This document shows, piece after piece, positions 1 through 64,000 of a DNA stretch of 64,000 nt (positions within the stretch are counted from its first letter, which is position 1; each line of letters starts with the position of its first letter). The position numbers and the translations under genes were made by a program. The notes under the pieces are model-generated. The model was not told the origin of the DNA. It saw only the letters and a list, made by a program, of their open reading frames with translations, and did not search any database. Origin of the DNA: Gloeocapsopsis crepidinum LEGE 06123 (GTDB lineage: Bacteria; Cyanobacteriota; Cyanobacteriia; Cyanobacteriales; Chroococcidiopsidaceae); assembly GCF_015207655.1 (NCBI RefSeq), contig NZ_JADEWN010000001.1, forward strand, positions 62,001 through 126,000, written 5' to 3'.

Positions 1-1179
1 TACCGTTATTGCTACCGATAATACTCCCCCTCTTACAGCCAGTAATAAGGTAGAGGCAAAAACTATGGTGTAGATGATATTCCACTGCAATGTAAGTTTA
101 ATTTTTCCTACTGAATTTAGTAGTTGGTAAGTTGCCAAAGTAAATGCTAGAGGAATTGCCGATAGACAAATAATCATTAAAATTGGAATAGCTGAGTTCC
201 ATTTGGAGCCAAATACAATTGGTACATACAGTGGTGCTAAGCTAGACTGCAGTAGTACTAAAGGCACAATAATCATTGCTATGGTTTTAAAGCTACTAAA
301 ACAGCGTTCTCTAAGCTTCTTCAAGTTATCTCTAACTTCACACAAATAAGGAAATAATGCTGAAATAATAGCATTAACAACATTCTGGCTTATGCCTAAT
401 CCAGCACTAAAGGCAAAAAAGTATATACCAAGAGCTTCAATACTTAAAAAGCGTCCAACGATCAGGTAGTCTAAATTTAGTCTGATTTTATCAAGTAATT
501 CGATGCCCAGCATACTGCTACCAAAACTGGTAATATCGCGCCACTGCTCAATTGTAAAAGCTTTTGAAGGTCGCCAAGAATGATTGCGGTATGTAATGAA
601 AATCCATACTGGTGTAGATAAAACCATTGCCCAGACAACTGCCCATACTCCACAACCTAACAAAGCAAGACAGACGATAATAAGATTACTAATAATTGAC
701 TGAGTAGCAGTACATATAGCAATAATTTTGAGTCGATTTTCCCGTTGAACCAGGGCAGACTGCACCATGAATATAGGAAACATCAAATACATCAAACTAA
801 GAACACAAATGGGAAAAATTAATTGGCGCTCCTCATAAAATAATGCAACTGGATAAGCTAAAAGACACTGAACTATAACTAGTGCTATGCAAAACAGCCA
901 GTTAAGCCAATAAGCAGTTTGGCATATTGATTCTAGTTGTGGTTCCTCAGCTTGAATAATCTTAGCCCCAATTCCAGCTCTGAGACTAAAGACATCTGCA
1001 AAGCTGTGAACAGTGTAAATGATAGCTACTAGACCATAATCATGGGGGTCGAACAAGCGAGCAAGTGTAACTGTTGTACCAAGGCGAAATATACGATTTA
1101 CCAATTCAGCTATTCCAAGCCAACCGATGTTGCGTGTGAACTGCCCTGTAAATCGCTGTTTTAATTTAAGAGATATCAT
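1..1179 (-). CDS. Wzx-type polysaccharide flippase (MATE/MOP superfamily), 3' end outside window
   Basis: An open frame runs from an ATG at 1179 to the window edge, giving 393 codons without a stop. The protein begins MISLKLKQRFTGQFTRN, which is typical of the WzxC/RfbX lipopolysaccharide-biosynthesis branch, and then shows many hydrophobic segments separated by short basic loops. Such proteins flip undecaprenyl-linked oligosaccharide repeat units across the inner membrane. It lies about 50 bp downstream of a GT2 gene in the same direction and is the last visible gene of the exopolysaccharide locus. A locus with flippase, Wzy-type and Wzc-type genes fits a Wzx/Wzy-dependent export route. The family call is firm. 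The polymer it carries is unknown, and the C-terminus is missing. Confidence 0.85.
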   Translation of the reverse strand, partial: MISLKLKQRFTGQFTRNIGWLGIAELVNRIFRLGTTVTLARLFDPHDYGLVAIIYTVHSFADVFSLRAGIGAKIIQAEEPQLESICQTAYWLNWLFCIALVIVQCLLAYPVALFYEERQLIFPICVLSLMYLMFPIFMVQSALVQRENRLKIIAICTATQSIISNLIIVCLALLGCGVWAVVWAMVLSTPVWIFITYRNHSWRPSKAFTIEQWRDITSFGSSMLGIELLDKIRLNLDYLIVGRFLSIEALGIYFFAFSAGLGISQNVVNAIISALFPYLCEVRDNLKKLRERCFSSFKTIAMIIVPLVLLQSSLAPLYVPIVFGSKWNSAIPILMIICLSAIPLAFTLATYQLLNSVGKIKLTLQWNIIYTIVFASTLLLAVRGGVLSVAITV

Positions 1180-1229
1180 CCTAGACTTATTAGTCAAATA
1201 AACTTTTGGCAAGATGAATCCTGGTAGTT

Positions 1230-2201
1230 CTAACGAATCAAGAAAGGTCGGCTAATATTTAAGACAGATTGGCGGAGAGAATAAAGCTGCTCTAGCAATT
1301 TTTGATATCCGTAAGAACCAAGCCATTGCAGCAGTCTAATCGATAAATTCAGGCGGAGATATTCAACAGAATATTGTCTTTGAGGGGCGCAGGCAATAGC
1401 TTCCTTTTGAAAGTAAAGTGCCTGCTGGCAGTCTCCATTCTTAGTTGCCAACCAACTTAAATAAAAATACAAAGAATTGTAAGCTTGTTTTTTTATGTAG
1501 AGCAAATCCTTTGGAACAGATTGAAAAGCTTTCTCAATCACCTTACAGGAAGATTTCCACATTGATAGATAAGATTTTGACAAGCTACTGGAGTTTGCTC
1601 TGTAGCGAACCAGCGGTTCTTTGATGACAGCAAAAGAATAATTTGCAGCAATTTTTAACCACATGTCCCAATCTTCCGCAGGAGTCAACTCAGAATCGAA
1701 TAAACCAACTGTCTTAAAACAAGACTTACGGATTAAAGGTGTACTGCCACAGCCAATAAAGTTAAATTTGATTAGCTGCTGCCAGACATCTCCTTCTGCA
1801 TTAGAGGTAACAAGACGACCAGTTGGTTTTCCGTCTCGGTCTGCTAATGCTGTCCAAGTATAAACTAAGCCTACTTCAGAGTAAGCTTCTAAACAGCAAA
1901 CCTGTGTTTCTAATTTAGTTGTCTCCCAAAGATCGTCAGCATCTAGGAAAGCAAGATACTTTCCTTGTGCGTGGGTGATTCCCGTATTGCGAGCAGGTGC
2001 TACACCCTGATTGACTTGGTTGATTAATTTTAAGCGAGGATCGGCTAGGGAAGAAACATATTTCTCTGTTTCATCTAAGCTGCCATCATTGACAACAATA
2101 ATTTCAAAATCTTGAAAAGTCTGTTTGAAAACACTTTCCAGGGTTGACTGCAGATATGGCATTGCATTGTAAGCAGGAATAATTATGGTAACTTTTGGCA
2201 T
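1230..2201 (-). CDS. Family 2 glycosyltransferase
   Basis: A 323-aa GT-A fold transferase. The N-terminus MPKVTIIIPAYNAMPYLQ is the GT2 nucleotide-sugar binding start, followed by VVNDGSLDET and by the DXD-like FLDADDLWE near residue 90, which would bind the metal and sugar-nucleotide. Further on, TPAEDWDMWLKIA carries the usual ED of the catalytic-base region. It probably adds one sugar to the lipid-linked repeat unit at the cytoplasmic face. I chose the ATG at 2201. An upstream ATG at 2222 would add seven residues (MTIRTCK) before the conserved start, and the neighbouring paralogue also begins MPKV. The acceptor and donor cannot be read from sequence. Confidence 0.9.
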   Translation of the reverse strand: MPKVTIIIPAYNAMPYLQSTLESVFKQTFQDFEIIVVNDGSLDETEKYVSSLADPRLKLINQVNQGVAPARNTGITHAQGKYLAFLDADDLWETTKLETQVCCLEAYSEVGLVYTWTALADRDGKPTGRLVTSNAEGDVWQQLIKFNFIGCGSTPLIRKSCFKTVGLFDSELTPAEDWDMWLKIAANYSFAVIKEPLVRYRANSSSLSKSYLSMWKSSCKVIEKAFQSVPKDLLYIKKQAYNSLYFYLSWLATKNGDCQQALYFQKEAIACAPQRQYSVEYLRLNLSIRLLQWLGSYGYQKLLEQLYSLRQSVLNISRPFLIR

Positions 2202-2443
2202 TTTGCAAGTTCTTATTGTCAATTTTTCTGAAAAAACTCAGCATTCTAATTTAGAAAATACTCTTGGATGAAAAAATATGCAATTTATTCTGAGAAAAAA
2301 GATGGGAATTAGATTGTAAAAGTACATGATTGCAATGATTAGCTTTAAGTTATTGTCTAATTAAAGCAACTTGTCCTTTAAATCTTCGTTGTTTTTAGTA
2401 GTTTTTTGGATATTTTTCTACTGTTTCATAATTTTAAAAATAT

Positions 2444-3403
2444 TTAGCTAGATGAGATGTATCGGCGGAGTGAGTAGAATAGCGATCGCGTTTTTTCATA
2501 ATTATTGGATTTGAGCAATCGCATTAACGCGATTGCCATACTCAAACGGATATATTCTTTAGTGAAGCGTAACTGAGGATAGTACTTAAGAGCTTGCTGT
2601 CTAAAATATATGGCTTCACGATAATCTTTAAGAGCACTTTGTAACGGCTTCCAAGCTAAACAGAGATAAACAAAACCATAACTTTGTTTTCTTAGATGTT
2701 GTAACTCAGAGGAAACACCAGCCAAATTTTTTTCAATAACAAGGCAATAGCTTTGTTCCATTCCTTGCCAGTTTTTAGAGACATTGTTTGAGTGGTCGCG
2801 ATAATATACTAAAGGTTCCTTAATTACCTTAAAGGGATAGCGAGCAGCTATACGCAGCCACATGTCCCAATCTTCAACATAAGAACCGAGATTTCGGTCA
2901 AAATTTCCCACGGTTTCAAAGCAGTGGCGACGTACCATAGCGACGCTACCGCATTCGACAATGTTATGCTTTGTCAATTCTTGCCAAACATCACCTTCTA
3001 TATAATTAGCGAGAATTTTTCCAAGTGGCTTACCTTTAGCATTAATCAATGTCGTCCAAGTATATACTAAACTAGCTTCAGGATTTTCATCCAGAGATTT
3101 TACTTGTTTTTCAAGCTTAGTTGGCTCCCAGAGGTCATCTGCATCTAAAAATGCTACATATTCTCCTTGAGTGAGGGCAATTCCTGTGTTTCGGGCTCCA
3201 GATAAACCTTGATTTTCTTGGGAGACTAATTTAAAGCGCAGATCGGTTATCTCACTAGCCCACTGCTTAATGTTATCCGAACTTCCGTCGTTAACTACAA
3301 TAACTTCAAAATCTATGAATGTTTGACTAAAAACACTATCTAATGTTTCTGGAAGAAAAGTCATTGCATTATATGCAGGAATAATAACTGATACTTTTGG
3401 CAT
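2444..3403 (-). CDS. Family 2 glycosyltransferase, paralogue of the next gene downstream
   Basis: A 319-aa GT2 enzyme starting MPKVSVIIPAYNAMTFLP, with VVNDGSSDN, the metal-binding FLDADDLWEPTK and an EDWDMWLRIA segment. It aligns along its whole length with the GT2 gene at 1230-2201, including the spacing of all motifs and the C-terminal YIRLSMAIALMRLL region. The pair therefore looks like a tandem duplication followed by divergence, probably giving two transferases for successive sugars. It lies between the GT4 at 3477 and its paralogue, with a 242-bp AT-rich gap on the downstream side. Donor and linkage are unknown. Confidence 0.9.
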   Translation of the reverse strand: MPKVSVIIPAYNAMTFLPETLDSVFSQTFIDFEVIVVNDGSSDNIKQWASEITDLRFKLVSQENQGLSGARNTGIALTQGEYVAFLDADDLWEPTKLEKQVKSLDENPEASLVYTWTTLINAKGKPLGKILANYIEGDVWQELTKHNIVECGSVAMVRRHCFETVGNFDRNLGSYVEDWDMWLRIAARYPFKVIKEPLVYYRDHSNNVSKNWQGMEQSYCLVIEKNLAGVSSELQHLRKQSYGFVYLCLAWKPLQSALKDYREAIYFRQQALKYYPQLRFTKEYIRLSMAIALMRLLKSNNYEKTRSLFYSLRRYISSS

Positions 3404-3476
3404 AATTATTCTGGATAATAGGAATTAAGAATTTGAATAACAACTGTAGTAGTCAAGGAGCAGCTCGTGACTTAAC

Positions 3477-4586
3477 TTAAAGACTTTCTATTACTTGTGA
3501 TATTTTAGAAGCAATTATCTGCCAGTTAAGCTGTTCTTCTACTCTGGTTCTGGCAGCTTTTGACATTTTTTCCAAAGTGCCACAATTGCTTAGTAGATCA
3601 ATAATTTTGCTAGCAAGCATATCGAGATTTTGTGGCTCTAGGACTATACCATTTACCTGATGTTTGATAATTTCTGGCATTCCATCCTGATCCGTAACTA
3701 CACAGGGAATTCCATAATTCATTGCCTCGATTAAAAATTGACCTAAGGGTTCGCAGCGAGCAGGGGAAACTACTAAATCTGTCTCTAAAAATAGCTTTTC
3801 CATTTCTAAAGGCCATGATAGATGTCCTAGACTCGAAACGCCGTCTTCTTTAATCGGTAACTTGTTCCCAATGATAATCAATTTAGCTTCAGGAATAGCT
3901 TGTTTAACTTTACGAAAAGCATTGAGTAGTATGTCGCCGCCTTTTCTTTCAAAATGAGAACCGTTAAATAGAATTTGCTTACTACCAAAAGTTTTTTCTC
4001 CCTGATAAGGTTTTTGAAATTGACCCGAGGGAGTTACAACTGTTATATTTTCTGAGTTGATACCATAGTATTCAATTAAAGAAGACTTAACGCAATTACT
4101 ATAAGTAAAAAGGTGTTTTGCATTTTGATAAGCTTTACGTTCGCAGTTTGTCCAAGAAACATATTCTTTGTCTAACTTAAATGGTGCCCAAGGAGACCAA
4201 TTTTGCTTAGCTAAAGCCATAGTATAGTCAAGGTAATATGTATATGGAATGTCGAGTTTTTGCCAAAAAGGACTAAACATTCCATAAAGTTGAAATACTA
4301 AATCAGGACTATAGTTTAATTTTCTAATTCGCTGTTCTACATAACAGGATTGTTCAATATACGTGCGAGAATTTTTGCGTAGTGAGCTTGCTGGTTTAAG
4401 TGGAATTAAGGGAAGCCTGGACTGAATACTCTTAACAAAGTTTTTGAGTGCTTTCATATTAAACTTGCTATCAACTGGTAGATAGTCTACAGCTTGATAA
4501 TAAGAACCCATAGCTTCAAATAAGAAATTATGGCGGAGAATCATTTCTCTATCACCAGTAACCAAAATTTTTTGTGTTTTCATCAT
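3477..4586 (-). CDS. Family 4 (GT-B fold) glycosyltransferase
   Basis: A 369-aa retaining GT-B enzyme. The C-terminal half has the usual group-1 transferase signatures: ILFNGSHFERKGGDILL starts the second Rossmann domain, SPARCEPLGQFLIEAMNYG is the E-x7-E nucleotide-sugar site, and GIPCVVTDQDGMPEII follows. The N-terminal acceptor domain (VTGDREMILRHNFLFEAM onward) is variable, as is normal. Two ATGs sit side by side at the start and I kept the first. It belongs to the minus-strand exopolysaccharide locus but is separated from the upstream Wzy-like gene by 332 bp, so it may have its own promoter. Confidence 0.87.
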   Translation of the reverse strand: MMKTQKILVTGDREMILRHNFLFEAMGSYYQAVDYLPVDSKFNMKALKNFVKSIQSRLPLIPLKPASSLRKNSRTYIEQSCYVEQRIRKLNYSPDLVFQLYGMFSPFWQKLDIPYTYYLDYTMALAKQNWSPWAPFKLDKEYVSWTNCERKAYQNAKHLFTYSNCVKSSLIEYYGINSENITVVTPSGQFQKPYQGEKTFGSKQILFNGSHFERKGGDILLNAFRKVKQAIPEAKLIIIGNKLPIKEDGVSSLGHLSWPLEMEKLFLETDLVVSPARCEPLGQFLIEAMNYGIPCVVTDQDGMPEIIKHQVNGIVLEPQNLDMLASKIIDLLSNCGTLEKMSKAARTRVEEQLNWQIIASKISQVIESL

Positions 4587-4918
4587 TTTTCAAGGTTGAA
4601 GTAACAAATCGTTATAAAAATTGAAATTTGAATTATATATAAAAAGTGAAAGCTTAGAGATTAAAGTAATAAAAGATAAAAAAGTGTCTTTTATGATAGA
4701 TAATAAGTGTTTCATTAAGATGATAAATATTTATTTAGCCTTACCAACTTATAAATTTTATCATGCTTATTTTTTATCCATAAGTTAATTTTGTTTTTGA
4801 AAATATCAAAGCTTGATTATTCAACAACAATTATTTTTATTTTTCATAAATCGTTCTGCCATATTTGAAGACTTATATTTTTATGAAGTACCTAAAATTT
4901 ATTTATAAATTACAGAAA
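4587..4918. other. Gene-free AT-rich interval in the exopolysaccharide locus
   Basis: These 332 bases separate the Wzy-like gene from the downstream GT4. Composition is strongly AT-rich with many short A and T runs, and stops are frequent in all frames. I see no RNA gene, no inverted repeat longer than a few bases and no HIP1 site. A promoter for the four downstream minus-strand genes could lie here, but I could not pick one out with confidence. Confidence 0.5.
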
Positions 4919-6367
4919 CTACAAATAAGATGCATGTTTATTTATTGATGGTTTACTCCAGTCCCAAGAAATAATCGCAAAACAAGTCCACCAGTAAAAG
5001 AAAAGAGTAGTATGACTCCAAATATTCTCAGTCAACATTCCTATAATTGTTGCTATAAAAATAGCTATTAAGACCCAACAAAGATTGCGCTGTGGACTTC
5101 TATGATCTACAGACCGGAATAGCTGAAGCAGCCGTGAGAACTGAACTGATAGAAAGAGCAAAAAAATGATGAAACCTACAATTCCTGTTTCAGCTAAAGC
5201 CCTAATATAATCATTATGGGCATAGTTAGTTAGTCTTGTTAAGAAAGGGCTAGAATGCAGTCCATAACCAAAAAGGGAAGAGTTTTGCCAAGCTTTTAGT
5301 AAGAATGTCCACTGCGCAATCCTCCAGTTGAAACTGTTGTTATCAAACTGTGATAGTAAAATCGATTTTGATACGTCGATGTCTGGATTAAAGAGTAGTG
5401 TGTTAGTAATTGAGCTGAGGCGTTCTCGTCCAAAATCACTGCTAGCAAATAGTCCTATGGCAAACATTAACAGTATTGTGGCTCCAAGTAGATTAACTAT
5501 GCTTAACTTGGGAGCAATCAACACCAAAAGAAATACACTAAGCATAACTAATATAAATAATGCTTTGGTCATGACGATGAAAAAGACGAGAGTGCCTAGC
5601 AAGAGAATCCAGGGCAAGCGACGATTTGATTGATCGAGCTTCCAATGGGTCAACCCAACAAACAGTAATAGAAACGTAGCAAAGCCATTTGGGTGCCCCA
5701 GGGTTCCACTCAGGCGAGAGCCTACTTCAAAAGGAAGTGAGGCAGATTCGCTTCCTCCATATATAAGCATGGGAGGAAGCAGCGAAACAGGCAAAATTAT
5801 TTGCAGCAACGCTACTGCAAGAGGCAAAACAAGACCTAGAAACAAACACGTAATAACCTTCTCTGGATGAACTCGCTCTCTAAGCTGCATTACCAAAAGG
5901 TAAACCATTAACCATGAAAATAAACGTAACCACTCACGAACGCTAACTAGCAAATGGGAACTATCTAGCCCTAATCCACCCAAAGGCAGGAGGATAACCC
6001 ATAAACCTTGTAGCGCTACCCAGCCAGCAAAAAACCACCAAAAGCGATCAGTCTGTACAGTCCGGTGTGTTAGCAACTGTACAGTTATATAGAGCAAAGT
6101 TAAAGCATTAACTCCAATGGCAAATGCAGCTGGAACCTGCTGAGCAGAAAAAATATCCAGAGAACTGCGTAGAATCAGCAAGCCTAGTACTGCTCGCTCG
6201 AAGTCTGCAAAAAAGTAGATAATTGCTACTATTGCACCTATAGCTGAACCCAAGTAAAGCGGTTGAGCGCCTGCGAGAAATCCTGCAACTATACCTACTA
6301 CCACACCTCCGATACTAACCCAGAAGGCTAAACGTGAGGAAGGCAGCTTGAGATCACTGATCAACAT
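4919..6367 (-). CDS. O-antigen ligase/polymerase family membrane protein (Wzy-like)
   Basis: A 482-aa protein with about 11-12 hydrophobic helices. Between them is a long polar loop with RLSGTLGHPNGFATFLLLF in the first half and GYGLHSSPFLTRLTNYAHN in the second. The G-H-P-N and H-N-D-Y motifs are the hallmark of the O-antigen ligase/Wzy (PF04932) family. It would polymerise repeat units on the periplasmic side of the inner membrane. Its first 14 bases overlap the 3' end of the Wzc-like gene, so the two are translationally coupled and probably work as polymerase plus chain-length regulator. A ligase role cannot be excluded from sequence alone. Confidence 0.85.
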   Translation of the reverse strand: MLISDLKLPSSRLAFWVSIGGVVVGIVAGFLAGAQPLYLGSAIGAIVAIIYFFADFERAVLGLLILRSSLDIFSAQQVPAAFAIGVNALTLLYITVQLLTHRTVQTDRFWWFFAGWVALQGLWVILLPLGGLGLDSSHLLVSVREWLRLFSWLMVYLLVMQLRERVHPEKVITCLFLGLVLPLAVALLQIILPVSLLPPMLIYGGSESASLPFEVGSRLSGTLGHPNGFATFLLLFVGLTHWKLDQSNRRLPWILLLGTLVFFIVMTKALFILVMLSVFLLVLIAPKLSIVNLLGATILLMFAIGLFASSDFGRERLSSITNTLLFNPDIDVSKSILLSQFDNNSFNWRIAQWTFLLKAWQNSSLFGYGLHSSPFLTRLTNYAHNDYIRALAETGIVGFIIFLLFLSVQFSRLLQLFRSVDHRSPQRNLCWVLIAIFIATIIGMLTENIWSHTTLFFYWWTCFAIISWDWSKPSINKHASYL

Positions 6368-8516
6368 TTTCTAATACTCTTCGCTCGTAATTTTGGTGTT
6401 CTAGGGGCTGGTCATCTTTGACCGGATAGCGATAGTGCTTTTCTGTCTGTGAATTTATTCCATTTACAGTAATTCCTAAAATAGGTACTTGATTATTAGT
6501 TAAGTCGGAAACTACTTGCACCAGCGTGTCTTTTTGCGTGAAGTTTGAACGTGTAACCAGGAGTAAACCGTCGCTATTGTGACTTAAAGCGATCGCATCA
6601 ACAGAGCTTGTCACTGATGGAGTATCTATAATAACTAAGTCATATTGGGCAGCAGCTTCAGCTAATAAAGTCTGCATTCGGGCTGAATCTGAAAACCGTG
6701 AGGGATTAGCGTGTGGTTCACCACACCCTAACACCCAGAGATTCTTGATACTTGTCTGCTGTACTGCTTTAGCCAGGGTAACACGACCATCGATCGCATC
6801 TGTCAACCCTGATCGAACAACTAAATTAAATAGTTTTTGCTGTGTAGGACAGTGTAAATTTGTATCAATAAGTAAAGTTCGACGAGACGACATTGCTGCT
6901 ACGGCAGCTAGATGCGAGGCAACAATAGACTTTCCCTCTCCAGGCTGGGGGCTACTAACAACGAAGACCTGTAGGTGTTTATCGCTGCGAAATTGTATTG
7001 TCCAGAGGAGTTTACGATAAGGCTCAACTAATCCTGAATTATTTAGAAATTCGGAGTTCTCCCCATTTAGCGAAGAGTCGGGTAGCACAGGTAACACCCC
7101 AATGATGGGTAGCTTTACCAGCTTGCCAACTTCAGTAGCATTACGTAGTGTGCCATCTAAAAAATCTAGCAGCACTACAACGCCAACTGACAGAAACATA
7201 CCAGCTAGCGTAGCTACGATCAGCACAACTGGTTTATTAGGCCAGTTAGGGTTTACGGGTGGTGAAGCCGTGTCGATTATACTGATATTACTAGCTAGTT
7301 GAACCTCAGCAATCCGCGCTTCTTCTAATTTTTTTTGCAACAAATCGACAGAGGCGGCAATGTCTAGGCGCTGACGAGATAAGGCATTTAGTGCTTGCTC
7401 TTTAGCTGGAAGTTGATTAACGCGAGCCTGCAACTGTGCTTTGGCATCGCGCACTTGAGCTAGTTTAGCTTCAAGTCCTGCCTTTTCAATCTCACTCAAG
7501 ATAACTTTTGTCGCCAGCTCCTGGCTAACCGGATCAGATGCTATATCGGCAGAACTGTTAATTGAATTGTTCTGAGGCGACAGCTTAGACAGGTTTTGAG
7601 TGTAGAGGGTGCGGGTAGCATCCCGCTGTTCGATTAGCTTAATTAGGGTTGGATTGTTGTCCGTAAACCGCTTACGAGCGATCGCTACTTGCGATTCCAA
7701 ATCTGCCAACTTAGCACGTAATTGCTTGAGTTCTTCATCTTGACCAGCGCGTACCATTGCGTAGGCGTTTTCGCGCGTGTCAGCGTCTGTTGTCTGCCGC
7801 AGCGAGTTGTTACGCACCATTGCATCTTGCAGTTGAGTATATAAGGCTAGTTCTTGTCGATCTAAATCTGCAAGACTTGTGACTAAATTTTGTGTTTGAG
7901 CGCTATCATTACCTTCAGAATCAGAGATAGAGACAATACCTTGTGATTGTTTGTATTGTGCGATCGCTGCTTCAGCAGAGGCAAGTTGCGATCGCTTTTT
8001 AGGCAATTCAGTTTCCAAAAATTCTCGTGCTGAGCGAGCTTGAGAGCGAATTACTTCGGCATTTTCCTTTACCATTGCCCCTGCAACCGCATTAAGCACG
8101 CTAGAAGTCAATACAGGATTTTGACTTTTATAGCTTATTCGCAAAATATTAGTAGCGGGAATAGTGGTGACTTGCAAGTCTTCTTTGAGTGTTTCAGCTT
8201 TAGGAACATCATTTACTCCCTTCAGGGAGACTTGGGTTACGGCTTGCACTAAAACTCGTTCTGAGCGAGCTAATTCTGCTTGAGTTGCAATTGGATTAGA
8301 TTGCCCTATTTCAGAAAGTTGAGTGAGATCGCGACCAATGTCAGAAACGCTTAACTGCTTGTCGTTTAGCATGACTCGCACTGACGTTTCATACTTAGGT
8401 GGTGTGACAACAAGGTAGACGAGCGAACCGCAAATAACAGAGATAAAAGTGACTATAGCAGGCCAGCGATGCTGCTTAAAGACTGATTTTAAGGAAGATA
8501 TACTCTCTTGCATCAC
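6354..8516 (-). CDS. Wzc/GumC-type polysaccharide co-polymerase with BY-kinase-like domain
   Basis: A 720-aa protein with three parts. There is a Wzz N-terminal domain with one transmembrane helix near residues 19-36. A long periplasmic coiled coil follows at about 160-400. After a second helix near 430 comes a cytoplasmic BY-kinase domain. That domain has a Walker A (SPQPGEGKSIVASHLA), a Walker B (YDLVIIDTPS) and a Walker A' region reading LLIDTNLHCP. The usual Walker A' is DxDxR, so the second Asp is Asn and the Arg is His here. The C-terminal tail has only three tyrosines, fewer than classical Wzc. The family role is chain-length control and export of capsular polysaccharide. It is transcribed ahead of the Wzy-like gene and overlaps it by 14 bp. 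Whether it still autophosphorylates is uncertain. Confidence 0.9.
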   Translation of the reverse strand: MMQESISSLKSVFKQHRWPAIVTFISVICGSLVYLVVTPPKYETSVRVMLNDKQLSVSDIGRDLTQLSEIGQSNPIATQAELARSERVLVQAVTQVSLKGVNDVPKAETLKEDLQVTTIPATNILRISYKSQNPVLTSSVLNAVAGAMVKENAEVIRSQARSAREFLETELPKKRSQLASAEAAIAQYKQSQGIVSISDSEGNDSAQTQNLVTSLADLDRQELALYTQLQDAMVRNNSLRQTTDADTRENAYAMVRAGQDEELKQLRAKLADLESQVAIARKRFTDNNPTLIKLIEQRDATRTLYTQNLSKLSPQNNSINSSADIASDPVSQELATKVILSEIEKAGLEAKLAQVRDAKAQLQARVNQLPAKEQALNALSRQRLDIAASVDLLQKKLEEARIAEVQLASNISIIDTASPPVNPNWPNKPVVLIVATLAGMFLSVGVVVLLDFLDGTLRNATEVGKLVKLPIIGVLPVLPDSSLNGENSEFLNNSGLVEPYRKLLWTIQFRSDKHLQVFVVSSPQPGEGKSIVASHLAAVAAMSSRRTLLIDTNLHCPTQQKLFNLVVRSGLTDAIDGRVTLAKAVQQTSIKNLWVLGCGEPHANPSRFSDSARMQTLLAEAAAQYDLVIIDTPSVTSSVDAIALSHNSDGLLLVTRSNFTQKDTLVQVVSDLTNNQVPILGITVNGINSQTEKHYRYPVKDDQPLEHQNYERRVLENVDQ

Positions 8517-8788
8517 TAATAAAAATTGTATTTTTTATACCAAACTTAGAAAAAATGTACTGAGTTAATCGCAATAAAATCTAGCTGTATAATTAATCCA
8601 TTAAAACAAGTTGATTTTAACATCGCGCCTGCTCTATAAAATCTACAACCATAGGTTTGAAATCAGTCACATTAACTAAACCTTTATCAGAGTCATTATC
8701 CTTAATGCATATGTATTTTTTTTAACATGATTTATTTCGTTAGTATGTTTCTTGGGGTTATGTTTGGACTTTAAGATAAAAGCATTAA

Positions 8789-9946
8789 TTAATCCGTTTG
8801 AACTTTAAGTTGTGGCTCAAGTTTGTTAGACGAAGCATAAAGGCTTGCGTATAACCTCAAAGTTTCAGTGGTAATGTAATTCCAGTTATATTTTGCCTGG
8901 ATATAGCTTTGTGCATTTTTGACCATTAGCTTCAAGTTCTGAGAATTATGAATTGCCCAGTTCAAACTATGAATAAAGGATTCTAAATTTCCTGACTGGA
9001 AGAGCATTCCCCGCCCCTCAGCTAAGAGTTGCTGATGGGGTGGAATATCGCTAGCTAGCACTGGGACTCCTTCTTGCATTGCTTCTAGCATTGCCAAAGG
9101 TAGCCCCTCCAGCTCAGAAGGAAGTACAAATAACCCTGCCCCGCGAACAATTTCTGCCAGACGGCTGCCATGAAGTTCGCCTGTGAACACGATATCTGTA
9201 CTCTTGGCTACTATCTCAACTAACTTTGAGACGAATTGATTTGTATCGCTAACACCGCCAGCAAGAACGAGTTTCCATTCCAATGGTTTAAGAGCTTGAA
9301 AAGCTTTAATCAGTAGATCGGGGCGTTTTTCAGGGACTAGTCTGCCAAGAAATAGAATGTAGCGCTTTTGCTCTAAACCTAGCGATGTGCCATAAGAGAA
9401 ATCAGGATCTGAGTCGGGAAATTTTGCCGGAGCATTGGGGATATAAGTTGTTTCTTTACCATAAGTTTGCGTAAAGTAAGAACGCAGATCTTCTGAGACA
9501 ACAACTAGGCGATCGGCAAACCTTACAGCAGTTTTCTCTCCAAGCTGTAGTAGCTGGGAAGAAGCTTTACTCCACTTGGCTCGTTGCCAGTCTAATCCAT
9601 GACAGGTAACAACAACTTTTGCAGAAGTGAATTTTGGTAGCCAGCTAAACAAACTCGGACCCAAGGCATGAAAGTGAACGATATCGTAGTCCATTTTGCT
9701 AGAAGCAACTCCTGCAATTGCAGAACAAAGTAAAGCATCTACTCCTTTGAACTTTACAGAAGGTATAGGAAATACCCGAATACCTTGAACATCATAATGG
9801 TGCAATGATTCAGAGTATGAGGAGCGGGCGAATAAGTCCACAGAGTGGCTTTGCTTGACTATACGAGAGTAGAGTTCTTGGCAATGATGCTCAATACCAC
9901 CCTGCTTAGCTGGTAGACCTTTCGCACCAATTACAGCAATTTTCAT
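8789..9946 (-). CDS. Family 4 glycosyltransferase (MKIAVIGAKGLP type)
   Basis: A 385-aa GT-B transferase. The N-terminus MKIAVIGAKGLPAKQGGIE is a well-conserved start in rhamnosyl/mannosyl-type GT4 enzymes, with the GG loop for acceptor and donor binding. The second domain begins ILFLGRLVPEKRPDLLI and carries LPSELEGLPLAMLEAMQEG, the E-x7-E motif. The open frame extends upstream to 10042, but that extension overlaps the preceding gene and lies before the conserved start, so I place the start at the ATG at 9946. This leaves a 10-bp gap to the preceding GT4, consistent with one operon. Donor sugar unknown. Confidence 0.9.
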   Translation of the reverse strand: MKIAVIGAKGLPAKQGGIEHHCQELYSRIVKQSHSVDLFARSSYSESLHHYDVQGIRVFPIPSVKFKGVDALLCSAIAGVASSKMDYDIVHFHALGPSLFSWLPKFTSAKVVVTCHGLDWQRAKWSKASSQLLQLGEKTAVRFADRLVVVSEDLRSYFTQTYGKETTYIPNAPAKFPDSDPDFSYGTSLGLEQKRYILFLGRLVPEKRPDLLIKAFQALKPLEWKLVLAGGVSDTNQFVSKLVEIVAKSTDIVFTGELHGSRLAEIVRGAGLFVLPSELEGLPLAMLEAMQEGVPVLASDIPPHQQLLAEGRGMLFQSGNLESFIHSLNWAIHNSQNLKLMVKNAQSYIQAKYNWNYITTETLRLYASLYASSNKLEPQLKVQTD

Positions 9947-9956
9947 TATTAAAGAT

Positions 9957-11195
9957 TTATGTGAAACTTGTAAAACAGTTTTGGACATTAGAACCGAGCT
10001 TTTGCTGCTCCCAGTGGTGCCACATATCTCTGTAAACAGCACCTACTACAGCACTAGCACTGTAAGGATCGGCAGCTCGAACACAAGCCTCGATGGGATA
10101 ATTTTCTGCATGTCGCAGAACTTGGCGTAGGGCATCTGCCACTGCAACCGGAGTACGTTCTTGACAAATAACTCCACAACTGGCAGGAAGTAGTTTGGAA
10201 ATTTCGCCACAGTCAGTTGTCACGACTGGCTTACCACAGGCAAGTGCCTCAAGCACAACCAAAGGTAAACCTTCGTAAGCACTGCTTAAAACAAAGACAT
10301 TAGCAAGCTGATGTAACTTTGTCAGTTCGTTTTGGACAACTGAACCCAACATTGTTACTCTTCTAGACAACCCAAGTTGCTCAATCTCATGGCGTACATC
10401 GGCAGCCAATTCTCCATCACCGGCAATCAGTAGATGTACATTCAAGTCAGTCAGAGCAGATATAGCTCTGACTAGGAGAAGAGGATCTTTTTGAGGATGC
10501 AAGCGACCAGCAAATAGAATAAATTGGGTATTTGCTGGTAGTTCTAACTTTTGAGTTAGGGCAACTTTTTTTTCTTGTTGTTCTTCTAAAGATAATGGAC
10601 AGAATATTTGGCTATCTACTGTATTTTTGATGAAAGCAACGCGATCGGCAATGGTTGGATATCGCTGTTGATAAAGTTCTACAGATTCAGAGTTACAAGA
10701 GAGAATTTGGTTAAATTGCTTGACTAAAAAACTTTCAAGCTGGTAATACGCTTGCGGAAATCGTCTCCAAAGGATTGCATTTGCATCTTCTTGAGACTGC
10801 ATTTGTTTTTGAATATCATTATGAATAAACAGAGTTTTATTTCCTGACCAATGCAATGCTGCTAAACTTGGTTCAAGACGATGAAAGTGCATAAAGTCAG
10901 AAGCAAAACAACGACCTAGAAGGGCTGCTGTATATTTCAATGTTGTGGGAAATAGGTGTCTGAAATTGTCATTTTGTAGAGTGAAAAGAGGCATAAACTG
11001 TAGCTCTCTACCAGCAAGCTCGGCTGCTTGCCACTTTCCATTAGGTTGGGTTGTATCGTTACTAGTTCCGACGAGCCGAACCTCAAATTCATCTGGCGCA
11101 TACTTGATAAAATTAGTAATGACTGTCTGAATCCCACCAATAGTGGAGTGCCAAGGATTAAACTGATAAAAAATAGTTAAAACAGGTTTACGCAT
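9957..11195 (-). CDS. Family 4 glycosyltransferase
   Basis: A 412-aa GT-B enzyme starting MRKPVLTIFYQFNPWHSTIGG, where the IGG loop is the donor/acceptor loop. The second domain starts FILFAGRLHPQKDPLLLVRA and contains LSSAYEGLPLVVLEALACG (E-x7-E), followed by GKPVVTTDCGEI. It is the first gene of the minus-strand exopolysaccharide run, preceded by about 700 bp with no convincing gene, so a promoter for the locus probably lies just upstream of 11195. It is followed after 10 bp by another GT4. Substrate unknown. Confidence 0.9.
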   Translation of the reverse strand: MRKPVLTIFYQFNPWHSTIGGIQTVITNFIKYAPDEFEVRLVGTSNDTTQPNGKWQAAELAGRELQFMPLFTLQNDNFRHLFPTTLKYTAALLGRCFASDFMHFHRLEPSLAALHWSGNKTLFIHNDIQKQMQSQEDANAILWRRFPQAYYQLESFLVKQFNQILSCNSESVELYQQRYPTIADRVAFIKNTVDSQIFCPLSLEEQQEKKVALTQKLELPANTQFILFAGRLHPQKDPLLLVRAISALTDLNVHLLIAGDGELAADVRHEIEQLGLSRRVTMLGSVVQNELTKLHQLANVFVLSSAYEGLPLVVLEALACGKPVVTTDCGEISKLLPASCGVICQERTPVAVADALRQVLRHAENYPIEACVRAADPYSASAVVGAVYRDMWHHWEQQKLGSNVQNCFTSFT

Positions 11196-11914
11196 GAATA
11201 TAAAGCGTCGATTCTGCTAATTACTTGAATAAAGAGCTTGTTATCGGTGTTAAGGTATCTATTTACAAGTATGCAAACAGCCTATTTGCGATCGCGTTTA
11301 AGAACGTGAATGACTTGATGTACAATTTGTGTCATTTGTTTGTTTTTTTGTTTGACTTTAGTAGTCCTTAAGTACCGATTAGTTTCAGAGGCGCTTTCGC
11401 TTGGGATGTGTTGCAAAAAATGGTAGAACACCTCACTCTGCGCTCTATAAAAGATTCATGGCGAGTTAATGAAACATATACGAAGGTGAGATGTTGCTGG
11501 CAACACGATCGTCTTTATGTTGAGTGCCAAAAGAGGTAAAGGAGTAGCCAAAAGTTCACTCGGCAGAGCTTGCCAAGCAACTCACACTCAGCCACTAAGA
11601 GTTATTAATGTAAATAAGAATGCTGTTTATCCTACCGCTGTTGATAAAGCAAAAAAAGAAGAAATTGTGACTAAAAGTTTTATACTTACGGCAAAGCAAC
11701 CCCTTAAATAAGGTAGTAGAACAAGACCGTCACTTCATTAAAAAAGGAGTTAATTCTAGGTGATTATGCAAAATATTTTATACAGCTATATAAAACTATT
11801 GGTAGTTAGGAAACTACGCAGCTAATATTGCAAAGGATACATCTATTTTTTTACAGTACAGTCCAAATAACTTCTTCCATAAACTTTAAAAAATAACAGT
11901 ATAGCTAGAGTTGC
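11196..11914. other. Intergenic region between the exopolysaccharide locus and the NACHT gene
   Basis: Seven hundred bases between two minus-strand genes. It holds one HIP1 site near 11287 and a plus-strand 64-codon open frame listed separately. No tRNA, strong terminator or repeat was seen. The end near 11195 should carry the promoter of the exopolysaccharide genes, but no clear -35/-10 pair stood out. Confidence 0.4.
11517..11711 (+). CDS. Doubtful 64-aa hypothetical protein
   Basis: An ATG-started frame of 64 residues, basic (many Lys and Arg) and without recognisable motifs, signal or membrane segment. It is the only open frame of note in this gap and lies antiparallel to both neighbours. 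There is no good ribosome-binding site before it. I do not recognise the sequence. It may be chance, and I list it only because nothing else explains the interval. Confidence 0.2.
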   Translation: MLSAKRGKGVAKSSLGRACQATHTQPLRVINVNKNAVYPTAVDKAKKEEIVTKSFILTAKQPLK

Positions 11915-14281
11915 TCAAACAAGCCCCAATTTTAAGTACTTTGATTTGGTACTTTCTAACAATTTTCTACTCTCGCTTGAAGGCAACAACAAAGTTTTTT
12001 CAATCTGTTGTCGCACAGTAGAACTAACTTCACCACTACTCTTTAAGCAATGTAGTAGTAAATGTTGGATAGCATAGTATTGCTGAAGTACTTGTTTTTG
12101 TTGTTCATTAAATTGCCACTGATAACCAACATTGCGATACCAAATTATTTGGGACTTTAATTGATTAACCCAAGTTTGACCATGAGCATTCCACCATTCT
12201 TTTAGTTTGTCGTCATCTTGGTTGAATGTAGATATTTGATTTTTAAGTTCTTGTAGTAGAAGTTGCAATTTAGAGTGACAAATAAGCGCTAAATCATGGG
12301 GAAGGGCAGAATTTAGGGCAAGGATTTGTTCGCAAGAAGGATCGTCGGGTAGAGCTAAAATTAGGGAAAGTGTACGGATCGCAGCTAAATCCAAAGCTAA
12401 CTCAGGAGCGAGATTACTAGCAAGTTTTGTATCAATAGCAAGTGCAAGAGATAAATCACGGGCTAAGGAAAGTTTGCTGCAAAGATCCAATGTCAGATAG
12501 AAAGCACGAATCGCTGCAGGTTTGTAAGGTGCTTCAACTGAAAGAGACTTTTGGTGAACCCAAACCAGAAACTGATGCAATTTTTCATCAGATGCCATTA
12601 GTTCCTCACTATATCGCTGCATTGATTGCATCAAAGCGTCTGTATTTTCCAGCATTTCCACTATCAGTAGAAAAACTTCGCGCCAGCGAGGCTTGCTCAT
12701 GTGGATAGTCAACTTTATGAGGTTCTGATTGAGTTGTTCTGGTTCAAAGCTAGCAACAATGTTTCTTGCTGTTAAATACTCTTGAAATGTGAGATGGGAA
12801 AAAGAGTAAATTCCCTGTGCTTGCTCTACTAGTATTCCATGCTGTGCTAACAGTGACCTTAACACTGCCTCGCTCATCAGTTGTAATTCTTCAAGATCAT
12901 CTGGAATATTTGGTAAGGTGCGCAGATAGTCTTTGATGTAGCGTAAGAGATTACATTGCGTAAAAAAGTAATGTCCTTGTTCAAAGGTGATGATAGCGAT
13001 CTGACTCAACAGTTTGATCTTGTGCAGCAAAGGTAGGTGATAATAGAAACTGCTATCTCGTTTAACCCCCCTCACTTCATCCCAGCGAACTAACAAAACG
13101 TCTAATGCTTGTTTGTATACTTTAGAGCGTTTAGCTGAGAAGTCTAACCCAGCTTGAAACATGGAGCAGATCAAGTGAAGTAAAAGCGGTGTTTTAGCAA
13201 GTTCGCGAATTGGCTGATTTTCTGGTAGCAGAAGTTTCTGTATGAACTGAGTTGCTATAGATTCTTCTTGTCTAAAGCTGTTGTTGGTGTTGACAAACCA
13301 CTTCTGAGTAAAGGCTTCAATTTGTGAAAAGCTAAAATCAGCCATTTCAACATCAGTAAATTCCTCAAACCAGTACTGCTGGGCAGCAATCCGACATGTG
13401 ATTATGAAATGATTTTTGTCGTACTTCTCAGACAACTTGCGAATTTGTTTTTGAACCTCTGCTTTGTCTTCCTCTGGAACTTCATCTAACCCATCCAACA
13501 AAATTAAAGCTTTACCACTATCGAGCAAAGTTTCAACTTGTTGAGCTGAAACATCAATTTTACCTAACTCTTGGCTAATATAGTCCAATAAATTATAGTT
13601 TTGAATTTCGTTAGCATCTTCGGCAAAGTTTTGCAGCCGGATAAAGATAGGAAATCGATTTGCTAGTAATTCACCCTGATTGCATTTGATCGCAATCTGC
13701 CGCAATAGTACAGTCTTTCCAGAGCCAGGTTTACCCAAAATCATCAGCTTAGAAGAGGTTGCAACTGCCTGCATTGCTGAAATTCGTTTCTGGTACGCTT
13801 GACTGCAACTATAGCGATTCAATTTTTCAACATGAAGGCAATGTAACTGTGATGCATCTAACCATCTTTCGTTAGTTTTGTCTAATACATCAGCGCTGAC
13901 ATAGACATCGTTTAGCTCAATTGGTTGAGCAGTATCTAATAAACGTATAACACCACACTGAGTGTGAATCTTGTCGTAACGACGCGATCGCACTGTTTGT
14001 AACAAAGTATCAATATGCGATTGATGTTGTTCCTCTTCGACTACCGATGTATTATCACTTGGCAGAATGGCAACCTCTTGCCAATCTAGATCTAGACGAA
14101 AGCAAATTTCTAGAAAGACCCGTCGCTCAATCGGTTTACCTGTAAAAAACTTCCAAATTGGTTGACGAGTTTCAATGCCTACCTCACACGCTAAATCTTC
14201 TTGCGTCCATCCTGTGCGTTTAAAAGCTCTCTTCGCTTTTTCTATACCTGTTACAGATGCTTGTAGCGATCGCCGTGCCAT
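11915..14281 (-). CDS. NACHT-domain STAND NTPase with N-terminal helix-turn-helix
   Basis: A 788-aa protein. Residues 8-75 form an XRE-like helix-turn-helix region (GWTQEDLACEVGIETRQPIW, then FFTGKPIERRVFLEICFRL). A NACHT ATPase follows, with Walker A GKPGSGKT at 183-190 and Walker B ALILLDGLDEVPEED at about 258-272, and then a winged-helix/helical region (FSHLTFQEYLTARNI near 500). The C-terminal 200 residues are leucine-rich with degenerate repeats of the LALDLA kind, common in cyanobacterial NACHT proteins and possibly the sensor. STAND NTPases couple ligand sensing to oligomerisation, and some bacterial NACHT proteins are anti-phage sensors. No effector nuclease or protease domain is visible, so the output could be DNA binding through the HTH. 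It is isolated, with no operon partners. Confidence 0.88.
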   Translation of the reverse strand: MARRSLQASVTGIEKAKRAFKRTGWTQEDLACEVGIETRQPIWKFFTGKPIERRVFLEICFRLDLDWQEVAILPSDNTSVVEEEQHQSHIDTLLQTVRSRRYDKIHTQCGVIRLLDTAQPIELNDVYVSADVLDKTNERWLDASQLHCLHVEKLNRYSCSQAYQKRISAMQAVATSSKLMILGKPGSGKTVLLRQIAIKCNQGELLANRFPIFIRLQNFAEDANEIQNYNLLDYISQELGKIDVSAQQVETLLDSGKALILLDGLDEVPEEDKAEVQKQIRKLSEKYDKNHFIITCRIAAQQYWFEEFTDVEMADFSFSQIEAFTQKWFVNTNNSFRQEESIATQFIQKLLLPENQPIRELAKTPLLLHLICSMFQAGLDFSAKRSKVYKQALDVLLVRWDEVRGVKRDSSFYYHLPLLHKIKLLSQIAIITFEQGHYFFTQCNLLRYIKDYLRTLPNIPDDLEELQLMSEAVLRSLLAQHGILVEQAQGIYSFSHLTFQEYLTARNIVASFEPEQLNQNLIKLTIHMSKPRWREVFLLIVEMLENTDALMQSMQRYSEELMASDEKLHQFLVWVHQKSLSVEAPYKPAAIRAFYLTLDLCSKLSLARDLSLALAIDTKLASNLAPELALDLAAIRTLSLILALPDDPSCEQILALNSALPHDLALICHSKLQLLLQELKNQISTFNQDDDKLKEWWNAHGQTWVNQLKSQIIWYRNVGYQWQFNEQQKQVLQQYYAIQHLLLHCLKSSGEVSSTVRQQIEKTLLLPSSESRKLLESTKSKYLKLGLV

Positions 14282-16148
14282 ATGCTATTCAAGTAGTTTA
14301 TTTCAAAAAAGGTTATAAAAAACTAATGTGCCTAATATCGCTTGCAAATACTGTTTATGTTTAATCGAGCGCAATGCAACTTGACCTTTGGTAGTTGACC
14401 AATCAAGTTATTAGGTGAAATTTAGGCTGCACGATTGTTTTGCAAAGTCTTAATCTAAGTAAAAGCAGCCTAGTTAAGATTTTCGTGCTTTGTAAACAAC
14501 CTATAGAATAACTATTCCTTTTGTGAGTTGAGATACACAACTTCTACTGCAGAATTTTGTAGCGATTCAACGATATACTGGTTCACTTCTCACTTAGACA
14601 AAGAACACTGCTGGAATTGCGCTACTATTGGATGTCCTCGAATTAAGTCAGATTGACGACGAGACAATTAACATTCGTCTAGCTTGTGCTGAGTTGGTAC
14701 AGGTAACTTTGTGAATCCATATTCAAACATATTTTTTCTTATACAAGCTGGTAACACTTCATCCTGCCTGACACTCAATTAAATTGCAGGCACATGATCA
14801 AACGTAGACGTTTAGCAATGATTCAGATAGGCTGTGCTTGAAGAATAAACAACATTTGATCTGTTAACGTCACTTCAATAGTTGCAGGTGGCTAAAGTTT
14901 ACTATTTGTTATCTAAAATTACAAAAATAATCTCAATCTTGTACTATGTGGATTATTTATTCATGATTTGCAATTAAAAACATAATTTTCCCTATTGAAA
15001 ATCTGCGAGTAGTATGTTAAACGACGTTACCTGATAACTTTATCGGTTTTAACTCGATTTGGCTAGCAGAATAGATCAGAACAAAGTTTTGCAAAAATCA
15101 TGTGCAAGTCGGATTAAATTTAATGAGAGTTTTAATATTATATTGGTAGTATAATGTGCGTATTTTCAGCATAAGATCAATTAAATATCCACATAATAGC
15201 TATCTAGGAGGTTTCATATCTTACTTAGCTGGCTTAAGAGTATTCATTTCTCAAGGTCGAATGACCTTGCATCGTGATAGAGTCATATCAAAATTTTGTA
15301 GCTATTGAAACAAGTCTGCTTCAAAATTCAGCGAGTACACATCAAATCATTACAGGTACTCACTTTTAGGAATTTAGTTATTTTTTAAGTCTAGATACAA
15401 TAGCTCGAACAAAGCTTACTTCTGTCTTGCACTACCCACTTTAAATAAAGCATTATAGGTTAATGTATTCGATATATTAACTTAACTATCTCTTTTTTGT
15501 TGGAATAACTGTTTTATTATTGCTTCTTTGTATTGTGAATTTTGTTTTAAAGCTCAGTGGTCTTGCTGAAGAGAAACAAGAAAAATAATAAGGAGGTATG
15601 TTGCTAACAAAAATGGATTTTAAGGTGAATAAGATAGAGCTTTTATCCTGCTTTGAAAACTCTATTATTTTTCTATAAAAAAATTGATAAACAGTTTTTA
15701 TGCTCGCAATAAAATTATAATTTTAACACAAAATAAAATTGCTATAGACTGAAAGTAGCTTTAAGCTTATTTTTTAGGAAAAAACGCATTTCTAATCTGC
15801 ATAATCATAATTTTGTTGTATTTATTCGTGTTACAGTCTTTGTTAAGATGTTTTCAACGCAAAATACGTTAAGCTAGTTATATTAATACTTATTAAATAG
15901 CAATATTAAAGTTAAGGTTCTAGCAAACATTAATACTTTAAATCATTTGTTAATCTTTAATGATTCGAATTAGACTATATTTACTGCGATCGCCTACTAC
16001 AAAATTAAAACAATTTGCTTTTAGCAATTGCAAGCATGATTAGTTGGGAGTAGACCACTTATACTAATTTAAATACAGAAGTATTAGTAGTGTATCTAGC
16101 TTAATAAATAGTCTGAGCTAGGATTACCACAATCGCGATCAAAACTTT
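14282..16148. other. Long gene-free interval, 1.87 kb
   Basis: No open frame of 60 or more codons is present and stops are dense in all frames. Composition is AT-rich and nearly free of HIP1 (one site near 15988). Three local signals stand out: the perfect hairpin at 15252-15269, AGGAGGT at 15206-15212 not followed by a start codon, and AAGGAGGT at 15590-15597 directly against an ATG that opens only 26 codons. None of these makes a gene I can name. The interval lies upstream of the NACHT gene and downstream of the PP2C gene. Confidence 0.5.
15252..15269. repeat. Perfect 7-bp hairpin with GAAT loop
   Basis: CAAGGTC (15252-15258) and GACCTTG (15263-15269) are exact reverse complements around a four-base loop GAAT. 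No T-run follows on either strand, so it is not a classical terminator. It could be a structure within an unannotated transcript or a protein site. It lies in the gene-free interval 40 bases after an AGGAGGT sequence. Confidence 0.4.
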
Positions 16149-16871
16149 CTACTCTAGGGCTATCAGTACTACAGTGATATTGTCTTTTCCACCGCTTGCT
16201 AAAGCAGCTTCTAGCAAGGCTGCAGACGCTTTTTCTATAGCAGGATGAGATTGAAGTTGAAAAGCAATGTGTTCGTCAGAGAGTTCTTCTGTGAGTCCAT
16301 CAGAGCAGAGTAGCAGGCGATCGCCTAGTCGGACGTTAATTGTTTGAATATCAATTAGATCTAGCTCTTCTCGACCCAAGCAGCGTGAAAGAATATGTCT
16401 CCAAGGATGATTGCGGGCTTCTTGTTTAGAGATATCACCTTGGTGTAAAGCCATGTTGATCCAGGTGTGATCTGTGGTTACTTGTTGTAATGCCGCTTCT
16501 CGAAACAGGTATAAGCGTGAGTCACCAACATGTGCGATCGCAGGCTGTTGTTCTCGAAAAACTATAGTGACTGCGGTTGTTCCCATATCACTACATTGTG
16601 GCTGCAGCTTTTGTTCGCGGACAATTGCTAGATTAGCTTGCTTGAAAGCATTTTCTAATAAAACTTTAGTTTCCAGATCGCTCTGCCAATGCTGCAGGAG
16701 ATAATCTCGAATGATTTGAGTAGCAATTCGACTCGCTTCTTCACCACCTGTATGACCGCCCATACCATCAGCGACAATAAAAAATCGCCCTTCCGGATCA
16801 ATGTAATAAGCATCCTGATTCGAGAAGCGTACCAACCCTGGATTGCTAAGACCCGTGAAGCGCAGTTTCAT
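16149..16871 (-). CDS. PP2C-type serine/threonine protein phosphatase
   Basis: A 240-aa PPM/PP2C phosphatase of the bacterial Stp1 length. All metal-site motifs are present: SNQDAYYIDPEGRFFIVADG with GMGGH directly after, GTTAVTIVF, AHVGDSRLYLF, LLLCSDGLTEELSD and GGKDNITVVL. These aspartates coordinate the Mn/Mg pair that hydrolyses phosphoserine and phosphothreonine. It begins 14 bp after the stop of the ABC1 kinase gene on the same strand, so the two are probably co-transcribed and could act on related targets. No membrane segment or regulatory domain is fused, so it is a cytosolic catalytic unit. Partner kinases are not in the window. Confidence 0.93.
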   Translation of the reverse strand: MKLRFTGLSNPGLVRFSNQDAYYIDPEGRFFIVADGMGGHTGGEEASRIATQIIRDYLLQHWQSDLETKVLLENAFKQANLAIVREQKLQPQCSDMGTTAVTIVFREQQPAIAHVGDSRLYLFREAALQQVTTDHTWINMALHQGDISKQEARNHPWRHILSRCLGREELDLIDIQTINVRLGDRLLLCSDGLTEELSDEHIAFQLQSHPAIEKASAALLEAALASGGKDNITVVLIALE

Positions 16872-16885
16872 AGTTGCCTAAAAAA

Positions 16886-18622
16886 TTAATACATGCGGTC
16901 GTATCGGTCAAGGCGGATGAGCAGTCGCACAAGCGCTACCCCTACAGCTACAGCGATTGCTGCCGCAATTATTGCCAACCATATATAATGATTGACGAAT
17001 AATAACGTAGCGGATAGAGTAAAAGCACTGATAATTATTGCGTAGTTTGTTCCTAATTGCAGGTTACTTTGACGACGTAGTAGCCGCTCAGTTTCAATCG
17101 AACGAACGCGCACGCGAATATCACCTCGCTCTAGCTTTTCTAGTGTATCTTCTAAACGTCGTGGCAGACCAAAGGCAGTGCTACCTACCTGTGCTGCTTG
17201 GCGACTTAGTTCATTTAAAAAGCTATTACCATCAACACCATTGCCGTTAGTCATAAGATCCATCGCAAAAGGTTTAGCAACTTCCATAAAATTAAACTCT
17301 GGATCTAAGCCCTTACCAACACCTTCTAAAGTTGAAAATGCTCGCATCACAAAGGTAAACGTTGCTGGAAAGCGAAAGGGCTGATCGTAGGCGATTTCGT
17401 ACAAATCGTCACTAATTGCTGCCACTGATTGATTCTCAAATGGCTTATCCATAAAGTGATCGAGCATATACTGAACTGAGCGCCGTACTGGTCCCATATC
17501 ATCGGTGGGTGCCAACGCTCCTAATGCTACTAAAGAATCTACGACTTGTTGAGCATCTTTCTGAGCAATACCAAACAACGTCTTCATGAGTTGTTCTCGG
17601 ATGCCAGTTTTGATCTGCCCCATCATGCCAAAGTCATAAAATATTAACGATCCCTCTGGACTAACAGCAATGTTACCTGGATGGGGATCGGCATGAAAGA
17701 AACCATCATTAAGTAGCTGTTGTAAGTAAGCCTCTGCACCTTGACGTGCAATTAATTTTCTATCGATTCCCGCAGCTTCTAGTGCTTCATAATGACTAAT
17801 TTTAATTCCTGGAACATATTCCAAAGTCAGTACTCTGGAAGATGTATAGCGCCAGTAAACTCTGGGAACTTTCACCCAATCGTAAGCTCGAAAATTGCGA
17901 CGAAAAGTATCCGCGTTTCGTCCTTCGTTGATGTATTCAATTTCTTCCCACAAAATACGGCAGCACTCTTCATAAATTCCAATCCAATCGCGACCGCGTC
18001 CCCACTTAGGATGGTTTTGGAAATACTGCGTAATTCCTCGGAGAATTTTTAAATCGATTTCAAATAGCTTACGCAATCCAGGTCGTTGTACTTTGGCTAC
18101 GACAATTTCGCCTGAATGCAATTGTGCTTTATGCACTTGACCTAAGCTAGCTGCTGCAATAGGAATTGGTTCAAAGCTTTTAAATAGTTCAGGGATTTTC
18201 TTGCCCAGTTCTTGCTCAATAATTGTCTCTACCTGCGCGTAGCCAAAAGCAGGGACTTTATCTTGTAACTTGGCAAGTTCCTCAACGTATTCACTAGGAA
18301 ATAAATCTGCACGCGTCGAAAACAGCTGTCCTACTTTAATAAAAGTTGGTCCTAAATCCAACAATTTATTACGAATCCAGATAGCTTGTCGTTTGCGTCT
18401 TGCACTGCGCTTAGCTTCAGTAACTCCACCTGAGTAGCTCCATGACTTGTTGTTGTACCAAAAACCAGTAAGCAATCGAATCACAAACAGCCAGATGTCT
18501 ACAAAACGGCGTTTGCTAGAGTAATTTTCCCGATTCCAACGGTAAGACTTTTCTCTGTAGCCCGTTTCCAAGTCATTAGTGTACCGTAGAGTTTTCACGG
18601 AGTCAGCAGGAAGAACAGACAC
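16886..18622 (-). CDS. ABC1/UbiB-family atypical protein kinase
   Basis: A 578-aa protein. The family-defining KxGQ motif is in FIKVGQLFSTRADLFP, the A-rich loop is in AAASLGQVHKAQL, the catalytic segment is HADPHPGNI and the metal-binding DFG is in IFYDFGMMGQ. The C-terminus has two adjacent hydrophobic helices (about 525-570), as in plastid and cyanobacterial members that sit in membranes or plastoglobule-like bodies. The family supports quinone and prenyl-lipid metabolism, and cyanobacterial members affect plastoquinone and tocopherol. It lies directly upstream of the PP2C gene. A strict role in ubiquinone synthesis is not expected, because cyanobacteria make plastoquinone. Confidence 0.92.
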   Translation of the reverse strand: MSVLPADSVKTLRYTNDLETGYREKSYRWNRENYSSKRRFVDIWLFVIRLLTGFWYNNKSWSYSGGVTEAKRSARRKRQAIWIRNKLLDLGPTFIKVGQLFSTRADLFPSEYVEELAKLQDKVPAFGYAQVETIIEQELGKKIPELFKSFEPIPIAAASLGQVHKAQLHSGEIVVAKVQRPGLRKLFEIDLKILRGITQYFQNHPKWGRGRDWIGIYEECCRILWEEIEYINEGRNADTFRRNFRAYDWVKVPRVYWRYTSSRVLTLEYVPGIKISHYEALEAAGIDRKLIARQGAEAYLQQLLNDGFFHADPHPGNIAVSPEGSLIFYDFGMMGQIKTGIREQLMKTLFGIAQKDAQQVVDSLVALGALAPTDDMGPVRRSVQYMLDHFMDKPFENQSVAAISDDLYEIAYDQPFRFPATFTFVMRAFSTLEGVGKGLDPEFNFMEVAKPFAMDLMTNGNGVDGNSFLNELSRQAAQVGSTAFGLPRRLEDTLEKLERGDIRVRVRSIETERLLRRQSNLQLGTNYAIIISAFTLSATLLFVNHYIWLAIIAAAIAVAVGVALVRLLIRLDRYDRMY

Positions 18623-18716
18623 TCAACGTTCCTAAGTTTGTTTTGTAAAGATTTGGTCAGAATAACTATTTATTATCAGTAGTAGAAAATTGTCAGTTAC
18701 ACATCTACCCTGATGT

Positions 18717-19052
18717 TTAGTTATTTGTACCAGAGCTACTGCGATAACGCTGTATTTCTGTACGTAATAAAGCAATTTCTGCACGGAGATCGTCAATCAT
18801 TGCCTGTGTGTCTACAGGCTGTGTATCTGGTGTAAAAATTGTCGTTGAAGTTCTACCTCTAGTAGTAACTTCCATTTCTCGGTTAGCCCGTTCCATGACT
18901 TCCTCAGAAAACTGGCGCATCCGTTCTCTCAGTTCAGCATCAAGTTTACCCAACTCGCTCAACGTGTCTGTTAGGGTATTTTCTAACTGTTCGTTGAATA
19001 TTTCAGCAACAGCTCTACCCACAAAAAAAGCTTGTACCAAAGGATTACTCAT
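18717..19052 (-). CDS. Conserved small cyanobacterial protein (DUF6825-like)
   Basis: A 111-aa soluble protein starting MSNPLVQAFFVGRAVAEI. A central amphipathic helical region follows, then a linker with TTRGRTSTTIFTPDTQPVD and a C-terminal coiled coil (MIDDLRAEIALLRTEIQRY). An upstream in-frame ATG at 19232 would overlap the preceding gene by 83 bp and add a tail that does not look coding, so the ATG at 19052 is the start. I recall similar short proteins as conserved and uncharacterised in cyanobacteria. No enzymatic motif is present. It sits between the DHH-CBS-nucleotidyltransferase gene and the ABC1 kinase gene, all in one direction. Confidence 0.75.
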   Translation of the reverse strand: MSNPLVQAFFVGRAVAEIFNEQLENTLTDTLSELGKLDAELRERMRQFSEEVMERANREMEVTTRGRTSTTIFTPDTQPVDTQAMIDDLRAEIALLRTEIQRYRSSSGTNN

Positions 19053-19149
19053 AAATATTTTTTTACACACATCCGCAAAAATTATAACTTGCCTGTCTGC
19101 TCTACTGCTGCGGCTAGTGTCGGGAGCTTGAGATTTTTGTTGAAGTAAT

Positions 19150-21897
19150 TTACTGAGGATAGCGGTTTTTGACAAAAGCGATCGCCCAATTACGGCGATC
19201 TTCAGAATTTGTACTGTGCTTAATAACACCATCGAGAGTTGCTGCTAGTAACTCCTCTAATATGATGCGATATTGAGGTCCAGGTTTGTAGCCTAAAGTC
19301 TTTAGATCGTTGCCGTTGAGTGGTGGCTCAATCATGCTCCAGTGAGTAAAATACTGCCAAATTAGACGCCTAACATCACGGTGAGTGCGGATAGCAATTA
19401 AAATCAGCGTTGGCACATCGTAACGGCGTAGTAACTGTACTACTTGACTTGGTTGCTGATAGGAAGGCAAAAGTTTTTCAACCTCTGTTTGTGCCTGGTC
19501 TAGCAATCCTAAACGCTTGATGCTGTCATCAGGCAGTTGTAGATTTGTGGCTACTTGAACGCGGTATTCAGGTGATAGGTAAGCAGCGATCGCTTCAAGC
19601 CGCAATAACCAATGATGCAAATTTTGTTGCCGATCTCGTTGTTGTAAACAGCGTTCTAGCAAGCGAAGTTGTCGCCACAATTCGCGATCTGGTTCTAATG
19701 TAGGGTGAATACATTTGAGAGCGCCTAAATCTGAAAGTAGCTTTAACGCACGCTTCCAGTACGGTGCTTCGAGAATATATTTCAGTTCACCTTTAAGACG
19801 GGTAGATAAGCCAGGGAGTTTATCTCCTTGGACGCGGCTGTAGATACCACTTGCGATGCAGTAGCGAATATAACTTTCGGTTTCCGGCTCAATTGTAAAA
19901 TCTAGCCGTACCGCGAACCGTACCGCCCGATAAATCCGTGTGGGATCTTCAATAAAACTGTTGGCGTGTAAAACACGAATTTGCTGAGCTTGAAGATCGA
20001 GAAAACCACCAAAGAAATCTAGCAACTCTCCAGCGCGTGGTGATGTCAGTCTGACTGCCAAGGCGTTGATTGTAAAATCCCGTCGATATAAATCTTGGCG
20101 AATTGAACTGGCTTCAACTTCGGGATTAGCTGCTGGGTAAGGATAAAACTCAGTTCTGGCTGTGGCAATATCTACCCACAGAGAATCAAACGTTGAGTCT
20201 TTATGCCATAAAAGTGCTGCAGTTTGAAACGCACCGTGAACTTCTAGGCGAGTATTTGGGTAAATTTGCTGTAGTTCTTGTGCAAGTTGGACGCCTGCAC
20301 TAATACCGTTATTGGCAACGTAACCATCTACTACTAAATCAATATCGGTAAGGAGTGATGAGCTATTAAAAGTGCTTTCTGGCGAACTGCAGTTACTTTG
20401 TCGAAAGTGTGTTAGCAGTAAGTCGCGTACTGCACCGCCAACAAGATACAAGTGCCAACCGCGTTGTTGTGCGTGTGTTGCTGCTTTGGTAAGTAATTCC
20501 CACAGTTGAGGTGCTAAGCGATCGCGCAATAGTTGATATGCACCTTGTCGATAATTAGGTAAAGTATCTCGATCAACGTGATTCCAGTTGACTTCCTCCT
20601 GATGAATTTCGCGTAATACATCGGTGCGCGTGACAATTCCTATTAACTCGCCATTGTCTAGAACTGGAAGACGTCCGATATCGTAAGTCACCATGAGCGA
20701 CTCGATTTCAGGCAATGTTGTTGCTGGAGTAATTGTTTTAACATTAGTTTTCATGTATCCCTTAACGGGTGCATGACTAAAGCCATGATGCAGCGCAATA
20801 TCAAGATCCCGTCGAGAAACGATACCGACAAGTTGACCTTCAGGATCTGCAACACATAACCCAGAATGACCATAGCGCAGTAGAATGCGCTGTGCCTCAC
20901 CAATTGTTGTTTCAGGGCGAATTGTCCGCACGGGCGAAGACATCAAATCTCTGGCAATTGGTGGTTGAGGAGTTTGTTGTTTGAGTTTGTTTAAGATGGC
21001 TGCTAAGGTTTTTCTGGTATCAACACTCCGTAGCGAAATTGATGCTGCTTGCGAATGTCCACCACCTCCGAATTCTTGAAAAATTTCACTGAGATTCGTT
21101 CCAGGAATTCGCGATCGCCCGATAATCGTCACTCGTTCGTCAGGTTCTATGAAATGCTGCGCTGCTAAAATTAAGGCATCGCTTTCGGTAATTTCCATTA
21201 GCTGCGAAGCAAGGCTAGACAAGCCAGTTACATAACCTTTTGTCTCTAACATCACCCAAGCCAGAGTGTAGCCGCTAACGGTTTCAGTTTGAAGCTCAGC
21301 CAAGGCAGTTGTCAGTAATTCTTGCAGTTGGGCAGACAATCCTGGATCGATATAATCGCGAATGACGCGTAAATTAGCTCCTTGCTGCATTAACCACGAT
21401 AATGCGATCGCATCGCGTGCGGTTGCTTGAGCAAAGGTGAGCGATCCGGTATCAACATGAATGCCTAAAGCCATCACTGTTGCTTCAACAGAATTCAGAC
21501 TGATATTGTGTTGTTGCAACTCTTCAACAACTAATGTTGTTGCTGAACCAACAGCCGCAATTTGAGTTTGAGTTGCTGGAATATCTGTTGAGACACCTAT
21601 GTGATGATCGTAGACGCGAATTGCTTCTAAGTGTGGTAGATTTAACCACTCGGCTGCTTTACCCAGGCGATCGCGCTTTTGTGTATCTACTATCACTAAA
21701 GAACGAATTTGTTCGGGATGAACTGCACGACGCTCAATTAACGGATATTCATCGCGATGTAGCGCTAAAAAATCGCGCACCGCCGGATGGCTACCACCAG
21801 TTAAAACAATTTTTGCCCCAGGAAACAACCTAGACACTCCTACTGCTGCACCGAGTGCATCAAAATCTGCTGTTGTATGACACAAAATTAAGTCCAT
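19150..21897 (-). CDS. DHH phosphoesterase-CBS-tRNA nucleotidyltransferase fusion
   Basis: A 915-aa three-part protein. Residues 1-300 are a DHH/DHHA1 phosphoesterase (HTTADFDALGAAVG, VYDHHIGVSTDI and the DHHA1 motif FGGGGHSQAASI). Two CBS domains at about 315-435 would bind an adenine nucleotide. From about 470 onward lies a class II poly(A) polymerase/CCA-adding enzyme with YLVGGAVRDLLL, the catalytic pair in LTDIDLVVDG, RRDFTINALAVRL and EDPTRIYRAVRFAVRL. The class II head would add CCA, or only A or CC, to tRNA 3' ends. The DHH part may remove or recycle nucleotides, and the CBS pair may sense energy charge. This fusion is known in cyanobacteria and Aquificales. Which nucleotides it adds cannot be read from the sequence. 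Confidence 0.9.
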   Translation of the reverse strand: MDLILCHTTADFDALGAAVGVSRLFPGAKIVLTGGSHPAVRDFLALHRDEYPLIERRAVHPEQIRSLVIVDTQKRDRLGKAAEWLNLPHLEAIRVYDHHIGVSTDIPATQTQIAAVGSATTLVVEELQQHNISLNSVEATVMALGIHVDTGSLTFAQATARDAIALSWLMQQGANLRVIRDYIDPGLSAQLQELLTTALAELQTETVSGYTLAWVMLETKGYVTGLSSLASQLMEITESDALILAAQHFIEPDERVTIIGRSRIPGTNLSEIFQEFGGGGHSQAASISLRSVDTRKTLAAILNKLKQQTPQPPIARDLMSSPVRTIRPETTIGEAQRILLRYGHSGLCVADPEGQLVGIVSRRDLDIALHHGFSHAPVKGYMKTNVKTITPATTLPEIESLMVTYDIGRLPVLDNGELIGIVTRTDVLREIHQEEVNWNHVDRDTLPNYRQGAYQLLRDRLAPQLWELLTKAATHAQQRGWHLYLVGGAVRDLLLTHFRQSNCSSPESTFNSSSLLTDIDLVVDGYVANNGISAGVQLAQELQQIYPNTRLEVHGAFQTAALLWHKDSTFDSLWVDIATARTEFYPYPAANPEVEASSIRQDLYRRDFTINALAVRLTSPRAGELLDFFGGFLDLQAQQIRVLHANSFIEDPTRIYRAVRFAVRLDFTIEPETESYIRYCIASGIYSRVQGDKLPGLSTRLKGELKYILEAPYWKRALKLLSDLGALKCIHPTLEPDRELWRQLRLLERCLQQRDRQQNLHHWLLRLEAIAAYLSPEYRVQVATNLQLPDDSIKRLGLLDQAQTEVEKLLPSYQQPSQVVQLLRRYDVPTLILIAIRTHRDVRRLIWQYFTHWSMIEPPLNGNDLKTLGYKPGPQYRIILEELLAATLDGVIKHSTNSEDRRNWAIAFVKNRYPQ

Positions 21898-22268
21898 CTC
21901 TCTATTGTGTAGTTTTTTAGAGCAGGGGAGATGGGGAGTTATGAATGTTGAGTTATGAGCTTAAGAGAGTTACTCGTAAAGAGTGCTGAGTTGTGAGTTA
22001 AGAAAACTCAAAATAATTGCCTTCCCAACTATGAGCACTTTCCAAACTAGCTACTAGTGACTCTTTCCTTCTACATTCACAACTTAAAACTATTCAAAGC
22101 GCCAAAGCCCCGCTAACTACTCTTTCACTCGTTTCTAGTCCCTTACTTTAATTTTTTACCTAAAAAGCTCGCATTTCTGATAGCGTACAAATAAGGAATA
22201 ATCAGAAAATAGTCAGTTTTACGCTCAACACATTTGTCCACCTTGTTGCTGTCTTGGGAGAAGCACCT
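21898..22268. repeat. Intergenic region with degenerate heptamer repeats (TTATGAG/TGTTGAG type)
   Basis: Between the divergent fusion enzyme and psbZ, the sequence from about 21938 to 22080 repeats variants of gttgagttatgag and gtgagttaag, with reverse-complement versions (cacaacttaaaact) farther on. The same motif family appears near 59270 and 62202. These are short tandemly repeated repetitive sequences common in cyanobacterial intergenic DNA. The stretch nearest psbZ should hold its promoter. No gene is visible. Confidence 0.5.
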
Positions 22269-22460
22269 ATGTTCTCAATTTTATTTCAAATAGCTTTAGT
22301 TGCTTTGGTTATCATGTCATTCGCTATGCTGATTGGCGTTCCAGTTGCTTACGCTACGCCTCAATACTGGGGTGAATCCAAACGGCTGCTTTGGGTAGGT
22401 TCGATTGCTTGGATTGGTTTAGTTTTTTTAGTTGGGGCTTTGAACTTTCTAGTTGTTTAA
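22269..22460 (+). CDS. psbZ: Photosystem II reaction-centre protein Z
   Basis: A 63-aa protein with two transmembrane helices ([18 protein letters not shown], then [19 protein letters not shown]) joined by the conserved loop [16 protein letters not shown]. This matches PsbZ, formerly Ycf9, in length and sequence. It sits at the edge of the PSII core next to CP43 and helps hold antenna and PSII dimers. An upstream in-frame ATG at 22254 would add MGEAP. The GGGAG there is the ribosome-binding site for the ATG at 22269 (about 7 bases away), so the shorter start is right. It is monocistronic, with a hairpin downstream. Confidence 0.96.
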
Positions 22461-22531
22461 AGCATTTTTCCTTGACTAATATAAACAGTGTGAAACGATT
22501 TCACTAGAGACATCAAGATACACTAGTACTC

Positions 22532-22554
22532 AGGGGCAGTTAGCAATTGCCCCT
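22532..22554 (+). terminator. Hairpin downstream of psbZ
   Basis: AGGGGCA (22532-22538) pairs perfectly with TGCCCCT (22548-22554) around a 9-base loop, 70 bases after the psbZ stop. The stem is GC-rich but no T-run follows. It may stabilise the psbZ mRNA 3' end or act as a weak intrinsic terminator. Confidence 0.45.
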
Positions 22555-22690
22555 AAGTTGTCAAGTAAGGTCGTCATAAAACGATCTGAGGTAAATAACA
22601 GCAGATTTTAGTGATTCAGCTTCCCTGCTGCGATCGCACTTACTTTCTGCAAGACATTAAGCACACGAGATTTTTACCGAAATTATAGTT

Positions 22691-23266
22691 ATGACAGTTT
22701 TTGAGGGGACTTTTGCGCAAACAGAACCACTCCACTTAGCAATCGTGATTGGACGATTCAATGATTTAATTACAGGAAAATTACTAGAAGGATGTCAGGA
22801 TTGCTTGAAACGTCATGGTGTTGATGTTAATCCTCATGGCAACCAAGTCGATTATATTTGGGTTCCAGGAAGCTTTGAAGTCCCTATAGTAGCAAACCAA
22901 CTTGCTCAATCTCGGCGCTACGATGCCATTATTTGTCTGGGTGCGGTAATCAGAGGACAAACACCTCATTTTGATTATGTTGCTAGTGAAGTAGCTAAAG
23001 GAATTGCAGCAGCTGGATTTCAAACAGGAGTACCAGTTGTTTTTGGCATTTTAACGGCTGATACAATGCAACAAGCATTAGAAAGAGCAGGTGTTAAAAG
23101 TAATAAAGGTTGGGATTACGCTATGAATGCTCTAGAGATGGGTAATTTAATGCGTCAACTGCATTCCAGGTTAAAAGCAGAACCGTATCGAGATCCTCAA
23201 CTACCGGTAGCTCTCAGAAGCGCTCAAGCCCCAGATGTTTCAGTGGCTCCAGAAGCAATGGGTTAG
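22691..23266 (+). CDS. ribH: 6,7-dimethyl-8-ribityllumazine synthase
   Basis: A 191-aa enzyme of riboflavin synthesis. It condenses 5-amino-6-ribitylaminouracil with dihydroxybutanone phosphate. Motifs in order are [32 protein letters not shown] (substrate pocket), [20 protein letters not shown] (phosphate-binding loop plus the catalytic His region) and [20 protein letters not shown]. The core is about 155 residues. The last 35, rich in Pro and Ala ([13 protein letters not shown]), are a tail beyond the usual family end. The protein normally assembles as a pentamer or 60-mer. It is followed by tRNA-Gly. No FMN riboswitch was seen upstream. Confidence 0.96.
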
Positions 23267-23313
23267 AAGCTACCGACAGCAATTAGTATTTAGCTAATAG
23301 CTCTAAACGAAGC

Positions 23314-23342
23314 TTGACAAATTACGGTCAATTTGAGATGAT
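23314..23342 (+). promoter_or_regulatory. Likely sigma-70-type promoter of tRNA-Gly
   Basis: TTGACA at 23314-23319 is a perfect -35 element. A 17-base spacer leads to GATGAT at 23337-23342, with TGATAA overlapping two bases later as an alternative -10. The tRNA begins 18 bases after that, as expected for a short leader. Confidence 0.5.
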
Positions 23343-23360
23343 AAGAATTACACAAATTTT

Positions 23361-23432
23361 GCGGGTATAGCTCAGTGGTAGAGCGTCACCTTGCCAAGGT
23401 GAATGTCGCGCGTTCGAATCGCGTTACCCGCT
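23361..23432 (+). tRNA. tRNA-Gly (anticodon GCC)
   Basis: A complete 72-base cloverleaf. The acceptor stem GCGGGTA pairs perfectly with TACCCGC, with discriminator T at 23432. The D arm is GCTC/GAGC with loop AGTGGTA. The anticodon stem TCACC/GGTGA encloses TTGCCAA with GCC at 23393-23395. The T arm GCGCG/CGCGT has loop TTCGAAT. The 3' CCA is not encoded, so it must be added by a CCA-type enzyme. Confidence 0.97.
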
Positions 23433-23616
23433 TAAGAAAAATAAACAACAAAGTTGGGTAAGGAAAGAGTAAAAGCTCCTAGGATAGATCGTAGGAGTGA
23501 AGTAGTGCATAAGTTTTAGGAAATACTGTAAAAAGTAGAATAAGAAACCAAAAAGCATCAAGATACAGTTGGTCATATAGGATCGGATTTAGATACACTC
23601 GTGAGATAGCTACTTT

Positions 23617-24045
23617 TTGCCTTTACTAGTTGTCGTGCAAGCTCAAAAGGGAAAAAAAATCGATCTTAGTTCAAACTATCCATGCCCGTGTCGTAGACGC
23701 GGTCATCTAGTACCGATTATGCTAACAGAAGCATTTGGTTGCGATCGCTGTCAGCAGTTATTTGTTGTAGAAGACAAAGGTTATTTGTTAGAACAACTTT
23801 CTACAACCTATCCGTACAAACGTTCATGGCGTTGGATGGGAGGTCGTTGGGTTGTTGCCCAGCCGCGTCTTGGACAAACGTATCTACCCATAGCATTGGG
23901 AATTATTTTAGTATTACTGATTGTGTGGTTGCCTTTGGCACTAAGATCCGATAATACAAACACAAATATTCTCCTTTGGGCAATGGTAGCAGTACTATTA
24001 GCTGTATTACCAGCATTAATGGTATGGCTTACTTATAGACGTTAA
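23617..24045 (+). CDS. Zinc-ribbon membrane protein of unknown function
   Basis: A 142-aa product. The first third holds CPCRRRGHLVPIMLTEAFGC followed by DRCQQLF, a CxC plus CxxC arrangement that looks like a zinc ribbon. A basic WRWMGGRWV patch follows, then two transmembrane helices (LPIALGIILVLLIVWLPLAL and LLWAMVAVLLAVLPALMVWL). The longest frame starts at a TTG. A GTG at 23635 is an equally possible start and would give 136 aa. Its stop is four bases before the ATG of the ProA-like gene, so the two are surely co-expressed. I do not recognise a characterised family. Confidence 0.7.
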   Translation: MPLLVVVQAQKGKKIDLSSNYPCPCRRRGHLVPIMLTEAFGCDRCQQLFVVEDKGYLLEQLSTTYPYKRSWRWMGGRWVVAQPRLGQTYLPIALGIILVLLIVWLPLALRSDNTNTNILLWAMVAVLLAVLPALMVWLTYRR

Positions 24046-24049
24046 TTAA

Positions 24050-25312
24050 ATGACAGTTGATGCTTTTGACACCCCTGATGCAGTTGCGGTCGCCAATCAT
24101 GCTTATCAAGCTTCCCTAAGGCTGGGCGTCACTAAGGGAACCGAACGAAGTAGTGCTGTGCTGGCAATGGCAAAAGCGCTAGAGCATTCATTTAACGACA
24201 TACTAGAAGCAAATACTCTAGATTTGGAAGCTAGCCGCGAAATGGCAGTTCCCGATCTTATCTTGGATTGGCTAAAACTGACACCAAAGCGCTTACAAGC
24301 TACAGTGGAAATTTTAGAAAGGCTTGCTGCACTATCCGATCCAATTCGGCGGGTAAGAAATGCTGATTATCAATTACCAGACTCGCAAACGTATTGCCAG
24401 CTAATGCCATTAGGAGTCATTGCACTCATCTATGAAGCATTTCCTGAGTTAGCTGCGATCGCGGCAGGATTATGTATTAAAACGGGTAATAGCTTAATTT
24501 TGAAAGGCGGTAGCGAAGCAAGTAATTCTAATATAGCAATCGTAAATGCTTTACAGCTAGCCCTTGAAGAAGCCGGCATATCGCCAGGATGCTTAAATTT
24601 ATTACCAGTAGATCGTGGTGGTATTGTTCGAGATTTAGTGACACAGGATCGGTACTTAAACTTAGTCATTCCTTATGGACGCCCTAGCTTAGTACAACAA
24701 GTTGCCAAAGTAGCAACAGCACCAGTATTGCGCTCAGCAATGGGAAATTGTTATCTTTACTGGTCAGGTTCAGGAAGTCTTGATATGGCACGCACGATTA
24801 TTTTAGACAGTCATCAAAGCGAACCCGATCCTGTCAATGCCATCGAGAAGGTACTTATTCACCGCGCAAGTAAGCCTTCGTCTTTAGTAAGCCTCTGGAG
24901 TAATTTACAAGAAAAGGGCTTTCAGATTAAAGGGGACACAGAATTAGTAGCAGCATTTCCCGAATTACAGCTTGCTGCTGAATCTGAGTGGACAGGCCCT
25001 TATTTAGATCGAACAGTCGCATTCAAAGTGGTCGATCATTTAGAAGAAGCGATCGCGTGGATTAATCGACATAGCAGCGGTCATGCTGATTGTATTGTCA
25101 CCGAATCTTACCAGGAAAGCCGCCACTTTGCCTTAGGAGTGAATAGCGCTTCAACATATATCAATGCTTCTCCACGCTTTTCGCGGAATCCAGCCCAAGG
25201 CGATACTGTATTTTTGGGTATGTCCAATCAGCGAGGACAAAGACGAGGGTTTATTAGCTTGGAAACGTTAACAACAGTGAAACACATTGTTCAAGGAAAC
25301 GGAAAATTCTAA
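24050..25312 (+). CDS. proA: Divergent glutamate-5-semialdehyde dehydrogenase (gamma-glutamyl phosphate reductase) family protein
   Basis: A 420-aa protein of ProA length and overall pattern (PLGVIALIYEAFPELAAIAA, LILKGGSEASNSN, NLLPVDRGGIVRDLV). In canonical ProA the catalytic Cys sits in a segment like STCNTVETLLV. Here the matching stretch is DPVNAIEKVLIH, with Val in place of Cys. Two other hallmarks are also changed: EARPNV reads EAFPEL, and the C-terminal HARGPMGL region reads GQRRGFISL. Canonical ProA reduces gamma-glutamyl phosphate in proline synthesis. This copy may be a paralogue with another role, because cyanobacteria often carry two ProA homologues. It is coupled to the upstream zinc-ribbon gene, four bases away. 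Confidence 0.8.
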   Translation: MTVDAFDTPDAVAVANHAYQASLRLGVTKGTERSSAVLAMAKALEHSFNDILEANTLDLEASREMAVPDLILDWLKLTPKRLQATVEILERLAALSDPIRRVRNADYQLPDSQTYCQLMPLGVIALIYEAFPELAAIAAGLCIKTGNSLILKGGSEASNSNIAIVNALQLALEEAGISPGCLNLLPVDRGGIVRDLVTQDRYLNLVIPYGRPSLVQQVAKVATAPVLRSAMGNCYLYWSGSGSLDMARTIILDSHQSEPDPVNAIEKVLIHRASKPSSLVSLWSNLQEKGFQIKGDTELVAAFPELQLAAESEWTGPYLDRTVAFKVVDHLEEAIAWINRHSSGHADCIVTESYQESRHFALGVNSASTYINASPRFSRNPAQGDTVFLGMSNQRGQRRGFISLETLTTVKHIVQGNGKF

Positions 25313-25322
25313 TTTAGGTTTC

Positions 25323-25457
25323 CTAAGGTAGTGGTTGGTGAGAGTACATCACCATCATAAATATTGTGATCCCCAATCCACAGATCAGCAGTAGTAAAGA
25401 ACCCCAACTGGCTGAATGCTCTGTCATCTGTTGCCATACTCTATTACGGGTTGCCAT
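25323..25457 (-). CDS. Small single-helix membrane protein, 44 aa
   Basis: A frame from ATG at 25457 to TAG encodes 44 residues. A polar N-terminus (MATRNRVWQQMTEHSASWG) is followed by one strongly hydrophobic helix (SLLLLICGLGITIFMMVMYS) and a short tail, SHQPLP. GGAG lies about 9 bases before the ATG. The frame ends 10 bases from the convergent ProA-like stop. Composition and topology are those of small thylakoid or plasma-membrane subunits, but I cannot match it to a named Psb, Psa, Pet or Ndh protein. The 335 bases between it and the desaturase gene hold no other gene that I can see. Confidence 0.55.
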   Translation of the reverse strand: MATRNRVWQQMTEHSASWGSLLLLICGLGITIFMMVMYSHQPLP

Positions 25458-25793
25458 AAAATTATTCTCCAAATCCCTTTTTCTTAATCTATCGTTAAGG
25501 GATCGGCAATCTTCGATGAGATAAGAAAATTAACAGTACGGGGATCAAAAGAAGTCAGGGGATGTACTGGAGATTAAGGGGGACGTGGGCGCAGAACTGT
25601 AGTTCAAGGAAACTCAATGAATGCAATGAATGCAATTAATGAGGAGTTCCACTCTAATAGCTGCGACGTATTCAAACGATTTTTCCAGTTTTTCACGAAT
25701 GAATCTTGGGGCTGGAAATCAAACAGCGATCGCCTGTCTCAACTTAGCTTGGCTTTGAACTGAACGTCTGCGCCAGCGTCCTCCGACTGAACT

Positions 25794-26618
25794 CTAGTTC
25801 AATGATTCTTTAGCAGCAAGCTTAACTTTAGTTGCAAGACCTAAGGTTTGCAGTAATTGAATCGTCATCCAAGTCATATCAATTTCCCACCACTGTAAGC
25901 CGTGACGGGCAGAGTATTGAAATGCATGATGATTGTTGTGCCAACCTTCGCCGTAGGTAACTAAAGCGACCCACCAGCAATTTTTTGAGTTATCGTTTGA
26001 TTCATAAGTACTGTAACCAAAAATATGGCTAGCGCTATTAACAAACCAGGTGCAGTGCCAAACTAAAACAAGGCGGACAAAAATTCCCCAAACAACGAAA
26101 GACCAACCGCCGATAAAGTACAGTAAAAGTCCTAAAGTGAACTGGATAGGAATAAAATACTTATCGAAGAATTGATACACTGGGTCATCTCCGATGTCTT
26201 TAATGTAGCGGGGAACTTCAGATTGCATAGGTGCATGGAATAACATCCAACCCATGTGACTCCACCAGAAACCTTGGTTGGAATCATGGGGATCTGGTTG
26301 TTGATCCGAGTACAAGTGATGTAGCCGATGTAGTCCTACCCAGTCTAATACCCCTCCTTGGCAGGCAAGTGTACCGCAGAAAACAAAGAAATACTCTAAC
26401 CACTTGGGGGTTTGAAAACTGCGGTGGGTGACTAAGCGATGGAATCCTAAGGTAATTCCTAGTCCGCCTGTTATCCAGTGGAGTAATAAAGCTAAACCTA
26501 CAGCACTCCAACTAAAATTGCTAGGCAGTAGGGCAAACGCAGCACCAATGTGAACAAAGGCGATAAAGAGAATAAACGCCCAATTTAGAGGAGGTTTAGT
26601 AGAGGTGGCAATGGTCAT
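25794..26618 (-). CDS. desC: Acyl-lipid/acyl-CoA delta-9 type fatty acid desaturase
   Basis: A 274-aa membrane diiron desaturase. The three histidine boxes are GFHRLVTHRSF (HxxxxH), GLHRLHHLYSD (HxxHH) and EGWHNNHHAF (HxxHH). They are set among four long hydrophobic helices, with the family's GGLGITLGFHRL and WVGLHRLHH context. In cyanobacteria this subfamily inserts the first double bond at the delta-9 position of lipid-bound stearate, which supports membrane fluidity in the cold. Length matches DesC. It stands alone on the minus strand, divergent from the PLP lyase gene and with a leader of only about 70 bp. The exact position specificity is inferred from subfamily likeness. Confidence 0.88.
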   Translation of the reverse strand: MTIATSTKPPLNWAFILFIAFVHIGAAFALLPSNFSWSAVGLALLLHWITGGLGITLGFHRLVTHRSFQTPKWLEYFFVFCGTLACQGGVLDWVGLHRLHHLYSDQQPDPHDSNQGFWWSHMGWMLFHAPMQSEVPRYIKDIGDDPVYQFFDKYFIPIQFTLGLLLYFIGGWSFVVWGIFVRLVLVWHCTWFVNSASHIFGYSTYESNDNSKNCWWVALVTYGEGWHNNHHAFQYSARHGLQWWEIDMTWMTIQLLQTLGLATKVKLAAKESLN

Positions 26619-26692
26619 GCAATTATCTCGTATAAATCAGCTCAATCTCGGCAATAATAAACACCGCGTAGAAAATGAATTATGAGGTGTTG

Positions 26693-27928
26693 ATGAATAG
26701 CTCTGAACAGCTACAAGCAGCCGAACAGGCACTATCTCCGATTTTTTCTGGAATTGACGCTGCAGTCAAGCAAAATTTACAACGCGTGTTGAGGGCATTT
26801 CGCAATCAGCGTGTGGGAACACACCATTTTACTTCTGTTAGTGGTTATGGTCATGACGACTTAGGACGTGATGTTTTAGATCGTGTTTTTGCAGAAGTTG
26901 TACAAGCCGAAGCTGCAGCAGTACGGGTGCAATTTGTTTCAGGGACTCATGCGATCGCATGTGCGTTATATGGTGTCCTCCGTCCTGGTGACGAAATGTT
27001 AGCAGTTGTAGGTTCCCCGTATGACACGTTAGAAGAAGTGATTGGATTACGTTCTCCTGGTCAAGGTTCCCTTATTGAGTTTGGCATTCGCTACCGCGAA
27101 TTATCTCTAACCGACGAAGGAACTGTCGATTGGCACGCTTTAGAAAACGCCATTAAAAATGATACCCGTTTGGTGCTCATTCAGCGATCTTGTGGTTATT
27201 CTTGGCGTGCGAGTTTGGCGATCGCCGAAATTGAAAAAATTGTCCGCATTGTGAAACAGCAAAATCCTAAAACAGTATGTTTTGTCGATAACTGCTATGG
27301 TGAATTTATCGAAGATCGCGAACCAACAGCGGTTGGTGCGGATTTAATCGCTGGTTCGTTGATAAAAAATCCTGGGGGGACAATTGTCACTGCTGGCGGT
27401 TATGTTGCTGGAAAAGCAGAATTGGTAGAAGCGGCAGCTTGTCGCTTAACTGCGCCAGGAATTGGAAGTGCTGGGGGTGCAACGTTTGATCAAAATCGTT
27501 TACTGTTTCAAGGATTGTTCCTCGCCCCACAAATGGTAGGAGAGGCGATAAAAGGTAATCACTTAACAGCGTATGTCTTCGATCAGTTAGGGTATCCGGT
27601 AAATCCGGCACCATTTGCCTCCCGACGCGATGTGATTCAAGCAATTAAGTTAGGTTCGCCACAAAAGTTAATTGCATTTTGTCGGGCAATTCAGCAGAAT
27701 TCACCTGTAGGTTCTTATCTCGATCCTGTTCCCGCAGCAATGCATGGTTATGATAGTCAACTCGTCATGGCGGGTGGGACGTTTATTGATGGCAGTACAT
27801 CAGAATTCTCGGCAGATGGTCCCTTACGAGAACCATATATTGTCTTTTGTCAGGGCGGTACGCATTGGACTCATGTGGCGATCGCGCTTGAAGCAGCGAT
27901 TGAGGCGGTACAAGTAGTTAATCAGTGA
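26693..27928 (+). CDS. Methionine gamma-lyase family PLP enzyme (aluminium-resistance protein type)
   Basis: A 411-aa fold-type I PLP protein. It has RVGTHHFTSVSGYGHDDLGR near the start and RVQFVSGTHAIACALYG for the cofactor phosphate region. FVDNCYGEFIEDREPT carries the cofactor-contacting Asp, and GSLIKNPGGTIVTAGGYVAG includes the Schiff-base Lys. The family is widespread in Firmicutes and cyanobacteria and is often labelled aluminium resistance, but its substrate is unsettled. A longer frame begins at 26675. GAGG five bases before the ATG at 26693 fixes the start there. It is followed by a small conserved gene in the same direction. Confidence 0.88.
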   Translation: MNSSEQLQAAEQALSPIFSGIDAAVKQNLQRVLRAFRNQRVGTHHFTSVSGYGHDDLGRDVLDRVFAEVVQAEAAAVRVQFVSGTHAIACALYGVLRPGDEMLAVVGSPYDTLEEVIGLRSPGQGSLIEFGIRYRELSLTDEGTVDWHALENAIKNDTRLVLIQRSCGYSWRASLAIAEIEKIVRIVKQQNPKTVCFVDNCYGEFIEDREPTAVGADLIAGSLIKNPGGTIVTAGGYVAGKAELVEAAACRLTAPGIGSAGGATFDQNRLLFQGLFLAPQMVGEAIKGNHLTAYVFDQLGYPVNPAPFASRRDVIQAIKLGSPQKLIAFCRAIQQNSPVGSYLDPVPAAMHGYDSQLVMAGGTFIDGSTSEFSADGPLREPYIVFCQGGTHWTHVAIALEAAIEAVQVVNQ

Positions 27929-28063
27929 AAGATTAAATTCCTATGCCGTTTGTTATCAAGATTAACGAACCACATAGGCGTAGCCGAAGGCTAGGTCGCA
28001 AAGGTTACACAGAATTAAAATTACTAGAATTACAAAAGCACTTGATGAGGTTTTGTATTGTAA

Positions 28064-28609
28064 ATGAATAATGAAGCTTTAGATGTTCCAACGAAGGTTT
28101 CTTTTAAAGAAGCGATTGATTTAACTCAATTATTGCTGGATCAAGTTGGATCTGGGCAGTTGCAAGAATCGGAAGTCAAAGCCGTTGTATCTGATTTGGT
28201 GAGAACGCAAAACGGTGCTAGAGGCTTTTTTGTGACTTATTTAACGACTGATTTACTTATAGACGATCGCCTAACAAATTCGGTTGTGGAAGCTTTGCGA
28301 TCGCATCCTGAAACTGTCGCAGAATTATTAGTGAAGAACGTTGCGATGTCGGCAGCTCAAGCATTGTATCACCGTCGCAATCAAGCTGAGGAAATGGTAC
28401 AAGGTTCGTTACGAGTTCAACAGCGTACGCAAAAACTAATTCAATTGGTTAATCTTACTGCTGTATACCAACACGCTCAGGATTTGTTAGATACTGCTAC
28501 AACTGGAGAAGGTCACTATCAAGACTTTCTCAATCGCTGGGGTTACGATACTGAACAAAGACAAGCCATGTGCCAAGCACTACAACAAGTCTTATCCCGC
28601 GCACATTAA
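28064..28609 (+). CDS. Conserved cyanobacterial hypothetical protein, 181 aa
   Basis: A 181-aa soluble, mainly helical protein without signal or membrane segment. Readable stretches are KVSFKEAIDLTQLLLDQV, GARGFFVTYLTTDLLIDD and TVAELLVKNVAMSAAQALYH. It resembles conserved hypothetical proteins of cyanobacteria, but I do not recall a function. It follows the PLP lyase gene after 135 bp. That gap contains a short repeat of the kind ggcgtagccgaaggc (about 27976-27992), typical of cyanobacterial intergenic repeats. Codon use fits the neighbours and the gene is probably real. Confidence 0.7.
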   Translation: MNNEALDVPTKVSFKEAIDLTQLLLDQVGSGQLQESEVKAVVSDLVRTQNGARGFFVTYLTTDLLIDDRLTNSVVEALRSHPETVAELLVKNVAMSAAQALYHRRNQAEEMVQGSLRVQQRTQKLIQLVNLTAVYQHAQDLLDTATTGEGHYQDFLNRWGYDTEQRQAMCQALQQVLSRAH

Positions 28610-28757
28610 AAGTCACGACTCCAATATTTTCACCCCATAATTTGCGATTCATAGCTGTACTGAGGTGTCTTTCAAGGAAAATCCAAAAATAGAACCCAAA
28701 ATGGAAGGACAACACTATTCAAGGAATTTTCTGACCCCTGATCCCTGATCAATACAA

Positions 28758-28868
28758 TTAGCCGCTAAATCCTACTAAGAATACGGCGATCGCACCAACA
28801 ACTGCCAATATTGATAACACTACTCCAGCATTAGGGCTGCCTTTGAAGGAATAATTTTTGTCTTTCAT
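28758..28868 (-). CDS. Small single-helix membrane protein, 36 aa
   Basis: A 36-residue frame from ATG at 28868 to TAA. A polar, basic N-terminus (MKDKNYSFKGSPNAG) is followed by one transmembrane helix (VVLSILAVVGAIAVFLVGF) ending in SG. The charge pattern and clean helix argue that it is translated, and AGGT lies a few bases before the ATG. I cannot assign it to a named photosystem or NDH subunit. It lies between the 181-aa protein (opposite strand) and tspO (same strand). The rest of the interval holds nothing else visible. Confidence 0.5.
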   Translation of the reverse strand: MKDKNYSFKGSPNAGVVLSILAVVGAIAVFLVGFSG

Positions 28869-28976
28869 GGAAGTACCTATGTGTTAAGCTTCTATATCTA
28901 TTGTTACATTTAGTAATAAATTTTTCATTAAATGTTTGTGGCATCTCAAGTTAATTGTTCGCAAACCAAATAGCTA

Positions 28977-29459
28977 CTATATTCCTCCTACACCAGGGTT
29001 AAGCTGAATCAGCACCCAAGTGAGATATGTACCGATTGGTCCCCAAAGCATATATGGTAGAAGTAACCAAGATGCTGCTGTTGATATCTTACGGACAGAA
29101 ATCGCTACAACATAAGCTAATATCGTTGCTAATCCACCAAAAATCAGTCCGCCAAAAAGACTGCGTAATTCAACGACAACAGGGCTGTAGAGAGTTGTGA
29201 GGAGGGCGATCGCAATATATAAGCCCATGAATAACCACGGGCGATCGCGTCTTGTGCGACGAGATTTCTCCCAGACTAAAATTGCCGAAATTGTGCCACA
29301 AATCCAAACAACTGCCCAAATCAAAGGAATCAATGATTCAAAAGTTAGCCATCCAGGGCGAGTTAAGTTTTGAAACCACGGATCGCGCAGTGAAGTCAGG
29401 AGATTTCCTCCAAAAAAAATTGCTACTGAAACGGCAAGAATTATCCATCTAGCTTTCAT
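28977..29459 (-). CDS. TspO/MBR-family tryptophan-rich sensory protein
   Basis: A 160-aa protein with five hydrophobic helices and several conserved Trp. PWFQNLTRPGWLTFE matches the N-terminal TspO loop, followed by IPLIWAVVWICGTISA, and the C-terminal LLLPYMLWGPIGTYLTWVLI is the TspO signature of helix V. Family members bind porphyrins and cholesterol-like ligands and modulate tetrapyrrole and stress responses. Cyanobacterial TspO is linked to stress and light adaptation. Sequence identity to classical TspO looks modest. The methyltransferase gene begins upstream in the same direction, so they may be co-transcribed. Confidence 0.75.
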   Translation of the reverse strand: MKARWIILAVSVAIFFGGNLLTSLRDPWFQNLTRPGWLTFESLIPLIWAVVWICGTISAILVWEKSRRTRRDRPWLFMGLYIAIALLTTLYSPVVVELRSLFGGLIFGGLATILAYVVAISVRKISTAASWLLLPYMLWGPIGTYLTWVLIQLNPGVGGI

Positions 29460-29489
29460 GGTAATTGGTGAGTAATTAGTAATTGTTTG

Positions 29490-30269
29490 CTATTTGTTAC
29501 TATGTTGGTTAGCAGTAGCTAAAGGTTTTGTAAAAATCATGATATGTTGTGATGGCAGGATATTTTGAGTTTTTTGCCATTGCAATCCTACAAATTTCAT
29601 TTCCTTTTTTACTTGATTTTGAGTCATTTTGTGTAATCCCTTAATTGGGATCAAAGGATTTTCTCTACGGTATTCAACTAATACGACTCTTCCTCCAGGT
29701 TTGAGAGCTTTTGTAATACCTTGCATAACTTCATATGGATAAGAAAATTCGTGATATGCATCTACCATTAGAGCTAAATCAATGCTATTTTCCGGTAGGT
29801 TAGGGTTAGTAATATTACCTAAGATTGCCTCGACGTTAGTAATTCCTGTATCTTTTTTCAGGAATTCAATAATATCCAACATTTCAGGTTGAATATCCAC
29901 TGCCAATACTTTTCCATCAGGTAACTTTTGAGCCATCCGAAAGCTAAAGTAACCTGTCCCTGCACCAATATCTGCTACAACATCTGTGGATTGCAGATCA
30001 AGCGCGTTTAACACCTTTTGTGGTTGTTCTTCTGTTTCTCTACTTGGACGTTCTAGCCATAGTACTTCTGTATGTCCCATCACTTTGGCAATTTCACGCC
30101 CTTGGTAAAATTTACCAATACCGTCAGGGCTATGTATGGTGTGATACTGATAATTCTGACTGCTATCTACAACTGGAGTAGCTGCGAGTGTTGTGCAACT
30201 CACCAAAACTGTGCAATACAGTAATGCACACAATGGTAATATTTTAAGTCTTAGTTGGCTCCAAAACAT
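29490..30269 (-). CDS. SAM-dependent class I methyltransferase with lipoprotein-type signal
   Basis: A 259-aa protein. Residues 1-30 form a signal peptide ending in the lipobox-like LVSC, so the mature protein could be a lipoprotein facing the periplasm. The rest is a class I Rossmann methyltransferase: VVADIGAGTGYFSFRMAQ (motif I, SAM binding), VLAVDIQPEML (motif II), ENSIDLALMVDAYHEF (motif IV) and LKPGGRVVLVEYR. Methyltransferases outside the cytoplasm are unexpected because SAM is cytosolic, yet this arrangement recurs in cyanobacterial proteins. The substrate is unknown. It lies just upstream of tspO on the same strand. Confidence 0.8.
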   Translation of the reverse strand: MFWSQLRLKILPLCALLYCTVLVSCTTLAATPVVDSSQNYQYHTIHSPDGIGKFYQGREIAKVMGHTEVLWLERPSRETEEQPQKVLNALDLQSTDVVADIGAGTGYFSFRMAQKLPDGKVLAVDIQPEMLDIIEFLKKDTGITNVEAILGNITNPNLPENSIDLALMVDAYHEFSYPYEVMQGITKALKPGGRVVLVEYRRENPLIPIKGLHKMTQNQVKKEMKFVGLQWQKTQNILPSQHIMIFTKPLATANQHSNK

Positions 30270-30423
30270 AATTCAAGAAATAAAAGTGATTAGACAAGGG
30301 TAGCTTGACGGTTGCACTTCTTGCTCCAACGATATCGTCTATCTTGTGATAGAAACGCGGATGTGTGTAGCTGATCTAATATCAAGAAAAGTAGTTTAGA
30401 TTACAATCAGGCTACGAAAGCGT

Positions 30424-31389
30424 ATGAATCCAGATAGCGATCGCACAAATAATTTTACTCAGACAGATGTGACTGAAGCTGAAGAACAAGAAACAATTCA
30501 AGCTGCGGATCAAAAAACAAATAGTGTTGCAGATGTCGTTTCACCGGAAACACTTGTGGTTAAGGAACCACCACCATCACCAGATTATCCTCGATATCGA
30601 ATTAGCCCAGATGAAAGCATCAGACTTGCTGAGATTAATCCCAATGCTTGCGAACACTACAGAAAAAAGAAAGACGTTGTCAAGGAACTAGAAATTCAAA
30701 GGAAGCGGCTGGCACTTTTACAAGAACGCTTGTACGCTGAAAATGAACGCAGCGTTTTGATTGTGTTGCAGGCAATGGATACAGGAGGAAAAGATGGCAC
30801 AATCAAGCATGTTTTTCAAGGTATCAATCCGCAAGGTTGTCAAGTTTGGTCGTTTAAGAAGCCTACCGACGAAGAACTAAGTCACGACTTTTTGTGGCGC
30901 TATCACCGCCGCGCACCGCGTCGAGGAATGATTACTATTTTTAACCGATCGCACTACGAAGATGTTTTGATTGTGCGGGTGAAAGATTTAGTTTCTGAAC
31001 AAGTATGGCGTCAGCGCTATCGCGTTATTAACGAGTTCGAGCAAATGCTAACGTTGGATAATATTGTTGTCATTAAATTCTTCTTACATATTTCCAAAGA
31101 CGAACAACGCCGGAGATTAGAAAGCCGCTTGGAAGATCCGAATAAGCGCTGGAAGTTTTCGATTAATGATGTCAATGAGCGCAAGTTGTGGGATAAGTAT
31201 CAACAAGCTTACGAAGATGCGATTAATAACTGTTCGACGGCTTATGCACCTTGGTACGTCGTGCCATCGAATAAAAAATGGTATCGTAATTTAGTCATTG
31301 CTAGAGCGATCGCCGATACTTTAGAAGCAATGAATCCTCAATATCCGGCTGCTGCCCAAGGATTGGAAAGCGTTGTTATTCCAGTATAA
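30424..31389 (+). CDS. ppk2: Polyphosphate kinase 2 family protein
   Basis: A 321-aa enzyme. The PPK2 core starts near residue 85 and has Walker A in LQAMDTGGKDGTIKHVF, then GCQVWSFKKPTDEELSHDFL and the Walker B/lid region FNRSHYEDVLIVRV. It ends in DRxxR-like EQRRRLESRLEDPNKRWKF. PPK2 moves phosphate between polyphosphate and nucleoside mono- or diphosphates. Single-domain members of this length are usually AMP- or ADP-phosphorylating. An acidic, poorly conserved N-terminal extension of about 50 residues precedes the core. It stands alone, divergent from the methyltransferase gene. The preferred nucleotide cannot be told from sequence. Confidence 0.92.
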   Translation: MNPDSDRTNNFTQTDVTEAEEQETIQAADQKTNSVADVVSPETLVVKEPPPSPDYPRYRISPDESIRLAEINPNACEHYRKKKDVVKELEIQRKRLALLQERLYAENERSVLIVLQAMDTGGKDGTIKHVFQGINPQGCQVWSFKKPTDEELSHDFLWRYHRRAPRRGMITIFNRSHYEDVLIVRVKDLVSEQVWRQRYRVINEFEQMLTLDNIVVIKFFLHISKDEQRRRLESRLEDPNKRWKFSINDVNERKLWDKYQQAYEDAINNCSTAYAPWYVVPSNKKWYRNLVIARAIADTLEAMNPQYPAAAQGLESVVIPV

Positions 31390-31427
31390 AGTTGGTGAAT
31401 AAGTAAGCAGTGGTGATGCTACTTAGT

Positions 31428-31583
31428 TTACAGGTTGTCAATCCTGATCCACCACCATTTAATTAGGAGAATTGGTAAATCTATTTGTTCGCGATAGCGA
31501 TCGCTTTCCAAGGGTGGTTCATTACTCCACAAATTCTCGTCTGGAAAAATTAAGTCTGTGGCGATCTGAGTTGAAGTAACCAC
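31428..31583 (-). pseudogene. Uma2-family N-terminal remnant
   Basis: A minus-strand frame of 51 codons contains FPDENLWSNEPPLESDRYRE followed by ILLIKWWW. From memory this matches the opening of Uma2 (DUF820) proteins, which typically read like FPPGDLYSDEPPLET and then LLxCLEWWW. The frame stops soon after the WWW, where a normal Uma2 continues for about 150 residues, so this is a truncated relic. An intact Uma2 gene and another broken one lie within 7 kb. Confidence 0.55.
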
Positions 31584-31742
31584 CTGGGGCTGAGATATAA
31601 CCGCGATTTCTGACGCTGTTTTTTTTACCCTATCCTAAACTTTCAGGTGAGTAGTGGAGAGTAGGGAGTTGTGTTGTTGGTTTAAGTGATAACTGCTATC
31701 CTCTATGCCTGAAATCAAAACTGCGTTGTTATAGAAGATAAT

Positions 31743-31763
31743 TAATGAGAATATATCTTATTA
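31743..31763. promoter_or_regulatory. Fur-like imperfect palindrome upstream of the first AraC gene
   Basis: The half-sites TAATGAGA (31743-31750) and TCTTATTA (31756-31763) match in 7 of 8 positions around a five-base AT centre, 33 bp before the AraC start. An AT-rich palindrome with A/T-GA-A/T halves is compatible with a cyanobacterial Fur box or an autoregulatory site. Confidence 0.35.
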
Positions 31764-31796
31764 AGCGCAATAACACTTCAGGAATGCAATCAAATC

Positions 31797-32762
31797 ATGC
31801 CTCTCATTCTCTCAGATCGAGATTTAAAAACTTCTGACCCAAGCAGATACAAACTGAGTGTGAAGTGTTCTCAGTCTATTAGTTCGGCTTGTAAGCGATC
31901 AATTAATCTTGGTCATGGGTTACATTTACTCATTCGAGATTATCAACTTCAAGAACCTTTACTAGAAGAGATCGTCCACGCCTACTCAACAGTTGAACTT
32001 GAATTTGGTTTTAACTTGTCTGGTAAACCGCATCACCAAACGAGTTGTTTCAGCTACCCAGGTAGTTTTTTACAGTTTGAGCAAACAACTTCTCGGACAG
32101 CAATAGTAGAATGGTTGCCAGGACAAACTCTTAAGATCGATCTGCATTTGACTGCACCTAAAGATAGTTATGCATTCAGTCCAAAGCAGATGGAGTTGAT
32201 TCCACTAGAGTTAAGACAGCAACTCGAAAATCCAGATGATGAATTTTATACAGATTTAGGTACTCTCACTCCTGAAGTGCATTTGGTGCTACAACAAATT
32301 CTCAATTGTCCGTATCAAGGAGAAATTGAGCAAATTTATTTGCAAGCCAAAGCATTGGAACTGATTGCATTGCAGTCAGCCCATATACTAAAGCATAGCG
32401 ATCGCAACCAACCTGTTAAGTTAAAATCTTGTGATATTGATCGCCTTTATCACGCTAGAGATGTATTACTAAATAACGTTGAAAATCCACCTTCATTAAT
32501 TGATTTAGCGCGATTGGTTGGAATGAACGACTGTACATTCAAACGCGGATTTCGGCAGGTATTTGGCACAACTGCATTTGGTTATCTCCGAAAACACCGG
32601 ATGATTCAAGCACGGCAATTTTTATTAGAAAATAAAATGAGTATTGCCGAAGTAGCGTGTGCGGTTGGTTATTCACATCCTGGTTATTTTGCTGCTGCAT
32701 TTCGTCGCGAGTTTGGAATAAATCCTAGTTCTTTGCGGCGTGATGTTCCGGCTTGTGACTAG
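31797..32762 (+). CDS. AraC-family transcriptional regulator of the iron-uptake cluster (PchR-like)
   Basis: A 321-aa regulator. The C-terminal 100 residues are an AraC double helix-turn-helix: PSLIDLARLVGMNDCTFKRG, FRQVFGTTAFGYLRKHRM, then MSIAEVACAVGYSHPGYFAA and FRREFGINPSSLRR. The N-terminal 200 residues are the ligand-sensing part shared with PchR-type regulators that respond to intracellular ferri-siderophore. It precedes a TonB receptor and a siderophore-binding lipoprotein and has a paralogue at 38884, so it probably activates the module when iron is scarce. A palindrome at 31743 may bind Fur or the regulator itself. Confidence 0.9.
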   Translation: MPLILSDRDLKTSDPSRYKLSVKCSQSISSACKRSINLGHGLHLLIRDYQLQEPLLEEIVHAYSTVELEFGFNLSGKPHHQTSCFSYPGSFLQFEQTTSRTAIVEWLPGQTLKIDLHLTAPKDSYAFSPKQMELIPLELRQQLENPDDEFYTDLGTLTPEVHLVLQQILNCPYQGEIEQIYLQAKALELIALQSAHILKHSDRNQPVKLKSCDIDRLYHARDVLLNNVENPPSLIDLARLVGMNDCTFKRGFRQVFGTTAFGYLRKHRMIQARQFLLENKMSIAEVACAVGYSHPGYFAAAFRREFGINPSSLRRDVPACD

Positions 32763-32835
32763 AAATGTTCCTTGCTTAGGAGATGCGATCGCGCGATCGC
32801 AGATAATCATATTAGAAGTCGTAAGGACAGATTCA

Positions 32836-33399
32836 ATGAATAGTGTTGTCCTCAATCTAGAACCAATTGCACACTTGAGCGATGAGCAATTCTATCAACT
32901 GTGTCTTGCCAATCGCGATTTAAACTTAGAAATGAGTGCAGCAGGAGAATTAATTATTGTGCCACCTGTGGGAGGCGAAAGTGGAAATCGAGAAGCTGGG
33001 CTAATCGCTGATTTAGAAATCTGGAATCGTCAAACTAAATTAGGTAAAGTTTTTAGTTCATCAACAATTTTCATTCTGCCCAACGGTGCTAAACGTTCTC
33101 CTGATGCAGCTTGGGTAAAATTAGAACGATGGGAAGCTTTGACGCCTGAACAGCGTAAAAAATTTCCGCCACTCGTCCCTGATTTTGCAATCGAACTGCG
33201 TTCCGAAACGGATCGACTGCAACCGATTCAAGCGAAAATGCAAGAGTACATCGAAAATGGTCTGCGTTTGGGTTGGATAATTAATCCTCAGGATAGCCAA
33301 GTAGAAATTTATCGACCTTCCCAAGCTGTAGAAGTCGTTCAAATGCCAGTGATTCTTTCTGGAGAAGATATTTTGCCTGGTTTTGAGTTGCAAGTGTAG
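32836..33399 (+). CDS. Uma2-family (DUF820) putative endonuclease
   Basis: A 187-aa protein with a PD-(D/E)XK-type core: GNREAGLIADLEIWNRQTKL, then IFILPNGAKRSPDAAWV (catalytic Asp), PDFAIELRSETDR (E and K-like site) and MQEYIENGLRLGWIINP, ending in LPGFELQV. The family is hugely expanded in cyanobacteria. A nuclease role is predicted from fold, but the biology is unknown. A longer frame starts at 32740 inside the AraC gene. The conserved N-terminus MNSVVLNLEPI fixes the ATG at 32836. It lies between the regulator and the receptor it presumably controls, so it is probably an insertion into the module. Confidence 0.85.
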   Translation: MNSVVLNLEPIAHLSDEQFYQLCLANRDLNLEMSAAGELIIVPPVGGESGNREAGLIADLEIWNRQTKLGKVFSSSTIFILPNGAKRSPDAAWVKLERWEALTPEQRKKFPPLVPDFAIELRSETDRLQPIQAKMQEYIENGLRLGWIINPQDSQVEIYRPSQAVEVVQMPVILSGEDILPGFELQV

Positions 33400-33636
33400 C
33401 TACTTGGGTGCGAAGAAGCAGGTATGTTCGGTAACAGGTAATCGGTCATCGGTAACTGGGGAAGATATATTTTTACCTATTTACTCGCATAAATGTTCCG
33501 GCTAGTGACTAAAAAATTCCGTCGCGTAGCAGACGCGATCGCCCAAATCACTCTATAGTTTGCTTTAGCTTTCTTGCAAAGAATTTGCAATGAGGTGTTT
33601 GCAGGGCTAGTGATATTGAGGGTGGGTGTGAGTAAT

Positions 33637-36237
33637 ATGAGGCACCAGCGATTGCTTGGGTTGATGCTATTAGGAACGGTGTGGGCGATCGCGCTTCCGC
33701 CTGTTGCGGCAAAAGACGAGATACCGAGTAAAACGCTTACACAATGGATTGTAACAACGAGGAAATCACAAAATTCTGACATCGCTCAAAATGTTCCTAT
33801 ACAAGTCACCGGTGTGAGTGTCTTTGAGACAGATACAGCTTTAGAAATAGTTCTGGAAACCGCAGGGCAATTGTCGCAACCTACGACGTCGGTTGTTGGT
33901 AATACTTTAATTGCAGATATTCCGAATGCAGTACTGAACCTACCAGAACCACAAGAACCTCAATTTGTCAATCCAACAGCAGAAATTGCATCGTTATCGG
34001 TAACAAATTTGCCAAATAATCAAATTCGAGTTGCCATTGAGGGAGTCAACGCACCACCGACAGCACAAGTTAGTGCATCTGCGCAAGAATTGATACTCAC
34101 TGTAACGCCTAGTACAAACGCAGCGATAACTGACGACGAGGAAGCGATTCAGATTGTAGTCACAGCAACACGCACTGAAGAAGCTGTCGAGAATGTCCCG
34201 CGTTCAGTTACAGTGGTAGAGCGCGAACAAATCGAACAACAGGTAACAGTATCGCAATCAAGAAACCTGCAAGATATTCTGGGTAATCTCGTTCCTGGTT
34301 TAGCACCGACAACGCAAAGTAATAACAATACAAATCAAACACTTCGAGGCAGACAAGTTCAAGTTTTAATTGATGGCGTACCGCTGCGTTCAAACTTAAC
34401 AAACCAACCGCGAGATTTTAGAAGTATCGATCCTGATTCGATTGAACGTGTGGAAGTTGTACGCGGACCAAGTGCAACTTATGGTGATGGTGGTACCGGA
34501 GGCGTGATTAATATTATTACCCGCCGACCTCCTGAAGGAGAGATTCTAAGTACTGTAGAAGTTGGCGTGAATGCTGCTGCGGGTGGGGGAAATTCATTTT
34601 TATTAGGCGACAGTTTTGGTAACTTCTTTAAATACGGGCTTGCGGGCGATGAAGGCGTTGTGGATTTTGTTTTTGATTTCTCGCGATCGTATACTGGTGG
34701 CTTTTTTGATGCGCGTGGCGATCGCATTCCGCAATTTGCCCAAGATTCTGATGCTGACACATTAAGTGTCCTTGGTAAAATCGGCTTTGATTTCAGCGAA
34801 GATCAACGCTTACAGTTTAGTGCTAGCTATTTTGAAGCCAACGAAAACTTCCGCATCATTAGCGATCCTAGCATCGAAGATATTCCAGGAATTCAGTATG
34901 CCCGTGCGCTTGAAGTTCCAGGCATTGAAGTTATTGGTGGTAATGAAGCAGGTAATCACACGACTGTTTTTAACGTAAACTATACGCACGCAAATCTTTT
35001 AGGTAGTCGAGTCCAAGCACAAGCATTTTACCGCAATGGTCCCGTGTCATTTACACCTGAAGACTTACGACCGTTTGATTTTGTCGATCCTGGAATTTTT
35101 CAAAGTACAATTGAGCGCGAGTTATTTGGCGGTAGACTCCAGGTAGAAACACCTGTTTCTTCAACATTGAGCGTGTTGTGGGGCGCAGATTACCTCGATG
35201 AAGATATCTCGCAGGTAATTACGTTCTTCGATCCTGAAGTGTATGATGCGACAAACCGTCGAGTGTTTCAAGCAATTGGCACGCGAAGCTATATGCCTCC
35301 GCATAATTTTAGTAACCTTGGCTTATTTGCCCAAGCCCAGTGGAATTTAACCGACGCTTTGCGTCTTAGTGGTGGAATACGTTACGAACGCTTTGCCCTA
35401 AGTGTGGATGATTACACAACGGTTGGGTTTGGGTTGACTCCAGATCGGGCGATTGCTGGTGGAGATGTTAGTTTTGACGATATTTTATTTAACATTGGCG
35501 CGACGTACAACTTAACTGAGAATCTCAGCGTATTTGCAAGCTTTGCACAAGGCTTTTCCGCACCAACTTTTGGAACGATTTTGCGCGATCCACCCGAAGA
35601 TTTCACCTCAGTTACGGATGATTTTGATGTCATTAGTCCGCAACTGGTGAATAGTTATGAAATTGGAGTGCGGGGAAATTGGGCAAATATCCAAGCTTCG
35701 CTTGCGGGTTTCTACAACGAGTCAGAACTCGGTATCGGATTTGAAGAATCTCCCTTGGGTACTCGCATTGCGCGTCAACCGCAACGGTTTATCGGGTTGG
35801 AAGGAACTGTAGATTGGCAACCTATCAATAATTTGGCATTAGGTGGAAGTGTAACGTTACTTCGAGGTGAATTTGAAAATGAAGATGGCGATTACTTAGC
35901 AATTGATGGATTTACGGTTTTTCCACCGAAATTAACGGCTTACGTACAACACGAAACTGATTTTGGCTGGCGCAATCGATTGCAATTGCTGTATGTTGGC
36001 GATCGCAGTGCGGCTTTCGATGATGGTGTTGATCCGGTTCCTGTGACAGGTTACACAACCCTTGACTTGATTAGCAGTATCCCATTACTTGGAGGTAGAC
36101 TATCATTTAGCGTTGAAAATCTCCTCAATCGACAATACGCGCCTTTCTTGAATCAGGTTAATGGTGGATACTTTGAACCTGGAAACGTTGCTGCACGAGG
36201 TCGTACGATTAGTGTTAACTATTCGATTGATTGGTGA
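33637..36237 (+). CDS. TonB-dependent siderophore receptor with N-terminal AMIN domain
   Basis: An 866-aa outer-membrane receptor. A Sec signal (MRHQRLLGLMLLGTVWAIAL then PPVAA) is followed by an AMIN domain at about residues 55-150 (VTGVSVFETDTALEIVLETA and SLSVTNLPNNQIRVAIEG), an envelope- or glycan-binding module typical of cyanobacterial receptors. The plug begins IQIVVTATRTEEAVENVPRS and has VQVLIDGVPLRS and RVEVVRGPSATYGDGGTGG. A 22-strand barrel follows and ends in the aromatic Trp (VNYSIDW). It imports ferric siderophore using TonB energy. The frame is open from 33574, but the ATG at 33637 starts the signal peptide. The ligand is probably hydroxamate or citrate type, inferred only from family likeness. 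Confidence 0.94.
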   Translation: MRHQRLLGLMLLGTVWAIALPPVAAKDEIPSKTLTQWIVTTRKSQNSDIAQNVPIQVTGVSVFETDTALEIVLETAGQLSQPTTSVVGNTLIADIPNAVLNLPEPQEPQFVNPTAEIASLSVTNLPNNQIRVAIEGVNAPPTAQVSASAQELILTVTPSTNAAITDDEEAIQIVVTATRTEEAVENVPRSVTVVEREQIEQQVTVSQSRNLQDILGNLVPGLAPTTQSNNNTNQTLRGRQVQVLIDGVPLRSNLTNQPRDFRSIDPDSIERVEVVRGPSATYGDGGTGGVINIITRRPPEGEILSTVEVGVNAAAGGGNSFLLGDSFGNFFKYGLAGDEGVVDFVFDFSRSYTGGFFDARGDRIPQFAQDSDADTLSVLGKIGFDFSEDQRLQFSASYFEANENFRIISDPSIEDIPGIQYARALEVPGIEVIGGNEAGNHTTVFNVNYTHANLLGSRVQAQAFYRNGPVSFTPEDLRPFDFVDPGIFQSTIERELFGGRLQVETPVSSTLSVLWGADYLDEDISQVITFFDPEVYDATNRRVFQAIGTRSYMPPHNFSNLGLFAQAQWNLTDALRLSGGIRYERFALSVDDYTTVGFGLTPDRAIAGGDVSFDDILFNIGATYNLTENLSVFASFAQGFSAPTFGTILRDPPEDFTSVTDDFDVISPQLVNSYEIGVRGNWANIQASLAGFYNESELGIGFEESPLGTRIARQPQRFIGLEGTVDWQPINNLALGGSVTLLRGEFENEDGDYLAIDGFTVFPPKLTAYVQHETDFGWRNRLQLLYVGDRSAAFDDGVDPVPVTGYTTLDLISSIPLLGGRLSFSVENLLNRQYAPFLNQVNGGYFEPGNVAARGRTISVNYSIDW

Positions 36238-36257
36238 CATTTTGAAGTTAGGGAATG

Positions 36258-36304
36258 GGTAATGGGTAATTCTAGATGAATATTATTTCCAATTACCAAT
36301 GACC
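36258..36304. repeat. Imperfect inverted repeat between receptor and ferredoxin-like gene
   Basis: GGTAATGGGTAATT (36258-36271) and AATTACCAATGACC (36291-36304) are reverse complements in 12 of 14 positions. Similar ggtaatcgg units occur near 33436-33463 and 39845-39857, so it belongs to a local repeat family that separates genes in the iron cluster. It could fold as a terminator-like hairpin after the receptor gene. Confidence 0.45.
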
Positions 36305-36355
36305 AGTTACCAGTTACCAAGCTTTTAGTTACGTTTATTGACCGCCAACTTGTTT

Positions 36356-37312
36356 ATGAATCGTTACTTTTGTGCTGAGGCGTCACGTCAAGCAGGGGAA
36401 GATCCAATTGGATGGGCAAGTTTTGATGAAATCTTTGTGATGATTGAATGTCCGCCGCCTTGGAGTACAAATGAGTTTGAGTCTAAAGCCGCACCTGCAA
36501 CTCTAATTTCTTTGGTAGATAAACTCGATAACGCTGAAGTATCTATCAGGATAGTGTTAATTTATGGTGAAGCACCCCAACAAAGTCCACACTTAATTAT
36601 CTTTCGCCAAACACCAGGAATTTCTAACAGTTATTGCAAACAAGAAGCACAATTTTCGGATATTTATGCACTGGTGCAAGCAATACCAGATTACTTGAGC
36701 GATTCGACACTCGGTGCTAATGCGACACCAACACGAGATATTTTAGTTTGTACGCATGGTAGTCACGATCGCTGCTGTGGGAAGTATGGCTATCCTTTTT
36801 ATCGGCAAGCTTTGGCAATTGTACGCGATTTAGGTTTAGAAAATGTCCGAGTTTGGCAATCAAGTCACTTTGGCGGACATCGCTTCGCGCCTACAATCCT
36901 TGATTTTCCTGATGGGCGTTGTTATGGAAGACTGACGCCAGCAACTTTTCTGTCAATTTTGACTCGTCAGGGTGATATTCAAGCGTTGAAAAACGTCTAT
37001 CGCGGTTGGGGAATCCTTGCCGGTTCTGAGTACCTGATCGCATCCCAGGTGATGGAACGCGAATTGATGTTACAACACGGTTGGGATTGGTTTAACTACA
37101 AAATTGCCTATCGTATTGTTGAAGAAAGTGCAGATGCCGTCTTTAGTCGAGTTGAATTCACTGTTGTTAAGCCAGATGATTCAATACAATGCTATCAAGC
37201 TGAAGTCATAGAAGATGAAGGTCGGGCGCTTTACATAAGCGGAGATTGTGACGGTGAAGTCGAAAAACTACCACATCGCATTGTCAAAAATTTAGTTGAA
37301 ATTGAGGTTTGA
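36356..37312 (+). CDS. Sucrase/ferredoxin-like (Apd1-type) thioredoxin-fold [2Fe-2S] protein
   Basis: A 318-aa protein starting MNRYFCAEASRQAGEDPIGW, the usual opening of the Suc-Fer-like family. The cluster-binding region reads LVCTHGSHDRCCGKYGYPFY, with Cys residues nine apart, and later SSHFGGHRFAP, with His residues four apart. As I recall, this is the 2Cys-2His pattern of the yeast Apd1 [2Fe-2S] site. It is probably a redox protein. Lying between a ferric-siderophore receptor and a binding protein, it may reduce the imported Fe(III) complex. A TTG at 36338 would add six residues, but the family start favours ATG 36356. Its stop abuts the GTG of the next gene. Confidence 0.85.
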   Translation: MNRYFCAEASRQAGEDPIGWASFDEIFVMIECPPPWSTNEFESKAAPATLISLVDKLDNAEVSIRIVLIYGEAPQQSPHLIIFRQTPGISNSYCKQEAQFSDIYALVQAIPDYLSDSTLGANATPTRDILVCTHGSHDRCCGKYGYPFYRQALAIVRDLGLENVRVWQSSHFGGHRFAPTILDFPDGRCYGRLTPATFLSILTRQGDIQALKNVYRGWGILAGSEYLIASQVMERELMLQHGWDWFNYKIAYRIVEESADAVFSRVEFTVVKPDDSIQCYQAEVIEDEGRALYISGDCDGEVEKLPHRIVKNLVEIEV

Positions 37313-38320
37313 GTGTTAGGAGCGATCGCACATTACAGCCGACGAAAACTGATCGCATTGAGTATTCTCACCTGCTTGCTAGTAACGGCTTGTGGCACAA
37401 TTCAACAAATTGATTTTTCTAACTCTTCTTTATCAGAAAACTGCCAAATTATCAAGCACGACATAGGTGAAACTGAAATCTGCGGTCAACCTGAAACGAT
37501 TGCGGTACTGAGTCCGCCACTACTTGATATTTTATTATCACTGGGAATACAACCTGCGGCGTATGCAGAAGTCAATCCGTTACGCGATCGCATCTTCACT
37601 CGCCCTAGTACACAAATTCCGTATTTAGGCAAGCGCGTCACAACTCAGCCTGTTAATTTAGGCGATCGCAATAATCCTTCCATAGAAACACTGCTGCAAC
37701 TCAAACCTGACTTGATTTTGGGTGAAAATTACCTTGAAATTAACTACGAACTATATTCTAAAATTGCCCCTACACTACTGTATGAGGTACAAGGCGATCG
37801 CTGGCAACAAGTTATTTTGCAAGTTGGTCAAGCTTTAGGACGCGAAGCACAAGCACAGCAAACACTTACCAATCATAATCAGTGGCTTGCACAAATCAAA
37901 GCGCAATTAGCGCCTATCGTTGCGCAGCAGAAGATCCTTGTATTGGGCTTTGCTAACGAAATTTCTAGTTCTTTCTTATTTGATCGCAACGATTTTGTCT
38001 GTAGCTTACTTACAGATCTAGGTTTTCAAGTTGTCAATCCTGAAGAAGAACGTAGTAGCGGTATCTTTTCGGTGGAAGTGTTACCGCAAATTGCCACCGA
38101 TGCAATTTTAGTATTGCCTTCAGGAGAAAATACGATAGAGAATGCTAAACGTCAATGGAGTCAAAATTCAATTTTGCGATCGCTTCCCGCAGTCCAAAAT
38201 CAAAAAGTTTATTTCATCGACTATCAACTTACCCGTATTCGCGGACCAATTGCTGCTGAAGTCTTGATTAATCGAATACAAGAACTATTACAAGCAGATA
38301 AAATAAAAACAAATCCATAA
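37313..38320 (+). CDS. Iron-siderophore ABC transporter substrate-binding lipoprotein (FecB/FhuD type)
   Basis: A 335-aa protein starting at a GTG directly after the stop of the Apd1-like gene, with GAGG a few bases before, so the two are coupled. The signal peptide ends in the lipobox LVTAC. The mature part is a type III binding fold: VLSPPLLDILLSLGIQPAAY, LQLKPDLILGENYLEINYEL, a long linking helix, then LPAVQNQKVYFIDYQLTRIR and RGPIAAEVLI. It would receive ferric siderophore from the outer-membrane receptor. No cognate permease or ATPase gene is in the window, so it must rely on one elsewhere. A paralogue lies at 42618. Confidence 0.92.
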   Translation: MLGAIAHYSRRKLIALSILTCLLVTACGTIQQIDFSNSSLSENCQIIKHDIGETEICGQPETIAVLSPPLLDILLSLGIQPAAYAEVNPLRDRIFTRPSTQIPYLGKRVTTQPVNLGDRNNPSIETLLQLKPDLILGENYLEINYELYSKIAPTLLYEVQGDRWQQVILQVGQALGREAQAQQTLTNHNQWLAQIKAQLAPIVAQQKILVLGFANEISSSFLFDRNDFVCSLLTDLGFQVVNPEEERSSGIFSVEVLPQIATDAILVLPSGENTIENAKRQWSQNSILRSLPAVQNQKVYFIDYQLTRIRGPIAAEVLINRIQELLQADKIKTNP

Positions 38321-38332
38321 TAGGTAGTCTTG

Positions 38333-38741
38333 ATGGCAAGCCAACTGAAGCAAACCAAAGCGCTACAACCGATGGTATCTTGCGAAGCTTGCCCGACGAC
38401 TTTCAGCTAGAAGAAAGACGAATCAGTAGAGAATACAGGTCAACCAATTTTGGTTGGTGCGTTGCGTGAAAGCTTAGAAATCAGTGGTTTTATCCAACCT
38501 CAAATGTTGATGGCATCGAATTTTGGTCTGCGTGCAATTGTACAATGGGCAATTCATTGTTAAAGCACCAGATTGGGTTTATGTTCCTCGGTGGGATGAC
38601 GGAGGCAATGTGTTACCTTGGGCGGTAGAACTGATTGAAAGTAAACGCCAACGCGCTGAAATTGAACGTCAGCAAAAAGAACAATTGATCGCTTTTTTGC
38701 AATCTCAGGGCATTGATCCGAATAATTTGCCCATAGATTAA
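38333..38741 (+). pseudogene. Broken Uma2-family gene with internal deletion and frameshifts
   Basis: Three overlapping pieces read as one decayed Uma2. The frame from ATG 38333 (MASQLKQTKALQP) stops early. GQPILVGALRESLEISGFIQ then PQMLMASNFGL follows in another frame, and a third frame gives GQFIVKAPDWVYVP joined straight to RWDDGGNVLPWAVELIESKR and the coiled tail ending QGIDPNNLP. In intact cyanobacterial Uma2 proteins about 100 residues separate APDWVYVP from the WWDxxGNLLPW segment, so the nuclease core is deleted. The gene is not functional. Confidence 0.7.
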
Positions 38742-38870
38742 ACATGACTTCCCTGCTCATTTTGTTGATAGTGCATGCGTTGTATTTTTGAGCAAAAACT
38801 TGACTATTATTGATAAATAAGAATAAATTGCATTTAACTAAAAATAAATTTATCTGTTATTGCGGACACG

Positions 38871-38877
38871 AAAGGAG
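38871..38877 (+). promoter_or_regulatory. Ribosome-binding site deciding a GTG start
   Basis: AAAGGAG lies six bases before the GTG at 38884. This fixes the start of the second AraC gene there, rather than at the earlier TTG at 38860, which has no such site. Confidence 0.7.
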
Positions 38878-38883
38878 CCGTCT

Positions 38884-39846
38884 GTGACAATTACCCTCTT
38901 GGAAAGGGAATACGATGAACTGTGGCATAACAGTCACCTTCTGGAATTAGAGCCTTTTGAAACTGTGAAAAAATGCCCTGAGCAATTGGGTACTGGTTAT
39001 CAAAGATGGATTTTTCTCAATGGAATTGACTTGTTAATTCATGACTACGAATTTTGTGATGACCTTGCCATTGTGCAAGAAGAAGATCCTGGCTGCATTG
39101 AATTTGGATTTCAGGTGTTGGGTAACTACCAATACCGCAATCGCACTCGACATAGCGGACAAAATTTTGTGGAGTGGGGTGCAATGCAAAAGGCGATCGC
39201 TCAAAAGTCGGCAGGGAAAATTCTCCAAGTAGACATTCATCTCGATTCGCCGGAACTCCTACACTGCTTTTGTACATCTGGATCAGATTCTCTACCTTTA
39301 GCCATTCAACGGCTAATCGCGGGTAACGAACAGCCTTACGATCATATCGGTAGCATTACACCAGCGATGAAGTTGGTGCTTGAGCAGATTCTTAACTGTC
39401 CTTATCAAGGTGCAACGAAGCAGATGTATCTTGGGGCAAAGTGTTTAGAACTGATTGCGATGAAGATTGGGCAACTGAGTAATGTTAACCATAAGATTTA
39501 CCCTCGCTTAAGCCGCAGCGAAATTGACCAAATTCATCAAGCAAAAGACATTATCACGCAGAATTTGTGCGAACCACCTTCTTTACTCTCGCTAGCACGG
39601 CAAGTTGGTTTGAATGACTGTACGTTGAAACGCGGATTTCGCCAAATCTTTGGCACGAGCGTTTTTGGTTACTTACACGATCGCCGGATGGAATATGCGC
39701 GTCAGCTGTTGGAAGAACAAGCAATGACAATTACAGGCGTCGCGGCGATGGTTGGTTATGCCAATCGCGGACATTTCGCGGCTGCATTTCGCAAAAAGTT
39801 TGGCGTGAGTCCGAGTCATTATTTATCGCAACATGGCAATAGGTAA
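38884..39846 (+). CDS. AraC-family transcriptional regulator, second copy (PchR-like)
   Basis: A 320-aa paralogue of the regulator at 31797, alignable over the whole length. Shared landmarks are the middle EQILNCPYQGATKQMYLGAK, and in the DNA-binding part SLLSLARQVGLNDCTLKRGF, GTSVFGYLHDRRMEYARQLL and GVAAMVGYANRGHFAAAFRK. The start is the GTG at 38884 with AAAGGAG six bases ahead. It precedes the second TonB receptor and binding lipoprotein, so each receptor module has its own regulator. The two regulators may respond to different ferri-siderophores. The upstream 60 bases are very AT-rich and could hold Fur sites. Confidence 0.9.
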   Translation: MTITLLEREYDELWHNSHLLELEPFETVKKCPEQLGTGYQRWIFLNGIDLLIHDYEFCDDLAIVQEEDPGCIEFGFQVLGNYQYRNRTRHSGQNFVEWGAMQKAIAQKSAGKILQVDIHLDSPELLHCFCTSGSDSLPLAIQRLIAGNEQPYDHIGSITPAMKLVLEQILNCPYQGATKQMYLGAKCLELIAMKIGQLSNVNHKIYPRLSRSEIDQIHQAKDIITQNLCEPPSLLSLARQVGLNDCTLKRGFRQIFGTSVFGYLHDRRMEYARQLLEEQAMTITGVAAMVGYANRGHFAAAFRKKFGVSPSHYLSQHGNR

Positions 39847-40010
39847 TCGGTAATAGCAGAACTGTTAGCAGTTTTCACTTGCTTACTTAACAAATTCCGT
39901 TTTGGGATCTAATCATTCCGCTTTGAGTCGCATCACTACGCAGAACGCTTTAATATTTTGATCTGAATTAATTAGGAAAGTTTTTCAACTTGTGGGTTAG
40001 GTGGGGAGTG

Positions 40011-42557
40011 ATGGAGCGATCGCATTTTCGGTTTGTGGCAATAGTCAGTATTGTATCGGTGATGAGTACGCAGTCAATTCGTGCGCAAGAATCACCAACA
40101 GTGCAGCAAAAACCTGCAAAGATAGTTGCTGAGTGGTTAGCACAATCGCAACCAACTGTTATACAAGTGACAAACGTCGAAGTGAGTGCGACTGCTGAAG
40201 GCATAGAAATAGTTTTGCAAACCACAGCGGGAGAAATACCAACTCCGACAACCTCAGTTATTGACAATACCTTAATTGCAGATATTCCCAACGCAGTCTT
40301 GATACTTACTGATGCTGAACAATTTCAAGCGACTAACCCAACTTCAGGAATTACATCCGTTTCGGTAACAAATACAGAAAACAATCAGATTCGAGTCGCA
40401 ATTTCTGGTGAGACAACTCCACCTGTAGCTGAAGTGATCACCGCAGATCGAGAACTTATATTCAGCGTGACTCCTGAAGCTGATACGGCAGAAGCACCAA
40501 TCGAGATCGTTGTCACCGCAACCCGTACCCCCGAAGCTGTGCAAAATATACCACGTTCGGTAACAATCATCAATCGCGACCAAATCGAGCAACAAACAGC
40601 GTTACGAAGAGATTTGCAAGATATTTTGGCGCAAACAGTGCCAGGTTTAGGCGATGTTTCTCCCGATGGTAATACGTTTTCGCAACAATTACGCGGTCGG
40701 CGGGTGCAAATATTAATTGATGGTGTTCCAATTAAATCGAACCTTTCAACAGTACAAGCCAGAGACTATCGCAGTATTGCACCCGATGCGATTGAAAGAA
40801 TTGAGGTTGTGCGCGGACCAACCGCGATTTATGGCGATGGTGGAACTGGTGGCGCGATCAATATTATTACCCGTCAAGCTGGCGATCAACAATTTACTTC
40901 GACTGCTGAAATCGGAATCGATGCCGCTGCGGGTGGAGGAAACTCATTTTTAACTGGAGACAGTTTCAGTAACTATCTGGAATACGGCTTTTCGGGAAAT
41001 GAAGGCATTTTTGACTTTGTATTCAATATCTCGCGTAACGATGTCGGTGGCTTTTTTGATGCACAAGGATCGCGCATTCCGTTTGAAAGCGTCGCCGATA
41101 CGGAAATATTTAATGTATTTGGTAAAGTAGGAGTTAATTTAAATTCGCAACAGCGGCTGCAAGTTTCGCTCAATCACTACAACGAAGGCGAAAACAGTAC
41201 AGTTAGACCCGACGAAAGCATTCTTGATATTCCTGGAATTCAAAAAGCACGGGGAATCACCGTTCCAGATGTCGAATTTATCGGCGTTCCTGGTCGTGGT
41301 AATCGTAACACGGTCGCCAGTCTCAACTATACAAACGACGCACTTTTTGGCAGCCAGTTGCAAGGGCAATTATACTATCGTTTGAACTCGCGTAGCTCAG
41401 ACGCATTCGACTTTCGAGATTTTGGCGATCCGATCCAGCAACAGCAGTTTGATAAAGAACAGTGGGGCGCACGACTTCAGATTCAAACACCATTATCGCC
41501 AGCAGCAAGTTTGTTGTGGGGTGCAGACTACTCGAACGAAAATATTAGACTTGATTTCAATTTTGGTGATGATGCCGAGTTTGATAATACACAAGGACGA
41601 GTGTTTCGTCGCGTCGGCGGCATATCGATTCCTTACGATTTTAGTAACTTAGGATTATTTGCGCAACTGCAATGGGATTTGAATGACCGTTGGTTAATCA
41701 GTGGTGGTGCTAGGTATGAGCGATTTAACTTGAGTGTAGATGATTTTCAAACTCCTTTTGTCCCCTATCGCAATATCACTGGCGGCGATCTCAGTTTCGA
41801 CGATCTGGCGTTAAATCTGGGTACTCGATACCGCGTTACTGACGCAGTGAGTTTGTTTGCAAATTTTGCGCAAGGTTTTTCTGCGCCTGATTTTGGGCGT
41901 TTACTACAAGGTCCGCCCGATGAGTTAACTTCGATTGAAGATGATGTCAATGTGACGCAGCCGCAAAAAGTTGATAATTACGAAATTGGCGTTCGCGGCG
42001 AATGGACAAACGTTCAAGTATCACTCGCTGGATTTTACAATGAATCAGAATTAGGAACGCGATTAATTCCTGGTGCAGCCCTCGCCGAAATTATCCGCGT
42101 TCCCGAACGCATTTATGGCGTTGAAGCCACTATTGATTGGCAACCAGGGGGAAACTGGCAACTTGGCGGTACAGCGACTTGGCAAGAAGGTGAATTTGAA
42201 GAAGATGACGAATTTTTGGCGATTACTAGCGAACGCATTTCACCATTGAAACTGAGTGCATACGTTGAACACGAAACTTTACCAGGTTGGAGTAATCGAT
42301 TGCAGTTACTTCTTGTAGGAAATCGCACCCGCGCCTTTAACGATGGAACCGAAGAAGTCCCGATCTCCGGCTACGTCACTTTAGATTACATTGGTAGCAT
42401 TCAACTTGGACTAGGAACCCTCAGTATTGGCATCGAAAACTTGTTGAATGAACAGTATTTTCCTGTAACTTCTCAATATTTGGGTGGCTTCTATGAACCA
42501 GACAACATCGCAGCCAGAGGACGCACGCTGCGAGTCGGCTATCGCGTAACTTGGTAA
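40011..42557 (+). CDS. TonB-dependent siderophore receptor with N-terminal AMIN domain, second copy
   Basis: An 848-aa receptor closely related to the one at 33637. A signal peptide (MERSHFRFVAIVSIVSVMST with cleavage near QSIRAQ) is followed by an AMIN domain (VTNVEVSATAEGIEIVLQTT and SVSVTNTENNQIRVAISGE). The plug has EIVVTATRTPEAVQNIPRSV, VQILIDGVPIKSN and RIEVVRGPTAIYGDGGTGG. The barrel ends VGYRVTW with the terminal aromatic. It should import a ferric siderophore in a TonB-dependent way. The frame is open from a TTG at 39990, but the ATG at 40011 begins the signal. Loop regions differ most from the first copy, as expected if ligand preference changed. Confidence 0.94.
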   Translation: MERSHFRFVAIVSIVSVMSTQSIRAQESPTVQQKPAKIVAEWLAQSQPTVIQVTNVEVSATAEGIEIVLQTTAGEIPTPTTSVIDNTLIADIPNAVLILTDAEQFQATNPTSGITSVSVTNTENNQIRVAISGETTPPVAEVITADRELIFSVTPEADTAEAPIEIVVTATRTPEAVQNIPRSVTIINRDQIEQQTALRRDLQDILAQTVPGLGDVSPDGNTFSQQLRGRRVQILIDGVPIKSNLSTVQARDYRSIAPDAIERIEVVRGPTAIYGDGGTGGAINIITRQAGDQQFTSTAEIGIDAAAGGGNSFLTGDSFSNYLEYGFSGNEGIFDFVFNISRNDVGGFFDAQGSRIPFESVADTEIFNVFGKVGVNLNSQQRLQVSLNHYNEGENSTVRPDESILDIPGIQKARGITVPDVEFIGVPGRGNRNTVASLNYTNDALFGSQLQGQLYYRLNSRSSDAFDFRDFGDPIQQQQFDKEQWGARLQIQTPLSPAASLLWGADYSNENIRLDFNFGDDAEFDNTQGRVFRRVGGISIPYDFSNLGLFAQLQWDLNDRWLISGGARYERFNLSVDDFQTPFVPYRNITGGDLSFDDLALNLGTRYRVTDAVSLFANFAQGFSAPDFGRLLQGPPDELTSIEDDVNVTQPQKVDNYEIGVRGEWTNVQVSLAGFYNESELGTRLIPGAALAEIIRVPERIYGVEATIDWQPGGNWQLGGTATWQEGEFEEDDEFLAITSERISPLKLSAYVEHETLPGWSNRLQLLLVGNRTRAFNDGTEEVPISGYVTLDYIGSIQLGLGTLSIGIENLLNEQYFPVTSQYLGGFYEPDNIAARGRTLRVGYRVTW

Positions 42558-42617
42558 AGCAGAAATAACCCCTCCCCTACTCTTCCTTTGTGTTCTTCGC
42601 GCCTCTGTGGTTCGTTA

Positions 42618-43574
42618 ATGTATAAACTCCTTGCCCGCATTCTACTCATCTTGTGTTTTACAGCCGCCTGCGATCGCACTCCTCCTAAATACACAACCAG
42701 CACATCTTGTCAAGACATCCAACACGAATTTGGTTCAACGCAAATTTGCAAGACTCCTCAAAGAGTCATTGCCCTTGATCCGCGATCGCTTGACTTGTTA
42801 CTTTCGCTCGACGTTCAACCCATAGGCTATGCTGAAGATGCCAGAGTTTTACTCAAGACTCCGCAATTTGAGACGACGATTGATGTTAAATATTTAGGCG
42901 ATCGCATTACTACTAATCCTGTATACGTGGGGACTTGGCAAGCACCATCACAAGAATCGGTATTAAAACTCAAACCCGATTTAATTCTGTTGGGGTACGG
43001 CGGCGAACAATCGCTGTACATGAATTTTTCCCAAATCGCCCCAACATTACCTTTATCGCAAAGCGATCGCCACTGGCAAGAAGATTTACTAACGCTTAGT
43101 CGAGTTATGAATCGCGCACAACGGGCGCAACAAGTGATTCAAAACCACAATCAGCGAATTGCAGACACGAGAGCAAAACTGAAGGCTGTCGCAAAACAAC
43201 AGCTATTACTGTTATCAATCTCAGGATTGGACAGTATTGAAGTCTTTACCGAAGAAACTTTTGCCGGTAATCTCCTCACAGAACTTGGATTTGAGTTAGT
43301 TGTTCCCAAACTACCTGTGCGCTATGGTGCAATACCGACTTCTCTAGAAATTTTACCACAGCTAGATGCAGACATTGTCATTGTGATGGCGAGTGGAGAT
43401 AGTACAGTTTCACAGATCCAAAAACTTTGGGAACAAAGCCCCGTGTTGCGATCGCTTCCGGTTTATCAAGCAAATCAAGTACATTTTGTTGACTATCATC
43501 TCTGGAGTCGAATCACAGGACCAATTGCCACTGAGTTGATTACTAAGCAACTCCAGCAAATATTAAGTATATAA
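42618..43574 (+). CDS. Iron-siderophore ABC transporter substrate-binding lipoprotein, second copy
   Basis: A 318-aa binding protein with the short signal MYKLLARILLILCFTAAC ending in a lipobox Cys. The mature protein has VIALDPRSLDLLLSLDVQPI, VLKLKPDLILLGYGGEQS and, near the end, LPVYQANQVHFVDYHLWSRI then TGPIATELIT. This pattern parallels the copy at 37313. The start is the ATG at 42618. The preceding frame back to 42588 encodes an intergenic repeat (gcgcctctgtggttcg type) and is not part of the protein. It follows the second receptor after 60 bp. No permease gene follows. Instead a convergent CPBP gene ends the cluster. Confidence 0.91.
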   Translation: MYKLLARILLILCFTAACDRTPPKYTTSTSCQDIQHEFGSTQICKTPQRVIALDPRSLDLLLSLDVQPIGYAEDARVLLKTPQFETTIDVKYLGDRITTNPVYVGTWQAPSQESVLKLKPDLILLGYGGEQSLYMNFSQIAPTLPLSQSDRHWQEDLLTLSRVMNRAQRAQQVIQNHNQRIADTRAKLKAVAKQQLLLLSISGLDSIEVFTEETFAGNLLTELGFELVVPKLPVRYGAIPTSLEILPQLDADIVIVMASGDSTVSQIQKLWEQSPVLRSLPVYQANQVHFVDYHLWSRITGPIATELITKQLQQILSI

Positions 43575-43583
43575 TCCCGTTAC

Positions 43584-44168
43584 TTACCGCGAGTGTTCCC
43601 ACTTCCAAAAGTAGCTAGAAAATAAATTTGTGATGACGTGCGCCACGATTGGTACTAATAAGTTACCTGTATATAAAGCACTACACCCTAGTAAGAATCC
43701 TACAGCTGTTGCCCAAATAACATAAGGCCATTGCTCAGTTCCACTGAGGTGAAGAACGCCAAAACAAAGGCTTGATACAATCACCGCAACCAGATTCAAA
43801 CCGAATGCGGGTAGCATGACACCACGAAACAACAATTCTTCGCTGAGTCCTGGAAGTAGCCCTACCCAAATTAAATCAGCCCAGTTTAAAGGCTTGAGAA
43901 CCAATTCCAGGTAAAAATTGGCACTACGGCGATATGCTGACCAAATGCGGTAAACTACCCAACTTGCGATCGCAATTGTTAACGCGACAGCAAACCCCTT
44001 CAGCAAAGCTGTTATGGTAAATTGCATAGGTAGTAAAGCAAAATTACCAAATTGCAGCCATAGCTTAGAAACAATTAATAACAACAACGCGGTGACACCC
44101 ATAGCAATTAAGATCTGGGTACGCGACAAGGGCTGAATGTTCGGGTCAAAATTTTGTTTTTCGGTCAC
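43584..44168 (-). CDS. CPBP-family intramembrane metalloprotease
   Basis: A 194-aa protein with about five hydrophobic helices. The Abi/CPBP motif is GLLPGLSEELLFRGVMLPAF (EExxxR), followed by SSLCFGVLHLSGTEQWPYVI with the second conserved His and then VPIVAHVITNLFSSYFW. These Glu and His residues form the metal site of type II CAAX-prenyl-endopeptidase-like enzymes. Bacterial members act in protein maturation or bacteriocin self-immunity, but the substrate here is unknown. It ends only 9 bp from the second binding lipoprotein (convergent) and follows the DUF3326 gene by 39 bp. Confidence 0.88.
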   Translation of the reverse strand: MTEKQNFDPNIQPLSRTQILIAMGVTALLLLIVSKLWLQFGNFALLPMQFTITALLKGFAVALTIAIASWVVYRIWSAYRRSANFYLELVLKPLNWADLIWVGLLPGLSEELLFRGVMLPAFGLNLVAVIVSSLCFGVLHLSGTEQWPYVIWATAVGFLLGCSALYTGNLLVPIVAHVITNLFSSYFWKWEHSR

Positions 44169-44207
44169 TGTCTTAAAGGGCGAAGGCTTGTACCTGGCAT
44201 CGTTATG

Positions 44208-45269
44208 TTATGTCGATAAGTGATGCATCGATGAAATAACAGGGCTAAGTGCAGTAGGTGCAATTCCTGCTTTGTGAGTCGCTAAAATACCTATTGCTTC
44301 TAGGTAAGAGTTTACACATGTTGTTTTCAGTCCTAAAGGTTCTGGAGGAACATAAAGTTGTGTTTGATTTTCTTGTACTGTAACGATTTGCACCTTTGAT
44401 TGACTAAGACTTAAAACTGCGCTACCACCACAAGCAGTTGCAGGAATAATAACAGCGTCAACTTGATTTACCCAAATGTCATGTGGTGCCGATTGATGTT
44501 GTGACGTAACGAACTGTGGGGCGCGGCTTAAGCCTACAAGTACACTAGGTAAGAAGGTATAGCCAATTTCTTCTGCAGCAGAACGTGGTGAGATATCAGG
44601 ATCGAGGGGTAGCGGTAACAAAGCGGGTGCATGGGCACAAGGAACCTGAAATTCACGGACGATTAAATGACTAATGACAGCTTCGGCACCCGCAAGCGGG
44701 TCAATACCTTTGCCGTGACGATATTGTTGTAGTGCAGGACTGTCCATATCATCAGGAAAACGGGCAACAACAGCGATCGCATCTACTCTTGCTTTACTAA
44801 TTAAAGTCTCTGCTGCACGCAGTAAAGTTCCCGAGTTTTGAATCGTACCCCAACTTGTCCCTGAATCTGAAGTACGTAATTCTACGTTTATTGGCGCATC
44901 AGTAACAACATAATCGAGTAAATTTAGTCCGAGAGTAGCACGAGTTGCTTCTGCAGCTTGAAGTTGCCGTAATCGGAGATCTGGCTCAATACCTTGGTCT
45001 AAGATTAAACCAATACGGTTTTGATGCACCGGACGCAAACCCCAATATCCTGCAGCAAATTGATCGAGTCCATAGCCTTCTACATAGAAAGCATTAGGCA
45101 AAGACCAGTATAGTTGTGCGCCATTGAGAACATTCGGGTGAGTAATCAGGCGATCTGCAACTGAGGCGATCGCCCGCGCTACTGGTATAGCATCTCCGGC
45201 ATATCCACCAATTGCGGCACCAATACCAGTTGGTATAATTAAGATAACAGTGTAAGGACGCTGGTTCAC
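44208..45269 (-). CDS. DUF3326 domain-containing protein
   Basis: A 353-aa protein beginning at a GTG. Readable stretches are YTVILIIPTGIGAAIGGYAG, AGYWGLRPVHQNRIGLILDQ, DAIAVVARFPDD and a C-terminal ATACGGSAVLSLSQ with a conserved Cys. The family is frequent in cyanobacteria and plants and has no assigned reaction. The G-rich start and ACGG loop suggest a nucleotide- or cofactor-handling enzyme, which is only a guess. It is the third gene of a tight operon with a 2Fe-2S ferredoxin and a 58-aa protein, with a 12-bp gap to the latter, so electron transfer from the ferredoxin to this protein is an attractive idea. Confidence 0.82.
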   Translation of the reverse strand: MNQRPYTVILIIPTGIGAAIGGYAGDAIPVARAIASVADRLITHPNVLNGAQLYWSLPNAFYVEGYGLDQFAAGYWGLRPVHQNRIGLILDQGIEPDLRLRQLQAAEATRATLGLNLLDYVVTDAPINVELRTSDSGTSWGTIQNSGTLLRAAETLISKARVDAIAVVARFPDDMDSPALQQYRHGKGIDPLAGAEAVISHLIVREFQVPCAHAPALLPLPLDPDISPRSAAEEIGYTFLPSVLVGLSRAPQFVTSQHQSAPHDIWVNQVDAVIIPATACGGSAVLSLSQSKVQIVTVQENQTQLYVPPEPLGLKTTCVNSYLEAIGILATHKAGIAPTALSPVISSMHHLST

Positions 45270-45281
45270 GCAGGTTTTGAG

Positions 45282-45458
45282 TTAATCATCTAAAGTAACA
45301 ACGGCTTCGACAGTAGCTGTTTGTCGTTGGAGATCCAAAGCTGTAATTGCCCAGCGCAGCGGTTCCCCTGATAAGCGTAATTCTGCCTCAATTACTTTAG
45401 AAAGCAGCGCTGGAGAATCGTGAAATTTGACTTCAGTGGTAATAAAATGCGTAGTCAT
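45282..45458 (-). CDS. Small conserved-looking protein, 58 aa, in the ferredoxin-DUF3326 operon
   Basis: A frame from ATG 45458 to TAA encodes 58 residues starting MTTHFITTEVKFHDSPALLS, with EAELRLSGEPLRWAITALDL in the middle and the acidic end VTLDD. The mix of alternating hydrophobic strands and one helix suggests a compact alpha/beta fold with no membrane part. It sits 15 bp after the ferredoxin stop and 12 bp before the DUF3326 start, with normal codon use, so it is almost certainly translated. I do not recognise a named family. It is short enough to be missed by length-limited gene calling. Confidence 0.75.
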   Translation of the reverse strand: MTTHFITTEVKFHDSPALLSKVIEAELRLSGEPLRWAITALDLQRQTATVEAVVTLDD

Positions 45459-45473
45459 TTTTACTTACCCTTA

Positions 45474-45800
45474 TTAACTGCGTTGAAACTGACCAAACTG
45501 TAAGTCGTACACTTCGTCTTCCTTTTCTGTCTCAATCTTTAGATTTGAGCGTGGATAGGAAACACAGAGTAAGGCGTATCCTTTTTGCTGTAGCTCAGGA
45601 CTAAGACCCATACCGTCACCTTGTTCTACAGTACCTTCGACTAGTAAAGCAGCACAAGTAGTACAAACACCTGCGTTGCAAGAACTAGGCAGATCTAAAC
45701 CAGCGGCACTTGCAGCACGTAAAATGATTTTGTCTTCGGGGACTTCAATTGTATGCGTTTGACCTTGGTGTTGAATTTGAACAGTATAAGTTTGAGGCAT
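45474..45800 (-). CDS. Plant-type [2Fe-2S] ferredoxin
   Basis: A 108-aa ferredoxin. The cluster loop is SSCNAGVCTTC with the fourth Cys in ALLCVSYP, the C-x4-C-x2-C plus distant Cys pattern of plant-type ferredoxins. The N-terminus YTVQIQHQGQTHTIEVPEDK forms the usual beta-grasp. It is about ten residues longer than photosynthetic PetF, at both ends, and its loop differs, so it is probably a specialised ferredoxin rather than the main photosynthetic one. As first gene of an operon with a 58-aa protein and DUF3326, it may supply electrons to the DUF3326 product. Confidence 0.92.
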   Translation of the reverse strand: MPQTYTVQIQHQGQTHTIEVPEDKIILRAASAAGLDLPSSCNAGVCTTCAALLVEGTVEQGDGMGLSPELQQKGYALLCVSYPRSNLKIETEKEDEVYDLQFGQFQRS

Positions 45801-46136
45801 AGACTAAAAAACCGTTTTACTAAATGCCGATTGAACTACGTAATGTCAGCCATAATTTATTACTAATAAGTCATTGTATCCTGAGCAATTAGCTATTGGC
45901 TTGTTAGGGCTTAGTAAGCCTTGCACCATAGTGAACCCATGACTTCTATAGAAAAGAAAACGCGCAGCATCTTTATTCAAGCTACCGACTTTCAGATCGT
46001 GGAGTTCAGCTAATAGCTAAAAGCTAATCACCAATCGCTTTTTTTGATAGACCGTATCATGGTCAACTGTAATTGTGGTAATGCGGCGTTAACCTTGCAC
46101 TAAAAAGACAAAATGCCTGATTTAATGGAGATGAGA
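45801..46136. other. Divergent promoter region between ferredoxin operon and acnB
   Basis: 336 bases without a gene. It contains repeated attagct/agctaat words (near 45893 and 46012-46028) that can pair with each other. The stretch before 46137 carries GGAG six bases ahead of the acnB start. No clear operator was found. Confidence 0.4.
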
Positions 46137-48746
46137 ATGCTGGAAGAATATCAGCAACACGTTGCCCAACGGCAAGCGATGGGAATTCCCCCTTTACCTT
46201 TGGACGCCCAGCAAATAGCGACTGTGTGCGAACTACTCAAAGCACCACCAGCAGGGGAAGAGGAAACTTTATTGCATTTGTTACGCGATCGCGTTCCTCC
46301 TGGGGTCGATCCCGCAGCATATGTGAAAGCAGGATTTCTGACAGCGATCGCTAAAGGTGAAGCAACAAGTCCCTCAATTTCTCCCATCTACGCAGTTGAA
46401 CTGTTAGGCACAATGATGGGTGGATACAATGTGCGATCGCTTGTTGAGTTTCTCTCTAGTGATGATGAAGCGTTAGCAACTGCCGCGACAACGGCTTTAA
46501 GTAAAACTTTGTTAGTTTATGACGCTTTTCATGATGTTGAGGAATTAGCAAAAACAAATTCCCACGCGCAAGAAGTTATGCAATCGTGGGCAGATGCAGA
46601 ATGGTTTACAGCGCGATCGCCTTTACCAGAAGTAATCACTGTCACAGTTTTTAAAGTACCAGGCGAAACCAACACTGACGATCTTTCACCGGCTACGCAC
46701 GCGACGACACGCCCTGATATTCCCTTACACGCGCTAGCAATGCTAGAGTCACGGATGCCAGATGCGTTAGATACAATTGCCCAACTCAAACAAAAAGGGC
46801 ATCCTTTAGCATACGTTGGTGATGTTGTTGGTACAGGTTCCTCGCGAAAGAGTGCAATCAACTCGGTATTATGGCACATTGGGCAAGATATACCTTATGT
46901 TCCCAACAAACGTGCTGGAGGCTATGTTTTAGGAAGTGCGATCGCGCCAATTTTCTTTAACACAGCCGAAGACGCAGGGGCTTTACCAATTCAGTGCGAC
47001 GTCACCAAGATGGAAACTGGTATGGTTATCACCATCTATCCATACAAAGGTGAAATTACCAACGAAGCCGGAGACGTCATTTCTACTTTCAGACTGACAC
47101 CCGACACAATTACCGATGAAGTTCGCGCAGGTGGGCGTATTCCTCTACTCATTGGACGTACTCTCACCGACAAAACGCGCATGGCGATGAAATTAGAACC
47201 GAGTTCTGTATTTATTCGTCCTCAACAGCCTACAGATACAGGTAAAGGTTATACTCTCGCACAGAAAATGGTAGGTAAAGCGTGCGGATTACCTGGCGTT
47301 CGCCCTGGAACATCATGCGAACCGATTATGACAACGGTTGGTTCTCAAGATACTACAGGACCAATGACTCGCGACGAACTTAAAGAACTCGCGTGTCTCG
47401 GCTTCAGTGCAGATCTAGTGATGCAAAGTTTCTGTCATACCGCAGCATATCCAAAACCCGTAGATATTAAAACCCATCACGAACTTCCTGATTTCTTCGC
47501 GTCGCGGGGTGGCGTTGCCTTGCGTCCTGGTGATGGCATTATTCACTCATGGCTGAATCGGATGCTGTTACCCGACACAGTGGGAACAGGCGGTGACTCC
47601 CATACACGTTTTCCCTTGGGAATTTCTTTTCCTGCTGGTTCAGGATTAGTTGCGTTTGCGGCGGCTTTGGGTGTAATGCCATTAAATATGCCAGAATCAG
47701 TGTTAGTGCGGTTTAAGGGTGAGTTACAACCAGGTGTGACATTACGTGATATCGTTAATGCGATTCCTTATGTCGCCATGCAAAAAGGTTTACTCACTGT
47801 TACCAAGGAGAATAAAAAAAATGTCTTCTCTGGACGCATTATGGAAATCGAAGGCTTGCCTGATTTAAAAGTCGAACAAGCGTTTGAATTAACCGATGCG
47901 ACAGCAGAACGCTCTTGCGCAGGTTGTACAGTTAAATTGAGTGTCGAGACAATTTCTGAGTATCTGCGTTCTAATATTGCGCTGATGAAAAATATGGTAG
48001 CGCGGGGTTATCAAGATGCACGGACAATTATGCGTCGCGTTGCCAAGATGGAACAATGGCTAGCAAATCCAGTACTTATGGAAGCGGATGTAGATGCGGA
48101 GTATGCAGAAATTATTGAGATTGATTTGAACGAAATTAAAGAACCAATTGTTGCCGCACCCAATGACCCTGATAATGTCAAGTTGTTATCTGAGGTTGCC
48201 AACGATCCTGTACAAGAAGTCTTTATTGGTTCGTGCATGACAAATATTGGTCATTACCGCGCTACAGCTAAAGTACTAGAGGGCGCAGGTTCAGTGCAAA
48301 CTCGATTGTGGATTTGTCCTCCTACCCGCATGGACGAAAATCAACTGAAAGAAGAAGGCGTTTATGGTGTCTTTGGTGCGGCTGGGGCGCGAACAGAAAT
48401 GCCTGGTTGTAGTTTATGTATGGGAAATCAAGCACGAGTTGCTGACAAAACAACAGTGTTTTCTACCTCTACACGGAACTTCAACAACCGCATGGGTAAA
48501 GATGCACGAGTTTATCTTGGTTCTGCTGAATTAGCCGCAGTTTGTGCGTTACTGGCACGGATTCCCACAGTAGAGGAATATATGGATATCGTGGCACACA
48601 AGATTCATCCATTTGCAGATAATTTGTATCGCTATCTCAACTTCGATCAAATTGCTGGTTTTGAAGATGAAGGAAGAGTGATTCCTCTGGAAGAAATGCC
48701 TAAGATTGAGGATATTTTAGGAATTCCCGCAGGTACATTATCTTAA
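46137..48746 (+). CDS. acnB: Bifunctional aconitate hydratase 2 / 2-methylisocitrate dehydratase
   Basis: An 869-aa aconitase of the AcnB class. It interconverts citrate and isocitrate in the cytosolic carbon cycle, using a [4Fe-4S] cluster. The order is AcnB-specific: a HEAT-like N-terminal domain ([20 protein letters not shown]), a swivel domain ([20 protein letters not shown]), then the catalytic domains with [19 protein letters not shown], the cluster Cys in ERSCAGCTV and [14 protein letters not shown], and [12 protein letters not shown]. An upstream ATG at 46113 adds eight residues. I prefer 46137, since GGAG lies six bases before it and the family starts MLEEY. A strong terminator follows. 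AcnB proteins elsewhere also bind RNA when iron is low. Confidence 0.96.
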
Positions 48747-48805
48747 ACAATAGAGTTACACTGCCCACTTGTAAGTGTAAATAACACCTGAATCTACATG
48801 TTTTT

Positions 48806-48828
48806 AGCCTACAAATGTAGGCTTTTTT
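48806..48828 (+). terminator. Rho-independent terminator after acnB
   Basis: AGCCTAC (48806-48812) and GTAGGCT (48817-48823) form a perfect 7-bp stem around the loop AAAT, followed by a run of six T. It lies 60 bases after the acnB stop. A run of five T before the stem means it can also terminate on the other strand. Confidence 0.85.
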
Positions 48829-48912
48829 CATATAAATCCATCTATGGTTAGGCTTTATTTGTGTAAGAAGCTAATTATTCTTAAATGGAATTATCCGCTG
48901 TGTTAAGTAAGA

Positions 48913-50628
48913 ATGAAAGCTTCAGAAACGACTCTCCGCAATTTACTAGAAGGTACAAAACAGTTTCAAATCCCACTTTTTCAGCGACCATATTCTTGGA
49001 AAAAAGAGAATTGGGAAACGTTGTGGGAAGACTTGATGAGTCTTTACAGAGAAGAAATTAAAGGATTTTATTTTCTCGGTCCAATAGTAACTCAGGCTAT
49101 ACCTGGAACTGCAGATGGAATTTCACCATTTGTTGTCATTGATGGGCAACAACGCTTAACAACGCTGACGATTATCTTAGCAGTTTTGCGAAATCATCTC
49201 AAAAAATCTGATAAAAGCGTTGCAGACGAAGTACAGGAGTTGTACTTAATTAATAAATTTAAGAAAGATAATGATATCTACAAGGTATTGCCAACGCAGG
49301 GCGATCGCGCAGTATATCAAAGTATCATCACAGGAAAAACAGTTAAAGATTTGGGAAAAACAAGCTCAATCTACGAAGCTTATAAATTTTTTGAGGTCAA
49401 GTTTAAAAAGCCTGATTTGGAGGAAAACATTACTTTAGACTTTACTAAATTTAAATCAGTTCTTTTAGAACAAATTCTATTAGTAAATATTACTTCCGAC
49501 GACAGCGATAACCCTTATCTTATTTTTGAAAGTTTGAACAACAAAGGAGAAGAATTAAGTCAAGTAGATTTAGTGCGTAATTATATATTCATGAAAATAC
49601 CGACTAATGAGCAAAAAACTGTATATGATAAACTTTGGCTGCCTCTAGAAGAGAAATTTAAGCAAAATTTTAAAAAGAGAAAAGGTACTGATGATAATAG
49701 TAATGAATACGCACAAGAACTAACAAACGCATTCTGGTTTTATATTCGTAAAGATGGTAAAGCAATTAGTCAAAAGGAAGTCTATAAAGCTATCAAGCAA
49801 AAATTTGATTCTTCTCAAGTAGATACTATAAGTCAACTTGAAGAAATTATCCAGTTTGCTTATTACTACTTACGCTTGAACTTTGAAAATGAAGAACTAA
49901 ATACCACTCTCAGGAGATGGTTTAAACGGTTAAAAAGGCTTGATTTTACGACTTGTCATATATTCCTGCTAAATATATACCGCGATTATGAGGAAGAAAG
50001 GTTGTCTTTAGAAGAGTTTGAGAAAATTATTAGATATTTAGAATCTTATTTTGTACGTCGCTGGATCGCAGGAATTTCTACTAAAGCCTTAGGCACTGTT
50101 TTTAATGATTTATATAATAAAGTCAAGAAAAATCCTAGCAACTTGGTCAATGGCTTACGTCAGACTCTTACAGAATTTAAAGCTAGTCAAATTTTTCCAG
50201 AAGATGCAAAGTTTCGCGAAGCTGTAATTCAAAAATCACTATATAGCAAAACTTCTGGAGTAAATGATAGAGTTAAGTTACTTTTAGAGAGTATCGAAGC
50301 AGAACTTAGTAAAGAGCAAGTTAATCCTGAAAATTTAACATTGGAGCATATTATGCCTCAAACTTTAGATGTGAAATGGAAAACAGTTTTAGGCACTAAT
50401 CATAGCAATATCCATAAAAAATGGCTACATACTTTAGGTAATTTAACATTAACAGGTTATAATTCAGAGCTATCTAATAAAAGTTATGAAGACAAACTAA
50501 ATTATTTACATACTAGCAACGTAACTTTAAACCAGTATTTTAAAAATATAGATACATGGAATGAGGAAGCAATTAAGAACCGTGCTGAGTACTTAGCTGA
50601 TATAGCGCTTAAAATCTGGCTGCGATAA
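48913..50628 (+). CDS. DUF262/DUF1524 (GmrSD-type) putative type IV restriction nuclease
   Basis: A 571-aa protein with the two-domain plan of single-chain GmrSD/BrxU-like enzymes. The N-terminal DUF262 (ParB/Srx-like) has FQIPLFQRPYSWKKENW and VIDGQQRLTTLTIILAVL with the DGQQR motif, then NNKGEELSQVDLVRNYIF. The C-terminal DUF1524 HNH-like nuclease has LTLEHIMPQTLDVKWK and LHTLGNLTLTGYNSELSNKS. Relatives cut DNA carrying modified bases in an NTP-dependent way and act against phages. No partner methylase is needed for this type. The gene is AT-rich with Lys- and Asn-heavy codons compared with its neighbours, suggesting horizontal transfer. It starts an accessory stretch. Confidence 0.88.
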   Translation: MKASETTLRNLLEGTKQFQIPLFQRPYSWKKENWETLWEDLMSLYREEIKGFYFLGPIVTQAIPGTADGISPFVVIDGQQRLTTLTIILAVLRNHLKKSDKSVADEVQELYLINKFKKDNDIYKVLPTQGDRAVYQSIITGKTVKDLGKTSSIYEAYKFFEVKFKKPDLEENITLDFTKFKSVLLEQILLVNITSDDSDNPYLIFESLNNKGEELSQVDLVRNYIFMKIPTNEQKTVYDKLWLPLEEKFKQNFKKRKGTDDNSNEYAQELTNAFWFYIRKDGKAISQKEVYKAIKQKFDSSQVDTISQLEEIIQFAYYYLRLNFENEELNTTLRRWFKRLKRLDFTTCHIFLLNIYRDYEEERLSLEEFEKIIRYLESYFVRRWIAGISTKALGTVFNDLYNKVKKNPSNLVNGLRQTLTEFKASQIFPEDAKFREAVIQKSLYSKTSGVNDRVKLLLESIEAELSKEQVNPENLTLEHIMPQTLDVKWKTVLGTNHSNIHKKWLHTLGNLTLTGYNSELSNKSYEDKLNYLHTSNVTLNQYFKNIDTWNEEAIKNRAEYLADIALKIWLR

Positions 50629-50666
50629 TTGTAAGAGTATTCAGTTAGGTGTACTAAAAGATTTCT

Positions 50667-50912
50667 TTAATTTGACCAAGAAGAAGCTTGTTTGTTATTA
50701 AGTGATACTATTCGGTCTAGTCGAATTTCGGTGCCATCATCTACCTTCAAGAAATCAGCTTTATTTGCCGCATAAATATCTACAATTAGACCTTGTACTT
50801 TTACTAATTCACTTGGTACCTTTTGATACACAATCTGGCATTCTTTACGCAAGGTGGCTAATGCCTCTAACTGATCGTGAAAGTCACAATCAACTGGAAC
50901 ATAGGCGTCCAT
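50667..50912 (-). CDS. Rof-like (Rho-binding antiterminator family) small protein
   Basis: An 81-aa protein. The opening YVPVDCDFHDQLEALATL matches the Rof/YaeO start (Y-x-P-I/V-x-C-x-x-x-D-x-L-E). The rest alternates beta strands and ends with the conserved-looking DGTEIRLDRIVSLNN, as in the Sm-like fold of Rof. E. coli Rof inhibits the termination factor Rho by blocking its RNA site. Cyanobacteria generally lack Rho, so this protein must do something else, perhaps RNA binding. AGGAG stands nine bases before the ATG. It lies between a GmrSD-like gene and a restriction-enzyme fragment. Confidence 0.65.
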   Translation of the reverse strand: MDAYVPVDCDFHDQLEALATLRKECQIVYQKVPSELVKVQGLIVDIYAANKADFLKVDDGTEIRLDRIVSLNNKQASSWSN

Positions 50913-51071
50913 CGTTTATGTCTCCTAAATTAGGCTGATATCTTAAAATTATATTGACAAAAATATCAGCGATCGCGTGCTGGTCAACTCATCCCTTAAT
51001 TCTCCTTCCTAGCGCTGAGATACATCCTCAAACAAGAGGTATAGAAGCGGGTTAGTTTCTGGTCACTAATG

Positions 51072-51362
51072 CTAAACCAATTCTCGATCGAGAAAAGTTT
51101 CTGTCTCTTCTTGTTTGTCTCTAATGTAGCTAAATACTCTTGCTGTAAACAGTGCATAAGCAATAGTCTGAGCATAGATATCTACAAAGCTATAATCTTG
51201 TTTGTTATCTGCAGTCAGTTGCAGTGTTTGCAGTAGCTCTCTTTCAGAACTTTCTAGCAGTTTATCCAAGGATTCATCTGTCTTTTCGGCTACATAAACT
51301 TGAGGTATTGCTGATTTAAGATGACGTGCAACTTCTCTAAATTTGATGGCTAGTTTACTCAC
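51072..51362 (-). pseudogene. N-terminal fragment of a type IIG/ISP-like restriction-modification enzyme
   Basis: A 96-codon frame whose second half contains YSFVDIYAQTIAYALFTARV. From memory this is close to the DFADMYAQTIAYGLFxAR segment at the end of the N-terminal nuclease region of fused restriction-methyltransferases. The frame ends right after that motif, and the large methylase and target-recognition parts are absent downstream. It is therefore either a relic or a free-standing domain. Its place beside a GmrSD-like gene fits an old restriction patch. It could still be expressed as a small protein. Confidence 0.6.
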
Positions 51363-51906
51363 AGTTTCTACAAGTTTGTAAAAACTCCCTTAACAAAGGA
51401 AACCGAAAGGACTGTTTTTTACTGCTAGTGGTTTAATTTCAATCGTGCATTCAATTCTTACTCATTGCAATTCATAGTTTGTCATGTGATTTTTTATCTT
51501 CAGTTAATAACACCAACGGTAATAGCACTATACTAGTGATATGTAATAATAGATACATTAATTTTCCTCTAATCTTAGACGTAGTGTGTGAACAAACTTA
51601 CTCGTTTTTAATTATCTGTACCTTAATTAACATCTCTTTTAAAACAAACTACTTGATAGTGAATAATATAGATTGCTTTGTATCGTATTTATAAATAATA
51701 AAAATGCCCTCAGTACACTCACGGTAAAGAAATAAACCAGAAAAATTGCGGAGATTTTATCAAACTTTTAAAATAGTAGCGAGGCAAAAGCAGAAAATTT
51801 ACTGAAATTAGATGGATAGTGGCTAAAAGAATTAAAAACTGGCAAATCAATTAAGTTGCTAGTTCAACTGAATATAATGTAAATTTTTCTACCTGCGGCA
51901 ATTCTC
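51363..51906. other. Gene-free AT-rich interval
   Basis: About 540 bases between the restriction-enzyme fragment and the membrane-protein gene. A plus-strand frame of 71 codons at 51479 has no ribosome-binding site, heavy Ile/Asn/Cys content and no likeness to proteins, so I treat it as chance. No hairpin or HIP1 site was seen. Confidence 0.5.
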
Positions 51907-52419
51907 ATGATTTTGATTACAGAACGCCTTATCATTGAAAATCTACTATTTTTCACACTCGCTACGTCTTTTTTGATTTTCGCAGGTTGGTTGTGGCGAC
52001 ACGCTAAGCCTTTTAGCCTTCCTCAACCACTCCCAAACTGGTTTAAAGCTTGGTTTGCAACTGTCATAGTATTGGGAGTACTACTTCCATTAGTAACAAT
52101 ATTGTGGGCAGCGTCGCAAGGCGATCGCATTGTTGTGCTAGTGCTTGTTTCCTACTTTGTCATGCTGGGGTTACAAATTTTATCTGAAAGCTTGACAGTC
52201 AACCGTTTTCAATCTTGCGTATGGGTGACAATTCCTTGCTTGTACTTACCCTATCGTCTCTGGCAGCTATATAGTGGGTTAACACTAATAAACCTAGAAA
52301 ATGACTTGTGGGTACAAAGCATATTAATCGCTGAGATGGTTTTATGGACGTTCAACTATGGCGTACACTTATCGCAAATTCCCTGGCTATTGCGCTGGGA
52401 GACTTCTCAAAATAATTAA
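51907..52419 (+). CDS. Conserved multi-pass membrane protein, 170 aa
   Basis: A 170-aa protein with about five hydrophobic segments: LLFFTLATSFLIFAGWLW, FATVIVLGVLLPLVTILWAA, VVLVLVSYFVMLGLQIL, CVWVTIPCLYLPYRLW and ILIAEMVLWTFNYGVHL. There is no signal peptide and no catalytic motif. I do not recognise a named family. Its stop is immediately followed by the ATG of the EamA transporter, so translation of the two is coupled and the product may help that transporter. Codon use is like ordinary genes of this genome. Confidence 0.7.
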   Translation: MILITERLIIENLLFFTLATSFLIFAGWLWRHAKPFSLPQPLPNWFKAWFATVIVLGVLLPLVTILWAASQGDRIVVLVLVSYFVMLGLQILSESLTVNRFQSCVWVTIPCLYLPYRLWQLYSGLTLINLENDLWVQSILIAEMVLWTFNYGVHLSQIPWLLRWETSQNN

Positions 52420-53307
52420 ATGTCTAACTTGACGGGCGAATTCGCAGCTTTATCTGCCGCTTTTTTATGGGCGATGGCTTCAGTCATCTACAGTCGTATT
52501 GGACAACAAATTCATCCACTCGAACTCAACTTGTTCAAAGGCGCGATCGCAGTTGTTCTCCTTCTTTTTACAATCCTCATTAGTGGTGACATACTTCCAG
52601 CATTAGCCCTTAATAATTATTTCCTCTTAATCCTCAGCGGAATGTTAGGCATCGGTTTAGGTGACTCTGCCTTTCTCACGGCGCTAAAATACCTCGGTGC
52701 ACGCCGTACTCTACTCATAGAAACTTTAGCACCGCCCTTGACTGCAATTTTGGCATTGCTCTTTCTTCAAGAACAATTGAGTTTAGCTGCGTGGTGTGGT
52801 ATTATTACGACTATTCTGGGAGTGGCGTGGGTATTAAGCGAAAGAGTACCTGGCACAAGTACACATCACTCAACACATTTATTACGTGGTATCGGTTTTG
52901 GGATTTTAGCGGCGATCGCTCTTTCCACAGGTGCTATACTTTCCCGTGCTGTCTTTGCAACAACATCTATTAGCTCGTTATGGGCTGCACTCTTGCGTTT
53001 GATGGGTGGTTTACTCATTTTGATACCGTGGGTAGGCATAAAACGCCGTTCTCAGGTGAAACTTCCCTCACTCCAAATTACAACCGCAATTTTCTTAGCA
53101 TCTTTTGCTGGTACTTATCTAGGAATTTGGCTACAACAAACGGCAATAAAATTTACTGCAGCCGGAATTGCTTTAACACTGACAAATACTAGCCCTCTCT
53201 TTGTATTACCGATAGCCGCAGCAATGGGTGAGAGAATTAGTTTCAGGGCGATCGCGGGTGTTGGAGTTGCGATCGCCGGAATCGCCATTTTGTTTTATCT
53301 GCAATAA
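52420..53307 (+). CDS. EamA/DMT-family permease
   Basis: A 295-aa protein with ten transmembrane helices in two EamA repeats. The first has FAALSAAFLWAMASVIYSRI and the second GIGFGILAAIALSTGAILSR. Family hallmarks include LGDSAFLTALKYLGARRTLL in the first repeat and TNTSPLFVLPIAAAMGE near the end of the second. DMT permeases export or exchange small metabolites such as amino acids or nucleosides. The substrate cannot be assigned from sequence. It starts directly after the stop of the 170-aa membrane protein, and the ComB-like gene follows 26 bp later. Confidence 0.88.
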   Translation: MSNLTGEFAALSAAFLWAMASVIYSRIGQQIHPLELNLFKGAIAVVLLLFTILISGDILPALALNNYFLLILSGMLGIGLGDSAFLTALKYLGARRTLLIETLAPPLTAILALLFLQEQLSLAAWCGIITTILGVAWVLSERVPGTSTHHSTHLLRGIGFGILAAIALSTGAILSRAVFATTSISSLWAALLRLMGGLLILIPWVGIKRRSQVKLPSLQITTAIFLASFAGTYLGIWLQQTAIKFTAAGIALTLTNTSPLFVLPIAAAMGERISFRAIAGVGVAIAGIAILFYLQ

Positions 53308-53333
53308 TTAGTAATTTTCAAGACAAAATATCA

Positions 53334-54065
53334 GTGATTTTTGACCAAGCAGAATTTGATATTCGTTGTGAATGGGGTGAACAAGGCGTAATTAATCTTG
53401 CTCCAATAAGCGATGTACTAATTGTAGTCGATGTTCTCTCTTTCTCCACTTGTGTTGAAATTGCAAGTAATAACGGTGCAATAATATTTCCCTATCAATG
53501 GAAAGATAACTCAGCGTTAGATTATGCTTTATCTCTGAATGCAGAACTAGTTAGTAATGAGCGTAAACTCACTAATGGTTACTCACTATCGCCTTCCTCA
53601 TTAGTCAATATTCCTGCAAATACTCGACTTGTTTTACCCTCACCGAATGGTGCTACTCTCACTTTAGCTGTACAACAGCAAGCACAGGTTTTAACGGGGT
53701 GTTTGAGAAACTGTGAGGCTGTTGCAAACTTTGCTCAGAAAAAAGGAAAGAGAATTTCTATTATTCCCGCAGGCGAAAGATGGAACAATGGAAGTTTAAG
53801 AATAGCTTTAGAGGATATGATTGGTGCTGGTGCAATTCTTAGCCACATGCAAGGAACATTTTCACCCGAAGCTAAAGCAGCTATCGCAGTTTTTCAGAGT
53901 ACAAAAGACGCTCTTCTTTCAAATTTAAAAAGCTGTATTTCTGGCAAAGAATTAATTACTAGAAGGTTTGCTAAAGATGTAGAACTATCAGCAGCTTATA
54001 ACATTAGTAAATGTGTTCCTCTATTTGCCAACAACGCATATACCAACATTATACATATCACTTGA
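53334..54065 (+). CDS. 2-phosphosulfolactate phosphatase (ComB) family protein
   Basis: A 243-aa protein starting at a GTG (MIFDQAEFDIRCEWGEQGV). The family pattern is clear: VLIVVDVLSFSTCVEIASNN, VLPSPNGATLTLAVQQQAQV, GCLRNCEAVANFAQKKG and IIPAGERWNNGSLRIALEDM. ComB dephosphorylates 2-phosphosulfolactate in coenzyme M synthesis in methanogens. Bacterial homologues occur where coenzyme M is not made, so the real substrate here is probably another sulfo- or phospho-compound. It follows the EamA permease gene closely and may share its transcript. No good ribosome-binding site precedes the GTG. Confidence 0.83.
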   Translation: MIFDQAEFDIRCEWGEQGVINLAPISDVLIVVDVLSFSTCVEIASNNGAIIFPYQWKDNSALDYALSLNAELVSNERKLTNGYSLSPSSLVNIPANTRLVLPSPNGATLTLAVQQQAQVLTGCLRNCEAVANFAQKKGKRISIIPAGERWNNGSLRIALEDMIGAGAILSHMQGTFSPEAKAAIAVFQSTKDALLSNLKSCISGKELITRRFAKDVELSAAYNISKCVPLFANNAYTNIIHIT

Positions 54066-54157
54066 ATATGATAGCGCCCTCTACCCTGTCATATAGTGTA
54101 ACCAATACATACCTTTTTCCTCTGCAATCAGATCGCTGTAGCTAAAAAAATACTTAA

Positions 54158-54370
54158 CTAAGTATGTAAGAAATTACCTAGAATTCCTAGCGCAATAGTT
54201 TTCATTAAAATACTTGGTGAGTCTGCAAGCGGTGTTGACTCAAAATAGACAACAGTTGCGATCGCATCGCGTGTTATAAGTAATCGTGGATCGTCTCATA
54301 ATGCTAATCGCACTCGAAACTCAAAGCAACCACTTGAATTATTTTGTAAATCAATATTACACTCATCATG
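54158..54370 (-). pseudogene. Decayed protein-coding remnant of unknown family
   Basis: A minus-strand frame reads GCFEFRVRLAL, then an in-frame TGA at 54296-54298, then DDPRLLITRDAIATVVYFES and TPLADSPSILMKTIALGILG before a TAG. Base composition and the amino-acid pattern look coding on both sides of the stop, and a HIP1-containing codon run lies inside it. I cannot name the family. It seems to be the C-terminal part of a dead gene. Confidence 0.35.
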
Positions 54371-54815
54371 TTAAATGCAAGTAAATCTCATTTAACTTGG
54401 AAGTTACTTGATCTAGAAATCACCTACTCTTACTTTGCGAGTATCTCTCAATACTCATTTTTGTAAGTTTTTAACACTTTTCGCTAACAGTGAGAAAGCA
54501 GTTTATACATCGTTTTTTAGTTTCAAATTTAATGTACTGCTAGACAGTCATTTTTATACAGTTGCTGATGTGTGAGAAACAAATTAATAATGGAAATACT
54601 AACAGCAGAAGAATATTGGCAAGCGCGGGAAGAAAGTATTAAATTAAATGGTAAGCGACGACTAAAATATGATAGATTTGATGAAATTTGGCAATGTAAA
54701 AATTAATTTTCTACAGATGTAGTTTATTTGCTTGAACTACATTCTGGTTTAGGTATATCAATAGGAAAACATATACATCATAGTGACTTAAACTACGTGT
54801 CTAATCTAAATCAAG

Positions 54816-54932
54816 GCTGTTCAGCAAAACCAAGTCTATGTTGTCGATTTCCAAACCTGGTATGGCTTTGATTTTCTTTCGGCTCATGCGGTACTCGATG
54901 ATATTGAGAAGTACTTAGTCAATGCACCGTAA
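54816..54932 (+). pseudogene. C-terminal relic of an iron-siderophore binding protein (FecB type)
   Basis: A 38-codon frame reads AVQQNQVYVVDFQTWYGFDF followed by AVLDDIEKYLVNAP and a stop. This is the usual ending of siderophore-binding lipoproteins (AVQxxxVYxVDxxxW then LDDxxKYL). Upstream of it the frame is closed by a stop and the rest of the gene is gone. It differs from the two intact copies at 37313 and 42618, so it comes from a third, lost gene. Confidence 0.6.
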
Positions 54933-55020
54933 ACTCTTATTCAGTAAGCGTTACTAGGATTTTGACAATAGAACTACTAGAAAATCAAATCAACTGTGCG
55001 ATGTCACAGACCAGCCGCGT

Positions 55021-55053
55021 ACTCTGCGAGAAGGCTTCGCCAATGCGTCTACG
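55021..55053. repeat. Short cyanobacterial intergenic repeat (GGCGAAGCCTTCTCGC type)
   Basis: The complementary strand reads cgtagacgcattggcgaagc then cttctcgcagagt, a word frequent between genes in many cyanobacteria. It contains the small palindrome GGCGAAGCC (reading ggcttcgcc on the plus strand). A related piece, ggcgtagccgaaggc, is near 27976. It marks the decayed stretch upstream of the Rpn pseudogene. Confidence 0.5.
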
Positions 55054-55124
55054 TATAATTTTCTTGACCAAATCAATTGTTTATGCATAGAAATCACATG
55101 ACGAACTTGAAATGTAGCTTCCAA

Positions 55125-55957
55125 CTAAACGCCTTGATGCAACCAAGCTTCTAAATCGGCGATTTGCTGAAAATCTAGTAATGCTTCAGCCAGATTTTCT
55201 AATTGTTCTAACGACAAAGATTCAATTTGCTGACGGACATCTGGCGGTAATTCTCCTATACGTCGGTTAAGTTGATGTAGCACAAGCGATCGCCCTTCCG
55301 CTAAGCGTCCTTGTTGTTCTCCTATTTGTTCTCCCTCAGCAAGAATTTCCTGATAAATGACGGATTCACGCATCATCCCCTCCCGAAATATTCTCTGTAT
55401 TAATTCCTTGTTGTATTTTAACCCCGCCAATATTTGCGTATAGGCAGCTTCCGGTTTTTCGGCTTCAAGTTGATTCACTCGTTCCACAACTTGTTGCAAT
55501 AAGATTTGGGGTTGTGTCGTTGCTGTTAAGGGCGCGAAAGGTAACAACGCTGGATCATTAAGGAATTGTGTGGCATTTTCTTTCCATATCCGAATCACGC
55601 GATATTCGTGACGAGTTGTTTCCACGTTGAACGAAGTTTCAATAATTGTGTCTGGTGCAGGTGGAAGTAATAAAACGACGACTTGCGTGATGGGTAGGCG
55701 ATATAACCGATACAACCTTACCCAATAATCGAGCATTCATAATGGTAATGGTGGCGTTGATGCGAGTATGGTTTGAAATTCGAGGTGGAGAATGCGTTCT
55801 TGTAGCTGCAAAAATGTTACGTAATCAGCACGAATTGGTTCAATACTCAATTCAGTTTTGAGAACTTTAACTTCTGTTTGCGGTGTACCTAACACCCAAC
55901 TAGCAGATGTTGCAGGATATTTTCGGATAGCAGTTTGCACAGATTATCAAAGGACAT
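55125..55957 (-). pseudogene. Rpn-family recombination-promoting nuclease gene, broken by frameshift and nonsense
   Basis: Three segments form one Rpn/PD-(D/E)XK protein. The true start at 55957 gives MSFDNLCKLLSE. A lost base in the A-run at 55920-55923 shifts the frame, and KYPATSASWVLGTPQTEV follows with SIEPIRADYVTFLQLQERIL and LEFQT. At 55737-55739 a TGA, probably from CGA, interrupts PLPL(R)MLDYWVRLYRLYRL. The C-terminal part keeps ILAGLKYNKELIQRIFREGM and the helical DUF4351-like tail (LHQLNRRIGELPPDVRQQIE). Rpn proteins promote RecA-independent recombination. Both lesions look recent, since the rest is intact. The C-terminal 203 codons could still be translated alone. Confidence 0.8.
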
Positions 55958-56155
55958 GAAAAACTGATGGCAATTAAATTAGGCATCGCCATTATCTCGT
56001 AAAGGTAGATTACGATTAGTAATAATGATTAAAATTCAACAAATTAGCCCACGTGACGCAACGGTTCAAGCGTTAATTGCAAAATTAGATAAACAATTCA
56101 AGAATGAGGGCGATCGCCCTTAAGACAAAAGCGATCGCATCCTAACCCAAACAGA

Positions 56156-58126
56156 TTAAGCCCCCTCACGCAGTTTATCGAGGACACCGCGATCTTCTAA
56201 GGTAGAAGTATCTCCAGAAACTTCTTGCCCAGATGCGAGGTTGCGTAACAGCCGCCGCATGATTTTACCAGAACGAGTTTTTGGTAACGCATCGGTGAAG
56301 CGAATTTCACCAGGACGTGCGATCGCGCCGATTTCTTTGACAACGTGCTGCTTAAGTTCTTTACTCAGTTGTTCACTTGGTTGATACGTGCCTTCTAAAG
56401 TGACAAAAGCAACAATATCTTCTCCCTTTACCTCGTCAGGTTTACTGACAATTGCTGCCTCAGCAACTGCAGGATGCGATACTAGTGCTGATTCAACCTC
56501 CATCGTTCCTAAACGGTGTCCAGAAACATTGATTACGTCATCAACACGCCCCATTACCCAAAAATAGCCATCTTTATCACGTCTTGCACCATCACCTGCA
56601 AAGTAGACATATTTTCCATCTTGTGGCGGAATATGTTCCCAGTAGGTACGCCGGAAGCGATCGGGATCGCCATACACGGTGCGCATCATCCCAGGCCAAG
56701 GATGACGGACAATTAAATAGCCACCTGCATTGTCACCTACCGAATTACCTTCTAAATCAACAATATCTGCGAGAATGCCAGGAAAAGGACGTGTCGCCGA
56801 ACCAGGTTTTGTCGGAATTGCCCCAGGTAGCGGGGTAATCATAATTCCTCCGGTTTCAGTTTGCCACCAAGTATCCACAATGGGACAGCGATCGCCACCA
56901 ATGACGCGGTAGTACCACATCCAAGCTTCGGGGTTAATTGGTTCGCCTACAGTTCCTAACAAGCGTAGAGAAGATAGATTTCTAGCTTTAGGCAAATGTT
57001 CGCCCATTTTAATAAAAGCTCGAATTGCTGTTGGTGCAGTGTAAAAAACTGTCACGCCGTACTTTTCAATCACATCCCAGAAGCAACCAGGATTAGAGGA
57101 ACGCGGCGCACCCTCATACATAACTGTTGTCGCACCGTTGGAGAGTGGACCATAAACAATATAACTGTGTCCAGTAATCCAACCAACATCTGCAGTACAC
57201 CAATAGACATCTGTATCTTGTAGGTCGAAAATCCATTTGGTGGTCATATGCGTGTATAAATTATAACCCCCTGTTGTATGCACCACTCCTTTGGGCTTGC
57301 CAGTGCTACCCGAAGTGTAGAGAATAAACAGCATATCTTCACTGTCCATCGGTTCAGCAGGACAATCTGCTGAGACACTTTGCTGAAGATCGTGCCACCA
57401 ATGGTCGCGTCCTGGTTCCATTTGCACTTCTTGTCCAGTCCGCCGCACAACAAGCACATTTTCTACGCTAGTAACATCTCCACCGGCTAAGGCTTTATCA
57501 ACTTGCTCTTTAAGCGGAACTGCGGCATCTTTACGATAACCACCATCAGCAGTGATAACAACTTTAGCTTCTCCATCAATCAGGCGATCGCGTAGTGCTT
57601 CGGCACTAAAACCACCAAAGACAACAGTATGCGGCGCACCGATTCGGGCACAGGCTAACATTGCGATCGCAGCCTCCGGAATCATCGGCATATAAATTCC
57701 CACGCGATCGCCTTTTTGGACACCTAACTGCTTCAGTACGTTAGCAAATTGACACACTTCGCGGTGTAGCTGCGCATAGGTGAGTGTCCGCGAGTCACCT
57801 GGTTCGCCTTCCCAAATTAATGCGGCTTTATTCTTACGCCAGGTGGTGAGATGGCGATCGAGACAGTTGTAAGAAATATTGATTTTACCGTTGACAAACC
57901 ACTTCGCAAATGGTGGCTGCCAATCGAGTATCTTGTCCCACTTTTGAAACCAGTGCAACTCTTGTTGGGCAAGTTCTGCCCAAAACTTTTCGGGATCGGC
58001 AGACGCTTTATCGTACAGTTGCTGGTATTCTTTTAAGCTTTTAATCTGGGCATTTTGAGAAAATTCAGCCGAAGGATGAAATAAACGTTTTTCTTGGAGA
58101 ATTGATTCAATTGTGAGTTGAGACAT
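56156..58126 (-). CDS. acs: Acetyl-CoA synthetase
   Basis: A 656-aa AMP-forming acetate-CoA ligase. It activates acetate to acetyl-AMP and then acetyl-CoA. Motifs in order are [18 protein letters not shown] (ATP loop), [28 protein letters not shown] (acyl pocket with the Trp typical of acetate-specific enzymes), [20 protein letters not shown] (hinge), [20 protein letters not shown] and [12 protein letters not shown], whose Lys is the acetylation target. The open frame begins at 58144 with MPRLRD. I prefer the ATG at 58126 ([14 protein letters not shown]), the usual family start. It is divergent from terC across a 344-bp gap. Confidence 0.95.
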
Positions 58127-58470
58127 ATCTCTTAATCTTGGCATTGCTACTCAAAACCATTGTGCGCGTAGATTTGCTTGAAAGTGTTTTGAGTTTCTTT
58201 AAGCTTTAGAATTATTCCCCACAATACGCACGATCGCGATTGATTTTGCTAATTTTTGCTGCTTAATCCCCAGTTATGAATACTTAACTTATCAATCAAG
58301 GTACATCAGTTATTCTTGATTCAAGCCTTCAAGCTTATCTATATCTTCTATGAATTGAGGATTTCCTATCTAAAGGTAAATTTATCTACAGTGTAGCGAT
58401 TTGTTAAAATTATTAAATTAAGCTGTCCAATAGTGTTGGTTTTGCTGTATTCAGGTGCGAAAAATTCTTA
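58127..58470. other. Divergent promoter region acs/terC
   Basis: 344 bases (including the 18 bases between the alternative acs starts) with an AT-rich centre. I looked for a manganese (yybP-ykoY) riboswitch ahead of terC and found none of its conserved boxes. No other structure stood out. Confidence 0.4.
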
Positions 58471-59235
58471 ATGATAGATCAAGTTTTTGATTCTCCCTTT
58501 AATGTAGGGATTGAAGCAACTCTAGTATTAATTATCCTAATTTTTTTAGAGTCGGTACTTTCTGCAGACAATGCGATCGCGCTGGCAGCGATTGCTCAAG
58601 GATTAGAAGATAAAAAGTTAGAACGTCAGGCACTCAACTTTGGTTTAGTTGTCGCTTACATATTGCGGATTAGCTTAATCCTCACAGCTACCTGGGTAAC
58701 AAAATTTTGGCAGTTTGAACTCTTAGGTGCTGCATATTTACTTTGGCTAGTATTTCAGTATTTCACTTCAGACGATAATCCGGAACATCAACATCATGGT
58801 CCACGCTTTGCTAACTTATGGCAAGCAATTCCTGTAATTGCATTCACCGATTTGGCATTTTCTTTGGATAGTGTGACAACAGCGATCGCAGTTTCGCAAG
58901 AAAAATGGCTTGTGATTACCGGTGCAACTATAGGTATTGTGGCGTTACGATTTATGGCTGGACTGTTCATTCGCTGGTTAGATGAATTTACCCATTTAGA
59001 AGATGCGGGTTATATTACCGTAGCGCTAGTAGGCTTACGACTGTTATTGAGAGTTATAGACAAAGACTTGGTTCCACCTGAATGGTTAATGATTAGTGCG
59101 ATCGCCGCAATTTTTGCTTGGGGTTTTTCCCAGCGAACTAAAACTGAAGTCGCTGGAGATGAACGAGAAGAAAGTAACCCAGAAGCAGAAATCAGTGTTG
59201 TGCAAGTCGGAGAAGCTGAGGGAAATCAGAGGTGA
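58471..59235 (+). CDS. TerC-family integral membrane protein
   Basis: A 254-aa protein with seven or more helices. The TerC signatures are present: IFLESVLSADNAIALAAIAQ in the first helices and IAFTDLAFSLDSVTTAIAVS in the middle, each with the acidic residues thought to bind metal. GLFIRWLDEFTHLEDAGYIT follows. The tail (residues 225-254) is acidic and soluble. Bacterial TerC/Alx proteins export Mn and metallate exported enzymes, and the cyanobacterial/plastid relatives are linked to thylakoid insertion and PSII assembly. The gene stands alone between acs and ndk and is followed by a strong inverted repeat. Confidence 0.9.
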   Translation: MIDQVFDSPFNVGIEATLVLIILIFLESVLSADNAIALAAIAQGLEDKKLERQALNFGLVVAYILRISLILTATWVTKFWQFELLGAAYLLWLVFQYFTSDDNPEHQHHGPRFANLWQAIPVIAFTDLAFSLDSVTTAIAVSQEKWLVITGATIGIVALRFMAGLFIRWLDEFTHLEDAGYITVALVGLRLLLRVIDKDLVPPEWLMISAIAAIFAWGFSQRTKTEVAGDEREESNPEAEISVVQVGEAEGNQR

Positions 59236-59294
59236 GGAAGCCTCTTAAGCAGGAGAAATGGGGAGTTGTGAGTCCTCAGTGTTGAGCTTGAGAA

Positions 59295-59332
59295 GAGTTA
59301 TGAGTTAAGAAAATTCTTTTAACTCATAACTC
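59295..59332. terminator. 14-bp perfect inverted repeat between convergent terC and ndk
   Basis: GAGTTATGAGTTAA (59295-59308) and TTAACTCATAACTC (59319-59332) are exact reverse complements around a 10-base loop. It sits about midway between the terC and ndk stops. It can form a long hairpin on either strand and may serve as a bidirectional transcript end. Its words belong to the TTATGAG repeat family seen near 21940 and 62202. Confidence 0.55.
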
Positions 59333-59335
59333 GCG

Positions 59336-59367
59336 CACTAGTCACTAGTCACTAGTCACTAGTCACT
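59336..59367. repeat. Heptanucleotide tandem repeat (CACTAGT) x 4.5
   Basis: Four full CACTAGT units (59336-59363) and a partial fifth follow directly after the inverted repeat. This is a typical short tandemly repeated repetitive sequence of cyanobacteria and probably varies in copy number between strains. Confidence 0.85.
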
Positions 59368-59396
59368 TTATTCACTCACCCCTCACCCCTCGTCAG

Positions 59397-59846
59397 CTAC
59401 TCTCGAATCCAAGAAATTAAACTGGGTTGCCAACTGATCAGTTCTTCATCCTTAAACCACAGACTAATTTCCTGAGTCGCTGTTTCTGGAGCATCTGAAC
59501 CATGAATGATGTTCCGTCCAATATCAATACCCAAATCTCCGCGAATTGTACCAGGTTCTGCGGTGAGTGGGTTAGTTGCACCAATCATTTTCCGCGCTGC
59601 GGCGATCGCACCACTACCTTCCCAAACCATAGCAATAACAGGACCAGAGGTAATAAAGTCTACTAATCCCGTGAAAAAAGATTTTTCTCGATGGATGTTG
59701 TAATGCTGTTCAGCAAGTTCGCGGCTGACTTTCATAAATTTTAAACCCACTAGGGTAAATCCTTTAGCTTCAAAGCGGCTAATAATTTCGCCGATGAGTC
59801 CACGTTGTATACCATCGGGCTTAATGGCTAAAAATGTGCGTTCCAA
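59397..59846 (-). CDS. ndk: Nucleoside diphosphate kinase, TTG start
   Basis: A 149-aa NDK, exactly the usual family length, which exchanges gamma-phosphate between nucleoside di- and triphosphates. Motifs are [60 protein letters not shown] and the active-site His in [12 protein letters not shown]. The frame is open further upstream to an ATG at 59930. That extension would add 28 residues not found in NDKs, and AGGAG (59853-59857) is placed exactly six bases before the TTG at 59846. The TTG is thus the start. It is convergent with terC and divergent from speA. Confidence 0.95.
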
Positions 59847-59852
59847 AGCTGT

Positions 59853-59857
59853 CTCCT
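59853..59857 (-). promoter_or_regulatory. Ribosome-binding site deciding the ndk TTG start
   Basis: AGGAG on the minus strand lies six bases before the TTG at 59846. No comparable site precedes the ATG at 59930. Confidence 0.7.
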
Positions 59858-60113
59858 GTGAAGATGAACAATAAAGCGATTTGCGTAAATGTGCTATCAG
59901 ATTTTTCGCCCATTGTAGTAGCGCATCCAAAATCTCCTAAATTTAACTTCTAGTTAAATCCAGATTAAATTTGAATGCTGATAGTGCAGATGAATCGCTA
60001 TGTAATAACAAAAATCAGATTATCTCAGAAAGTCTCTCTTAGTTCAGAATCCGCTTTGAATTAGATGAGTTAAACTGGCTATTCGTGGGTGAAACATACG
60101 AGGTCAAGACATA

Positions 60114-62171
60114 ATGGGTGTTGAGTTAAGCACAAATTCAGCATTAGAGGGTCAGCCCCCTCTTGAACTCCAACCGCAGAAGCAAGAAGCTTCTGAAGGT
60201 AGAAAGGCGGCAAGCGATGGAAAAGCGGAACCAAACAACAAAAAATCCTCATCAAATCCGAAAACTGAACTTTTGCCGCGAAAAAAATGGAAAATTGAGG
60301 ATAGCGAAGCCCTTTATCGAATTGATGGTTGGGGTGAACCTTACTTTTCTATCAATGCTGCTGGTCATGTTACAGTTTCCCCCAAAGGCGATCGCGGTGG
60401 TTCTTTAGATTTATACGAATTAGTGAACGCCCTGAAGCAGCGTAACTTATCCATGCCGTTGCTCATTCGCTTCTCTGATATATTGGAGGATCGGATTCAG
60501 CGATTGAATGCCTGTTTTGCCAAAGCGATCGCTCGCTATAACTACCCAGGTGTTTATCGTGGTGTTTACCCAGTCAAGTGTAACCAACAAAAACACTTAA
60601 TTGAAGATCTCGTTCGATTTGGAAAACCTCATCAATTTGGCTTGGAAGCAGGATCTAAGCCTGAATTAATGATTGCCTTAGCAATGTTAGATACTCCTGG
60701 TGCGCTTTTGGTGTGTAATGGCTACAAAGATCGCGAGTATATTGAGATTGCCATGCTCGCAACACGCTTAGGGCAGACTCCCATCATTGTGATAGAACAA
60801 GTTGAAGAAGTTGATCTCGTGATTAATGCGAGTCGTCAGTTGGGAATTCGACCAATTTTAGGGGTGCGGGCAAAGTTGAGTACCCAAGGTATGGGACGCT
60901 GGGGAACATCAACCGGCGATCGCGCTAAATTTGGTCTGACGATTCCTGAAATCATTCAAGCTGTTGATAAGTTACGCGATGCTAATCTCCTTGAATCATT
61001 GCAACTTCTTCATTTCCACATTGGCTCGCAAATTTCAGCAATTAACGTCATCAAAGATGCAATTCAAGAAGCTAGCCGCATTTATGTCGAATTAGCCCAG
61101 CTTGGGGCAGATATGAAGTATCTCGATGTGGGTGGCGGCTTAGGCGTAGATTACGACGGCTCGCAAACCAACTTCTACGCCTCAAAAAACTACAATATGC
61201 AGAATTATGCCAACGACATTGTGGCAGAGCTAAAAGACGCCTGTGCTGAGCGGAAAATACCTGTACCGACATTGATCAGTGAAAGCGGTAGGGCGATCGC
61301 ATCGCACCAATCAATTTTAATTTTTGATGTTCTCAGTACTTGTGATGTACCTTCAGTTGTCCCAAATCCACCACTCTCAGAAGAACCGCCGATTATTCAC
61401 AACCTCTGGGAAACTTATCAATCAATTAACGTTGAAAACTATCAAGAAGCGTACCACGACATCACTCAATTTAAGGAAGAAGGCATCAACCGATTTAATT
61501 TAGGCATCTTAACGCTAAGAGAGCGTGCCAGGGTTGAGCGAATTTACTGGGCTTGCTGTGAGAAAATCACAAACATTACTCGTCAGCAAGAGTACGTGCC
61601 AGATGACTTGGAAGAACTGGAAAAAATCATGGCTTCCATCTACTACGTCAATCTGTCTGTATTTCAATCTGCGCCAGATTGTTGGGCAATAGATCAACTA
61701 TTTCCCCTCATGCCAATTCACCGCTTGGATGAGGAACCTACACGGCGAGGTATCTTGGCAGACTTAACTTGTGACAGTGATGGAAAAATTGACAAATTCA
61801 TTGATTTACGTGATGTCAAGTCAGTTTTAGAACTTCATTCTTTTAAACCTGGAGAACCCTACTACTTGGGAATGTTCCTCAGCGGCGCTTACCAAGAAAT
61901 TATGGGGAATTTGCATAACTTGTTTGGTGACACCAATGCAGTTCATATTCAATTAACACCTAAAGGATATCAAATTGAACACGTAGTTAAGGGTGATACC
62001 ATGACCGAAGTCGTGGGTTATGTGCAATACGACTCAGAAGATTTAGTCGAAAGTATCCGCCAGCGCACTGAGCAAGCACTCGAAGAAAAGCGAATTACGC
62101 TGTCTGAATCTCAACGATTGCTACAAACATATGAGCAGAGTTTGAGTCGATATACTTACTTGTCTCCATAA
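60114..62171 (+). CDS. speA: Biosynthetic arginine decarboxylase
   Basis: A 685-aa PLP enzyme of the alanine-racemase fold that makes agmatine from arginine, the entry to polyamines. An N-terminal low-complexity tail (about 60 residues rich in Lys, Asn and Ser) precedes the core. PLP Lys is in YPVKCNQQKHLIEDLVRFGK, substrate and cofactor contacts are in HFHIGSQISA and YLDVGGGLGVDYDG, and ISESGRAIASH follows. The C-terminal half has NLFQ-like stretches such as SVFQSAPDCWAIDQLFPLMP and GEPYYLGMFLSGAYQE. Length and order fit SpeA rather than the degradative AdiA. The gene is divergent from ndk and ends near a repeat block. Confidence 0.95.
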   Translation: MGVELSTNSALEGQPPLELQPQKQEASEGRKAASDGKAEPNNKKSSSNPKTELLPRKKWKIEDSEALYRIDGWGEPYFSINAAGHVTVSPKGDRGGSLDLYELVNALKQRNLSMPLLIRFSDILEDRIQRLNACFAKAIARYNYPGVYRGVYPVKCNQQKHLIEDLVRFGKPHQFGLEAGSKPELMIALAMLDTPGALLVCNGYKDREYIEIAMLATRLGQTPIIVIEQVEEVDLVINASRQLGIRPILGVRAKLSTQGMGRWGTSTGDRAKFGLTIPEIIQAVDKLRDANLLESLQLLHFHIGSQISAINVIKDAIQEASRIYVELAQLGADMKYLDVGGGLGVDYDGSQTNFYASKNYNMQNYANDIVAELKDACAERKIPVPTLISESGRAIASHQSILIFDVLSTCDVPSVVPNPPLSEEPPIIHNLWETYQSINVENYQEAYHDITQFKEEGINRFNLGILTLRERARVERIYWACCEKITNITRQQEYVPDDLEELEKIMASIYYVNLSVFQSAPDCWAIDQLFPLMPIHRLDEEPTRRGILADLTCDSDGKIDKFIDLRDVKSVLELHSFKPGEPYYLGMFLSGAYQEIMGNLHNLFGDTNAVHIQLTPKGYQIEHVVKGDTMTEVVGYVQYDSEDLVESIRQRTEQALEEKRITLSESQRLLQTYEQSLSRYTYLSP

Positions 62172-62201
62172 ATAGGAGTAGAGGTGCAGGGGAGATATGA
62201 G

Positions 62202-62229
62202 TGTTGAGTGTTGAGTTATGAGTTATGAG
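62202..62229. repeat. Heptamer tandem repeat (TGTTGAG x2, TTATGAG x2)
   Basis: Two TGTTGAG units are followed directly by two TTATGAG units, running into the 74-bp inverted-repeat arm that starts at 62227. The same words surround the arm at the other side of the guanylyltransferase gene in reverse complement. Confidence 0.75.
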
Positions 62230-62300
62230 TTTAAGAATGATATCCAACCAATCGTACGAAGGTTTGATATTCTTCAATTTAAAATAGTGCCATCCGGCAC
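62227..62300 (+). repeat. 74-bp inverted repeat, left arm
   Basis: This arm is the reverse complement of 63720-63793 with only three mismatches in 74 bases. Internally it has GTGCC-ATCC-GGCAC at its inner end (a 5-bp stem) and an aagaatgatatc...gatattctt pairing. The gene between the arms is the mannose-1-phosphate guanylyltransferase. It looks like a small mobile or hairpin-forming element present twice in opposite orientation. Confidence 0.85.
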
Positions 62301-62355
62301 CTTTCTTCGCTTTCCAAAACTCAAAACTAATCACTCTTTGACTCGCCCCTCGCTC

Positions 62356-63519
62356 CTAATTTCCATTCCCCAGTAACTCAACGATCGCGCGATGTTCTAA
62401 TGGTGGTTGTGACGGTTGGGGATAGCGAGAATCAGTGATTAGCCAGTCAAGAGCTGCCGCTTGCACATCGATGGTTGCACCATTTTTATCAACGCAGTAG
62501 CGTCCAAACACTAACTTGTCAACTAAGCGGACTCCAGGTCCCAAACGCGAGTAATCAAAAATTACACTGTTGTCTACTGTCGCGCCACTGCAAATCCAGC
62601 AATTAGGACCAATCATTGCTGGTCCAATAATTTTTGCACCATCCTCAATGCGTGTCATACCACCAATGTAAACTGGACCTGTGATATCTACTTTGTCCCA
62701 GTTCACAGCAACATTCAAACCAGTGTAGATTCCTGGAGCAACCTGATGACCAGGAATTTCCACATTTTTGATTTCTCTGGAGAGGACACCACGAATAGCG
62801 TGCCAGTAATCAGGAACTTTACCAATATCTACCCATTGGAAATCCATAACTAAACCATAAAATGGCGCACCAATTTCTACTAATTTAGGAAATAATTGGC
62901 TACCGATATCATATTGCTGACCAGAAGGAATGTAATCCAAAACTTCAGGCTCAAAGATATAAATACCTGTGCTGATATTAGTACTCAGTGCTTCTTCAAC
63001 TGCAGGCTTTTCTTGGAAAGCTTTAACACGTCCTGCATCATCAGTAACAACAATACCGTAACTGGAAACTTCCTCGCGAGGAACTGAGCGCATAATCACA
63101 GTTGCGATCGCGCCTCTATCTTTGTGCCACTTGACGGCCGCAGTGAGATCTAAATCAATCAAAGCGTCACCACACAGCACCACAAACGTATCGTCAAAAA
63201 ATGGAGAAAAATCTTGTATGCGCCGCATTCCACCTGCAGAACCGATCGCTTCACCAACTAACTCGCCATCTTCAATCCGCCCCTCAAAAGAATAGGCAAT
63301 TTGAACCCCAAAATGTTGTCCGTCGCGAAAATAGCTTTCAATTTCACCAGCTAAATGACTGACGTTAACCATAATTTCGTCAAACCCATGTTGACGTAGC
63401 AATTCTAAGAGAAATTCCATCACTGGCTTTTGCAGGATTGGAATCATTGGCTTAGGAATTGTGTAGGTAATTGGGCGTACGCGAGTACCTTTACCAGCCG
63501 CTAGAATCATGGCTTTCAT
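62356..63519 (-). CDS. Mannose-1-phosphate guanylyltransferase / NDP-sugar pyrophosphorylase
   Basis: A 387-aa enzyme. The N-terminal nucleotidyltransferase begins MKAMILAAGKGTRVRPITYT with the GxGTRxRP loop and KPMIPILQKPVMEFLLELL. It has FVVLCGDALIDLDL (metal Asp) and FQEKPAVEEALSTNISTGIY. From about residue 255 a left-handed beta-helix follows (MTRIEDGAKIIGPAMIGPNC, DNSVIFDYSRLGPGVRL). The predicted product is GDP-mannose, a precursor for exopolysaccharide and glycolipids, though related enzymes use glucose-1-phosphate. It lacks the phosphomannomutase-like C-terminal half seen in longer cyanobacterial homologues. It is flanked by two copies of a 74-bp inverted repeat and lies next to scpA. 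Confidence 0.85.
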   Translation of the reverse strand: MKAMILAAGKGTRVRPITYTIPKPMIPILQKPVMEFLLELLRQHGFDEIMVNVSHLAGEIESYFRDGQHFGVQIAYSFEGRIEDGELVGEAIGSAGGMRRIQDFSPFFDDTFVVLCGDALIDLDLTAAVKWHKDRGAIATVIMRSVPREEVSSYGIVVTDDAGRVKAFQEKPAVEEALSTNISTGIYIFEPEVLDYIPSGQQYDIGSQLFPKLVEIGAPFYGLVMDFQWVDIGKVPDYWHAIRGVLSREIKNVEIPGHQVAPGIYTGLNVAVNWDKVDITGPVYIGGMTRIEDGAKIIGPAMIGPNCWICSGATVDNSVIFDYSRLGPGVRLVDKLVFGRYCVDKNGATIDVQAAALDWLITDSRYPQPSQPPLEHRAIVELLGNGN

Positions 63520-63879
63520 AAATAGTTGCTCCTCAACCTCATGTTTTTATATACCTAAATTAATTGATACCTAATAATCGCCTAAATTCCAGCATTTAGT
63601 CATCATTGAAACCACTGACAGCTTTAAGTAGGGAGTAGGGGTGAGAAGTGAGGGGTAAGTGGTGAGTAGCTAGTGGAAGAGTGACTAGCGCGTGAGTTTT
63701 GAATTTTGTTCGCGTTCGCGTGCCAGATGGCACTATTTTAAATTGAAGAATATCAAATCTTCGTACGATTGGTTAGATATCATTCTTAAACTCAACACTC
63801 ATCACTCATATCTTCCCTGCTTCCTTAGTTTCCCGAGTTCTCGAAAAACCCTGACCTCTGATTTTTGATCCATAACCTC
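63520..63879. other. Intergenic region with repeat arm
   Basis: 360 bases between the guanylyltransferase start and the scpA stop. It holds the right 74-bp arm, short tag-rich words (gtgagtagctagtgg, gtgactagcg) like those at 59336, and probably the guanylyltransferase promoter near 63520. No gene is visible. Confidence 0.5.
63720..63793 (-). repeat. 74-bp inverted repeat, right arm
   Basis: Partner of 62227-62300, in opposite orientation, 71 of 74 positions identical after reverse complement. It opens with GTGCC-AGAT-GGCAC, where the 5-bp stem is kept although the loop differs from the left arm. Reverse-complement heptamers follow its outer end, as they do at the left arm. Confidence 0.85.
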
Positions 63880-64000
63880 TCATATTGCAGTAATTGTCCG
63901 AATTTTGATCTCTTGATAAAACTCATCTTGGGATAGCTCTACTTTTGACTGGGCAGATAGTAACAATAATGCCCAAAAAACGCTGACTCGTTCTTGAACA
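63880..64000 (-). CDS. scpA: Segregation and condensation protein A, C-terminal end only
   Basis: A minus-strand frame enters from the window edge and ends with TGA at 63880-63882. It reads VQERVSVFWALLLLSAQSKV followed by ELSQDEFYQEIKIRTI. This matches the ScpA C-terminal winged helix (xERVxxFLALLxLxxxGxVxxxQ then a short strand IxIR). ScpA is the kleisin of the SMC condensin complex for chromosome segregation. Only 40 residues are visible, so the call rests on a short stretch. Confidence 0.65.
   Translation of the reverse strand, partial: VQERVSVFWALLLLSAQSKVELSQDEFYQEIKIRTITAI

Follow-up and report, generated by a model that had tools for sequence, protein, structure and literature searches.

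A matched pair of inverted mosaic repeats around a nucleotidyltransferase gene in Gloeocapsopsis crepidinum and its probable origin by local copying

Two nearly identical stretches in inverted orientation enclose a single gene at the right-hand end of the window, the 64,000 nucleotides of Gloeocapsopsis crepidinum LEGE 06123 DNA that we analysed. The arrangement raises the question whether the segment between them is an invertible switch, whether the repeats are copies of a small mobile element, as the initial annotation had also considered, or whether another process has made them alike. The reading that we favour is that they are two copies of a mosaic, dispersed repeat that local copying or gene conversion has probably homogenised.

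The inverted arms and the enclosed gene

The left arm (62227–62300) is, at 71 of 74 positions, the reverse complement of the right arm (63720–63793), with mismatches at 62245, 62262 and 62295. Our recount agrees with the initial annotation on this point and extends the match. An ungapped alignment of 62212–62300 with 63720–63808 matches at 83 of 89 positions (93% identity), the longest exact run between the arms being 32 nt. Beyond a 14-nt gap the similarity resumes outwards (62186–62217 with 63789–63820, 94%). The inverted pair scores 132 bits; the best of 200 Markov-simulated 3-kb sequences reached 45.4 bits. The arm pair is real and its match lies far above chance.

Together with their outer GAGTNNT-type repeats, the left arm comprises positions 62186–62300 (plus strand) and the right arm positions 63720–63820 (minus strand), and the enclosed segment is about 1.4 kb long. 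Each arm contains a core module (62227–62285 on the plus strand, 63735–63793 on the minus strand), diverged forms of which occur elsewhere in this genome (G000) and in its relatives G001 and G002. A small hairpin module adjoins the core on the inner side (GTGCCATCCGGCAC at 62287–62300, plus strand; GTGCCATCTGGCAC at 63720–63733, minus strand), and the tract common to both arms ends at the inner edge of this hairpin. The inner tails are unlike each other. The left one (CTTTCTTCGCTTTCCAAAACTC..., 62301–62352, plus strand) is a module common to many other intergenic gaps, and the right one (GCGAACGCGAACAAAATTC...) occupies positions 63640–63719 on the minus strand.

The hairpin has the form GTGCC-ATCY-GGCAC in both arms. 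One of the three differences between the arms falls into its loop and the other two into a larger stem. The initial annotation had taken the constant stem and variable loop as a sign of selection for the hairpin. A single loop change in 14 positions is uninformative in this respect, however, and the right copy folds worse (-6.2 kcal/mol, z = -1.4) than the left (-10.1 kcal/mol, z = -3.4).

Exactly one gene lies between the arms, as first described: the only open reading frame of at least 100 amino acids there is located at 62356–63519 on the minus strand. Its product of 387 residues belongs to the Pfam family NTP_transferase. The best NCBIfam model is mannose-1-phosphate guanylyltransferase, which was the name originally given to the gene, but the score of 176.7 bits falls below the model cut-off of 440. 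We refer to the gene as a nucleotidyltransferase gene; judged from its sequence, a mannose-1-phosphate guanylyltransferase-like product is putative. The left neighbour is speA, encoding arginine decarboxylase (60114–62171, plus strand). On the right follows the 3' end of scpA (63880–64000, minus strand, stop at 63880), which continues past the window in L100.

The 120 nt upstream of the nucleotidyltransferase gene (63520–63639, minus strand), likewise situated between the arms, form a conserved block. It is identical at 120 of 120 positions in G001, a member of the same genus, and was matched in six of ten relatives tested. A scan of the block found no promoter-like site, and a promoter there would be putative. 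An Rfam scan returned one tRNA and nothing else, plasmid records gave no match, and viral contigs held no relative of the enclosed gene. In G014, a member of the same family, the upstream block is split by a two-ORF transposase (L395:6230–7302), which we take to be IS630-like.

A mosaic repeat family and a combination found twice

The window's own genome (5.67 Mb in 150 contigs) contains many sequences related to the arms. A search with the left site gave at least 88 matches to pieces of it, both arms counted and 40 of 253 candidates scored. Many of them cover a single module, be it the array of GAGTGTTGAGTTATGAGTT on the outer side or the tail with CTTTCTTCGCTTTCCAAAACTC on the inner side. 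For the outer unit, 337 matches with up to three mismatches were counted, compared with 133 for a control with the pattern reversed, which is itself a TTGAG-like repeat. In contiguous sequence we counted 39 repeat clusters in 854 kb of G000 (about 45 per Mb), 27 in 760 kb of G001 and 16 in 400 kb of G002. All but one of these 82 clusters are intergenic (2.0 Mb from three genomes, with our own ORF caller). The arms are assembled from modules of this abundant intergenic repeat family. We picture the repeat as a mosaic of outer GAGTNNT-like arrays, small hairpin modules and inner AAAACTC-like units, with one copy separating speA from the nucleotidyltransferase gene and a second separating that gene from scpA.

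The clusters are distributed over convergent (26), tandem (44) and divergent gaps (11). Gaps of at least 100 bp in the sampled stretches numbered 157, 512 and 283, respectively. Clusters are rarer in divergent gaps (11 per 283) than in convergent ones (26 per 157), ratios that are approximate because some clusters fall into gaps shorter than 100 bp. In tandem gaps the orientation relative to transcription is without clear bias (15 same, 25 opposite, 4 mixed).

Further dispersed sequences were noticed in passing. A 137-bp repeat occurs with 94% identity in two convergent gaps 20 kb apart (C41:193483 and C41:213508 of G000), and the G001 orthologues of both gaps have a different sequence in the middle. 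A hairpin-like module with GGAGGACACCTCCGCACGCAAC is found at about 200–330 of L317 (G000, contig C112) and at about 560–660 of L092 (G014). It occurs in both genera and in either orientation and looks like another dispersed module.

The combination present in the arms is much rarer than its parts. With all 24 candidate matches in G000 scored, two cover the full 74-bp unit, both of them in the window. Three more places (C149, C22 and C28) have the core alone at 79–84% identity, and one place (C58) has the hairpin in a different setting. In an alignment of seven core copies, the core runs into the GTGCC hairpin in the two window arms and in none of the five others. Since the junction of core and hairpin is unique to the arms, they look like copies of each other and not like separate assemblies of modules. 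The missing hairpin continuation in the five other copies also speaks against selection for the hairpin, which we discarded as an explanation. The loci of all 12 relatives compared are devoid of the 74-bp core, and the gaps of G002 at this locus contain none of these repeats.

The suggestion that the arms are two copies of a small non-autonomous element, to be checked by a genome search for the 74-bp unit, is borne out for the modules, which recur at many places. It does not hold for the whole unit, which has no further copy in G000 and none at the 12 relatives' loci; transposition is left as a candidate only. Many near-identical full-length copies, as in a MITE family, were not found in G000, which has two full units and three diverged cores.

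Local copying or local hopping as possible origins

G001 is the sister species of G. crepidinum. In the stretches compared, 128 orthologous genes of the two species average 94.4% identity, and the outer flanks of the locus are nearly identical. Both orthologous gaps of G001 also carry a matched inverted pair, of a different repeat type. Within a genome, left and right elements score 120 bits against each other in G000 and 160 bits in G001. Between the species, the orthologous elements reach 40.5 bits (left with left) and 29.7 bits (right with right); the largest cross match, between the left element of G000 and the right element of G001 (66.7 bits), is the common inner tail. For the left element of G001 the best non-self match is the right element (190 bits, next best 164 bits); its type is common in that genome, with at least 42 non-self matches (40 of 220 candidates scored for both figures). 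Paralogues at this locus are closer to each other than orthologues, as in concerted evolution.

Based on this comparison we propose that both gaps already had repeats and that one of these replaced the sequence of the other through non-reciprocal copying between the neighbouring inverted arms. Plausible routes would be RecA-type gene conversion or template switching during replication. In G. crepidinum the copying probably went from left to right, because the outer edge of the right copy (AGATATGAGTG) resembles the left site. The edge of the left site is shared by G001, and the right edge, judged by eye, is unlike its own orthologue. The enclosed gene would be a bystander that is not inverted in the process. 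Several observations count against homogenisation. An inverted pair is absent from this locus in G002, G004 and G010, the last of which has a direct pair of 48 nt, and four of the seven opposite-strand pairs of neighbouring repeats described below are not best matches of each other.

The main rival is local transposition, which would give the same picture. A small non-autonomous element may have hopped locally, inserting twice nearby in each lineage within older repeats, without any conversion between the arms. The repeats are indeed dispersed and mosaic, the genome has diverged cores at other places, and the sister species differ in the content of several orthologous gaps whose flanks agree. 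Two independent insertions in G001 are conceivable, as the element type is common there. Hopping, however, needs two insertions into the same two gaps and in the same relative orientation in both lineages, and no third full unit occurs in the genome. A search of G000 for transposases of the Y1 type, the only type sought, found none with matching ends. Each of the two Y1_Tnp matches (C13:4440-4802 and C37:75241-75603) lies in a copy of an IS200-like element of 536 bp; the two copies are identical and have GC-rich ends that resemble hairpins. These ends do not match the arms, and the resident element was dismissed as their source. We regard hopping as a serious but rather unlikely alternative to homogenisation.

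We also looked at neighbouring repeats away from this locus. Among the fetched clusters (73 from G000 and 61 from G001) there are 21 pairs of neighbours 0.3–3.5 kb apart. Three of the seven opposite-strand pairs are reciprocal best matches, namely the index pair in the window, its G001 counterpart and a pair at C50:47722/49034 of G000. None of the 11 same-strand pairs is a best match, and of three pairs with a mixed-orientation cluster one is a one-way best match. A single gene is enclosed by the C50 pair, whose inverted copies are 96% identical over 69 nt. The pair is matched in G000 without a counterpart in G001, where one of the gaps has other sequence and the other keeps the outer edge alone; the region has no match in G002. 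If the index locus and its G001 counterpart are left out, three one-way best matches are counted in 19 near pairs (permutation p = 0.044), the loci having been picked in part by similarity to the element of the window or of G001. Support for homogenisation outside the index locus is weak.

A survey of near pairs independent of the motif, carried out on contiguous stretches at a threshold of 80 bits, yielded one inverted and two direct pairs in G000, one of each in G001 and none and four in G002. The outer unit is present in both gaps of five of the 16 pairs listed. Two of these are the index pairs, which are inverted and best matches in both directions; the remaining three are direct and lack this reciprocity. 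Moderate local similarity is consequently not limited to inverted pairs. The other 11 pairs lack the outer unit; of six inspected by eye one is tRNA-like and the others resemble pieces of genes. A restriction of homogenisation to inverted neighbours was abandoned, as motif-free near pairs occur in both orientations, and no dependence on orientation is claimed.

For the right element of G014, the best non-self match is an inverted copy at a distance of 5.4 kb, located between terC-like and ndk-like genes; the speA-gap copy comes fourth (40 of 108 candidates scored in both cases). It is tempting to see one process in all these cases. In this genus, short tracts may be copied, by template switching or gene conversion, from one intergenic repeat to another that lies close by in inverted orientation, such that gene-flanking pairs stay matched while their type turns over between species; neighbours on the same strand would be affected less or not at all. 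The index pair and those of G001, C50 and G014 would then be instances of it. We offer this generalisation tentatively and consider it more doubtful than homogenisation at the index locus.

Other explanations and known systems

The arms might instead be hairpin terminators or mRNA-stability elements under selection on both sides of the gene. Four terminator-like matches were found where 1.7 were expected (sd 1.7), three of them on the GTGCC/GGCAC hairpins, and those at the left site are in sense orientation for speA as well as for the enclosed gene. The higher frequency of clusters in convergent gaps (26 per 157) than in divergent ones (11 per 283) also favours this reading. At the right site, however, the terminator-like match is on the plus strand and thereby antisense to both scpA and the enclosed gene, and its hairpin is the one that folds worse. 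Other sequences occupy both gaps in the relatives, and tandem clusters show no clear bias in orientation. A fixed orientation of the repeats after the 3' ends of genes, by which the inversion would simply reflect the strands of the genes, was rejected on the same tandem counts (15 same, 25 opposite, 4 mixed), and also on the C50 pair, which is inverted though the three surrounding ORFs share one strand. A function of the arms in termination or mRNA stability appears improbable.

Recombination between the arms could in principle flip the gene and switch its expression, as originally proposed, and inverted arms with 93% identity over 89 nt and an exact run of 32 nt might permit rare homologous recombination. 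The constant gene order, the location of the upstream block and the eight neighbouring proteins scanned, none of them a recombinase, speak against such a switch. The gene faces speA in all 12 relatives compared. In a set of 80 named loci, 74 have it adjacent and convergent to speA, five are without the gene in the stretch covered, and in one (L249) it lies about 3 kb from speA, still on the opposite strand; the two genes are on opposite strands in all 75 named loci that have both. A set of 29 relative loci, which possibly shares some genomes with the named loci, contains 22 convergent arrangements and seven without a speA match. In the loci where scpA was found (70 named, 20 relative) it always shares the strand of the nucleotidyltransferase gene. 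No relative with both genes located shows the inverted arrangement. The conserved block is situated between the arms, so that an inversion would carry it along with the gene, and a Pfam scan of the eight neighbouring proteins found no recombinase. As the 74-bp core is missing from the loci of all 12 relatives, the switch would not be conserved. We consider inversion very unlikely.

A mobile cassette built like a composite transposon, to which a single gene between inverted repeats might point, is already contradicted by the conserved gene order, the gene being located beside speA in 12 of 12 relatives and in 74 of the 75 named loci having both, with or without repeats, and can practically be set aside.

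Homogenisation of two resident repeats has partial parallels in known systems. Cyanobacterial genomes contain small dispersed repeats (SDRs), which are short, modular, intergenic and without coding capacity; they were reportedly described by Elhai et al. in Genome Research in 2008. By this definition the repeats described here are alike in kind, being short, modular, dispersed and intergenic. They differ in combining their units into composites of roughly 150 nt and in having matched inverted copies that change together. Invertible promoters and segments of phase-variable genes share the inverted pair, here around about 1.4 kb. Phase variation differs from the present case, in which no recombinase was found in the scanned neighbours, no relative is inverted and the upstream block travels with the gene.

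The SDR work of Elhai et al. (2008) is cited in PMC3116915 and PMC4390886. REP elements and REPINs are, according to PMC3116915, short extragenic modules with partly palindromic sequence that are scattered over one genome, and the modules found here have the same properties. In contrast to the REPIN/RAYT system, the sole two Y1 transposase matches belong to one IS200-like element with ends unlike the arms. Concerted evolution, for example of rRNA operons (PMC6002687), likewise leaves copies within a genome closer than orthologues. Unlike rRNA operons, the copies here are non-coding intergenic repeats about 1.4 kb apart that are matched over about 90–150 nt, and the type of the repeat sequence differs between sister species. 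Among the open-access literature matches listed, none describes this repeat family or intergenic repeats that are homogenised in pairs.

The repeat family itself is an ordinary one; the twist is the paired change at two nearby gaps. For this locus the analysis removes a plausible-looking phase switch. It provides, with the contrast between sister species, an example of bacterial non-coding repeats that change in step at two nearby sites. If the process is general, nearby inverted repeat pairs in genomes of this kind would record copying between neighbours, and it would be premature to take them straight away for invertible switches or conserved elements.
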